DNA from: Verrucomicrobiota bacterium
Lineage (GTDB): Bacteria; Verrucomicrobiota; Verrucomicrobiia; Verrucomicrobiales; DEV007
Reading direction: 5' to 3'
DNA: 47,013 nt
Assembly: GCA_024277195.1 (NCBI GenBank)
Contig: JAJRVS010000009.1
Coordinates: 1 to 47,013 of the forward strand
The translations under genes and the position numbers were made by a program. Numbering within the stretch: position 1 is the stretch's first letter; each line of letters opens with the position of its first letter. Positions 1 through 47,013 of the stretch are shown one piece after another. The notes under the pieces are model-generated. The model was not told the origin of the DNA. It searched no databases and saw only the letters and a program-made list of their open reading frames with translations.

Positions 1-80
1 CCCCCCCGCTATAACATTTGTTTTTTTCATTCGAAACAGCATTTTCAACCTCTTTGGTGTCACTAGCTATTACCCCCAGC

Positions 81-2243
81 ATGTTAAATTTAAAATATCT
101 CATCTCTCGTGTTATCCCCTATTTGTCAACTATACGATTTTCGAACAACAGGCAGTTCCAATCCATTGCCTTCGTTTACCTGATCGTAATAGGCACCTCA
201 TTCGCCGATGAAAAAAGACAGGGACGGATAATCTTAGAAGACGGATTTGAACAATTTGAAAAAATACTAACTCAGGAGGGCCCGCCAAATGGCTGGTCTA
301 TTTGGGGAAAGGAATCTGTCAAGGATCGGCCAAATTTTATAATAGACACTAAAAACGCTCATTCCGGCGAGGCTTCGTTTCGCATTCACCATTTAGCGGA
401 ATCCACGAGTTTTACTGTGCTGGATACGAAACGGGCAATTCGCCCTGAAAAAGGAGGGGCCTATACTATTTCTTTTTGGGCTAAATCTGACGAGGATACG
501 GAAATTTTCTTCGGTATCAACGCTTACAATTCCTTGCAGCCGAAAATTGATCGAGCCTTTTCACCGGACTACCGCCCGATTCACGTCAACCCGAAATGGA
601 CCCGCTTTTCTTTCACCTTCAATGAAGGTCTGCATTTCTTTGTAACTGGACAGTCACCTCACTTGTTATTGACTTTCCTTTCCAAGTTAACAAGGGGAAC
701 TGACGAGGAAAAAACGTTTTGGCTTGACGACATTCTGGTTAGCGAAAGTAAAACGCCAGTATTGAGCCCCCCAACTGATACGTCAGTGACTTCATCCGCT
801 GGTCTTCACCACGCTATGAAACCAGGTAAGGAGGTGATTTTTAATGTGGATGTGACTCGCCGCATCCGTCCTTGTTATCGCGAAATAGCGGGCATCTCTT
901 TTTGGCGTCTTCAACATCCCGTATCTGGACCGTTTAACGCCAAAGGCCATTATTCTTTAAATAGCAAAATTGAACAGTCTATCCGGGACCTCCATTTGCC
1001 AATGAGCCGACTTTTCGGCGTGGGAGATGAAACATCCCCTGGAAACATTTCAGGCGAACCGTGGTCCATTGAGCATTCCATCGACAGGGCAGCTACGCTG
1101 TGCCGAAAAGTAGGAGCCCCGCAAGAATGGTTTTTTCTTGAATTAGAAAATCCTGAAGCCCACACCTCCTTACCCCCTGAAACATGGGCGCGAGCGGTCA
1201 ATTATGTAAAAAAGAAAGGTTATTCCTTCCAATATTGGGAGGTCTCCAACGAACCCTACGCAAATGCGGTTCTCGGAAGGCAACCCATGGCTTTCCCCAA
1301 GCCCGAGGACTACCTTCAGCATTTCCTCAAGGTGAGTCGCTCCATCCATGAGAGCGATCCGCAAGCTCAGGTTGGTTTGTCCATTGTGAAAAATAACCCA
1401 ATGTGGAGTAGCTACCTCTTGCGCGAAGCCGCTGGATCCTATGATTTTGTAGTTCCCCACCTTTACACTTTCCCCGAATCGACAATGTCGAAGGCTGATT
1501 TCACCTCAGTGGTACTTACCGCAAATGCAAAAACACTGAACTCGGCTCTAGAGTTAAATGCTCGTATCCGCCATTACAATCCCGAACGCACAATTCCGAT
1601 TCTAGACACCGAGTGGGGACTGCATGGATTTGATTTGAATGCCGATGCCCCGGGGCTTGTCGCCAGAAACAGTAATATTTGGGCAGGCATTCACGACGCA
1701 GTGCGATTGATTTATTACGCGCGTGAGGGAATTGTCAGGGGAGCCAGTGCCTGGTCTATGTTAAGTTCAGATCGGCAGCAACCCGGATTAAAATTCCTTT
1801 TCACTGACGCCCCGGAACAACTTACCCTTCGATATTGGCTTTATTATCATTTCGGCAGAAACTTAGGAGACCGGGTAGTTAAAATCGATGGCACATCTCC
1901 ATTTTTCCCTTCTGGAAATGCTCTCGAAGCTTTTGCGATGCCGGTGACCCCCGCCGTGGCAACGATAAGTGATGACGGTAAAAAATTATTCTTTATCGTT
2001 GCCAATGGCACATGGGACGAAGAGCTTGATTGCAACCTTCAACTGCAAGAATTTCAGCCAAAAAATGTAACAGCGGTTTTATTTTCTGACTTTCGAAAAA
2101 ACGCTTCAGTAGCGCATCCCCTACTTAAGCAAAAGGAGGAAGCGATGAGAAATCTTGATTTCCAAATCACACAAAAAAACCTGCAATTCAAACTTCCTGG
2201 TCATTCAGTAGCTTTTATTCAGATGGAAAACGAGCTCGACTAA
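81..2243 (+). CDS. secreted clan GH-A glycoside hydrolase (GH39/GH51-like)
   Basis: Probably a secreted retaining glycosidase, perhaps an arabinofuranosidase or xylosidase. An N-terminal hydrophobic stretch ending near SFADE looks like a signal peptide, followed by a carbohydrate-binding-type beta-sandwich (about residues 50-230) and a TIM-barrel (about 255-570). WEVSNEP carries the expected clan GH-A acid/base Glu (residue 391) and LDTEWG the likely nucleophile Glu (511). A beta-rich C-terminal domain ends the protein. The frame is open back to a TAA at 12-14. I chose the ATG at 81 over an upstream TTG at 18 because it places the hydrophobic segment near the N-terminus, but no clear Shine-Dalgarno settles it. 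The substrate family is not resolved from sequence alone. Confidence 0.75.
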   Translation: MLNLKYLISRVIPYLSTIRFSNNRQFQSIAFVYLIVIGTSFADEKRQGRIILEDGFEQFEKILTQEGPPNGWSIWGKESVKDRPNFIIDTKNAHSGEASFRIHHLAESTSFTVLDTKRAIRPEKGGAYTISFWAKSDEDTEIFFGINAYNSLQPKIDRAFSPDYRPIHVNPKWTRFSFTFNEGLHFFVTGQSPHLLLTFLSKLTRGTDEEKTFWLDDILVSESKTPVLSPPTDTSVTSSAGLHHAMKPGKEVIFNVDVTRRIRPCYREIAGISFWRLQHPVSGPFNAKGHYSLNSKIEQSIRDLHLPMSRLFGVGDETSPGNISGEPWSIEHSIDRAATLCRKVGAPQEWFFLELENPEAHTSLPPETWARAVNYVKKKGYSFQYWEVSNEPYANAVLGRQPMAFPKPEDYLQHFLKVSRSIHESDPQAQVGLSIVKNNPMWSSYLLREAAGSYDFVVPHLYTFPESTMSKADFTSVVLTANAKTLNSALELNARIRHYNPERTIPILDTEWGLHGFDLNADAPGLVARNSNIWAGIHDAVRLIYYAREGIVRGASAWSMLSSDRQQPGLKFLFTDAPEQLTLRYWLYYHFGRNLGDRVVKIDGTSPFFPSGNALEAFAMPVTPAVATISDDGKKLFFIVANGTWDEELDCNLQLQEFQPKNVTAVLFSDFRKNASVAHPLLKQKEEAMRNLDFQITQKNLQFKLPGHSVAFIQMENELD

Positions 2244-2290
2244 TGACCTGCTGGCGAGAGCAATTGCAAAATCGTGATTAACCACACTAC

Positions 2291-3298
2291 ATGAAAACCC
2301 ACCACTTATCCTTCATCCCTCTCGCCTTATTTGTAACCAGCACATTCTGCTCGGCCGAAGCCAAACCAGAAGTCATCGCCCAGGCTTCCGATGGTTTGAA
2401 AAACCCCTTTGGCATCACTTTTGACTCCAAGGAAAACACCTACATCGTCGAATACCTCGGCGGACGAATTTTTCGCATCCAACCCGGGGGCAAAGCCGAA
2501 TACTTCTCGGGAAAAGCTGAAAAAGGTTTTGCCGGTGACGGCGGCCCAGCCCGGGATGCCGTGTTCAACGGCATGCACAACGCTGTCTGCACTGCGGACG
2601 ACCAACTCTACATCTCCGACACCCGTGGCAACCGGATTCGCAAAATCGATCTCAAGACCGGCATCATCTCCACCATCGCAGGCTCTAGTGAAGCTGGATT
2701 CAGTGGCGATGGCGGCCCGGCTTCCGACGCCCTGCTCAGCGACCCGATCTCTATCTCCCTCAGCAAAAACGGCGATACTCTGCTCATTTCAGATATTCAT
2801 AATCGCCGCATCCGTGCCATTGACCTTAAAACCGGCACCATAAATACCATCGCTGGCAATGGTGAAAAAGGCATACCGAAAAACGGCACCCTTGCGACCC
2901 AATCCCCTCTTTCTGATCCACGAGGATGCGCCATGGATTCCAAAGGAAATCTCTACATCTTGGAACGCGGCGGCCACGCCCTGCGAATAGTCGGCAGCGA
3001 TGGTAAAATTCATACCGTCGCCGGTACTGGCAAAAAAGGATCTGCTGACGGCCCCGGACTGGAAGCTAGTTTGAACGGCCCGAAACACCTCTGCATTGAT
3101 CAACAGGATCGAGTCATCATTGCCGATGCGGAAAATCATCTCATCCGCCTCTATGACCCACAGGATGGAAGCTTGAAAACTTTGCTTGGTCTTGAGACAA
3201 AACTCAAGCGCCCCCACGGCGTCACTATTCACGGTGATTGGCTCTACATCGCCGACAGTTGGAATGACCGGGTATTGAAAATCCCTGCGCCAAAATAA
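2291..3298 (+). CDS. secreted NHL-repeat beta-propeller protein
   Basis: A 335-residue exported protein with a signal peptide (residues 1 to about 24, ending around CSAEA). NHL-type propeller blades follow. Blades with the recurring AGDGGPA/SGDGGPA pattern and NRIRKIDL or NRRIRAIDL strands are visible in the first half, and similar blades continue to the end (WLYIADSWNDRVLKI). NHL propellers usually bind partners or ligands and no catalytic residues are evident. It starts 47 bp after the glycoside hydrolase on the same strand, so co-transcription is possible. Its function here is unknown; a scaffold or sugar-lactone-like role is only speculation. Confidence 0.8.
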   Translation: MKTHHLSFIPLALFVTSTFCSAEAKPEVIAQASDGLKNPFGITFDSKENTYIVEYLGGRIFRIQPGGKAEYFSGKAEKGFAGDGGPARDAVFNGMHNAVCTADDQLYISDTRGNRIRKIDLKTGIISTIAGSSEAGFSGDGGPASDALLSDPISISLSKNGDTLLISDIHNRRIRAIDLKTGTINTIAGNGEKGIPKNGTLATQSPLSDPRGCAMDSKGNLYILERGGHALRIVGSDGKIHTVAGTGKKGSADGPGLEASLNGPKHLCIDQQDRVIIADAENHLIRLYDPQDGSLKTLLGLETKLKRPHGVTIHGDWLYIADSWNDRVLKIPAPK

Positions 3299-3399
3299 AA
3301 TCGAAAAAAGCAGCGAATCTTATTGCAGAATGCAGCCAAATTGTACATTTTCCAGCGCTGCCTGTTTCCAATTCGCCTCAATTATACACCCATGCTTTC

Positions 3400-3675
3400 A
3401 TGAACAAATCGACTTGCAAGATTCTCAGTACCATTTTTTTCCAATTCGGCATCTTATCGATCCTGCTCTCCATCGGAACCTGGTGGTTCATCGCCGGAGA
3501 CGATCCCGATCAAAGTGCCCACGCCGAACGTTTTGGTATCTTTGTCGGCCTTTGGGCACCTACCCTGCTGATTCTCTCCAACCGCTTTGACCGTTATGCC
3601 GACAAGGCCGCCGAACTACCGGGGGCGCATCCTGATATTCACGAAGAATCAGAGAACGACGAAGCCGCATCCTGA
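3400..3675 (+). CDS. small hypothetical membrane protein
   Basis: A 91-residue protein with two predicted membrane segments (about residues 9-31 and 47-61), separated by a short charged loop with a WWFIAGDDPDQ stretch, and an acidic C-terminal tail. I do not recognise the family. An overlapping frame starting at 3330 gives an 86-residue product rich in Arg, His and Cys without membrane segments, which looks like a shadow, so I prefer this frame. It lies between the NHL protein and a sulfatase on the same strand. Confidence 0.5.
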   Translation: MNKSTCKILSTIFFQFGILSILLSIGTWWFIAGDDPDQSAHAERFGIFVGLWAPTLLILSNRFDRYADKAAELPGAHPDIHEESENDEAAS

Positions 3676-3723
3676 CTCTGTCTGAATCGGAAAATCTGCC
3701 TTCCGCATTCGCGTACCTTGTTT

Positions 3724-3754
3724 CATACTGGCATTATTCAATAATGTCAGTATG
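3724..3754 (+). promoter_or_regulatory. inverted repeat covering a sulfatase start codon
   Basis: Two 15-nt arms (3724-3738 and 3740-3754) around a single C form a near-perfect palindrome with one G-U-type mismatch. The last three bases of the right arm are the ATG of the downstream sulfatase. In RNA this would be a hairpin burying the start codon; in DNA it could be an operator. Neither role is shown. Confidence 0.5.
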
Positions 3755-5626
3755 AAGTTGTACCGAATATTCCTCATCGCCGCTTTTTCCCTGCTGGGCA
3801 CCATCGCCTCGCTCACTGCCGCTCAAGATCTGCCCAACATCCTCTGGATCACTTCCGAGGACAACGGCCCGCAACTCGGTTGTTACGGTGATAAATACGC
3901 GATCACTCCCCAGCTCGACAAACTCGCAGCCAAAGGCATGCGCTATACCCGGGCCAGCTCCAACGCACCGGTTTGCGCCCCTGCCCGCACCACGATCATT
4001 TCCGGCCTCTACCCTCCCACCAACGGAAGCGAGCATATGCGCTCAATGACCCAACTGCCTGCTGCACTGAAAATGTATCCCAACTACCTCAGAGAAGCAG
4101 GTTATTACTGCACCAATAATAAAAAAGAAGACTACAACATCGAAAAGACCGGCGAAGTGTGGGACGAATCCGGTAATAAAGCGCATTGGAACAAACGCCC
4201 CCAGGGCAAACCTTTTTTTGCCATTTTCAATAGTACCATTTCACACGAATCAAAAATCCGTAATGCCATCGATGTCAAGGATCGCATTCACGATCCCGCC
4301 AACGCCCCCATCCCCGCTTACCACCCCGACACCGCCATCACCCGCAAAGACTGGGCGCAGTACTATGACCGCATGACCCAGATGGATACCATCAGCGGCA
4401 ATGACCTGAAAGCCGTTCACGATGCCGGTCTCGACGAAGATACCATCGTTTTCTACTACGGTGATCACGGCTCGGGCATGCCGAGAAGCAAACGCTGGCC
4501 TTATTTTTCCGGTCTCAATGTCCCCCTGATTGTTTATTTTCCAGAAAAATGGAAACACCTCGCTCCCAAGGATTACCAAACCGGTGGCACCAGCGACCGC
4601 CGGGTAAGCTTTGTTGATCTCGCCCCTACCGTTCTTAGCATTGCTGGAATCAAACCCAAAACCACGATGCAAGGTCATGCTTTTGCCGGAAAATTTCAGA
4701 CCAAGGAACATCCCTACAGTTTCGGTTTCCGTGGACGTATGGACGAACGTTATGACCTAGTGCGCACCGTGCTCGGCAAGGACTACATTTACATCCGCAA
4801 CTACATGCCCCACCGCATCTATGGTCAGCATATCGATTACATGTTCCAAACCCCGACCACCCAGCAATGGTTTGACCTCTACCACGCCGGAAAACTCAAC
4901 CAGGCACAATCCCGTTTCTGGCAAACCAAACCCGCGGAAGAGCTTTACGAACTCGCCAAGGATCCCGATGAAATAAACAACCTAGCTCAATCAGCTGGAC
5001 ATCAGGATATTTTGAAAAAAATGCGTTACGCCCAGCAGCGCTGGGCCAGCGGCATCAAAGATGTTGGTTTTTTACCGGAAGCAGAAGTCCACTCCCGTTC
5101 GATAGGTTCCACTCCTTACGAGATGGGACACGATCCGACAAAATACGATTTTGATAGCATTTTTGCCGCCGCCAACCTGGCGTCCTCCATGAAAGCCGGC
5201 GACTTGCCCGCCATCGTTAAACTACTGAATGACAAAGACAGCGCGGTCCGTTACTGGGGTGCGATTGGATTGCTTTGTCACGAAAAAGAAGGAATGGAAG
5301 CCGGACACCAGGCGCTCATCAAAGCATTGAGTGATGCTTCGGCCAGTGTCCAAATCATGGCAGCCGAGAGCCTCGGACGTTACGGAAGTGATGACGATGC
5401 AAAAAAAGCACTCGACGTCATTCTCAGCCACTGCAATGTCGAAACCGGCGATGTTTACGAAGCCATCCTCGCCGCCAACGCCCTCGACTACCTCGGCAAA
5501 CGCGCTCTACCAAAACTAGCAGAAATCAAGGCCCTTCCCCTGAAACCCAACAACGGCCCCAAACGCGTTGCCGGTTACGTCGGACGGCTGCTCCCAGAAA
5601 TCATCGGCAAGCTTGAGAAAAAATAG
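3752..5626 (+). CDS. secreted type I sulfatase with C-terminal HEAT-like repeats
   Basis: An arylsulfatase-superfamily enzyme that would hydrolyse sulfate esters on polysaccharides. A signal peptide (residues 1 to about 24) is followed by the metal-binding ITSEDNG segment and the maturation motif CAPAR at residues 75-79; Cys75 is the residue normally converted to formylglycine. YYGDHGSG supplies the second metal-site Asp-His. After the sulfatase fold (to about residue 450), alpha-helical HEAT-like repeats run to the end (LLNDKDSAVRYWGAIGLL, ALSDASASVQIMAAESLGRYG). Exported sulfatases of this architecture are familiar in Verrucomicrobiota and Planctomycetota. The start codon sits inside a strong inverted repeat. 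The substrate is unknown. Confidence 0.9.
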   Translation: MKLYRIFLIAAFSLLGTIASLTAAQDLPNILWITSEDNGPQLGCYGDKYAITPQLDKLAAKGMRYTRASSNAPVCAPARTTIISGLYPPTNGSEHMRSMTQLPAALKMYPNYLREAGYYCTNNKKEDYNIEKTGEVWDESGNKAHWNKRPQGKPFFAIFNSTISHESKIRNAIDVKDRIHDPANAPIPAYHPDTAITRKDWAQYYDRMTQMDTISGNDLKAVHDAGLDEDTIVFYYGDHGSGMPRSKRWPYFSGLNVPLIVYFPEKWKHLAPKDYQTGGTSDRRVSFVDLAPTVLSIAGIKPKTTMQGHAFAGKFQTKEHPYSFGFRGRMDERYDLVRTVLGKDYIYIRNYMPHRIYGQHIDYMFQTPTTQQWFDLYHAGKLNQAQSRFWQTKPAEELYELAKDPDEINNLAQSAGHQDILKKMRYAQQRWASGIKDVGFLPEAEVHSRSIGSTPYEMGHDPTKYDFDSIFAAANLASSMKAGDLPAIVKLLNDKDSAVRYWGAIGLLCHEKEGMEAGHQALIKALSDASASVQIMAAESLGRYGSDDDAKKALDVILSHCNVETGDVYEAILAANALDYLGKRALPKLAEIKALPLKPNNGPKRVAGYVGRLLPEIIGKLEKK

Positions 5627-5639
5627 TCCCTGCTCATAT

Positions 5640-5880
5640 GCCACCCTTTCAGGGCTTTTATATATTCCTAATCACCCCCAGGGTTCCACCCTGGGCTTTC
5701 ACATTAGGCACCGTTGGAGCCTATCCCAATCCCCCTACATAACTCGAAGGAATAATCCACACAACTCCCATACCTCGCTTGCCCTGAAAGGGCAAAATGA
5801 AATAGCCCAGGGTGACAACCCTGGGTAGGAATACAACAAGCAGCCAGCCCTGAAAGGGCTAAACCGATGGTAGGCGCACC
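5640..5880. repeat. cluster of short palindromic intergenic repeats (copy 1)
   Basis: The gap between two sulfatases is built from alternating palindromes: the GCCCTGAAAGGGC type at 5644-5655 (inverted), 5781-5793 and 5847-5860, and the GCCCAGGG-N-CCCTGGG type at 5677-5696 and 5805-5826. The same second type recurs at 26.6-26.8 kb. The units resemble REP-like dispersed repeats of PVC genomes and have no coding potential that I trust. Confidence 0.75.
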
Positions 5881-5892
5881 CTCACCAATCCG

Positions 5893-7308
5893 ATGAAAAT
5901 CATTCTGAAAATTATTATCTCCATTCTGTATCTCGGAACCTTCTCCTTGTTCGCTGACGAAGCCCCCAACGTCATCCTTATCATGTGTGACGATCTCGGC
6001 TGGGGAGACGTCGGTTTTAATGGGGGCAAAATCATCAAAACTCCTCATCTCGACGAGATGGCTGCCAACAGCCTGAAACTTAATCGTTTTTACGCCGCTG
6101 CCCCTGTCTGCTCCCCCACCCGCGGCAGCGTGGTGACCGGACGCCACCCCTTCCGTTATGGAATTTATTTTGCCAATACCGGCCACCTGAAAAAAGAAGA
6201 GTTCACCCTCTACGAAGCGCTCAAAACAAAAGGCTACCGCACCGGACATTTTGGCAAGTGGCACATGGGCACCCTGACCACCAAAGTGAAAGACGCCAAT
6301 CGTGGCAAACCTGGAAATAACAAAGACTATTCCGCCCCTTGGCACCACGGAGTCGATACCAGCTTTGTCAGTGAGTCCAAAGTCCCCACCTACGACCCCA
6401 TGCTCAAGCCCAAGGCGAAGAAAAAAAACAGCTGGTGGCCAGCGATAGAGCAAGGGCAGGACTCTCAGGAATACGGCACCTGGTACTGGAGTGGAGAAGA
6501 TCAAAAAGTCGAACCCAGCACACTCAAAGGAGACGACTCCAAATTGATCATGGATCGCACCCTGCCGTTCATCGAAAAAGCCACGGCCGACAAAAAACCG
6601 TTTTTTGCCGTCGTCTGGTTCCATACCCCGCATCTGCCGGTCGTCGCTGACGCGGCACACCGAAACCTTTATCCGGGCACCAGCGGCTACGAAGCCAACT
6701 ATTACGGCTGTGTCAGCGCAATGGACGATCAAATCGGCCGCCTGAGAAAAAAGCTGCGCGCTCTCGGAGTGGCAAAAAATACCCTGCTCGCATTCTGTAG
6801 TGATAATGGCCCCGAAGGCAAAAAAGGCAGCGCACCTGGATCAGCTGCCCATTTCCGCGGGCGCAAACGTAGCCTCTACGAAGGCGGAATTCGAGTGCCT
6901 GCCTTACTTGAGTGGCCGGCCAGGATAAGCGAAGCCCGTAGCAGTGACATGGCTACCGGCACCGTCGATTATTTCCCTACCATCATGGCTGCTGTCGGTT
7001 TCAAACCTATCGATCTCGAGCGCCCCATGGACGGCGTGAGCCTGCTGCCATTGATCGAAGGGAAAATGGACAAACGCCCTCAGCCTTTAGGTTTCCAATC
7101 GTCAAAACAAATCGCGCTGAGCGACCATCGTTACAAAATTTACTCCGCCGACAAAGGCCGGACTTATGAACTTTACGACTTGCTCAAAGACCCTTCGGAA
7201 ACCACCGATCTGGCAAAACAAAAGCCTGGGGTTGTAGAAGAAATGGCTCGGCAGCTTCAAGCCTGGATCGCTTCTTGTAAGAACAGCGATGAGGGCAAGG
7301 ACTATTGA
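5893..7308 (+). CDS. secreted type I sulfatase
   Basis: A 471-residue arylsulfatase-type enzyme. The signal peptide covers residues 1 to about 21 (SILYLGTFSLFADE). MCDDLGWGDVG gives the metal-binding Asp pair and CSPTR at residues 73-77 the formylglycine motif. GKWHMG and CSDNGPEG are the usual conserved blocks. The protein ends soon after the canonical fold with no extra domain. It would act outside the cytoplasm and needs a formylglycine-generating enzyme or anaerobic maturase, neither of which is in this window. It follows the repeat cluster and converges with the AsmA-like gene (10 bp between stops). The substrate is unknown. Confidence 0.93.
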   Translation: MKIILKIIISILYLGTFSLFADEAPNVILIMCDDLGWGDVGFNGGKIIKTPHLDEMAANSLKLNRFYAAAPVCSPTRGSVVTGRHPFRYGIYFANTGHLKKEEFTLYEALKTKGYRTGHFGKWHMGTLTTKVKDANRGKPGNNKDYSAPWHHGVDTSFVSESKVPTYDPMLKPKAKKKNSWWPAIEQGQDSQEYGTWYWSGEDQKVEPSTLKGDDSKLIMDRTLPFIEKATADKKPFFAVVWFHTPHLPVVADAAHRNLYPGTSGYEANYYGCVSAMDDQIGRLRKKLRALGVAKNTLLAFCSDNGPEGKKGSAPGSAAHFRGRKRSLYEGGIRVPALLEWPARISEARSSDMATGTVDYFPTIMAAVGFKPIDLERPMDGVSLLPLIEGKMDKRPQPLGFQSSKQIALSDHRYKIYSADKGRTYELYDLLKDPSETTDLAKQKPGVVEEMARQLQAWIASCKNSDEGKDY

Positions 7309-7318
7309 TCCAATCAAA

Positions 7319-10300
7319 TCAGTCTCCAAACAACCTGCTAAAAAAGCCCTTCTTTTTTGGCTTCTCGGGCGGGGCACTCTCCTTTTTTTGTTTTTCCGGT
7401 GCAGGGCTTTCCCCAGAACAAGGACAGATATCACTGCCGTCCTTCGGCAACCTTTCATTAACGATGAATTTTACCGGAAAAAGAACGGTATTTGCTGCAA
7501 TGCGCCCGGCTGCTCTCACCCCCGCAAAAGACCCGGTTTCCACTTTAGGATGATTGAGGCTGCCTTTCACCCCGATCGGCAATTCCATGCTGAATAGCTG
7601 GGGACTTTTTGGGTAAGGCGTTAGCATCAAGTCATACTCATCTCTCACCAGATCAATCTTGCCCTCGCCTCCCACCCGCAGTCGGGTGGTATCCAAAGCC
7701 AACATCTCTGGTAGGATCACACCATTTTCAAGGCTCAAGTGAGCAATCAAACAATTGATCTTGGATTTATTGGTCAAACCCAGATTAGGCAGAACGGCAA
7801 AAATGAGATTGGTTGCCCATATATCGAGGGCATCGGCGTCCAGGTTGCGCGGACAAACCGTAAGATCGAGTTTGCCACTAGCCTCCTTCAGTTGGGGTCG
7901 CCCGAACGATGCATTACTGGCTGATAAATCTGCGTCTATATTCGCCAGCGCACTGAGCTTAGATTCGGGCTTCGCTCTACGCGCAAGAACTCCCAGTTCA
8001 AAATCCTTAGCCTGCAGGTGCACTTTCCAATCCACTTGCCCGTTGGCTTTTGGGTAAAATAACAAGTTACCATTTAAAAAACCCCCGGGCACGCCCAGTT
8101 TAAGCGGTTCGATTTTTAATCGTGAATCCTTCAACTCCGCAACCAAATTCCCCTTACTCAGTCGATCCTTACCCGACAATACGATGCCCACATCCAGTTT
8201 GAGCGACAGATCCAAACGGCTCAAAACCTGATGACTGAACACACTGGGTAAAACTGTGTTTTTCTCAATAGGTCCTTTCTTCTTTGATTTAGCGGATGTT
8301 GCTTTTTTTTCATCAGATGCCCAATGTTCAAAAGTAAAGTCATCAAGTTGCAAGGTTTTGGCATTCAAATCGAGTGCTAAAGTCGGACGTTTCCCCCGTT
8401 TTTCATAGCTCCCGGAACCTTCCACTTTCGAGCTACCCACCTGCAAGGCCACTTGCTGAAATTTCAACACTTCACCTGTTTTGATAAATACCCCCTCGGC
8501 AGAATAAGGTCCCATCGGCGGCAGATCCATCTCGTAAACCGAATCCAACTTGTCCAAACTCTCCCCCTTTACTGAAAAAACAAATTTAGCATCCCTGGCT
8601 TCCGCCCCCTCTCCCTTTTGATTTTCAAGATGAAATTCAAGATCTGCAACTTTGCCTTCCAAACGATGGAAATAAGTCCTCGCTCCCTTTCCCAAAAATT
8701 CCGATTCATAAGCTAGAGCTATTTCAAACGGGGCATCTCCCACGCCCCCGGTTAGCTGCATTTCCCCGAGTTCACTGCCTTTGCGCACCATAGTCCCCTT
8801 GCTAACAAAAAAGTTCCATTCGGTATCGTCTCCAAAATAGGTCATTTTTGCTCCGTCGACCTCAACCGCTACCCGTCTTTCAAACCAGGCATCCACCAAA
8901 GTCCGGCCACTCCCGTCGATCTTATAACGCATCTTCTCGAAGCTCCCCTTGAACCGATCACTCTTAGCATAATGATCAATAAGTTCTGAAAGCTCCGCGT
9001 GTTCACTCTTCAGATCGAGTTCAAAAGAAATATCATCTTCGGCTCGCTCTCTTTTTAAAGCCAGACGCCCTCTTAATGGGGTGCCAGCGAATTCGACTTT
9101 CACCTCGGCAAGCGCTTGCCCTTTCTCAACACTGAGTTCCAAATCAATGTTTTTAACCGCAACTTGTTTGGACACCCCTCTCACCTCTCCTACTTGCAAA
9201 CGCAAGTGCCCCACTAGGGGCAACAAATTCTTCGGTAGCTTTTTTAGCTTTTCCCGCAATTTAGCCTCTACCTGCTGACCACCTTCTTCTTTACCGCTTT
9301 TGCCTCCCTCATCGTTCCTCTTAAAAAGCTTCAAGTTAATCGCACTGCTTTTGATCTCGCCTTCGACCCGCGGAACCTCTCCCGAAAGATCCAGTTTAAG
9401 AGAGGCTGACACTTTCCCTTTGCCTATAGACCCAACCACTTGTGGTAGCGAGTAGTTGTATTTGGAAGTGCGCCGCGCTTCGCCAGACAAGTGAATTGAA
9501 CCAAAATCAGGAAGCTCACCAGTAAGCGGCACCAGTTGACTCAACTTAGGTATATCCAGATCTACGCGCAGCAAGCCCGGAGGGTTGAACCCTCTTGCAG
9601 CAAACTGCCCATCCAAATGAAACGAACTGTCTCCAAGCTTACCCGTCAACTCAATCGGCCATTCTTGTTTTCTGGCACGTAAACTTGTCAGCGTGCCCCC
9701 TTTCACTTTTCCATTAAAAGGCAGATCGAGAAAGGTCCCAGCAATAATAAATTCTACCGGAAGCCCCAGCTTGGCGGAGCCCACCAATCGATCAAGCTCA
9801 AATACAGTTTTCTCAGTTTTTTCAGTGTCTCGATAACTCACCTTGATATCCTCGACAGTGACCCGGCCCAGCTCCATGAAATCCAAGTCAAGCCCCTCAA
9901 GCTTATCATTCTCCCTTGACCCAGTAGCAAAAGAATCTCCTTTGGCTTTGTCTTCTTTAATTTCGGCAAAATCCTCCCAATTCCCAATGCCTGCAGCATT
10001 ACGCTCTAGAGAAAGAGTCAGACCTGCGATTCTAATATCGTCAATATTGATCTCCCGGTTAAAAAGCTCAAGCAAATTAACACTCGTTTCTAAACGCTCC
10101 AGAAAAGCGAAGCTTCCTTGTTTGCCCCATCCCCTAGGGTTTTCTACTCTGATTTTTTCTACCCGAACAGCGGGAATCAATCCGGTAACAAAAAGGATAT
10201 CTCCCTCGATGCTGACGTCACGGCCGAGAGCCGCGGTGACCTGACGATCTATCTCCTCGGCATAACGACTCAGATCAAACGTCGTCGGGCGAATAATAAA

Positions 10301-10441
10301 AAATCCTACCAGCAGCAGCACAAATACCAACAAACCCGCCAAACTCTTTAAAAAGAGACCAATTACTGAATTTTTTTTCCTTACGCCTTGCTGGCGAAGC
10401 TCATCCCCAGAATCTTCTGTTGGCGGATTGGCATCATTCAT
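7319..10441 (-). CDS. AsmA-like family protein
   Basis: A 1040-residue envelope protein. A short cytoplasmic N-terminus precedes one membrane helix (about residues 25-48, FLKSLAGLLVFVLLLVGFF). The AsmA N-terminal signature follows (SRYAEEIDRQVTAALGRDVSIEG and ENPRGWGKQGSF). The long middle is beta-rich with alternating hydrophobic pattern, and the C-terminal part (YDLMLTPYPKSPQLFSMELPIGVKGSLNHPKVE) matches the AsmA C-terminal region. The tail is Lys/Pro-rich. AsmA-like proteins of Gram-negative bacteria are large groove-forming proteins linked to phospholipid traffic and outer-membrane homeostasis. It is monocistronic, convergent with the sulfatase. Confidence 0.88.
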   Translation of the reverse strand: MNDANPPTEDSGDELRQQGVRKKNSVIGLFLKSLAGLLVFVLLLVGFFIIRPTTFDLSRYAEEIDRQVTAALGRDVSIEGDILFVTGLIPAVRVEKIRVENPRGWGKQGSFAFLERLETSVNLLELFNREINIDDIRIAGLTLSLERNAAGIGNWEDFAEIKEDKAKGDSFATGSRENDKLEGLDLDFMELGRVTVEDIKVSYRDTEKTEKTVFELDRLVGSAKLGLPVEFIIAGTFLDLPFNGKVKGGTLTSLRARKQEWPIELTGKLGDSSFHLDGQFAARGFNPPGLLRVDLDIPKLSQLVPLTGELPDFGSIHLSGEARRTSKYNYSLPQVVGSIGKGKVSASLKLDLSGEVPRVEGEIKSSAINLKLFKRNDEGGKSGKEEGGQQVEAKLREKLKKLPKNLLPLVGHLRLQVGEVRGVSKQVAVKNIDLELSVEKGQALAEVKVEFAGTPLRGRLALKRERAEDDISFELDLKSEHAELSELIDHYAKSDRFKGSFEKMRYKIDGSGRTLVDAWFERRVAVEVDGAKMTYFGDDTEWNFFVSKGTMVRKGSELGEMQLTGGVGDAPFEIALAYESEFLGKGARTYFHRLEGKVADLEFHLENQKGEGAEARDAKFVFSVKGESLDKLDSVYEMDLPPMGPYSAEGVFIKTGEVLKFQQVALQVGSSKVEGSGSYEKRGKRPTLALDLNAKTLQLDDFTFEHWASDEKKATSAKSKKKGPIEKNTVLPSVFSHQVLSRLDLSLKLDVGIVLSGKDRLSKGNLVAELKDSRLKIEPLKLGVPGGFLNGNLLFYPKANGQVDWKVHLQAKDFELGVLARRAKPESKLSALANIDADLSASNASFGRPQLKEASGKLDLTVCPRNLDADALDIWATNLIFAVLPNLGLTNKSKINCLIAHLSLENGVILPEMLALDTTRLRVGGEGKIDLVRDEYDLMLTPYPKSPQLFSMELPIGVKGSLNHPKVETGSFAGVRAAGRIAANTVLFPVKFIVNERLPKDGSDICPCSGESPAPEKQKKESAPPEKPKKKGFFSRLFGD

Positions 10442-10521
10442 TTCTAGTAACTGTTCAAGCCGGATGAGCTGATACTCACTTTGGTGTTGATTGTTTATCA
10501 GAGTGGGGCAACCGGAGCGGC

Positions 10522-10581
10522 CGCCCTACAATAGATACCTCGAACACATAACGACTGTTGTAGGGCGAGTGCTTCGCTTGC
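10522..10581. repeat. compound inverted repeat upstream of the AsmA-like gene
   Basis: CGCCCTACAA (10522-10531) and its exact complement TTGTAGGGCG (10558-10567) form a 10 bp stem with a 26-nt loop. The right arm runs into a second small hairpin, GGGCGAG/CTTGCCC, ending at about 10581. Both lie between the AsmA-like gene and the small lipoprotein. It may be a REP-like element or a structured untranslated region. Confidence 0.5.
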
Positions 10582-10702
10582 CCATTAGTAAGAATGACAC
10601 TAGTTAAACCTTTGGCAGCATATTAAGCGCTCCAAACAAAGGCCTGATCCAAAATATCTGCATAATTCATAAAATTATTTGAAAATTTATTCCCCTATTA
10701 GA

Positions 10703-11032
10703 TCATTTATCCTTAGGTTCTTCGCGGAGTTTTTCGCTCACTTTGTCAGCCCCGTCAGCAACTTTCTTCTTCGCTTTCTCGGCACTTTTCCCAAGCTCCT
10801 TCCCTATCTCCCCCATCTTCTTCTCCACCTTGTCCGCCTGTTCATCTACCTTCTTACTTACCTGATCGATCTTCTCATCCATCTTTTTGCCCAACTCCTC
10901 CATCGGCCCGCCCGCAGCTTCTTCTGCCTTTTTGCATGAGCTCACGCCAAAAGCCAGACTTCCTAAAACAACGACCGCTAAATTTACAATCGTTCTACCC
11001 TTTAGTGTGATTTTGTTCTTTGTATTGATCAT
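10703..11032 (-). CDS. small coiled-coil lipoprotein
   Basis: A 109-residue protein with an N-terminal hydrophobic signal (NLAVVVLGSLAFGVSSC). The Cys at about residue 33 in a FGVSSC context is a plausible lipobox. The mature part is almost entirely Lys/Glu/Asp-rich amphipathic helix with heptad-like repeats (KKMDEKIDQVSKKVDEQADKV), suggesting a long coiled coil anchored to an envelope membrane. No specific family is recognised. Small helical lipoproteins of this composition occur in many Gram-negative envelopes, and a structural or stress role is inference. Confidence 0.7.
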   Translation of the reverse strand: MINTKNKITLKGRTIVNLAVVVLGSLAFGVSSCKKAEEAAGGPMEELGKKMDEKIDQVSKKVDEQADKVEKKMGEIGKELGKSAEKAKKKVADGADKVSEKLREEPKDK

Positions 11033-11180
11033 GAATTTTCCTTTCTAAGAGTCTTTATATACCTTTGAGGGTATTTAAAATTCACCAAAGCTACAAGCAC
11101 GAAATGGAGCTATTTATGAACTTTAAAGCCCCCCTTTATTCTGGTCTATCTGTTGAATCCCCGTATCGAGACCATACCTC

Positions 11181-11504
11181 TCAGCTATTCACCTTTTTCA
11201 CAAAACAGGCCTTCAGTGCGATCGATGTGCCATCCATCTTACAATCGATCTCGTGATCGCCGTCAACCAGACGAATAGGCTTGGATTTCATCCCCCGCTT
11301 GAGCACCTTGGAAGTGCCTTTCAATTTCAGATCCTTGGTCATCGCCACCACATCCCCGTTGACAAGCACGTTGCCATGGGCATCTTTCACCACTCGCTCC
11401 TCTTCCTCCCGCTCCCACTCATGACCACAGGTCATGCACTCATAAATTTCCGGATGCTCCAGAATATCGTTCATCTCACACATTGGGCATGTCTTCTCAT
11501 TCAT
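11181..11504 (-). CDS. yjdM: YjdM/PhnA-family zinc-ribbon protein
   Basis: A 107-residue cytoplasmic protein with an N-terminal zinc ribbon (CPMC and CMTC pairs within the first ~25 residues) and the family's characteristic core (DAHGNVLVNGDVV, KDLKLKGTSKVLKRG). The length fits the family (about 110 residues). I chose the ATG giving MNEKTCPMC; the frame is open 19 codons further upstream, but that extension is not family-like. Despite the historical PhnA name, the protein is not known to be a phosphonatase and its function is unclear. It stands alone between the lipoprotein and the SDR gene. Confidence 0.85.
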   Translation of the reverse strand: MNEKTCPMCEMNDILEHPEIYECMTCGHEWEREEEERVVKDAHGNVLVNGDVVAMTKDLKLKGTSKVLKRGMKSKPIRLVDGDHEIDCKMDGTSIALKACFVKKVNS

Positions 11505-11734
11505 GTGAAGAAGAGAGTCGAAACTGCATCGATGCGCAAGAGCAAACAAGCGCGCTTCCACGCACCGTCAGCGAAACTTCTCAGCGAGTACGCTGTCGCC
11601 CTCTAAATTCGGCAACGAGCTGCAAGGTGTCTTCCCATTGCTTTGAAAAAAAATCTTAAGCGCATCCCGCTCGAAACCAGCAGCTACCAAGTTCTCACCG
11701 GGCTTAGGCTGACCGCGTCTCAGCGAGTAGTCGC

Positions 11735-12547
11735 CTAGATTATCATATCCCCCACCTTTTTTGCCCCAATATCCAGCCCCGGCAACCAGGGCGCCGGGAT
11801 CTCCGGCGGCATTCCACCAAAAGGTTGATACACAGGTAACTGGATCACCCCCATACAGTGATCCTGCGAAGCTATAAAAAACAGGCTGTCGGCACAATCC
11901 TCAACCTGAATCATAGCCTGACGATGTTCCTCTCCCACCTTCACCGGCCGCTGCTCTACCAGCGGGGTCAGAGCTTCACCCGGCGCGTATTCTGAAAGCA
12001 CAATCCCATTTGCCGACAACTGAGCCCGCGCAGTGAACAACAGACCGTGCACCGCCCACTTGCTTGCGGTGTAGGGAACCCCTGCATAAGAATCAAATCC
12101 ATGCCCAGCGGTAGAACTGACCACCACCATCCGCCCTCCACCATTTTCAGCCATCGGCTTCGAAACCGCCTGAATCATATTAACCACCCCCATCACATTC
12201 ACATCGAGCACCGCTTTCCAGCTTTCTTCGCTCGCCACCTTGCTTTCATCCTCATGAGCCATGAACCGATCCGGCGTATTGATGCCTGCTGTGTGGATCA
12301 AGGCCGTTGGTACCCCTTCCGCTAAAATGAGCTGCAGTGCTGAAGACACACTGCTTGAATCTGCCACATCACAAACTACAGGTATGATCCTGTCCGATAT
12401 CTCAGCGCTCTGTTGCAGAGATTCCAAGGTTCGCCCCAGCACAAAAGTCTTGGCTCCTGCTTGCGCAAAACGTCTTGCCGTCGCTTGCCCCATGCCCCCG
12501 CCTCCACCGGTGATGATCACAATTTTATCCGTCCAATCCTTTATCAT
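11735..12547 (-). CDS. short-chain dehydrogenase/reductase (SDR)
   Basis: A 270-residue classical SDR. The nucleotide-binding motif TGGGGGMGQA lies near the N-terminus. VVSSTAG contains the catalytic Ser, and YTASKWAVHG the catalytic Tyr-Lys pair. The arginine in VLGRT after beta2 suggests NADP(H) preference, which is inference. The start MIKDWTDK was chosen because the Rossmann strand begins a few residues later; 21 more upstream codons are open but do not look like part of an SDR. The substrate is unknown. No obvious functional partner is adjacent. Confidence 0.88.
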   Translation of the reverse strand: MIKDWTDKIVIITGGGGGMGQATARRFAQAGAKTFVLGRTLESLQQSAEISDRIIPVVCDVADSSSVSSALQLILAEGVPTALIHTAGINTPDRFMAHEDESKVASEESWKAVLDVNVMGVVNMIQAVSKPMAENGGGRMVVVSSTAGHGFDSYAGVPYTASKWAVHGLLFTARAQLSANGIVLSEYAPGEALTPLVEQRPVKVGEEHRQAMIQVEDCADSLFFIASQDHCMGVIQLPVYQPFGGMPPEIPAPWLPGLDIGAKKVGDMII

Positions 12548-12668
12548 AACGGCAAGGTAGCGGATGAAAATAAAGATGCGATGATAAAAAACGACCACCG
12601 ATTCCGACAAGCTCTCCCGGGCCTGTCTTCACCGATGGCCGCCCACTTCCCGAAGGAAGATCCTGCGA

Positions 12669-13058
12669 CTACTGCACCGCAATCAATCTTGCTTTGCAGG
12701 CTTCCGCCACTGGCAAGCGCAAAGTCAATATCCCATCTTCCAGCTTGGCTGAAATACGTTCATTGTCGATGTCCGCGTTCAAAGTCAATACCAAGCGGTA
12801 ATCCGCTGGACGCTCCGGCGCACTGCCATGAACCGGACGCCAGGAGTTCTGCGCCCAAACGCCACGACTACCTATTATAGTCAGCTCTCCATTCTCTGCG
12901 CTCACTTCGAGCCCTTTTTTGTTTACTCCCGGCACGATCACCGCCACCTCGTAAGCTTCTACTCCCTCGAGCTTGCAGGCCTTGTATCGTGGTTGCACAA
13001 ACACCACACTTTCTTTTTCTGCCTTCTTTTCAAGTGCCACTGTTGTTGATTCACTCAT
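12669..13058 (-). CDS. Hsp20/alpha-crystallin small heat-shock protein
   Basis: A 129-residue ATP-independent holdase. The alpha-crystallin domain fills most of the protein: EGVEAYEVAVIVPGVNKKGLEVSAENGELTI is the N-terminal half and ISAKLEDGILTLRLP the conserved C-terminal strand with the A-x-L-x-x-G-x-L-x-L pattern. The N-terminal arm is short and the terminal IxI-type motif is weak (LIAVQ end). It lies 40 bp downstream of a second hsp20 gene on the same strand and is probably co-transcribed with it. Confidence 0.9.
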   Translation of the reverse strand: MSESTTVALEKKAEKESVVFVQPRYKACKLEGVEAYEVAVIVPGVNKKGLEVSAENGELTIIGSRGVWAQNSWRPVHGSAPERPADYRLVLTLNADIDNERISAKLEDGILTLRLPVAEACKARLIAVQ

Positions 13059-13098
13059 GATTTTTTTCTTTTCTATTAAGTTAATATTTCTCTAACAC

Positions 13099-13539
13099 TT
13101 ATTTGATCTTGATTTCCCGGGGCTTGCGCTCTTCCACTTTAGGCAAAACAACGCTCAATATTCCGTCTTCAAGCTTGGCTCCGACCTTGTCTACCGCTAT
13201 CCCTTCCGGCACGCTCATTGCCCGATTGAAAACCACATCCGGTTTTTCCTGCCCACTCTTTGTCACAGATTTACGCTCACAGCTGATAGTCAGGTTTCCG
13301 TCATTAAGCTCCACCTTCACTTCGCTTTTTTTAAAGCCAGGTAGCTCAACACGGGTGTAGTAATTTTCATCATCTTCATATAGATCCGCCTCCGGCGTCG
13401 GCTCGGCAGGAGCTCCCAAACGCTGCCCCGAATCAAGCAAACGATTGAAATATCCCAGACCTCCAAAAGGACTGCGTAGCAGCCGTTCCATGTCGCCTAG
13501 AGAGTGCCCCAAAGGGTGTGAATATCTTATTAGTTTCAT
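13099..13539 (-). CDS. Hsp20/alpha-crystallin small heat-shock protein
   Basis: A 146-residue small heat-shock protein that binds unfolding proteins. After a ~45-residue N-terminal arm (with FGGLGYFNRLLD), the alpha-crystallin domain is complete: YTRVELPGFKKSEVKVELNDGNLTI and VGAKLEDGILSVVLPK, closing with a KIK tail. It is the first gene of a two-gene hsp20 unit. Upstream lies an unusually AT-rich gap with three inverted repeats, a likely place for stress regulation. No CIRCE element was seen. Confidence 0.93.
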   Translation of the reverse strand: MKLIRYSHPLGHSLGDMERLLRSPFGGLGYFNRLLDSGQRLGAPAEPTPEADLYEDDENYYTRVELPGFKKSEVKVELNDGNLTISCERKSVTKSGQEKPDVVFNRAMSVPEGIAVDKVGAKLEDGILSVVLPKVEERKPREIKIK

Positions 13540-14023
13540 AGTTCTTTTTTATTTATTTGGTGAATTTTGCACGCCTTCCATTTATTTAACGTGCTTATGA
13601 TACCTTTTTATAACGCACAAGTCATACCAGAGCCAAAAATAATAGTTAACCTACTTATAATAAGTAAGTTGAAGATTATTATATATTTCCACATATTAAT
13701 AATATGTGACTTTATGTCACACAATTAAAATCTATTCGGGACAAAATGTCGTACCATTATGTCTCTCATATTCAATTTATTTGCATTTTTCTGCAAAAAA
13801 ATATCGACATCTGCTGAAAAAATATCCATTCTTTGACTTCTTGTGTGTCCATGCAAAGTCTCCCCCAAATCCCCCCCTTGTCTCCCTCATGCGAAACCTC
13901 GCTGGCGAAGCCTGTTTGCAATTCCAAAACCGAACGCCCGCCCCCTCTATTCAACCCCTTTGATTTTCTCGCTTAATAACTAAGCAATACATAAACCCAT
14001 AACCCCAATAAAAAACCAAACCT
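13540..14023. other. AT-rich divergent intergenic region
   Basis: 484 bp without a credible gene between divergently transcribed hsp20 and host-attachment-family genes. It is clearly more AT-rich than the flanks and contains three consecutive inverted repeats (13648-13721). The right half (13840-13975) has short open frames in both directions, which I regard as noise. Confidence 0.7.
13648..13721. promoter_or_regulatory. three inverted repeats in the hsp20 divergent region
   Basis: The first (13648-13670) has 11-nt arms with one mismatch around a single A. The second (13690-13708) is a perfect 9-nt-arm palindrome, CACATATTA-A-TAATATGTG. The third (13705-13721), TGTGAC-TTTAT-GTCACA, overlaps it by four bases. 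The arrangement suggests operator sites for a dimeric regulator; which gene they control is unknown. Confidence 0.5.
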
Positions 14024-14506
14024 ATGAAAAATACATTCATCGTGCTCGCTGATCTTGGTCACCTCAGAGCTTTTCAACCCCAGGAAGCCGAACCCGGCGT
14101 TGGTAGAGAGTTTGATCTGAAAGAAGTCAAACTCGCCCCCCTGAGACATGTTCCTACTCCCATCGGCGAGCAGGTTACCGATCAAGCCGGACGATTCGCA
14201 ACTGGCGGTGCCCCTGGCTCACCCCGCGGCTGTGGCATGTCGCATGGAGAAGCTCACAATTTGCAAAGCGAGGACGAAAGACGTCTGATCAAAGAACTGG
14301 CCAACCGCATTGATGCGATCATCGCCAAACGCAGCCCTAGGCGCTGGATCTTGGCGGCACCCGCAGCCATATTATCCCGGGTGAAAGAATCCCTGCATCC
14401 GACTTCTAAAAAGATCCTGGTGGAAACTCAAGCCGCCGACCTCACCAAACTTTCTCTCAAACAAGTCGAAGGGAGATTTTACAAACCCATCTCCAAAGTC
14501 GCTTAA
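14024..14506 (+). CDS. host-attachment-protein family (eRF1-like domain)
   Basis: A 160-residue cytoplasmic protein resembling the bacterial 'host attachment protein' family: an opening beta strand (TFIVLADLGHLRAFQ), a Gly/Pro-rich variable loop (RFATGGAPGSPRGCGMSHGE) and a C-terminal Rossmann-like half (LAAPAAILSRVKESL, KILVETQAADLTKLSLKQVEGRF). The family name comes from a plant-microbe phenotype. Its molecular role is unclear, although the fold is related to release-factor/archaeal eRF1 domains. The gene is monocistronic with its own terminator and faces an hsp20 operon across the AT-rich gap, which hints at a stress link by context only. Confidence 0.8.
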   Translation: MKNTFIVLADLGHLRAFQPQEAEPGVGREFDLKEVKLAPLRHVPTPIGEQVTDQAGRFATGGAPGSPRGCGMSHGEAHNLQSEDERRLIKELANRIDAIIAKRSPRRWILAAPAAILSRVKESLHPTSKKILVETQAADLTKLSLKQVEGRFYKPISKVA

Positions 14507-14525
14507 CTCTGCATAAAACTCTAAC

Positions 14526-14552
14526 GGGGCGCTATACCAGCGCCCCTTTTTT
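14526..14552 (+). terminator. rho-independent terminator
   Basis: An 8 bp GC-rich stem (GGGGCGCT / AGCGCCCC) with a five-base ATACC loop is followed directly by six T residues, 20 bp after the stop of the host-attachment-family gene. Confidence 0.92.
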
Positions 14553-14852
14553 GTGCCCCCTCCCAATTCTACCCTGCCCCCCCCCACTTGGAGGGGCGAG
14601 TTGACGACTGTGCCGCCCTGCGGGTGCCACTGCGCAGACATCTATCTCATTGCACTCGGCTCAACGAGACCGCGTCCGCACTTTCGACACCCGAACCTCC
14701 AACTCTGCCCACGCCCGCACCACCACCCCTAAAACCCATCCCCTTCATTCGCGTTTATTAGCGTGCATTCGCGGTTCTCCACTCTTCAGCCCACCTCTAA
14801 AGCGGCTTTCCCCCTTGACGGCAGAGCAAGCCACAGCGAACTGTTTTGTGTT
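14553..14852. other. intergenic region with one copy of a TTCGTG-type spaced repeat
   Basis: About 300 bp between the terminator and xylA. It contains a C-rich run (near 14577-14586) and, at 14744-14780, a spaced repeat in which TTCGCG, TTAGCG and TTCGCGG recur about every 10 bases. Similar motifs occur at 24252, 24902 and 37698. The xylA frame is open back to 14763, but the extension looks non-family. No gene is supported here. Confidence 0.55.
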
Positions 14853-16166
14853 ATGAGTAACGAAGCATTTCCAGATATCCCCACCATCAAATTCGAAGGC
14901 CCTGATTCGAAAAACCCTCTCTCTTTCAAACATTACGATGCGGATGAAATCGTCGGTGAAAAAACGATGAAACAACACTTCCGTTTTTCGATGGCCTACT
15001 GGCATGCGATGCGCAATCCGCTGGCCGACCCCTTTGGCGAAGGCACAGCACAGCGCCCCTGGGATGATGGTTCGGACTCGATAAAAAATGCCCAACAGCG
15101 GGTATGGGTGGCTTTTGAGTTCATGCAAAAACTCGGCCTCGAGTATTACTGCTTTCACGATCGCGATGTTGCCCCCGAAGGCGCCACTTTGGAAGAGAGC
15201 AACCGCAACCTCGACGCCGTGGTCGATGAATTGGAAAAAGCCCAGAATGAAACCGGGATCAAACTGCTGTGGGGAACCGCCTGCCTGTTTGTTAATAAAC
15301 GTTACAACCAAGGAGCGGCGACATCTCCCTTTGCCGATGTTTTTGCCTACTCGGCGGCTCAGGTGAAAAAGGCGCTCGAAGTCACTCACCGTCTCGGCGG
15401 CGAAGGTTACACTTTCTGGGGAGGACGCGAAGGTTACTCGACCTTGTGGAATACCGATATCAAACGCGAAGTGAGCCACTTGGCTCTGCTTCTCAAAATG
15501 GCAGTTGCTCATAAAAAGAAAATCGGCTTCACTGGTGATTTCTACATCGAACCCAAACCTAAAGAACCCACCACCCACCAATACGATTCCGACGCCGCGG
15601 CTTGTTTGAATTTCCTCCGTGAACACAACCTGATGGGCGAACTCAAGCTCAACCTCGAGACCAATCACGCTACTCTGGCGGGTCACAGTATGATGCACGA
15701 AATGGAAGTCGCCATCGCCGCCGACTCGCTCGGATCTGTCGATGCCAATACCGGTGACGAGTTGATTGGTTGGGACACCGACCAGTTCCCTACCGACATC
15801 TACCTCGCCACCAAAATGATGCTCTGCCTGCTGAAATCCGGCGGTTTCGACAAAGGCGGTTTGAACTTTGACGCCAAGGTTCGTCGCGAGAGCTTTGAAC
15901 CGGTCGACCTTTTTCACGCCCACATCGGCAGCATGGACACCTTCGCCCGTGGTTTAAAAACCGCCCACGCCATCCTCGAAGACGGACGCTGGCAGGACTT
16001 TGTCAAACAACGCTACAGCTCATGGGACAGCGACATCGGTAAACGCATTGAAAACGGCGACGTTGGATTTGAAGAACTCGAAACCTACACCCTGTCCCGC
16101 GGTGAACCCACGGTAAAAAGCGGCCGCCAGGAAATGCTGGAGAACCTGATCAACGAGTTTATCTGA
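14853..16166 (+). CDS. xylA: xylose isomerase
   Basis: A 437-residue cytosolic enzyme interconverting D-xylose and D-xylulose, using two divalent metals. [10 protein letters not shown] carries the catalytic His102 and Asp105. The metal-ligand blocks [35 protein letters not shown] and WDTDQFPTD are present, as is the C-terminal [15 protein letters not shown]. The length fits the longer (class II) xylose isomerases. The chosen ATG (MSNEAFPDI) aligns with the family start; the open frame upstream is not family-like. No xylulokinase is adjacent. The only XylR-type regulator in view is 14 kb away. Confidence 0.96.
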
Positions 16167-16186
16167 TCTTCCTAATCTACTGAGAC

Positions 16187-16834
16187 ATGCTGCAATTCAC
16201 CTTGTTTGGATTTCCGATCCGGGTCCACTGGATGTTCTGGCTGGTGGGTTGTTTGTTAGTCTCCGGACTGCTCAGTTCCCCGGATCCCCAGGCCATTCAA
16301 CTATTACTGGTCTGGCTGATTGTGTTTTTTGTCTCGATCCTGTGGCACGAATTGGGTCACGCTTTTGCCATGCGCAAATACGGCGGGCGACCCGACATTC
16401 TGCTCTACGGCATGGGCGGAGTGTGCAGCAGCGTTGGTCGATACACCCGCAGGCAATCGATGATCATCTCCGCTGCCGGACCGGCAGCCGGTTTCTCATT
16501 GGCTCTGATCGCTGTTGTTTTGATGCAAATCCCAGCCATTTCGGACAGCCATTTGGTCAAATTTGCCTTGAACCGCTTGCTTTTCATCAACCTTGTCTGG
16601 ACAGCACTCAACTTACTCCCGATCCAGCCTCTCGACGGCGGCCAAATTTTCCGCTCCTTCATGTCCAAGACCAACCCTTCCCTCGTGCCCAAAGTCGGCA
16701 TGATCACGGGAGGCATCGTCGCTGTACTTAGCCTAGTTTTCCTCAACAGCCTCTTCATGGCGCTCATGTTCGGCTACCTCGCTTACCAGAACTGGAACAT
16801 GAGCAAAGGCCAATCCTTCCGCATGCCCTTTTAA
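16187..16834 (+). CDS. site-2-protease-like membrane metalloprotease (M50 family)
   Basis: A 215-residue integral membrane protein with about five to six hydrophobic helices. The zinc motif HELGH sits at residues 54-58 within a transmembrane segment, and NLLPIQPLDGGQ supplies the conserved third-ligand Asp (150). There is no PDZ or CBS domain, so it belongs with the small rhomboid-sized M50 proteins of unknown substrate, often annotated as site-2 protease family. It starts 20 bp after xylA and 17 bp before the large cytochrome gene, so these three may be co-transcribed without being functionally linked. Confidence 0.88.
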   Translation: MLQFTLFGFPIRVHWMFWLVGCLLVSGLLSSPDPQAIQLLLVWLIVFFVSILWHELGHAFAMRKYGGRPDILLYGMGGVCSSVGRYTRRQSMIISAAGPAAGFSLALIAVVLMQIPAISDSHLVKFALNRLLFINLVWTALNLLPIQPLDGGQIFRSFMSKTNPSLVPKVGMITGGIVAVLSLVFLNSLFMALMFGYLAYQNWNMSKGQSFRMPF

Positions 16835-16851
16835 TTCTATTCCCACCTATC

Positions 16852-19800
16852 ATGAAAACCCTCCAGCAACTCGGACTCGCCGCCACTGCGCTGCTCTTTT
16901 TCTCACTCAGCTCCATCCACGCCCAACAGACTTCCGCTGACTGGCAAAACATCACCGTACCGGGTGCGTGGGAAAACAGTAATCTAAAAGAAACCAAAGC
17001 TTACGACGGTTACGCATGGTACCGCACCTGGTTCATGCCGGACAACAGCTTCTTCAACAAACACGCGCGCAACCTGTTTGAAGAATCGGTCAACATCAAC
17101 ATTCGTGGCCTCGCCGATGCGCATGAGATTTTTGTCAATGGCAAAAAAATCGGCAGTGGCGGTCAAATGCCACCCCAGTTCAAAAGCGGCAAGGACAAAT
17201 ACTACCGCCACAAAGTGCCACCTGGCACACTCAAGAAAGGCCAATGGAACCAGATCGCTATTCGAGTGTACAACCACAACGGTCCCGGCGGATTTGTCAC
17301 CGAAGCCCCCTTCATCATGAGCTACTTCGCCGAATGCAATCTCGAAGGCCCGTGGCAGTTCCGCCTCGGCGATGATGCCTCATGGAAAGGCGACGGCAAC
17401 ACTTTGAAAGACAAACCCAAAACCTCCGCTTTTGATCAATACCATGACTCCCAACGGGTACTCGGTGAGTCCGCCACCCTCTCCCACGGTGACAAATTGC
17501 CGCCTGCCGAGTCTTTGAAAAAAATGCGCCCAATAGACGCCTTCATCGTTGAAGAATTACTGCACGAACCGGAGATCGCCCAACCCACCCATTTCAGCTT
17601 CGACGAACGTGGTCGCCTGTGGGTGGCTCAATACCGCCAATACCCCTACCCGGCCGGACTCAAAATGCTCAGCCGCGATAAATTCTATCGCTCGGTTTAC
17701 GACAAGGTGCCACCCGCCCCACCGAACAACGCCCGCGGCCGCGACATCATCTCCATCCACGAAGATACCACCGGCGACGGCTTTTTTGACAAACACAAAG
17801 TCTTTCAAGACGGCCTCAACATGGCCAACGCTTCGCTGCGTGGGCACGGCGGCGTGTGGGTGATGAACACCCCCTACCTGATGTTCTATCCCGATGCCGA
17901 TTTTGACGACATCCCCGACGGCCCGCCGGTGATCAAACTGCAGGGCTTCGGACTGGAAGACACCCACTCGGTGGCCAACGGCATCGTCTGGGGTCTCGAC
18001 GGTTGGATCTATGGCGCACAAGGCAGCACCACTTCCAGTCGCATCATTCGACCCGGCATCGACCCGCCTGGCAGCAAAGGCGAATACTTCGAAGGCTGCA
18101 TGGTCTGGCGCTATCACCCGCAGAGCCAGCGCTACGAAATTTTCGCCGAAGGCACCGGAAACATCTTCGGTCTCGAACTCGACGCCCAGGGCCGTCTTTT
18201 TTCCGGTCACAACGGAGGCAATACTCACGGCTGGCATTATGTGCAAGGCGGTTATTATCTCAAGCAGGGAGTCAATCCATCCAAAATCGGCCCACCACGC
18301 AACCCTTACACTTTTGGTGAATTGCCCATGATGCGCAACAACAACCCGGTCGCCCGCTTCACCCACTTTGGTGCGGTCGCCGAGGGAACCGCCATTCCCA
18401 CCGAATACCTGGGTGATCTCATCTCGGTCGATCCCTTGCACAACAAAATCGTCGCCAACGAACTTCGTCCGCGCGGTGCTACTTTCGAAACGCTGGACAA
18501 AAAAGACATCCTGGTCAGCGAGGACAAATCCTTCCGCCCGGTTTACATCGTCAACGCTCCCGATGGCTCACTTTTTATCGGCGATTTTTACGAACACTAC
18601 ATCGCCCATGGACAGAACTACCAAGGCCAGATCGATCCCACCACCGGACGTGCCTATCGCCTACGTGGCAAAAACTCCAAACTGGAAAAAGATATCAATC
18701 TGGAGAAAAAAACTACTGACCAACTGATCGAAATCCTTGGCCACGCCAACAAATGGCACCGCCACACCGCCATCCGCTTGCTCGCACAGCGCAAAGACCC
18801 GGCCGCAGCTGAAAAGCTCAAACAAGTGCTCGCCAAAAAAGACAGCAAGGATCTCGCTGCCATGGGAGCCGTTTGCGCGCTCTATCAACTCGGAGGACTG
18901 GATGAAAGCACCGCGCAGCAAACCATCAAACACCCCTACCCACCCGTTCGCATGTGGACCGTGCGCCTGCTCGGTGACGCCAAGCAGCTGTCTCCCACAA
19001 TGGCCACCGCCATCACCGCCGCCGCCAAAAGTGAAGCCTATGTCGAAGTGCGTTCACAAATGGCTTCCACCGCCCGACGTCTGCCTGCCGAACAAGCCAT
19101 GCCACTCGTCACCGCCCTGCTCACCCACGCCGAAGATGTCACCGACCCCTACGTCCCGCTACTCTGCTGGTGGGTACTCGAGAGCAATGCGAATGAAAAC
19201 CGTGACGCCGTCCTGGCTCTGCTCAAAAACGCCGATTTCTGGAAACTGCCCATGGTCAAAGAGCATATCCTGCCCCGTGTGATGCGTCGTTTTGCGCTGC
19301 AGGGCCGCCGCAAGGATCTGCTCACCTGCGCCCAACTGCTACAGCTTGCGCCGCAAAAAGAATACGCCGGACTGCTGATGAAAGGCTTCGAAGAAGCCTA
19401 CCGCGGACGCCCCATGGTAGGCCTACCCGACGAGTTGGTCAAAGCCATGACCGCATCCGGAATTTCCTCACTGATCCTGCGCCTGCGTCAAGGAGATGGC
19501 GAGGCCGTCAAAGAAGCACTGGACATCATCGCCAACAACAAAGCCAAACCGGCTGACCGCATGCTTTACATTCAGACTTTCGGAGAAATCTCCGTTGTAA
19601 CCGCCGTTCCCGTGCTGCTCAAGCTGGCAACCGATCAGAAACAAAAAGCCGCCCTGCGTAAAGCCTCGCTGGCTTCCCTCAGCTCTTACGCTGACAAAAA
19701 TATCGGCCAGCAAGTCACCGCTCTGATCCCCAATCTGCCCGATGATATCCGCACCGCTGCCCTACTGCTATTAATCAGTCGCAATGAGTGGAGTCTCGAT

Positions 19801-20412
19801 CTGCTGAAAAATATCGAAAGCGGAAAAATCGAAGCCAAGCTGCTATCAAGCGACCTCATCCAACGACTGCGCTCTTCCCAGGACAAAAACATCGCCGCCG
19901 TTGCCGCGAAACTTTATCCAGAAAAAGCCAAGGCCAGCTCCGCCGATTTCAAAAACAAAATCGCCCGGATCAATAAAATCCTCTCCACCGGGGTAGGTAA
20001 AACCTACGACGGTGAAAAACTCTTCATGGGATCCTGCTCCGCCTGCCACAAACTGTTTTTTAAAGGCGGCCACATCGGCCCCGAACTGACCAACTACCAA
20101 CGCGATGACCTCGGCACCATGCTGATCAGCATCGTCGATCCCAATGCCGAGATCCGCGAAGGTTTTGAATACGTCACCCTGACCACCAAGGACGGCCGTA
20201 CCCTCAGCGGCTTCCTCGCCGACCGCGATACCCAGGTCACCGTGCTGCGCGGCATGGACGGTCAAGACATCACCGTGCGCCAGGAGCAAATCAAAAACAT
20301 CGCCCCGATGGGCCGCAGCCTGATGCCCGAAGGCATCCTCAACACCCTCACCGAGCAACAAATCCGCGACCTCTTCGCCTACCTGAAAGTCACCCAGCCG
20401 ATCAGCAAATAA
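16852..20412 (+). CDS. PVC-type cytochrome c dehydrogenase with HEAT repeats
   Basis: A 1186-residue exported oxidoreductase typical of Planctomycetota and Verrucomicrobiota. Order: signal peptide (1 to about 24); a jelly-roll-like sandwich (about 30-200, with GAWENSNLKETKAYDG and IFVNGKKIGSGGQMPP) reminiscent of GH2 sugar-binding domains; the PVC-type membrane-bound-dehydrogenase propeller (about 215-590, NGIVWGLDGWIYGAQG, DFYEHYIAHG); HEAT-like helices (about 600-1020); and the C-terminal heme domain with CSACH at 1062-1066 and the hallmark GFEYVTLTTKDGRTLSGF. It presumably oxidises a sugar or alcohol periplasmically and passes electrons to the heme. The substrate is unknown. It converges with a heme-free propeller gene with four bases between stop codons. 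Confidence 0.93.
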   Translation: MKTLQQLGLAATALLFFSLSSIHAQQTSADWQNITVPGAWENSNLKETKAYDGYAWYRTWFMPDNSFFNKHARNLFEESVNINIRGLADAHEIFVNGKKIGSGGQMPPQFKSGKDKYYRHKVPPGTLKKGQWNQIAIRVYNHNGPGGFVTEAPFIMSYFAECNLEGPWQFRLGDDASWKGDGNTLKDKPKTSAFDQYHDSQRVLGESATLSHGDKLPPAESLKKMRPIDAFIVEELLHEPEIAQPTHFSFDERGRLWVAQYRQYPYPAGLKMLSRDKFYRSVYDKVPPAPPNNARGRDIISIHEDTTGDGFFDKHKVFQDGLNMANASLRGHGGVWVMNTPYLMFYPDADFDDIPDGPPVIKLQGFGLEDTHSVANGIVWGLDGWIYGAQGSTTSSRIIRPGIDPPGSKGEYFEGCMVWRYHPQSQRYEIFAEGTGNIFGLELDAQGRLFSGHNGGNTHGWHYVQGGYYLKQGVNPSKIGPPRNPYTFGELPMMRNNNPVARFTHFGAVAEGTAIPTEYLGDLISVDPLHNKIVANELRPRGATFETLDKKDILVSEDKSFRPVYIVNAPDGSLFIGDFYEHYIAHGQNYQGQIDPTTGRAYRLRGKNSKLEKDINLEKKTTDQLIEILGHANKWHRHTAIRLLAQRKDPAAAEKLKQVLAKKDSKDLAAMGAVCALYQLGGLDESTAQQTIKHPYPPVRMWTVRLLGDAKQLSPTMATAITAAAKSEAYVEVRSQMASTARRLPAEQAMPLVTALLTHAEDVTDPYVPLLCWWVLESNANENRDAVLALLKNADFWKLPMVKEHILPRVMRRFALQGRRKDLLTCAQLLQLAPQKEYAGLLMKGFEEAYRGRPMVGLPDELVKAMTASGISSLILRLRQGDGEAVKEALDIIANNKAKPADRMLYIQTFGEISVVTAVPVLLKLATDQKQKAALRKASLASLSSYADKNIGQQVTALIPNLPDDIRTAALLLLISRNEWSLDLLKNIESGKIEAKLLSSDLIQRLRSSQDKNIAAVAAKLYPEKAKASSADFKNKIARINKILSTGVGKTYDGEKLFMGSCSACHKLFFKGGHIGPELTNYQRDDLGTMLISIVDPNAEIREGFEYVTLTTKDGRTLSGFLADRDTQVTVLRGMDGQDITVRQEQIKNIAPMGRSLMPEGILNTLTEQQIRDLFAYLKVTQPISK

Positions 20413-20416
20413 AGAT

Positions 20417-21907
20417 TTACTCAGGAATCGCATTCAACGTATAAAACGCCTCGGGATGCAACAGCCCAGCACTTCCGCCTTTCGCCTTCACCCCGTCTGC
20501 ATGCAACTCATGCACATACCCTTCACGCAAGCCCGCGCACTGCAACATCACGCTCATCCCGTCCGAACTCACCTTGGCAGTGACGATTTTCACTTGCTTC
20601 GTCTCCAACTCATCACCCCCATAAGCCTGCTGATAGGGATAAGTGTAACTGATCATCGCATAAGATTTCACATCCGCCGCCGACTTTGCCTCCACCGGCT
20701 TGGTAAAAGTTAAGCGGAACCCCTGCGGCCGCGCTTCCATTTTCTTGATCTCAAAAGGCATCTTACCCGTCCACGTCAAACGCTCTAATCCATAACTGCG
20801 AGTGCCGAGTGAATTCCAACCGCGGTTCGACTCACCGATCACCATTGAGCCATCCGGCAAGTATTCCATCTGCAACACCGCGCTCTGCATGCCTTGACGA
20901 AAACGAAAACACGCGCCCTGGTATTCCCCCTTCACTTTTTCCAAAAACACCCGACTGATAAACGACATCGTGAACTCACCGACGAACAACTGGTCTGCAA
21001 AAGGCCCGAACTTGCCCCCCGTGCGGTCACAACGAATACCCGTCGTGCTATTGCCCATCTTATTATAGGGAAACCACACCGCCGGTGGCACATAAGCCTT
21101 CACCTGCTTGATTGCCTGCGCCGTAGTGATTCCCTTTGGAGGTTTCACCGCCACCCCCTTCAAGGGTGATTCCGGCAGATCTGCATCCCGCAGTGAATCC
21201 TGATGCCCATGGAAAACTCCTTTGCGAACATGAATCAAAGGCCCCGCCGCCCACCAGTTGCCTTGTTGATCGGTGGCAAAAATATCGCCCACCGCATTCG
21301 TAGCCAGTCCAATAGGCGAGCGAAATCCCGCGCTCATTGGTTCCAATTCACCGCCAGATTTTTGCCTCATAGACCAACCACGCCAGCGAAAATTCTCCGC
21401 CCCTGAAAAACCCTTGATCTTTTGCCCGCCGCCCATGTTGATATTCAGCGTCACCCACAAATTGCCCTGCGCATCGAACACGGGTCCATAGGCGTATTCA
21501 TGGTAATTGCCCGACACCGCCCAGCCTTTCGCCGCAGTCAAATAGGCATCCGCCACCCCGTCCGCATCGTGATCTTCCAATCGCGTGACTTCACTTCTTT
21601 GAGTCGTATAAAGCGCACCGTCATGCCAGGTCAAACCCAAGGGCTCGTGCAGCCCCGACGCAAAGCGTTTCCATTGATATTTCTTAACATCTTTGGAAGT
21701 CTCTGTAGGATTTTGTAAAATCCACACCTCTCCTTTGCGAATCGCCACCGCCAGTTTCCCATCCGGCAATACCGCCAAACCACTCGCTTCCAATTTTAAA
21801 CCTGTCGGCAGCGGATAAGGTGTCAGTTGGTAAAACTCGTCTTCACCAGCCTGAAGCGTCGTCCACCCCATCAACAAAACCATCAAAGCCGTGCATTGTT
21901 TCACCAT
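20417..21907 (-). CDS. secreted glucose/sorbosone-dehydrogenase-like beta-propeller
   Basis: A 496-residue protein with a signal peptide (ending about LQAGEDE), followed by a propeller of the PQQ-dependent sugar dehydrogenase/sorbosone dehydrogenase kind (LKLEASGLAVLPDGKLAVAIRKGEVW, GLHEPLGLTWHDGALYTTQRSEVTRLED, SAGFRSPIGLATNAVGDIFATDQQGNWW). A C-terminal beta-rich extension (from about 400) resembles a fibronectin- or invasin-like fold. It has no CxxCH motif. Its start overlaps the stop of the upstream penta-heme cytochrome gene by 7 bp, arguing for translational coupling and an electron-transfer pair. The substrate is unknown. Confidence 0.85.
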   Translation of the reverse strand: MVKQCTALMVLLMGWTTLQAGEDEFYQLTPYPLPTGLKLEASGLAVLPDGKLAVAIRKGEVWILQNPTETSKDVKKYQWKRFASGLHEPLGLTWHDGALYTTQRSEVTRLEDHDADGVADAYLTAAKGWAVSGNYHEYAYGPVFDAQGNLWVTLNINMGGGQKIKGFSGAENFRWRGWSMRQKSGGELEPMSAGFRSPIGLATNAVGDIFATDQQGNWWAAGPLIHVRKGVFHGHQDSLRDADLPESPLKGVAVKPPKGITTAQAIKQVKAYVPPAVWFPYNKMGNSTTGIRCDRTGGKFGPFADQLFVGEFTMSFISRVFLEKVKGEYQGACFRFRQGMQSAVLQMEYLPDGSMVIGESNRGWNSLGTRSYGLERLTWTGKMPFEIKKMEARPQGFRLTFTKPVEAKSAADVKSYAMISYTYPYQQAYGGDELETKQVKIVTAKVSSDGMSVMLQCAGLREGYVHELHADGVKAKGGSAGLLHPEAFYTLNAIPE

Positions 21908-24168
21908 GTTATCTCCTCCTCTATCACTGCTTTGCCGTTTTCAAATTTCACCGCTTGTTTTTTTGTTCCCTGTTTCAATCCTCGAAAATAGATCCCTTTC
22001 CCACTATCCGCTCCTTTCAGGACCAAAGTTCGCTTGAAGCCCTTATTATCCTTCAGCGGCTCAAGGCTATCCTCAATGCTGATACCTTGCCATTGATACA
22101 AAAATGTTGGCACTCCCTGCTTGTCCAAATGGAAACCTTGCATTTTAAACCCAGCTTGAGAGCCTAATCTCTTAACCGGGATACCATTAGTCTGTAGCCC
22201 CAGCGGCATCGCCGCCGCGAAACTTTCCACCTTCTCCCCCAGTGGAACCGCTGGCGTGCAATAACGGTCATCCCAAGTTCCCAAGGCATCGATAAACTTC
22301 CCTCGCCAGGCAATTTTCCATCTCACCTCTTCCGCATCAAAGGCCACATTGATCCCCCCCGGAAATCCCACCGCAATCGCCTGGGTTCCCACACCTTCCA
22401 GAAAAGTGCGAAACACAATCGGTCGCCCGTCTTTATCCGGTTTCACCTCGTAGTCATCCCCCTTCAATAAACCATCCGGCAAACGCCGCTGATCGATCTC
22501 TTTCAAATAAGTCCACAACTGCTCGATCTCCTGATTCGCCTTCTTGCGCTGCAAAAACATCGGCGGCATCAAAGTGCCTGGGTTGGTTCCCTGTGGATCC
22601 AATAACAGTTCCTTGAAATACTCCGGCCGCAAGCGCTCAACGGTATGGCTCAAATCGATCACCGGCGCACCCAGTGATTTCACCCCCTTCAAACCGTGAC
22701 AATTCACACAGCCCAAACCCTTTTTATTGATCCCCATCAAGTCGCGGCCATAATGACCACGTTGGTAACTCGGCAGTCCACTCACATCGATCTCAACTGG
22801 CTCCTCTTTCACATCCGCTTTTTCAAAAGCCACGATCAAATGCCCCACATCCGCTTTTCTGAACTGAGGCATGCGTGTTGACACATAAGGCCTCACTTCG
22901 CCGCCATGACCCCAAAGCATTTTTTCCAGCCAGTTCCGAGTCAACTTCCTGCCCACCAAATCCAGCGGCGGAGGCAAATTTCCCCAGCGTCCCAAGGACA
23001 TCGCACCAATATCCCGCACCCCAAAAAAAGGTTCCCTCGATGTCTCCGGCCCGCCCTTGCCATCGCGGGTATGACAAGCGTAACAATCATAGCGCATCAT
23101 AGTATGATCAATCTGCTGCACCAGCGATTCATCACCCTGCTTGAACAAATTTTTCAAAGCCAGTTGAATCGCCTTAATCTGCACCTGATCCAAATAGTAC
23201 CACGGCACGGCACCCACCGAAGGCACATCCGCCAAACAACCCACCTTTTTCACAAATTCCAAATCTGCCAATTTTTTCGCCACTTTCACCGCCAACTTCT
23301 CAGCCCCTGGTGCCGCATGACAGGCCACGCATTTTTTCTCCAAAAACACCTTACGTCCCTGCTCAGCCAACTTGGCATCTAATTTAAAGTCATTAGCGCC
23401 ATCAATCTCCGACAGTAACTCCTTCGGAATTTTTATCTGCGGCCCCGACTTCAGATAAGCTGCCAGATTCGCCGCCTCCTGCTCACTCAATTTCATTCCC
23501 GGCATGCGACCCGAAGGCCGCAAATGTTGCGGCTGCAACAAAAACCGCCCCAGCGCATCGATACTATAACGATCCACCATACTGAGTGGTACCGAAGGCA
23601 AACCCAACAACTCCAGCTCTGTCCCTTCCAACAACCCCTGCGGGCGGTAATCCGTCTCCGGCGCGTGACAGGCCACACATCCGATCTCGTGATACAAAAC
23701 CTGCCCCGCTTCCTCGTCACCTTTGGGCATCGGCTCGACCACCTCCTTCTGTGACGCCAGATAATGCTTCAGTGCCTTGATCTCTCCCAGATCCCGATCC
23801 GGCCCGGCAAACAAGCTCGGCATAATCGTGCCGCGTTTCACAAACCGTGGATTACGAATCATCAGCTCAATATCCAAAGCATCCAAACGCGAGGCCACTC
23901 CCTCCAGATTGGTCGCTTGCCTGCCCTGCAAACGAGATTTCAGTTTTTCCGGCGGCGTATGACAACGCACACAGTTCAACTCATTCAGCAACAACATGCC
24001 TCCCTCCGCCAGGTAATCCTCATCATCATCCACCGAATAAAAACGCTCAAAACCCACCACCAGCGGATAATCCACCGGCTCCGCCTGCGCCGGATGCGCC
24101 GACACCCCGGCCGCACCACCTAACATCAAAACAAATACTGCAATCCTTATGTTTATTTTACTCATCAC
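21901..24168 (-). CDS. secreted penta-heme c-type cytochrome
   Basis: A 755-residue exported protein with signal peptide (to about residue 29) and five CxxCH heme-binding motifs at residues 66-70 (CVRCH), 164-168 (CVACH), 280-284 (CVACH), 362-366 (CYACH) and 487-491 (CVNCH). Candidate distal Met ligands lie in TIMPSLF, RMPGM, TRMPQF and TLMPPMF. The last 200 residues carry no heme site and look beta-rich (VEVRWKIAW-like strands, LGTWDDRYCTPAVP). Such proteins shuttle electrons from periplasmic dehydrogenases. The 7 bp overlap with the downstream propeller dehydrogenase indicates a two-gene unit. A second Met (residue 2) is an equally possible start. Confidence 0.9.
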   Translation of the reverse strand: MMSKINIRIAVFVLMLGGAAGVSAHPAQAEPVDYPLVVGFERFYSVDDDEDYLAEGGMLLLNELNCVRCHTPPEKLKSRLQGRQATNLEGVASRLDALDIELMIRNPRFVKRGTIMPSLFAGPDRDLGEIKALKHYLASQKEVVEPMPKGDEEAGQVLYHEIGCVACHAPETDYRPQGLLEGTELELLGLPSVPLSMVDRYSIDALGRFLLQPQHLRPSGRMPGMKLSEQEAANLAAYLKSGPQIKIPKELLSEIDGANDFKLDAKLAEQGRKVFLEKKCVACHAAPGAEKLAVKVAKKLADLEFVKKVGCLADVPSVGAVPWYYLDQVQIKAIQLALKNLFKQGDESLVQQIDHTMMRYDCYACHTRDGKGGPETSREPFFGVRDIGAMSLGRWGNLPPPLDLVGRKLTRNWLEKMLWGHGGEVRPYVSTRMPQFRKADVGHLIVAFEKADVKEEPVEIDVSGLPSYQRGHYGRDLMGINKKGLGCVNCHGLKGVKSLGAPVIDLSHTVERLRPEYFKELLLDPQGTNPGTLMPPMFLQRKKANQEIEQLWTYLKEIDQRRLPDGLLKGDDYEVKPDKDGRPIVFRTFLEGVGTQAIAVGFPGGINVAFDAEEVRWKIAWRGKFIDALGTWDDRYCTPAVPLGEKVESFAAAMPLGLQTNGIPVKRLGSQAGFKMQGFHLDKQGVPTFLYQWQGISIEDSLEPLKDNKGFKRTLVLKGADSGKGIYFRGLKQGTKKQAVKFENGKAVIEEEITW

Positions 24169-24251
24169 TCATTCATCCACAATCAGCTAAGGGATATACT
24201 TCCACCAAGCGCACTAGGAAACACTAAATCATTCACATATTTCTCTCTTCC

Positions 24252-24282
24252 CCTTCGTGCAACTTCGTGTCCTTAGTGGATC
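24252..24282. repeat. spaced TTCGTG-type repeat (copy)
   Basis: Words TTCGTG, TTCGTG and TTAGTGG occur at about 10-base spacing just beyond the stop of the DJ-1-like gene. The layout matches copies at 14744, 24902 and 37698. Confidence 0.5.
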
Positions 24283-24289
24283 CCTCTTT

Positions 24290-24856
24290 TCATTTCTCTC
24301 TCCGCGCTTCTTCCAGCAACTTCATCCACGGCCCCATATAATGGCCATGATCATGAAAGGTCCGGCCACTCACCAAATTGCCATCCACCACACAGGCTTC
24401 GTTGACAAAAATTCCACCACAAACCTCCAAGTCAAACTGGCACTTCGACACCGTCGCCATTCTGCGCCCTTTCACACAACCCGCACGCGCCGGAATTTCC
24501 ACCCCATGACACACCGAAGCGATCGGTTTATTTTTCTCAAAAAAGTGACGCGTCACTTCCAGCAAGTCCTCATCCTCACGAATATATTCCGGCGCCCGCC
24601 CGCCACTAAAAAAGATACCCACATAATCTTCCGCCACAATCTCAGCAAAACTCACATCCGCCTCAATCTGATACCCCTCCCACTCTTTGGTGATCGTCCA
24701 GCCCGGCCGGTTCTCATGCATCACCATCTGATACAAACGTTTCTCCGGCGCCGCCACCACCGGCTCAAAACCACTCTCAATCAAACGGTAATAGGGATAC
24801 AAAGTATCCACTGTCTCCGTCGCGTCTCCAATAATAATCAATACTTTTTCACTCAT
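24290..24856 (-). CDS. DJ-1/PfpI family protein
   Basis: A 188-residue cytosolic protein of the class I glutamine-amidotransferase-like superfamily. The nucleophile elbow SVCHGVE holds Cys116 and the conserved acidic residue is Glu14 (GDATETVD). FFSGGRAPEYIRED is the PfpI-type glycine-rich block, and GRTFHDHGHYMGPW near the C-terminus contributes His residues. Members act as deglycases/glyoxalases, chaperones or amidases, and the specific activity cannot be read here. It is preceded by a small hairpin (24875-24894) and flanked on both sides by spaced repeats, so it may be an isolated transcription unit rather than part of the heme operon. Confidence 0.88.
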   Translation of the reverse strand: MSEKVLIIIGDATETVDTLYPYYRLIESGFEPVVAAPEKRLYQMVMHENRPGWTITKEWEGYQIEADVSFAEIVAEDYVGIFFSGGRAPEYIREDEDLLEVTRHFFEKNKPIASVCHGVEIPARAGCVKGRRMATVSKCQFDLEVCGGIFVNEACVVDGNLVSGRTFHDHGHYMGPWMKLLEEARREK

Positions 24857-25074
24857 AATTCTGTTGTTCCCGTGGACAGATTTCCATATCTGTCTTCTTA
24901 ATAATCAGTGTTTATCAGTGCCCCTCAGTGGTTAAAAAAATATTATAACCACCGATTCACACTGATCTTTTTTCTAGTTACCCTTATCACTCATAATCCC
25001 TAAATATCCCCACCTTCCTTTGCTCTCTTAGCACCGTTGTAAGATACTTTCTTCATGCTTGCTTAAACGCTGAT
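24857..25074. repeat. hairpin and inverted spaced-repeat pair upstream of the DJ-1-like gene
   Basis: GACAGAT-TTCCAT-ATCTGTC (24875-24894) is a perfect 7 bp hairpin. Next, AATCAGTG, ATCAGTG and TCAGTGGTTA repeat at 10-base steps (24902-24933). Facing it in inverted orientation is a TAACCACCGATTCACACTGATC stretch at about 24945-24969, so the pair can form a larger stem. The rest of the gap shows nothing. Confidence 0.6.
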
Positions 25075-25992
25075 TCACACCAGTTTCTCCAAATGAACCC
25101 GAGCCCGGTTAATCTCATCCGCCACCTCTTGCGCGGTCGGTAAAATCGGAATCCCTCTTGGTGTCGGATGCATGAAAATTTCCGTATAACCGTTAAAATT
25201 AGTCTTCTTCAAAGCCGCCACGATTGGTCCAAAATCGAGCTTGCCACGACCGGGCATCTGCATCAACTCCTCCTCCTTTGGCATTTTTTTCATACAACTC
25301 ATGCCATACTGCCAGGCATAGAACATCGCCATGCGATCACCAAGATCTTCGATCAACTTGGCCAAAGCATTCGAATCCATTCCCAAACTTTCCAAATGAT
25401 AAGGCGCCAGCGCGATACCCGCGTGTTTTGAATCCGTGAACTCCACAAACCACTTCAGCGAGTCCGCCGAATCCATGATGTTGTTGCCGTGATTCTCCAT
25501 CCCAATCACCACTCCGTTTTTCTCCGCAGCTTCAATTTGTGGTTTCATTTTCTCTGCAAATACCTTCACCGCCGCTTTCAGCTCGCCACCCTGCAACTTC
25601 TTCGGCCCGCTGCCACCACAGACAAGCAGATCCCCACCCAGTTTTGACACCACCTTCATCTCGTCCTGCAAACCAAAAGGCCCCAGATCGTAACGAGTCG
25701 AGCAACCGAGCTTCGCTCCATTCTGTTTCAGCATCGCCGCGAATTTATCGTGACCCATTTCCTCCACCTGCTCACGCTGATTACCATGCCTGCGCGGCCA
25801 GATGTCGATGTACTCCGTTTTCATTTCCGCCATCAGCGGCAGAATTTCCGCCAGTGGCAGCTCACCGAACATCGATGAACCCACAATGTATTTGAACTTG
25901 AAACCATCGACCGCCTTAGCTGTATTCATCGCCGTCATCCAGGCAGGAGTCGCCACTCCCGCCACCGTCTTGATAAAATGTCGTCTTTTCAT
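25075..25992 (-). CDS. Tat-exported sugar phosphate isomerase/epimerase-like TIM barrel
   Basis: A 305-residue protein of the xylose isomerase-like/AP-endonuclease-2 superfamily. The N-terminus RRHFIKTVAGVA matches a twin-arginine signal. The barrel follows, with candidate metal-ligand positions in GMENHGN and YTEIFMHP. Some proteins of this family act on sugars or inositols, but many PVC members with Tat signals have unknown substrates. The start MKRRHF was chosen because it puts the Arg pair at positions 3-4; the frame is open ten codons further upstream. It lies directly downstream of the gutted and intact sulfatases on the same strand. Confidence 0.85.
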   Translation of the reverse strand: MKRRHFIKTVAGVATPAWMTAMNTAKAVDGFKFKYIVGSSMFGELPLAEILPLMAEMKTEYIDIWPRRHGNQREQVEEMGHDKFAAMLKQNGAKLGCSTRYDLGPFGLQDEMKVVSKLGGDLLVCGGSGPKKLQGGELKAAVKVFAEKMKPQIEAAEKNGVVIGMENHGNNIMDSADSLKWFVEFTDSKHAGIALAPYHLESLGMDSNALAKLIEDLGDRMAMFYAWQYGMSCMKKMPKEEELMQMPGRGKLDFGPIVAALKKTNFNGYTEIFMHPTPRGIPILPTAQEVADEINRARVHLEKLV

Positions 25993-26003
25993 AAATTCTG
26001 TTG

Positions 26004-26612
26004 TTAGCTTGCAGGTGTCCACCAGTCATCCAGCAAACGCTGCAGATGTTTTGCTTTTGTTGCATTTTTTTCAATCAAATTTTGTGTTTCCCGCGCGTCC
26101 CGATTCAGATCAAAAAGCGCTGATCCAGAAAGGTAATTTCCCCATGCCTTGCCGCCTTTAACGTGAGGCACAATCAATTTGAAAGCCCCCTGCCTCACCC
26201 AGCGGTAGGCGATATCACGCTCCGGATGCCGAAGTGACGTCGCGTCGCCAGGAAATATTTCACCAAAGACTGCCCGTTCCGGATCCAGTTTTTCCAGACC
26301 TTTGGCTGAAGGCAGTAAATCAATGCCCGGCAAGTCTTTAGCCCGATCAGCCAAGCCCGTTGCCCTCAACAAAGTCGCCAACGATGGACTGCACACACTG
26401 GTTGGCACATAGCCATTCACATAGCGCGCCGACTTCGACGCCAGCCTATCGATATTCGGAGTCTGCACTTGCGCGTTGCCCATGAAGCCAAAATCCCGAT
26501 AGGTCTGGTCATCAGCGATAATCATCACGATGTTGGGTTTTTCGGTGGCAGCCTCAAGCAAGCAAATACTGCAAAATAACGCCAATAAAACGCACGGCAA
26601 AATCTGCTTCAT
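26004..26612 (-). pseudogene. internally deleted sulfatase remnant
   Basis: A 202-residue in-frame product with a normal signal peptide and sulfatase N-terminus (MIIADDQTYRDFGFMGN), running to the maturation motif at residues 74-78. That motif reads CSPSL rather than CSPSR. At about residues 82-84 (near 26361-26369) the sequence jumps straight to the C-terminal region (RATGLADRAKDLPGIDLLP, RWVRQGAFKLI, ALFDLNRDARETQNL). The middle, including the second metal site and substrate pocket, is absent, some 250-300 residues by comparison with its neighbours. Catalysis is not expected. The frame is open upstream through a palindromic repeat to 26831, but that extension is repeat-derived and I exclude it. 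Confidence 0.82.
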
Positions 26613-26827
26613 TAGAATTATAGCCCCAAGGGGGCGACGCCATGTCAGCCCAGGGCAGAGCCCTGGGTTGGACAATGGTTTATCATTCAGCCCCATAGGG
26701 GCGGCACTATTCTCAAACGATGCTAGGGCCACCCCTTTGGGGCTAATTAATTTCTTACCCACAGCCCTAGGGCAGAGCCCTGGGCTGGCATAGAGTTGGC
26801 CATTCAGGCCTATAGCGATCAAGGCCA
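26613..26827. repeat. cluster of palindromic intergenic repeats (copy 2)
   Basis: Palindromes CAGCCCAGGGCAGAGCCCTGG (26645-26665) and CAGCCCTAGGGCAGAGCCCTGGGCTGG (26762-26788), plus GCCCCAAGGGGGC and GCCCCATAGGGGC type units, fill the space between two sulfatase genes. They belong to the same family as the cluster at 5.6-5.9 kb. In one frame they are open and would add 73 spurious residues to the gutted sulfatase. Confidence 0.75.
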
Positions 26828-28621
26828 TCATCGCTCCACCCTCCTTAACCAGATCTGATTCAAGCGCATCAACTCGTCCCCATCAATTTCCGAAACCTCT
26901 GCTTTTAACTTCACATTCCCTTCAACCAGCTTCAATGTCCCTATCACTTTGCGCTCAAAAACCTCCCCATTACCTGTTGGCACTACTTTGAAATAAAGTC
27001 TCGACTGCCCTGCAGTAAATCTCAGTGTCCCTCCCATCTTTACCGGAGAACAACCGTAGGCAATCGTCACTTCGTAGAGCCCCGATTTCAGCACGTCCAG
27101 ATCCCACTCCGCATATTCCCCCGGCACTTTCCACCCGTCGATGGTATCCCAATCATAACCATCAAAAGTATACTGCACATTTTCCCCTTCCCACTTCGCC
27201 CAACTAGGCTGAATCTCGACCGGGTTCTCCTCCACATTGCCAACCGGAATCGGCGCCGGATGATAATCCACCCCGTCCGTCACATCATTAAACCAGCGCA
27301 CGAACTCCTTACGCAGACGCTCAACCTGTTGCGGTTCTTTACTAAGCAAATTTTTCGTCTCGCCCGGATCTTTCTCCAGATCAAACAGCTTCCACTTCGA
27401 AGCACTCGGCTCTGCCTTGGCTCCAAAAATCCCCACCAATTTCCAGCGCTGATCACTCACGCTCCAACGCCGATCCGGATTCGGAAAATAACGGTCCCAG
27501 GTGTGATACACATACTCATGATGGCTCTTTCCCTTGCCACTCTCCAGTAGCGGAACCAGACTTTTTCCATCGATCTTCCGATCCTGCGGAAGCGGCACGC
27601 CGGCCAGTTCACAAAAAGTCGGCAGCATATCCACGTGGGATGCCTGGGCCTCAACCATTCCACCTGCAGGGAAATGTCCCGGCCAACGAACAAACAATGG
27701 CGACCGCACCCCTCCCTCATAAGTTTGTGACTTATACCCCTTCAAGCCCGCCTTGTAATGCCGGCTCACTCCGCCGTTGTCACTCATGAACAGAACTACG
27801 GTGTCTTTTCGCAAACCCAGCTGATCTATTTTTTCAAACAAGCGTCCCAGATTGATGTCGATACGCTCAACCAAGCCGTAAATTCTCGCATCACGCAACT
27901 CCAGACCTTTTCCTAAATATTTCTCAATCAACTTATCTCCCTCAGGCTGATCAAAATGCGACGTGTCCAAAAGAAAAGGCGAATGCGGCGCGTTGTAAGC
28001 CAGATAGCAAAAAAACTTTTCCTTCTTTTCATGACTCGCCTCAATGAAATCCATCGCCGCATCGGTGAACAAATCCGTTACATACCCACGTGCCTCGACG
28101 GGTTTGCCATTGTGATAAATCTGATCCGGAAACTGGTACCTCTCAAGGTGCCCGTGATAGTGACCAAGAAATTCATCGAAGCCGCGCTGGTTCGGCTGGA
28201 AGCCATGATACTTACCCAAATGCCATTTACCAAAAATACCCGTCCTGTAACCTGCTGTTTTTAACAACTGCGCCACCGTGATTTCTTTCTTGCCCAAAGT
28301 ATCCCCACCGAATCGGGTATTATACAGCCCCGTGCGCAGATAATACCGCCCCGTCATCAAGCCCGCTCGTGTCGGCGCACACACCGGCGCGCAATAATAA
28401 CGTGAAAACTGAACCCCTTCGCGCGCCAGACGATCCATGTTCGGTGTCTCGATATCAGGATTGCCGGAGATACCCGTATCCCAATAACCCTGGTCATCCG
28501 TCACAATCAAAACAATGTTCGGCTGCCCGGTTGCGGCGACAGACAACTGAACTCCATTCGCCAAAATGCCAAGTATCAAAATGGCAACGTGACCTTGGAC
28601 AAATTGAAATAGTTTACTCAT
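26828..28621 (-). CDS. secreted type I sulfatase with C-terminal beta-sandwich
   Basis: A 597-residue arylsulfatase-type enzyme. A signal peptide (to about residue 30) precedes TDDQGYWDTG (metal Asp pair) and the maturation motif CAPTR at residues 81-85. GKWHLGKYHGFQPNQRGFDEF and FMSDNGGVSRH are further conserved blocks. After the usual C-terminal sulfatase strand (WKLVGIFG, LFDLEKDPGETKNLL), an extra ~90-residue beta-rich region (LKSGLYEVTIAYGCSPVKMGG, FERKVIGTLKLVEGNVKL) looks like a carbohydrate-binding sandwich. I chose the ATG at 28621 since 20 upstream codons are open but add no signal-like sequence. It is divergent from a XylR-like regulator 83 bp away, a likely controller. Confidence 0.93.
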   Translation of the reverse strand: MSKLFQFVQGHVAILILGILANGVQLSVAATGQPNIVLIVTDDQGYWDTGISGNPDIETPNMDRLAREGVQFSRYYCAPVCAPTRAGLMTGRYYLRTGLYNTRFGGDTLGKKEITVAQLLKTAGYRTGIFGKWHLGKYHGFQPNQRGFDEFLGHYHGHLERYQFPDQIYHNGKPVEARGYVTDLFTDAAMDFIEASHEKKEKFFCYLAYNAPHSPFLLDTSHFDQPEGDKLIEKYLGKGLELRDARIYGLVERIDINLGRLFEKIDQLGLRKDTVVLFMSDNGGVSRHYKAGLKGYKSQTYEGGVRSPLFVRWPGHFPAGGMVEAQASHVDMLPTFCELAGVPLPQDRKIDGKSLVPLLESGKGKSHHEYVYHTWDRYFPNPDRRWSVSDQRWKLVGIFGAKAEPSASKWKLFDLEKDPGETKNLLSKEPQQVERLRKEFVRWFNDVTDGVDYHPAPIPVGNVEENPVEIQPSWAKWEGENVQYTFDGYDWDTIDGWKVPGEYAEWDLDVLKSGLYEVTIAYGCSPVKMGGTLRFTAGQSRLYFKVVPTGNGEVFERKVIGTLKLVEGNVKLKAEVSEIDGDELMRLNQIWLRRVER

Positions 28622-28704
28622 GAAGTGGGGGGCTTTCGACTTGCAGAACCTCACTACAAAGCGATACTCCCACAATAGCAATTTAACCCCTAGTTCGTAG
28701 CATT
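28622..28704. promoter_or_regulatory. divergent promoter region sulfatase/regulator
   Basis: The 83 bp between the divergent starts must contain both promoters unless transcription enters from elsewhere. I see no convincing -35/-10 pair or strong palindromic operator by eye. Confidence 0.4.
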
Positions 28705-29925
28705 TTGTCCAAAATCGCCCCCCAAGCTCATCTTCGTATTGGAGTCGCCTTGCAATCAGGCCCCAGTTACGCCGTCGAGATCTTCCAAGGCATCGTCGAT
28801 TTTTCCCGCAAAGTAGGTAACTGGCAGCTCGAAGTGGACAGTGATTTTCATTTCGGCCCCCGACCCGTCGGCCTTGATGCCTCTTGGAAAGGCGACGGCA
28901 TCATTACCCTCAGCGGTGAGAACCGCATCCTCGACGCCGAATGGTTGAAAAAATCCGCCATTCCAGTCGTCAACGCCACCGGATGGTTCGACGAATACCC
29001 CGGAGCGCCGATCATCTTCTGGGACGACACCCAGATCGCCCAACTGGCCGCCGAGCATCTGGTCAGTCTCGGGCTCGACCGTTTTGCCTATTTCGGTCCG
29101 CAACGCTTCGAACCCGCCCATCGACGCGCACGAACCTTCCGCCAACTGCTCGAACAAGCCGGCAAATCCTGTCAACTCTTTGAGTGGACCGAACAACACA
29201 TGCCCGATGTGGTGGTACGCAACCGAAAGGATTGGCGCAGCGCGATCAACTTCATCCAACAATCACTGCAGCAAGTCGAACTGCCCGCCGGCATCCTTGC
29301 CAATACCGACGTCACCGGATCACTGGTCACCCAGGCTGCCGAAGAAATGGGTCTACGCTGCCCGGATGAAATCGCCATCATGAGCATCTGGAACGATAAA
29401 ATGGTCTGCGAATCCAGCCACCCGCCACTGACCAGTATCGAGATCGATTACCATCAATTTGGTTATGACGCCGCCACCATCCTGCACCGCATGGTCAGTG
29501 AACCCGGCTACCGCCCCCCCGACATCACCCGCAGCGGCGGACGCAAACTGGTGCGACGCGAATCCACCGACTACCTCTCCTTTGACGATCCGCTCATCGC
29601 CACCGCCCTGCGCCACATCCGCCAATACGCCCTGCAGCGACCGATGTCTGTCAGCGAGGTGATCGATCTCATCCCCATGTCCCGCAGCAGCTTCACCTCC
29701 CGTTTCAAAAACGCCGTCGGCCACAGCGCCAAATCAGAAATCACCCGCGTGCGCCTTGAGCAAGTAAAAAAACTCCTCCAGCAAAGTGACTGGACGATCA
29801 CCCGCATCGCCGAAGAGTGCGGCTTCGACTCCAGCCAGGATCTATCGCGCTTGTTCCGCAAGCAGCTCGGGCACACACCATCGCAATTCAGAGCATCAGC
29901 AATGTCATCGGCTACCTCCAGATGA
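28705..29925 (+). CDS. XylR-type transcription regulator (LacI-like sensor + AraC HTH)
   Basis: A 406-residue sugar-responsive regulator. The N-terminal two-thirds is a periplasmic-binding-protein-like sensor (IGVALQSGPSYAVEIFQGIVDFSR, AEHLVSLGLDRFAYFG, GILANTDVTGSLVTQAAEEMGLRCPDEIAIMS), without a LacI DNA-binding head. The C-terminal ~100 residues are an AraC-type double helix-turn-helix (MSRSSFTSRFKNAVGHS, ITRIAEECGFDSSQDLSRLFRKQLGHTPSQFR). This is the D-xylose XylR architecture. TTG is used as start because no ATG occurs in frame before the sensor core. Divergence from the sulfatase gene suggests it senses a released monosaccharide and activates sulfatase expression, which is inference. 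Confidence 0.9.
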   Translation: MSKIAPQAHLRIGVALQSGPSYAVEIFQGIVDFSRKVGNWQLEVDSDFHFGPRPVGLDASWKGDGIITLSGENRILDAEWLKKSAIPVVNATGWFDEYPGAPIIFWDDTQIAQLAAEHLVSLGLDRFAYFGPQRFEPAHRRARTFRQLLEQAGKSCQLFEWTEQHMPDVVVRNRKDWRSAINFIQQSLQQVELPAGILANTDVTGSLVTQAAEEMGLRCPDEIAIMSIWNDKMVCESSHPPLTSIEIDYHQFGYDAATILHRMVSEPGYRPPDITRSGGRKLVRRESTDYLSFDDPLIATALRHIRQYALQRPMSVSEVIDLIPMSRSSFTSRFKNAVGHSAKSEITRVRLEQVKKLLQQSDWTITRIAEECGFDSSQDLSRLFRKQLGHTPSQFRASAMSSATSR

Positions 29926-29942
29926 ATGACCAGATTGGTCAT
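29926..29942. terminator. short hairpin between convergent genes
   Basis: ATGACCA-GAT-TGGTCAT is a perfect 7 bp stem lying immediately after the regulator's stop and overlapping the antitoxin stop. It lacks a T tract, so a terminator role is only possible. Confidence 0.35.
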
Positions 29943-30166
29943 GCCGTCTTGTGACTTACCACCTCCTTGAGTTCATCCAAACTCAGCCCCTTGACGACTC
30001 CCTCCCTGAGCTCCCTTGAACGACGCTCTATCGTGACTTGCTCTTCCGCGCTTAGCTCCTCCATCTCATCAAGGCTCTCAAGCAGTTTTTTGGTGAGATA
30101 AGTTCGATCAGTCCTCGGTAGGTCGAGGGCATCGCTAATGAGCTCTGTAACAGTGGACATGTTCAT
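29939..30166 (-). CDS. orphan addiction-module antitoxin-like protein
   Basis: A 75-residue protein with the pattern of the unstable antitoxin/addiction-module component family: an N-terminal amphipathic helix (ISDALDLPRTDRTYLTKKLLESLDE) and a C-terminal ERRSRELREGVVKGLSLDELKEVV segment. In complete modules a RelE/ParE-type toxin gene follows immediately. Here the next sequence downstream is the convergent regulator, whose stop is 13 bp away, so no toxin is present. The start lies 4 bp beyond the stop of a recombinase fragment, consistent with remains of a mobile segment. Confidence 0.75.
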   Translation of the reverse strand: MNMSTVTELISDALDLPRTDRTYLTKKLLESLDEMEELSAEEQVTIERRSRELREGVVKGLSLDELKEVVSHKTA

Positions 30167-30169
30167 AGA

Positions 30170-30292
30170 TTAAACGACATTTTTTTGTTTGTCTATATTT
30201 TCCGCCAGATGACATCGCGCATGATTTACCGTCAAGTGCGGGATGCTCACATCGGTGTGAATGGTCGTGGTCTCTGAGCGCCAGTGACCTAA
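30170..30292 (-). pseudogene. 3' end of a tyrosine recombinase/integrase
   Basis: Forty codons ending in TAA read LGHWRSETTTIHTDVSI then PHLTVNHARC. This matches the C-terminal LGHxxxxTTxIYTHV motif of phage-type tyrosine recombinases. The nucleophile Tyr position is His (codon at 30257-30259), one base from Tyr. A TGA at 30293-30295 lies directly upstream, just after the endonuclease stop, so nothing of the N-terminal or core catalytic region remains. It is too short to be a standalone gene. Confidence 0.6.
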
Positions 30293-30296
30293 TCAC

Positions 30297-31148
30297 TCAC
30301 AGCTCTCTTACATCATAAGTCGTCACCACCGGTCGATGATCCCTCCATCCCGGCACCTTGGCAAAACGCGGGGCCAGATCCACCATGCCTGAACTTTGTT
30401 CCATCACCTTCATTGCCTGCGGGTGATGAAAAACATGGTCAATCCGAGTATGAGCATAATAAGTTTCCCCTATCGAAATCGTGCCGTCGGATAAAACGCT
30501 CATCACTTCACGATAGAGAACATCTCCCTCCACCGTCAAATCCGGATCAAAGTTATAATTCAAATCTCCCGCCATGATCCGAACCGCCTCATTCCTCTCA
30601 CTCATCCAGGACACCGCAGCTTTGATATTATCCACCGTAACGTCCATCCCGCGTGCCGGATGTGGCGAGTGAACACCCAGAATGAAAATATCCCGATCAT
30701 CCTCGCCTTGAAAACAAACTCCGATCATTGATCTACCACCAGCCATCCGTGTCTCTACTTCAGCTCCCGACCATCTTGATAGAACTGCCAGAATCTGATC
30801 ATGTCCTGTTTCCACCGTCTTGGCACACCAATTGCTTCCCAACTTCCGGGCAATCTCTTCAGCCTGCTGCACCGAATTCAGTTCCTGCAGCACCACCACT
30901 TGAGCCTGTAAAGGCTGCAACACCGATGCAATTCTCTCCATATCCAGATCCTTAGCATTTTTGTTTTTGACTGGGGCGAAATAGCCCACATTCCACGTCA
31001 CCAAACGCAACTCATCCAGAGCCAATTCACTCACCTCAAACCGTTGCGCCGGCCGCCACCAAGCCCATCCACTGACCGCAGAACAAAAAAACAATACTGC
31101 CAACAACAGCACTCGCTTCCCCCTCAGTAATTTCCTCATCATATTCAT
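30297..31148 (-). CDS. endonuclease/exonuclease/phosphatase family protein, exported
   Basis: A 283-residue protein with an N-terminal signal or anchor (LLLAVLFFCSAVSGWAWW) and the EEP fold. Visible catalytic blocks are VTWNVG, VVLQELN (Glu ligand), GDLNYN (Asp-Asn), RIDHVF and the final RDHRPV His. EEP enzymes cleave phosphodiesters, so an exported form may be a nuclease or phosphodiesterase. The start overlaps the stop of the upstream DUF1648-like gene by 4 bp, suggesting the two were translationally coupled before that gene acquired its stop. Confidence 0.85.
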   Translation of the reverse strand: MNMMRKLLRGKRVLLLAVLFFCSAVSGWAWWRPAQRFEVSELALDELRLVTWNVGYFAPVKNKNAKDLDMERIASVLQPLQAQVVVLQELNSVQQAEEIARKLGSNWCAKTVETGHDQILAVLSRWSGAEVETRMAGGRSMIGVCFQGEDDRDIFILGVHSPHPARGMDVTVDNIKAAVSWMSERNEAVRIMAGDLNYNFDPDLTVEGDVLYREVMSVLSDGTISIGETYYAHTRIDHVFHHPQAMKVMEQSSGMVDLAPRFAKVPGWRDHRPVVTTYDVREL

Positions 31149-31675
31149 AAGCCCATCTCCCTTCGGCTGCCTTGCTGCTCTTCACCTCCCTCTTCCGGCA
31201 CCCGGAATATCCAATAAATCCTCACCGTCCAATACACAGAATAAATCATGATGAAAACAAAGGGCGGCCAGAACAAATCCCCACGCAACAGAACAGGGTC
31301 CGACAAGTTCGCCTGTAAGACCAGCAAGCCTACCACAAACATAAAAGTGAATATCAGCACACCAAATTTATAAAGTTCTGTGGACAGCATCGCCATCGCT
31401 TTGCCCCTATTCTCAGTCTTCAGCCAATACTCTTTATTGGGCAAATTGATCCACTTGTCCGGCGTGACCCGTATCAGCCACGGCGAAAAAAATAACGACG
31501 CAAATAACAACACGTCGACCCCCGTCATAATCAAGGCATTGGACTTTGCCTAAGTCCAACCGTTCGGTTCCCCTCCCGCCCCAAAATGAATCGCCATCGT
31601 CTCCGGCCCCACCAACATTACCACCACAGTGAGAACCAAGTTAACCATAAAGCTGATTATAAAGATGTTACGCAT
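31145..31675 (-). pseudogene. DUF1648-like membrane protein split by an in-frame TAG
   Basis: Reading from MRNIFIISF the product has a first membrane helix and the family's AIHFGAGGEPNGWT segment, then TAG at 31550-31552. The same frame continues as AKSNALIMTGVDVLLFASLFF with the recognisable INLPNKEYWL motif and two more membrane helices to 31145. No frameshift is needed. The family usually encodes one continuous ~170-residue protein. Re-initiation at a TTG (31534) could give the 129-residue C-terminal part. I infer a nonsense mutation; a sequencing error or stop readthrough is not excluded. Confidence 0.72.
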
Positions 31676-31922
31676 GCCCTCTCCTTTCCTTTGATTGAGT
31701 AATTTTATCCACAATCGGGAAAATAAAATCATAAGCCGTCACCGTGCCTCCGAACTTTGGGTGGTGCAGTTGAGGGATCAACCACTGCAACCAGGTCAAA
31801 TTCAATCTAAGGATAATTTTGTGAATCAATACCCCGCCGCCAATAATGAAAAACATACCGAAGCCCCTCAGAGCATCGAGAGACAAGAGCTGTTTGGGGG
31901 GATCTTTTTTTCTGTCATTCAT
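31668..31922 (-). pseudogene. truncated DUF5009/HGSNAT-like acyltransferase (5' fragment)
   Basis: The 84-residue product begins like the DUF5009 family related to heparan-alpha-glucosaminide N-acetyltransferase: LLSLDALRGFGMFFIIGGG, a WLIPQLHHPKFGGTVTAYDFIFP block, then an unrelated KITQSKERRGHA tail and stop. Full-length members have about 350-400 residues and around ten membrane helices, so roughly four-fifths is missing. The stop overlaps the start of the DUF1648-like gene by 8 bp. A functional protein is unlikely. Confidence 0.7.
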
Positions 31923-31949
31923 TTTTCACTGCTACCAGTTTTATACCGG

Positions 31950-33428
31950 TCATTCACTTGCCCGCAGGTCATAACAAATCACCCTGCGTCCCGAACCATT
32001 CATCTGATCCTTCTCATGTTGGACGACATACATCAGCCCCTGACTCACCACTGGCAAAGACCAGGTCGAACGAGCCATGAACAACTGGCTCACCTCTTTC
32101 AACTCCACCCCTTTGCTCGATAAATCCAAAATACCAAACGAACCCAGCTCTCCTAACGAATAAAACCGCCCATCTGCTTTCAAGATGCTGCCACGTAGCA
32201 TCTTCATCTTGGATTTGCGCCCACCCATATCAACCTGCCACAGCAAATCCTCCTGCCACATCTCCTTGCCTGAAGCGATTTCATAACAAGCCAACCAGGC
32301 ATCGGGCTCATTCCTACCACGATAAGCAAAAAAGTAGCCATCCTGCTGAACTGGCGTCGTCCAGTGCATACCAAATTCTGGTGACTTCCACACTTCTTTC
32401 CACTTCAGCTTTTCATCCAACTGTATCATCACTCCGCCGCTGACATAACACTCGGAAATATACACTTGGTTATTTTTTACCACCACAGGCGTTGTAGCGT
32501 TCACCGAAGTATACATATCCGCCCGCCACGGAAAAGCGTCGAACAACTTGCCACTATCTGGATCTATGCACAGCAAGCCACCCGTTGGCGGCTTAGTATC
32601 TCCGCCCATCAAGACCAATAGTCTCGGCTTGCCTCGCAGAGTTTTCACCAGCGGTGACGAATAACTCGCGTGCCATTCATGCTGGGTACCCCATACCAGC
32701 TTCCCTGTATGTTGATCAAAAGCCGCCACCGCCAGATCGTTGGCAGCCCCCATGCTCACGATCACCTTACCATCGTAAACTAAAGGACAAGATCCGTGAC
32801 CAAAAAAGTAGTCGGCAATATCAAACTCCGCATCCAAATCCCGTTGCCAAAGTTTTGTTCCAGTTTTTAAATCCAAACAAGTCAGGACCGAGCGCACACC
32901 CATCGTATAAACTTTGCCCTCGCTGATCACCGCACTGCTTCGCGGACCATTGCTGTATCCATAACGATCCCGATACTCCACCGGATAAGAAAAACTCCAA
33001 TACCGCTTACCCGTTTCTGGATCCAGACATTCGATCACCTCCTCATCTTCGATGCGATGAAAATACACCAAGCGTCCCTCAGCGATCACCGGCGAAGTGT
33101 AACCCGTGCCCTTCTCCATTTCCCACACCACCTTCGGCCCACTCTTCGGCCATTTTGCCAATAACTTCGTCTCCCCCGTGGTTGCATCATCATTCGGCCC
33201 CAAAAAACGCGTCCAATCCTGAGTCACCGCTCCTTTAGGCAATGCTTTCGGTGCCGCCTGATACTTCAAACGATCAAAAACCTTAGCCTCTGGCACCGGC
33301 ATATCCACAGGCACTTCAAAGACCTGCGGAACTTTGGGATCTTTGAAAGCCTGGCCTTGCACCTCGAACGGCGATAGGACAACCATTAACAAGCCAAAAA
33401 AAAGAGGGGGTTTCACATTTTTCATCAT
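31950..33428 (-). CDS. secreted PQQ-like beta-propeller protein
   Basis: A 492-residue exported protein. The signal peptide ends near FEVQGQA. The remainder consists of PQQ-type propeller blades (GKRYWSFSYPVEYRDRYGYSNG, LKTGTKLWQRDLDAEFDI, HTGKLVWGTQHEWHASYSSP, ASGKEMWQEDLLWQVDMGG). Such proteins are either alcohol/sugar dehydrogenases or non-enzymatic scaffolds of the outer-membrane assembly type. The paired-Cys and catalytic Asp pattern of true quinoprotein dehydrogenases is not evident, so a scaffold or binding role is equally possible. The start was taken at the first of two adjacent ATGs preceding KNVKPPLFFG. Confidence 0.82.
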   Translation of the reverse strand: MMKNVKPPLFFGLLMVVLSPFEVQGQAFKDPKVPQVFEVPVDMPVPEAKVFDRLKYQAAPKALPKGAVTQDWTRFLGPNDDATTGETKLLAKWPKSGPKVVWEMEKGTGYTSPVIAEGRLVYFHRIEDEEVIECLDPETGKRYWSFSYPVEYRDRYGYSNGPRSSAVISEGKVYTMGVRSVLTCLDLKTGTKLWQRDLDAEFDIADYFFGHGSCPLVYDGKVIVSMGAANDLAVAAFDQHTGKLVWGTQHEWHASYSSPLVKTLRGKPRLLVLMGGDTKPPTGGLLCIDPDSGKLFDAFPWRADMYTSVNATTPVVVKNNQVYISECYVSGGVMIQLDEKLKWKEVWKSPEFGMHWTTPVQQDGYFFAYRGRNEPDAWLACYEIASGKEMWQEDLLWQVDMGGRKSKMKMLRGSILKADGRFYSLGELGSFGILDLSSKGVELKEVSQLFMARSTWSLPVVSQGLMYVVQHEKDQMNGSGRRVICYDLRASE

Positions 33429-33439
33429 CGGCGGCAGCT

Positions 33440-33601
33440 TAAGGGGCGCGACAATTAATAGATACCCCAAAATGCGCAGAATTTTTGATTTCCATCAAGG
33501 CGAAATTCTCGATAATAGCAAGCTATTTGAGAGAATTTGAACGCGGATGGAGATCAAAAAGGCAAGCCGTTTGGGATATTTTATTTTTGTCGCGGCCCTT
33601 A
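33440..33601. mobile_element. MITE-like full-length palindrome with TA flanks
   Basis: A 162 bp segment folds end to end on itself. The 13-nt ends AGGGGCGCGACAA (33442-33454) and TTGTCGCGGCCCT (33587-33599) match with one mismatch and are each bordered by TA (33440-33441 and 33600-33601). Inner matches include TTTTGATTTCCATC with GATGGAGATCAAAA, AAATTCTC with GAGAATTT, and AATAGC with GCTATT around the centre. It has no coding capacity. TA flanks suggest an IS630/Tc1-type non-autonomous element, but no transposase is in view. Confidence 0.6.
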
Positions 33602-33693
33602 CACCGTATTTCAGCAGGACAAAAATGCGAATTTCCTCGGTTCCCATAGCAATGCTTCCTTGATAAATCCCAAATTCCACGTATCCCTTCCCC

Positions 33694-34074
33694 ATGGCGG
33701 AAATTGAGCTAGAAGGACTTGCACTCGCCCAGGCGATTGCAAAAGGTGCAGACGAAATGCAGGCCGAGGATATTACCATCCTCGATTTGCGGGGTATTTC
33801 AACGATTGCAGACTATTTTGTCATCTGCAGCGCTACCTCCCACCCACATTTGAAAGCCATCCGCCGGGAGATCACCGAATCCCTGGTCAACGAGCACAAT
33901 TTGAAGCGCCACGCCGCCGAAGGCAACCCCGAGAGCCACTGGATTGTGCTCGATTACCGGGATGTCATTGTACATATTTTTCACAATGACAAACGCGACC
34001 TCTATTCGCTGGAAGATCTGTGGTCCGATGCTGTCATCGTCCCGCCTGATATCTCTTCTGCTGAAGCAGAATAA
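33694..34074 (+). CDS. rsfS: ribosome silencing factor RsfS
   Basis: A 126-residue protein of the RsfS/YbeB family, which binds ribosomal protein uL14 and blocks subunit joining under starvation. Conserved blocks: DEMQAEDITILDLRGISTIADYFVICSATS, HLKAIRREI, and ESHWIVLDYRDVIVHIFHNDKRDLYSLEDLW. In many genomes it sits near nadD; here cinA follows after 205 bp and no nadD is present. Confidence 0.96.
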   Translation: MAEIELEGLALAQAIAKGADEMQAEDITILDLRGISTIADYFVICSATSHPHLKAIRREITESLVNEHNLKRHAAEGNPESHWIVLDYRDVIVHIFHNDKRDLYSLEDLWSDAVIVPPDISSAEAE

Positions 34075-34279
34075 CTCAATCGAGCGATTATTGCTTCTCA
34101 AGAAAATCCGGCTAGTCTGATCAATTTTCTCGCAACCGACTTCGTTTGAACTACGACGGTCAAAATAAGCTCGAAGTTGAGCTAGCATAATTTTAAATTT
34201 GCCTTCGGGAATTATCCTCCGGCTAATCTCCGCTACCTTTCGGCTCAGATTTTAAATCTCATTTTTTTCTACCTTCACG
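34075..34279. other. AT-rich intergenic region rsfS-cinA
   Basis: 205 bp with no credible gene. It includes an AT-rich stretch with a repeated TTTTAAAT word (around 34190 and 34250). I see no clear terminator or riboswitch. Confidence 0.5.
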
Positions 34280-35521
34280 ATGAAAATCGAAGTCATCAAT
34301 ACCGGAACCGAGTTACTTCTCGGCCAAGTGGTCAACACCCACCTCGCTTTTATCGGCGATAGCCTGTTCAAGCTCGGGCTGCGTGTGCAACGTCAGATCA
34401 GCATCCCCGATGGTGAGGAAATCCGCCACGCCCTCGCCGATTCCATACAGAGCGCCGACGTCATCATCGTCACCGGTGGACTTGGCCCCACCACCGACGA
34501 CATCACCTGTGACATCACCGCCGAACTGCTCGGCCGTGAACTGAAAACCGATCCTGTGGTTCTCAAGCATATCGAAGAGATTTTTTCCTCCCGTGGTCTC
34601 GAGCTCACCCCCCCCAATCTCAGCCAGGCCCTGATCCCTGAAGGCGGCGAAGCCCTACACAATGCCAAAGGCACCGCTCCCGGCATCTACTTGCCCGCGA
34701 TTGAAAAACAATCACCCCACATTTTTCTGCTACCCGGCCCACCTCGCGAACTTGTCCCTTTATTCAATGACGAAGTCGCCCCTCGTTTAGCCAACTTGCG
34801 CAGCGACGAAGCCAGCTCCCAAAAATTCCACAACTTTAAAATCATCGGCGTCGGTGAATCCAATCTCGCCCATGCCCTCGATGACGAGTTTGCCGCCCTG
34901 CCCGATCTCGAAATCGGTTACTGTTGTCGTCTCGGCGAAGTCGATGTGCGCCTGATCGGTCAGGAAAAAGTGGTCGAACAAGGCGCTGCCATCGTTCGTA
35001 ATCAATTCACTCGCGAGATTGTCACCGAATCAGAAAAACCACTGGAACAAGTAGTGGTCGATTTATTGATCAAAAAAAACCACAATGTTTCATCTGCGGA
35101 GTCCTGCACCGGAGGCCTGATCGCATCCACCCTCACCGACGTTCCGGGTTCGTCCGCCATCTTCCAGCGCGCTTACATCACTTACGCCAACCAGGCCAAA
35201 TCTGAAATGCTCGGCATCCCCGCTGAACTCATCGAACAACACGGTGCGGTCAGTGATGAAACCGTTCGCGCCATGGCAGAAGGCTGCCTGCAGAAAAGCG
35301 GTGCCGATCACGCCATCGCAGTTTCCGGCATCGCCGGCCCCGGCGGTGGCAGCAAAGACAAACCCGTCGGCACCGTCCACATCGCGCTTGCCGCTAAAAA
35401 CGGGCTAACCTTTTCCAAGCGATTTTATTTTCCTCTCGACCGTTCTTCCTTTAAGATACGCACCACCCGGGCCGCCCTCGATCTCCTTCGCCAGCGGCTC
35501 CAGGGATTCGAACTCCGCTAG
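34280..35521 (+). CDS. cinA: CinA: NMN-amidase / ADP-ribose-related protein
   Basis: A 413-residue protein with both CinA modules. The N-terminal MoCF-like domain (residues 1 to about 170) shows EVINTGTELLLGQVVNTH and TGGLGPTTDDITCD. The C-terminal deamidase domain (about 255-410) contains AESCTGGLIASTLTDVPGSS and SGIAGPGGGSKDKPVGTVH. The C-terminal domain hydrolyses nicotinamide mononucleotide to the nicotinic form in pyridine-nucleotide salvage; the N-terminal domain is associated with ADP-ribose pyrophosphatase activity in characterised homologues. It is complete, with a normal length. Confidence 0.96.
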   Translation: MKIEVINTGTELLLGQVVNTHLAFIGDSLFKLGLRVQRQISIPDGEEIRHALADSIQSADVIIVTGGLGPTTDDITCDITAELLGRELKTDPVVLKHIEEIFSSRGLELTPPNLSQALIPEGGEALHNAKGTAPGIYLPAIEKQSPHIFLLPGPPRELVPLFNDEVAPRLANLRSDEASSQKFHNFKIIGVGESNLAHALDDEFAALPDLEIGYCCRLGEVDVRLIGQEKVVEQGAAIVRNQFTREIVTESEKPLEQVVVDLLIKKNHNVSSAESCTGGLIASTLTDVPGSSAIFQRAYITYANQAKSEMLGIPAELIEQHGAVSDETVRAMAEGCLQKSGADHAIAVSGIAGPGGGSKDKPVGTVHIALAAKNGLTFSKRFYFPLDRSSFKIRTTRAALDLLRQRLQGFELR

Positions 35522-35534
35522 CCTCACCATTCCT

Positions 35535-37598
35535 TTGCTTGCAGCTCCTCCATCGACCAGCTTATCTTTGCGTCTGAGATCACTCAGACGCTTCACCACC
35601 TTTTGCCTGATTGTTACATCTCTCACCTTCCTAGGCGCTCCTATTTGCAAAGGACAGAAAGAGAGCGCCCGCAAAAAAGCGATCGGCAAACCCGCGCCGC
35701 AATCCATGCGCATCAAGGTCATCAAAGGCCAAACGGTCCGGATCGCCCTGTCCAGCAACACTTCCAGCAAAGCCGCTGCCGTTGAATACGTGGTTCGAGA
35801 TTTCCCTGCACTTGGTGTGCTCGATACGCCCATCCCCGCACCTGAAGACCGAACCAAAGCCACCGTCATTTATCAAGCGGCCAGCACAAGTAAAGGCAGC
35901 ATCGACCGCTTCACCGTCTCGTCCCGCTACCCTGGTGGTTACTACTCTGCCCCGGTTCAAATCATCATCGAACTTTCCGAGCCCAAAGCCGAATTGGAAG
36001 TCCCTCTTTCGATTGATTTTGGCACCATTATCTTGGGCGATGAAAAAACTCGCGAAATTCTACTGAAAAATTCTGGCAACATCGCCTTTAAGAAAGTGAT
36101 CGAATTACCAGCTCCTTTCGAGTTAGTAGAGCCCGCTGAGGGCAAGGTTTACATCGTGCCCGGTGACAGCCTGATCCTGAAAATCAAATGCCGTCCGGAA
36201 AAAATAGGCTCCTTCAACCTGAGTTATGGCTTTCAGAATAAACCCACCACCACCTTCATCGGCAACGCTCTCGCCCCCTTCGCCCTGTCAAAAAAAGAGC
36301 TGAAATTATCCTGGAATGATAGCCAGCAAAACCGCAACGCCGAACTCATAATCCGTAATCAAGCGAAGGTAGGCATCTCTATCAAGGTGCGCCCCCCCCT
36401 GAGAACCCAGTATATTAGAGAAGATCAGGACAGCTCTCCCCTGACCAACAGCCCATTGATCGTGCCAGCAGGAGAGTCCAAAACCATCCACATCGCCCTG
36501 CCCAAGGAAGACGTGGATAGCTTCGCAGGAAACCTGAAAATCAGCAGCTCGCATTACAGTCAAAACGTTCCCATCAAGGCAGCAGCCACCCCGGCCCAAA
36601 TCAAACTCGAACTACCCAACCCCGCTCTGGACCGCATTGATTTTGGAGTCAGCCAACCTGAAGAAACCGTCAGCCGTACTTTTATGATCAAAAATCTGGG
36701 CGGCACCAGCAGCCATATTGATCTGGCAGTATTGCCCCCTTTTCAAATTGCTAAAAATCCCGGATCCGCTCAGGCAGAAACTTTTACGGTCGATCCACAA
36801 TCCAGCGCCATTTTCACCATCCAATTCAAAGCCCCCTCCCAATCATCGGGTCGTTACTCCGACATCCTGAAAATCAGTACGGATGTCAACGCCTACAGCA
36901 TTCGCCTTGCCGCCTTGGTAAGCGATCCAGAATTAATGAATGGAAAAACCGTCCTCAACCCTCAACTGAAAAAATCCTCTGACCCATCTTCACCTGACAC
37001 CCCTTTAGCCAAACGTCCTCTGCCAGCTCCCAATGCTTTGCCTCCACTGCCGGATTCTGAAACAGGGGAAGATCATCGCAGCCCCTCCGGGTTTTACACC
37101 AAGGATTACGTTAGCCGCGAATATTCAAACAACATCCCCTCACCTTCAGGCTTGGCATTGCGCAAGGTCGGACGCCATGAATTAACCTTTGCTTGGAAAC
37201 TCCCCTCCCCCGACCTCGTTGTTTTCGAAATGGACATGAGGCAAATGCACATCAATCAAAGCAATTTCGCAATCGAAAGTGTTTGGATGCCCTTTCACGA
37301 CGTCGACTTTACCCGCACCGAGGATATGATGTATGCCTCCATCAAAGGACTGGATCCATCAAGCCTCTACGAATTCCGCGTGCTCACGGTCGGCACTGCA
37401 GGTAAGTATTCCCAACCTTCACAAGCCTTCGGAGCCCACACCCAAGCGCCGCCCGACTACGGCTGGATCAAATGGATCGTATGGATATTCGCTCTGACCT
37501 TGCTTGCCTTTTTAATACGACTAAGTCGGAAAAGTCACCACCTCACCCTCCCCATGCCCACCTACTGGCCCCGCACCATCCCCTGGCCTTTTGATTAA
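35535..37598 (+). CDS. secreted multi-domain ASH/FN3 protein with C-terminal anchor
   Basis: A 687-residue protein starting at TTG 13 bp after cinA. The first in-frame ATG (about residue 57) would remove the evident signal peptide (FTTFCLIVTSLTFLGAPICKG). It contains repeated immunoglobulin-like ASH/HYDIN-type units (LSIDFGTIILGDEKTREILLKNSG, RIDFGVSQPEETVSRTFMIKNLGG), a Pro/Ser-rich linker (about 475-515), a fibronectin-III-like domain (PSGLALRKVGRHELTFAWKLPSP), and one membrane helix near the C-terminus (IKWIVWIFALTLLAFLIRL). The architecture suggests a periplasmic or surface adhesion/scaffold protein held by its C-terminal helix. Function unknown. Confidence 0.78.
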   Translation: MLAAPPSTSLSLRLRSLRRFTTFCLIVTSLTFLGAPICKGQKESARKKAIGKPAPQSMRIKVIKGQTVRIALSSNTSSKAAAVEYVVRDFPALGVLDTPIPAPEDRTKATVIYQAASTSKGSIDRFTVSSRYPGGYYSAPVQIIIELSEPKAELEVPLSIDFGTIILGDEKTREILLKNSGNIAFKKVIELPAPFELVEPAEGKVYIVPGDSLILKIKCRPEKIGSFNLSYGFQNKPTTTFIGNALAPFALSKKELKLSWNDSQQNRNAELIIRNQAKVGISIKVRPPLRTQYIREDQDSSPLTNSPLIVPAGESKTIHIALPKEDVDSFAGNLKISSSHYSQNVPIKAAATPAQIKLELPNPALDRIDFGVSQPEETVSRTFMIKNLGGTSSHIDLAVLPPFQIAKNPGSAQAETFTVDPQSSAIFTIQFKAPSQSSGRYSDILKISTDVNAYSIRLAALVSDPELMNGKTVLNPQLKKSSDPSSPDTPLAKRPLPAPNALPPLPDSETGEDHRSPSGFYTKDYVSREYSNNIPSPSGLALRKVGRHELTFAWKLPSPDLVVFEMDMRQMHINQSNFAIESVWMPFHDVDFTRTEDMMYASIKGLDPSSLYEFRVLTVGTAGKYSQPSQAFGAHTQAPPDYGWIKWIVWIFALTLLAFLIRLSRKSHHLTLPMPTYWPRTIPWPFD

Positions 37599-37697
37599 GC
37601 GTGCCTCATGCTCCCAACATTGGAAGATGCCTAATCTTGGGATACGAAAAAGCCGAAGCCATACAATGCTTCAAAGCCTCAACTGGCACCTCCTCAT

Positions 37698-37731
37698 TAT
37701 TCGTGTTCATTAGGGTTCATTGGTGGTTCCC
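37698..37731. repeat. spaced TTCGTG-type repeat overlapping a NUDIX stop codon
   Basis: TATTCGTG, ATTAGGG and ATTGGTGG follow each other at about 10 bases. On the minus strand this repeat encodes the last residues (GTTNEP) and stop of the NUDIX gene. Confidence 0.5.
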
Positions 37732-38213
37732 TCCGCCTCCCACTCAACACGCTTCGTCAACATCGTCTCGTCATCAAAATCAAAACGAGCATCAAATTTT
37801 TCTCCCCCCAACATCCTCGGCAGCCAATACTGGTCATCCTGCCACATCTTTTCATAAGGGATCTCATCTACCCTGAACCACTCAGGAATGGCTTCATCCG
37901 TCTCTGTAGGAACACCCGTAAACCTCGCAGCCGTGAACACCACGCAGTGAATCGCTAGCCCATCCACAAACTGGAAACGCAATACTCCCATCTCTTCGAG
38001 ATCCAATGCGGTGATCTTGAGTTCCTCCTCCACCTCACGCACCGCTGCCTGTAAAGGTGTCTCTCCCGCTTCCAACTTGCCGCCCGGCCCATTGATCTTG
38101 CCCGCTCCCAAACCACGTTTTTTGTGAATCAGCAACACCTCGTCCCCACGCCGCACAAACACCAGAGTCGCCCGCATATTAGGCTGCCAATTCTCCCAAT
38201 CCGTCTCCATCAT
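37710..38213 (-). CDS. MTH1-like NUDIX hydrolase
   Basis: A 167-residue NUDIX enzyme expected to sanitise oxidised nucleotides. The NUDIX box runs from G45 (GKLEAGE, then REVEEELKI); the usual Gly before the final hydrophobic residue is Lys. The flanks resemble the animal MTH1/NUDT1 pattern strikingly: LLIHKKRGLGAGKINGPGGK before the box, and WFRVDEIPYEKMWQDDQYWLP, the nucleobase-binding W-x-DD-x-YW region, after it. This points to 8-oxo-dGTP/2-oxo-dATP hydrolysis rather than a MutT-type sequence, though activity is inferred. The last residues are encoded by a dispersed repeat. Confidence 0.88.
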   Translation of the reverse strand: MMETDWENWQPNMRATLVFVRRGDEVLLIHKKRGLGAGKINGPGGKLEAGETPLQAAVREVEEELKITALDLEEMGVLRFQFVDGLAIHCVVFTAARFTGVPTETDEAIPEWFRVDEIPYEKMWQDDQYWLPRMLGGEKFDARFDFDDETMLTKRVEWEAEGTTNEP

Positions 38214-38259
38214 TCAAAAACCTAAAGCCTACCGCCTAAAAAGCTACAGCCTACTTTCG

Positions 38260-41136
38260 CTACTGATAAGCTTCCATTCCCTCGCAGGAACACACCAGGT
38301 TTCGGTCTCCAAACACATTGTCAATCCGGCTCACCGGTGGCCAGAATTTCGCTTTGCGGGTCCACTCGGTCGGATACGCCGCGGCCTCTCTCGAATAGGG
38401 ACGATCCCAACTGTCCGCCAATAAAGTCTCTGCCGGATGAGGCGCGTTTTTCAATACATTGTTCTCACTATCCGCCTCGCCGCTGATCACCTGTTCGATC
38501 TCCGCATGAATCGAAATCATTGCGTCACAAAAACGATCCAACTCCACCAGCGATTCACTCTCCGTCGGTTCGATCATCAAGGTGCCAGGCACCGGCCAGG
38601 ACATCGTCGGCGCGTGATACCCGTAGTCCATCAACCGTTTGGCGACATCCTCCACATCAATACCCGAAGTCTCTTTTAGCGGGCGCAGGTCCACGATGCA
38701 TTCATGCGCGACCAGTCCATTGCGCCCACGATACAAAACCGGATAAAAATCATTCAAACGGTGTGCGATGTAGTTAGCATTTAAAATAGCAATCTTGGTA
38801 GCACGGGTGAGAGCCGGCGCCCCCATCATCGCCAGATACATCCACGAAATAGTCAAAATACTCGCACTGCCGTAAGGGGCCGCACACACCGCTCCCTCCA
38901 CCTCTTCATCCGCCCATTCACGGTGCCCCGGCAAGTAGGGAACCAAATGCTCAGCCACCCCAATCGGCCCCACACCGGGACCACCTCCACCATGGGGAAT
39001 GCTAAAAGTTTTGTGCAGATTCAAGTGACAAACATCACCGCCGATGTCTCCTGGGCGACACAAACCCACCTGCGCATTCATATTGGCTCCATCCAAATAA
39101 ACCTGCCCTCCATTTTCATGAATGCAGTCACAGATCTCCTTCACCGACTCCTCGAACACACCGTGGGTCGAAGGGTAAGTGATCATCAAAGCTCCCAGTT
39201 GCCCTGCATGCTCGGCAGCCTTGGCCTTGATATCCGCAACATCAATATTGCCTTCGTCATCACAACGCACTGGCACCACTTTGAAACCCGCCATCACTGC
39301 GCTAGCTGGATTGGTGCCATGCGCCGAAGTCGGAATCAGACAAACCGTGCGATCCTGATCACCGCGCTGCTGATGATAACGCCGAATCGCCAGCAAGCCG
39401 GCAAACTCCCCTTGCGAACCCGCGTTTGGTTGTAACGAAACCGCTGCAAATCCCGTAATTTCAGCCAACCAGTCCTCCAGTTCACCCGCCATTTTCACAT
39501 ACCCCTTGCTTTGATCCGGTGGAGCAAAAGGATGCAACCCCCCGACCGAGCGCCAACTCAAAGGCAACATCTCAGCGGTAGCGTTCAACTTCATGGTGCA
39601 CGATCCCAGGGGAATCATACTCACGTTCAAAGCTAGATCCTTGCCCTCCAAACGGCGCAAATAACGCAGCATCTCGGTCTCGGTGTGATAAAGATGAAAT
39701 ACCGAATGGCTCAAATAGTCAGACTGACGCTGCAAAGCTTCCGGAATAGCAGCGCACGACCCGTCACCTCCGCCTTCCTCATCTCGAACTCCAAAAAGCT
39801 CCAGCAACAATTGAAAAACTTCATCATCACTGGTCTCATCGAGTGACAGCCCGACATAGTCATCTTCGTAGTCACGCAAATTGATCCCCAGGTTCTGCGC
39901 CCGTTCGAACAGCGCCTCTTTGTCAGCCGGGTCCGCGTAAACTTTCAGTGTATCAAAAAAGTGCTGGTGCTCCACCCGAATGCCCGCCGCCGACAAAATA
40001 TTTGCCAATTTCGCCGCGCGTCGGTGAATCCGCAACGCAATCGCTTTCAAGCCTCGTGGCCCGTGATACACCGCATACATCGCCGCCAATACCGCCAACA
40101 ACACCTGCGCTGTGCAGATATTACTGGTCGCTTTCTCTCGTCGAATGTGTTGCTCTCGGGTCTGCAAGGACAAGCGCAAAGCCGGACGCCCATCGGCATC
40201 CTTCGACACCCCGATCAAACGTCCTGGCAAACGGCGCTTCATCTTATCACTGCAAGCCATGAAAGCCGCATGCGGTCCGCCAAAGCCAAGCGGCACTCCA
40301 AAACGCTGGGAGTTCCCCAGCACAATATCCGCGCCCCACTCGCCGGGTGGTTTTAATAAAGTCAAAGCCAACAAATCTGTCGCCACCACCACAAACCCGC
40401 CCACCGCGTGAACTTTCTCAGTCACCTCGGCATAATCAAACACCTCGCCATCCGTCGCCGGGTATTGCAGTAACAATCCCAGCAAGGTCGGATCTTTTTC
40501 CTCACCCAACAGCGCTCCGATATTCTTTTCATCCACCAGGTCAATGAAAATCCCCAGCGGCTCCGCCCGGGTTCGCAATACGTCAATCGTCTGCGGGTGA
40601 CAATTTTTTGCCACCAAAAAACGGTTACCTTTCATCCTCGCTCCGGCACACATCGCCATCGCCTCCGCCGCCGCCGTGCCTTCGTCGAGCAATGAAGCGT
40701 TGGCCACATCCATCGCCGTCAGATCTGTCACCATTGTCTGAAAAGTGATCAACGCCTCCATCCGCCCCTGCGCGATCTCCGCCTGATAAGGGGTGTAAGC
40801 CGTGTACCAACCTGGGTTCTCCAGAATATTGCGCTGAATCACCGGCGGGATAATGCAATCCGAATAACCCGTACCGATCAAGGAGCGGCAAATCCGGTTA
40901 TTGCCCATGATACCCTCCAAACGCTCAAGCGCCGCGCTCTCCGTCAGCGCATCTGGCAATTCCAGCGACTGATCGAGCCGAATCGACTGCGGCACAATGT
41001 CATCGATCAGTTGATCGAGTGACTGATAAGAAATGGCCTCAACCATTTTTTGCTCCTCACCCTCATCCGGCCCAATATGCCTCCGGGCAAATGAATCACA
41101 AACCCACGTTTCCGACAAGGAGTCACTACCTGGCAT
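38260..41136 (-). CDS. gcvP: glycine dehydrogenase (decarboxylating), P-protein
   Basis: A 958-residue PLP enzyme that decarboxylates glycine and loads the aminomethyl group on GcvH. Both halves are present in one chain (the fused form). The PLP-binding Lys709 lies in [20 protein letters not shown]-terminal signature blocks include [16 protein letters not shown] and [34 protein letters not shown]. The gene is last in the gcvT-gcvH-gcvP cluster (34 bp after gcvH). Length and motifs are normal. Confidence 0.97.
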
Positions 41137-41170
41137 GATCTAAATTAGACTAAAATTAAACTCACGTAAC

Positions 41171-41548
41171 TTACGAGATATGCGCGGTGTAACCCTCCGC
41201 ATCCATCAAAGCCGTCAACTGCGAAGTATCTTCCGCTTTGATTTTAAACAACCAACCCGCGCCATAAGGATCGGTATTGACCAAAGCCGGATCATCCTGC
41301 ACCGCGTCGTTCACCTCGATGATCTCTCCGCCCACCGGCGCATAAATATCACTGGCCGCTTTGACCGACTCAACCACCGCCACCGGATCCCCCGCTTCAA
41401 CCAAATTCCCCACTTCGGGCAATTCCACATAGACCACATCGGTCAACTCAGCCTGGGCGTGATCCGATATCCCTACCTTGGCCATTTCTCCATCCAATTC
41501 AGTCCATTCGTGACTCTCCGCGTATTTCAGTTGATCGGGTATATTCAT
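41171..41548 (-). CDS. gcvH: glycine cleavage system H protein
   Basis: A 125-residue lipoyl carrier. The lipoylated residue is Lys63 in [17 protein letters not shown]. The N-terminal [37 protein letters not shown] is characteristic. It shuttles the aminomethyl intermediate between GcvP, GcvT and dihydrolipoyl dehydrogenase. It lies between gcvT and gcvP in one operon. Confidence 0.98.
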
Positions 41549-41631
41549 ATTCGGGAATTGATTATCGTGCTGTAGTTTCCTAGCTCAGTTTTCCAATCAA
41601 ATAAAGCACGAATTAAAAATCGAGGCCGAGC

Positions 41632-42741
41632 TCAATAAAAAGGTTTTTTTACCACTTCCGCCGCATAACGCCGCCCCCGCACATCAATTTCCAATTGGGT
41701 GCCCGCTTTAGCACAAGCTATAGGCAAATAAGCCATGCCGATGCCCTGCTTCAAAGACGGTGACAACCCACCACTCGACAGTTCAGCAATCGGCTCGCCT
41801 CCCTCCGCTGCACAAACACTATAATGTGGCCGAGGTGGCGGCCCTTTCACCATCATGCGGATCGCACACAGCCTGCGGGACAAACCCTTCTCTTTCTGCT
41901 CTTGCAAAACCTCACGCCCGACAAATTCCCCCTTGTCCATTTTGACAAAAAAACCAAGCCCCGCTTCCAAAGGTGTATGCTCCTCATCAAGATCCGAACC
42001 ATTGAGAGGATAACATTTTTCCAAGCGCAAGGTGTCGCGCGCACCCAGCCCACAAGGTTCGCAACCCGCAACCAGCGCCTTGTCCAACCAATACACCGCC
42101 GATGCTGCCGGACAAAACAGCTCAAAACCATCCTCCCCAGTGTATCCCGTGCGGCAAAGAATCAAGTCGTCGCCATTCCCAGCCTTCACCTGGGCAATTT
42201 GATTGCGCTGCGGCAATTCTTCACCAAGTCCCGCCGCCATCTCCGTCCACACCTCAACCGCCTTTGGCCCCTGAATCGCCAGACCTGCGTAAGCCTCACT
42301 TTCATTTTCCAATTCAATCCCCTCAGTATCGAGCGCCTGACTCTGCAACCATTTAAAATCGACCTCAATCCGTGATGCGTTCACCACCAGAAAAAACTCC
42401 AACTCAGCGGATCGATAAATAATCAGATCATCGACCACCCCGCCCTTTTCATTCAGCATCAAAGTATATTGCCCCTGTCCCACGTCCAGAGTCGAGAGGT
42501 CATTGGTCAGCACCCCGCTCAACCACTCAACCGCCCCTGCCCCGCGAACCCAGATCTGCCCCATGTGTGAAATATCAAACACCCCCGCCTTCTCTCTCAC
42601 CGCCAGATGCTCGCTCATAATGCCCGCATACTGAATCGGCATCTCCCATCCAGCAAAAGCCGCCATCTTAGCCCCCAGCTCCACATGCCGCGCCGCCAAA
42701 GGCGTTTGTTTTACTTCCTGGTTTTCTGCTTCACTCACCAT
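41632..42741 (-). CDS. gcvT: glycine cleavage system aminomethyltransferase (T protein)
   Basis: A 369-residue tetrahydrofolate-dependent aminomethyltransferase. Recognisable blocks: AFAGWEMPIQYAGIMSEHLAVREKAGVFDISHMGQIWVRG, GYTGEDGFELF, and LGARDTLRLEKCYPLNGSDLDEEHTPLEAGLGF. The start MVSEAENQ was preferred to an open extension of seven codons. It is the first gene of gcvT-gcvH-gcvP, transcribed away from leuB. The 177 bp divergent gap shows no glycine-riboswitch-like layout by eye. Confidence 0.97.
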   Translation of the reverse strand: MVSEAENQEVKQTPLAARHVELGAKMAAFAGWEMPIQYAGIMSEHLAVREKAGVFDISHMGQIWVRGAGAVEWLSGVLTNDLSTLDVGQGQYTLMLNEKGGVVDDLIIYRSAELEFFLVVNASRIEVDFKWLQSQALDTEGIELENESEAYAGLAIQGPKAVEVWTEMAAGLGEELPQRNQIAQVKAGNGDDLILCRTGYTGEDGFELFCPAASAVYWLDKALVAGCEPCGLGARDTLRLEKCYPLNGSDLDEEHTPLEAGLGFFVKMDKGEFVGREVLQEQKEKGLSRRLCAIRMMVKGPPPRPHYSVCAAEGGEPIAELSSGGLSPSLKQGIGMAYLPIACAKAGTQLEIDVRGRRYAAEVVKKPFY

Positions 42742-44028
<1,287 letters not shown>

Positions 44029-44060
44029 TCCTCACAAGCCCTCCGATCCACACATCTTCA

Positions 44061-44104
44061 AATACGATAATCAAATGTCCGACCGGACATTTGATTATCG
44101 TATT
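44061..44104. terminator. 21 bp perfect inverted repeat between convergent genes
   Basis: Arms 44061-44081 and 44084-44104 are exact reverse complements around a two-base AC spacer. It lies 32 bp after leuB and touches the stop codon of the convergent beta-helix gene. A bidirectional terminator is the simplest reading. The stem is mostly AT and lacks a long T tract, so an operator or processing site is not ruled out. Confidence 0.6.
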
Positions 44105-46317
44105 CATTTTGCCTTCAGCTCAGTGCGGTAGGCATCCTTAAACAATCCGATTTTATCAAACGGAATCGGCTTGAACGATGGCAGCTCCTTCAGCAATCGC
44201 GCATCTTTTTTTAATTTAAAATTCTGCGTCGAAAAATCCGAAAAACCTAGATCGATGGGCTTGTCCGCCGTGCCCGAGATCTCACGGAATCCTTTGACCT
44301 TTACCGCTGGCGCCCCGCCCTTTGCCGCAGCGTCGGTTTTCACCACTAAATTGTTCTCGATCTTCAATTTATCGATCAGCTTGAGAACCTTGGCATCAAA
44401 ATTATACACTTTTTGCACACAATCGATAAACACATTATCGCTAAGCGGATTGTGCAGCGGTTCGCGCGGCGAGTCTTTCATGATGATCGCCAGCTTGGGA
44501 TAACGTTCACTCCAAGGTGACTTCTGGTAGTTCATATCCATAGCCTTTTTCTCCAACCACCAACCACCGGAAGGCTCATTCCATTGTTTCCACGTCATCC
44601 CGCGGGAATCGATATGTAAGCCGATGGCACAATCAACGATCAAATTATTACTGATCGGATTATCCCGTCCACCACCGATCATGATCGCCCTTCCCGCCCG
44701 ATAAAACACATTGCCTTCAACTCGATCCCCGCTATCACAGTCATCTAAATACACCCCCATGGTATTAGCATGTTTTGCGTCCCCCTTGCCTAGATCGTGA
44801 ATATAATTGTGCCGCAAAACATTACCTTGGGAGGTCCAATCCCGCCCGGTATAAAACGCTCCCGAATCCCCGGTCTCCATCACCACCCGGTAAACATCGT
44901 TGAGCTCAAACAGGTGTTCGTTTCCGCTGTACAAAACCGCATTGTGCGGAGCATCATGAATGGCATTGTTGCGCACCACCTGACCACAACCCGTAACTCT
45001 GACACCTGCAGCGTAAGTGCGTTGAAACAAGCCGTAGTGGTGAATCTCGTTATTAATCACAAGGTTCTTTCCAGCTGTCAGGCTTTTGCGATCCCCTCCC
45101 CCTATGGAAATGCCATAGGTTCCCAGATTGAACAAATCGCATGAACGCAGCGTATTGTTCGACCCACTCACTTTGATCCCTCCACCAGACAGATTAGCAA
45201 TCTCACAACCTGCTATCTCCACATGCTGCGTTCCCTCCAGCGAAATCCCCTGACCATGATTATACTCAAAGGCCAAATTCTGAAAATTGATATACTTCGC
45301 CGCTTTCACCTTCAGCAAGGGCTGGTCCATCGTAGCAAGAACCATAGTGGATTTCTCCAGAGGATTTTGCGGATAACAATACAAATGTTTGTGAGCCCGA
45401 TCGAGGTACCACTCTCCCGGAGCATCCAACTCCTCCAAAACATTTATCGCAAAAAAACGCCGTTCCGCCTTGCCCCAAGTGCCCCCTTTGATTCCATAAC
45501 CGTGAGGCGCCGCCAGCGAGATCACTTTTTTCTCTTTATCATAAGCCGCGATACGGATGACTTCATCGCTCCAGTCATGAGTCCAGTAACCCAACAGCCA
45601 AACACCCTCTTTCAGATTCCAACGAGCCGGTCGCGGGTCATCCAAAACAAACGAACCCGGCCTGAGTTTTTTCATCTGAGGATCTTTTGCGTCCGCCTTG
45701 GGCAGACCCGTATCAACCACCTTGGAAAAACCTGACCACCCCTCGTTGGCCGCGCCTTTGTTCGGCCAACGGGCAAGGGTCATAGGCGCACCGTCCACAT
45801 ACAACCAAGGGCCGCTGGGCGTGCCGCGGAACGATTTTTTCAGCTCGGAAAAAGAGCCCAACCCTTGTTTGGACAAATCACAGACCATCACCTTGGAACG
45901 AACTGATGGATCAAGCCGTGACAGCACCGCCTGATCTGCTAGTGGAGCAAAATCCGATGCCTTGAGAGTGACTCCACCACGGATGCGCACGGCACCCGGA
46001 TGCGCTGCCCGGTAAATCACCTTCGCCTTCGCGGTTCCTCCATCACCCTTAGAAAATTCCAAAGTCTTCTGCAAGCGATACACCCCGTCAGCAATAGAAA
46101 CCGTGATCGCTTCGTCCGCTTTCAAGGCCCCTGCTTTTCGCGCCGCACGAATCCCGTCCCGCGCCTGCAACAAATTCTGGAACGGCGCTTTTAGCGAACC
46201 ATCACCCCCCTCTTTTGCCGTAGCAGCCACATGATACTCCACTCCTGCTCGCGCAGCCGCAGGGGAAATTATAAGCACGCAGCAAAAAAATAAGAAATGC
46301 AGCAAAAAACGATTCAT
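44104..46317 (-). CDS. secreted right-handed beta-helix protein
   Basis: A 737-residue exported protein. A signal peptide ends near PAAARAG, then EYHVAATAKEGGDGSLKAPFQNLLQARDGIR, the characteristic start of polysaccharide lyase- and glycosidase-like beta-helix proteins. Parallel beta-helix coils with Asn ladders follow (CEIANLSGGGIKVSGSNNTLRSCDLFNLGTYGISIGGG, NVLRHNYIHDLGKG, SGDRVEGNVFYRAGRAIMIGGGRDNPISNNLIVDC). This architecture suits uronic-acid or sulfated-galactan degradation, but no family-specific catalytic residues are identified. It follows an SGNH hydrolase gene on the same strand 71 bp away and may be co-transcribed with it. Confidence 0.85.
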   Translation of the reverse strand: MNRFLLHFLFFCCVLIISPAAARAGVEYHVAATAKEGGDGSLKAPFQNLLQARDGIRAARKAGALKADEAITVSIADGVYRLQKTLEFSKGDGGTAKAKVIYRAAHPGAVRIRGGVTLKASDFAPLADQAVLSRLDPSVRSKVMVCDLSKQGLGSFSELKKSFRGTPSGPWLYVDGAPMTLARWPNKGAANEGWSGFSKVVDTGLPKADAKDPQMKKLRPGSFVLDDPRPARWNLKEGVWLLGYWTHDWSDEVIRIAAYDKEKKVISLAAPHGYGIKGGTWGKAERRFFAINVLEELDAPGEWYLDRAHKHLYCYPQNPLEKSTMVLATMDQPLLKVKAAKYINFQNLAFEYNHGQGISLEGTQHVEIAGCEIANLSGGGIKVSGSNNTLRSCDLFNLGTYGISIGGGDRKSLTAGKNLVINNEIHHYGLFQRTYAAGVRVTGCGQVVRNNAIHDAPHNAVLYSGNEHLFELNDVYRVVMETGDSGAFYTGRDWTSQGNVLRHNYIHDLGKGDAKHANTMGVYLDDCDSGDRVEGNVFYRAGRAIMIGGGRDNPISNNLIVDCAIGLHIDSRGMTWKQWNEPSGGWWLEKKAMDMNYQKSPWSERYPKLAIIMKDSPREPLHNPLSDNVFIDCVQKVYNFDAKVLKLIDKLKIENNLVVKTDAAAKGGAPAVKVKGFREISGTADKPIDLGFSDFSTQNFKLKKDARLLKELPSFKPIPFDKIGLFKDAYRTELKAK

Positions 46318-46388
46318 CTAATATATGAGGGGTTACGGCTCCCCTATAATTTTCATTTCGCCCCCTGTCAAAAAACTAGTGATGTTCT

Positions 46389-47013
46389 TTATTCCGACTT
46401 CAACAACCGCGCTAACTTCGCAGGATAAGTCTGCGCGCCCGCATCCGCTGTGCCGGCGCCTTTCATGCTCGCCCCATAAGTGATGCTATCCCCAAAACAG
46501 ATAATCGTTCCAGCATCCCACTTAGCTGCTTTAAGCGTTTCATACACTGCCTGGGCAATCACATCATAACCCTCGCTGGTCGGGTGCACCCCATCCTTTG
46601 ATCGACTGTTGGCGACATTCCGCAACAGACTGGACTTTTCAGACCCCGCTCCGCCTTTCTCGAGCAAAACATGCACATCCACCAAACGAACCCCGTCCGG
46701 CTTAGCCAACTTTTTCACCACAGCATTCACATCCGCGATACGATCCTCCGGGCTTCGCTCAGCAAAAAACTCCGCTTTGTGGCGGCTGAACAGCAGCTCA
46801 TTAATACACGGAGGAATGGTCATCAATACCACCTTCGATCCAGACTTAATGAAGCCCTTCACCAATTTTTTTAAATTCTTCTCATACTCCTTGATCGGCA
46901 CCGAATTACCCGAGTTCAAAGCATCATTAGTGCCCACCATCATCACCACCACCTCCGGCTTTTTCGCCAGCACATCCGTCTCCACCCTCTTCAACAAATT
47001 GCGCGTAGAATTA
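46389..47013 (-). CDS. SGNH/GDSL hydrolase with atypical block order, 5' end outside the window
   Basis: The open frame runs off the window edge, beginning in mid-protein with NSTRNLLKRVE (block II), then VVVMMVGTND (block III) and SKDGVHPTSEGYD (block V, with Asp and His of the catalytic triad). Instead of ending there, it continues into ICFGDSITYGASMKGAGTAD, a second or relocated block I carrying the Ser nucleophile, then AKLARLLKSE and the stop. In a normal enzyme block I is N-terminal. Either the upstream part has its own block I and this is the beginning of a truncated second domain, or the fold is circularly permuted. It probably cleaves acetyl or other esters on polysaccharide. Confidence 0.78.
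   Translation of the reverse strand, partial: NSTRNLLKRVETDVLAKKPEVVVMMVGTNDALNSGNSVPIKEYEKNLKKLVKGFIKSGSKVVLMTIPPCINELLFSRHKAEFFAERSPEDRIADVNAVVKKLAKPDGVRLVDVHVLLEKGGAGSEKSSLLRNVANSRSKDGVHPTSEGYDVIAQAVYETLKAAKWDAGTIICFGDSITYGASMKGAGTADAGAQTYPAKLARLLKSE

Follow-up and report, generated by a model that had tools for sequence, protein, structure and literature searches.

Hydrolases of the SGNH (GDSL) superfamily classically carry their conserved blocks in the order I-II-III-V, so that the catalytic residues are read as S-G-N-H. Natural circular permutants of this superfamily are known: AlgX and AlgJ, which are alginate O-acetyltransferases, and the DHHW protein PatB1 of Bacillus cereus have the order H-S-G-N, with the Asp-His pair ahead of the Ser, and altered motifs, GTSYS or KDS and DxH (PMC9487903, PMC4148444, PMC5697884). 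That one superfamily can hold two distinct permutations has a precedent in the cpRAS GTPases, a second and different permutation inside the GTPase superfamily (PMC2430557); their fold is unrelated and the likeness is an analogy only. Here we describe a gene whose best overall explanation, and very probably the correct one, is that its product is a true, naturally occurring circular permutant of an SGNH hydrolase with the block order II-III-V-I and the residue order G-N-H-S. Unlike AlgX, AlgJ, and PatB1, the family to which it belongs keeps canonical motifs and is opened at another position; these G-N-H-S permutants represent a new, separate cut point within the known superfamily. The literature that we searched, in which subscription papers and structure-database surveys were thinly covered, holds no description of the G-N-H-S order, and the permuted SGNH proteins found there were AlgX, AlgJ, and PatB1.

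The window that we analyzed is a stretch of 47,013 nucleotides from a Verrucomicrobiota bacterium and is the entire contig C220 of the source genome; because bases past position 47,013 are absent from the assembly, the permuted gene runs off the contig end (Table 1). About 30 N-terminal residues are missing from it for this reason, including the leader and the glycine of block II. A search of the source assembly for the upstream neighbor of the orthologue described below, intended to locate the lost N-terminus, found none, an empty answer that shows little. In translation order, the open reading frame contains NST (the tail of block II), GTND (block III), DGVHP (block V), IICFGDSITYG (block I), the helix TYPAKLARLLKSE, and then the stop codon. 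This is the order given in the preliminary description, with the chain ending shortly after the serine block. The first quarter of the enzyme domain, including the catalytic serine, thus sits at the end of the chain rather than at its start. As for block II itself, the NST that had been assigned to it does lie inside the window; its glycine falls outside, where the orthologue reads VINAGVGGNST.

Table 1 Features of the permuted SGNH gene, its neighbor, and two copies on viral contigs.
Feature	Position	Strand	Description
Permuted SGNH hydrolase gene	46389..47012	-	207 aa/codons, open at contig end; stop codon 46389-46391
Block III, GTND (oxyanion-hole Asn)	46923..46934	-	From sequence; Asn and Asp unchanged across the 31-member alignment
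Block V, DGVH (catalytic Asp, His)	46584..46595	-	From sequence; Asp and His unchanged across the 31-member alignment
Relocated block I: strand 1, GDS serine motif, helix 1 (TIICFGDSITYG...TYPAKLARLLKSE)	46392..46508	-	
Catalytic serine codon (GDS)	46485..46487	-	Residue 176 of 207; from sequence; Ser invariant in 31 members
Right-handed beta-helix protein, 737 aa	44104..46317	-	Next gene downstream, same strand, 71 bases from the permuted gene
Permuted SGNH gene	L151:2959-3654		Between a fiber-like gene (fn3 match) and an N-acetylmuramoyl-L-alanine amidase gene
Permuted SGNH domain	L152:2323-3621		C-terminal in a 432-aa fiber-like protein, near a tape-measure-like gene

An intact orthologue (L061:4914-5627, 237 aa, 84% identity) is encoded on a 188-kb contig of a Verrucomicrobiota genome of the same genus (DAOUQC010000001.1). 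It starts with MRIAILLWVLSACFVNAKDTTVINAGVGGNST and ends with IVCFGDSITYGSSMKGAGTADADADTYPAKLARLLNGK, followed by the stop codon; between these termini come the leader, INAGVGGNST (block II), GTND (block III), DGVHP (block V), and VCFGDSITYG...TYPAKLARLL (block I). The leader resembles a signal peptide, as judged by eye, and block II follows it directly, leaving too little space for a block I ahead of it. The orthologue is convergent with leuB, the same arrangement as in the window save for the beta-helix gene lying in between. The preliminary description had proposed two explanations for the chain order, circular permutation or a truncated tandem, and had suggested looking for a signal peptide and a GDSIT block in the missing N-terminal region. 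When this region is read in the sister genome, the leader is present and a GDSIT block is lacking before block II; the case named there as telling against permutation, a full block I ahead of NST and then a normal N-terminus, is likewise absent from the orthologue. With leader and block II first and block I and the stop last, the complete gene supports circular permutation, and it also bears out the earlier placement of the new termini, deduced from the clean boundary at the chain end, in the loop between helix 1 and strand 2.

Could the gene instead be a conventional SGNH domain followed by a vestigial second copy, of which only the first helix is left? SGNH-SGNH tandems do exist in the phylum, as in a 505-aa protein with two complete domains (L148:4233-5747, genome G530), but block II of the intact orthologue is not preceded by a block I, and this refutes a truncated tandem for the window gene; complete N-termini refute it for the family as well. 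In a set of open reading frames that includes the orthologue, block I is found only after block V in 40 and only before block II in 8, which are canonical, and on both sides in none of these; in 60 further open reading frames, the block I profile had no match at E below 0.01. That 40 chains have block I last and none has both copies, together with the N-terminus of the orthologue, argues for permutation. Moreover, the C-terminal block I segment is conserved and as constrained as the remainder of the protein (pN/pS 0.15, bootstrap 0.05-0.30), which indicates purifying selection on what would otherwise be a relic; we regard the truncated tandem as highly improbable. Even less credence attaches to an assembly or annotation artefact, or a gene decaying at the contig end. 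The contig end does cut the gene in the source assembly, yet independent assemblies refute this reading: the same order and stop appear on the 188-kb contig of the sister species and in dozens of assemblies besides, and the 84% amino-acid identity has been kept despite synonymous sites that are near saturation (dN/dS of 0.105 between the window and the species of the orthologue).

The permuted proteins are recognizably members of the canonical SGNH/GDSL family (PF13472, Lipase_GDSL_2; 1yzf, 3p94, 4tx1, and Axe2), sharing its motifs I, II, III, and V and its predicted fold; they differ in that block I is C-terminal and the chain has its ends between helix 1 and strand 2. Comparison with solved chains reveals the swap directly. 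The family profile aligns with 1yzf in two exchanged pieces, with profile positions 11-201 on chain residues 28-194 and positions 202-213 (CFGDSVTYG) on residues 3-14, although this second piece is short and weak alone. The relocated block I thus matches the N-terminus of canonical chains, and does so also in 4tx1, where residues 9-49 match profile positions 175-214 by sequence (E 2e-6) and residues 40-213 align with model residues 1-178 by structure (Z 13.6). Among the solved chains listed, none gave a colinear sequence match along the whole profile.

AlphaFold2 predicted a complete SGNH fold for the orthologue (pLDDT 85.7, pTM 0.87) from a 19-row alignment of the orthologue, the window sequence, two viral copies, and canonical fragments; a first run with two sequences only had given pLDDT 61 and pTM 0.68. 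The predicted model has the three-layer alpha/beta/alpha architecture of the SGNH fold, and its C-terminal stretch 181-186 is assigned as a strand. Model residues 1-178 overlay residues 39-191 of 1yzf (Z 17.7, rmsd 1.6 A, 153 residues), and the part of 1yzf left out of this overlay, residues 1-38, is its block I piece. The nearest solved folds include the acetylxylan esterases Axe2 and AlAXEase. The structure comparison listed no chain of the AlgX or DHHW type, an absence that rules nothing out.

To what extent is this arrangement shared? Of the 387 phylum genomes sampled, 38 gave a total of 56 colinear matches to a full-length profile at E up to 1e-45; this profile is stricter than a second one, which spans the junction from block V to block I. 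The junction profile matched 45 of the 387 phylum genomes, a count that includes one or more tandem proteins along with some partial hits, as well as 5 of 75 genomes in the bacterium's own family and 3 of 384 in a class sample. More than 30 loci were checked by eye or by pattern. The distance from DGVH to GDS is nearly constant across relatives; dozens of them repeat both the C-terminal block I and the gap that separates it from block V, so the arrangement is not due to chance. In an alignment of 31 sequences, Ser188, Asn40, Asp151, and His154 (mature numbering of the orthologue) are invariant, as are Cys184 and Tyr208-Pro209, with the Ser embedded in CxGDSxT; the block II Gly is conserved in at least 90%. 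The complete orthologue and its relatives read II-III-V-I in place of the classical I-II-III-V, and G-N-H-S versus the classical S-G-N-H. A few members lack the leader (L120, L122).

Pfam assigns the permuted proteins to PF13472/PF00657, and the PF13472 scores of the window protein (75.2 bits) and the orthologue (85.8 bits) lie above the curated cut-off of 32.9. The best Pfam matches begin at profile positions 16-46, which explains why profile annotation shows these proteins with an incomplete GDSL domain that lacks its serine. Genes of the permuted family thus risk being labeled truncated or inactive; they probably encode complete enzymes.

We built a tree in which block I was returned to the front in silico. 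A single branch separates 37 permuted from 41 canonical rows, with an ultrafast bootstrap of 99, an SH-aLRT of 97, and presence in 200 of 200 bootstrap trees. The split is not a product of the rearrangement, since a quick tree with the block I columns removed from every row returned the identical split with support of 99. Judged from these alignments, the permuted members examined form one clade with a single origin. Because the tree is unrooted, it does not give the direction of change; that the canonical form came first is argued from how widely the canonical order is spread. The permutation may have arisen once, when a tandem duplicate fused and lost its outer halves; vertical descent and transfer would then have carried the permuted form further, also into phage tail regions. 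The tandem protein L148 has the architecture that a route through duplication and truncation needs; considered as an ancestor, it formed very long branches when added to the tree and is too divergent to place, so we draw no conclusion from it. With canonical, tandem, and permuted forms together in one phylum, the group is a naturally occurring case in which evolution by permutation can be tested.

How would such a chain work? The old C-terminal helix would be joined to strand 1 by a short linker, so that the serine strand and its helix are appended at the chain end. The protein would then fold to an ordinary alpha/beta/alpha SGNH core in which the Ser-His-Asp triad and the Ser/Gly/Asn oxyanion hole would be rebuilt; esters should then be hydrolyzed by the usual two-step acyl-serine mechanism. 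Since the SGNH motifs are all intact, an active ester hydrolase is the simplest prediction. The fold has thereby a second natural cut point: its core can be opened between helix 1 and strand 2 and still keep the active site.

Our best guess is a secreted polysaccharide O-acetylesterase: the protein may be exported and strip acetyl or similarly short acyl groups from polysaccharides, a substrate suggested by context. The acetylxylan esterases among the nearest solved folds fit this guess. Permuted domains occur alone, with leader-like N-termini, or fused to CBM4_9, DUF6259, a region with a sub-threshold GH30 C-terminal match, or a ceramidase-like domain. The beta-helix protein encoded beside the window gene has a sub-threshold match to a GH141 insertion domain and provides supporting context for a carbohydrate role. 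Between the two genes, a scan of the minus strand for terminators and promoters gave no informative hits and thus speaks neither for nor against an operon. SGNH enzymes are promiscuous, and the same permuted fold could instead serve as a lipase or thioesterase or in acyl transfer, for example on lipid or peptidoglycan. The phage copies, which adjoin tail and amidase genes, would suit such a role, as would an unusual pairing of a permuted SGNH domain with a neutral/alkaline ceramidase-like domain (PF04734, 48.8 bits) in L142:2897-5092, on the minus strand. More of the domains fused to it, however, are tied to carbohydrates (CBM4_9, DUF6259, GH30C-like), and the window neighbor is GH141-like; we consider a non-carbohydrate activity a less likely, though by no means negligible, alternative. 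A different proposal, that these proteins are distant relatives of the AlgX/AlgJ or PatB1 (DHHW) acetyltransferases and act in O-acetylation of polysaccharides rather than de-acetylation, is very improbable. Both groups are permuted SGNH proteins with the serine after the Asp-His pair (PMC9487903, PMC4148444), but AlgX and PatB1 are cut between blocks III and V and the present family between I and II, no AlgX or DHHW Pfam match appeared at E up to 1, and the motifs here (GDSIT, GxND, DGxH) are canonical, unlike the deviant DxH, GTSYS, or KDS. Taken as a whole, the G-N-H-S permutants probably constitute a previously undescribed monophyletic family of esterases, with one origin independent of AlgX/PatB1, which is common in polysaccharide-degrading bacteria of the Verrucomicrobiota type as a stand-alone and fusion domain and is also present in phage tail regions.

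Two IMG/VR contigs, L151 and L152, carry permuted SGNH genes (Table 1), and both sequences fall within the permuted clade. Among annotated phage records no permuted match was seen, and the matches seen in collections of plasmid and phage records were all canonical SGNH proteins. The most promising of these record matches, from Parabacteroides H4, had the canonical order on inspection.

Several further observations concern the source genome and variants of the domain. The 5.5-Mb source genome (G000) has a large SGNH repertoire, with 32 Lipase_GDSL_2 matches, and encodes a second permuted protein (L009/L062) that carries a C-terminal extension. The beta-helix gene that stands between the permuted gene and leuB in the window is missing from that place in the sister species. 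One permuted member, L124:23-760, has a single in-frame TAG and is probably a decaying copy; similar single in-frame stops occur in genomes G425 and G499. In three very large proteins of 1,486-1,791 aa (L132:1320-6005, L137:6627-11999, and L138:6422-10879), the permuted SGNH domain is C-terminal, and outside it no other Pfam match was found at E up to 0.001. Finally, L002, L037, and L039 join a canonical SGNH domain to a large additional region that, to the eye, resembles a sialidase; the SGNH domain comes first in L002 and last in L037 and L039.
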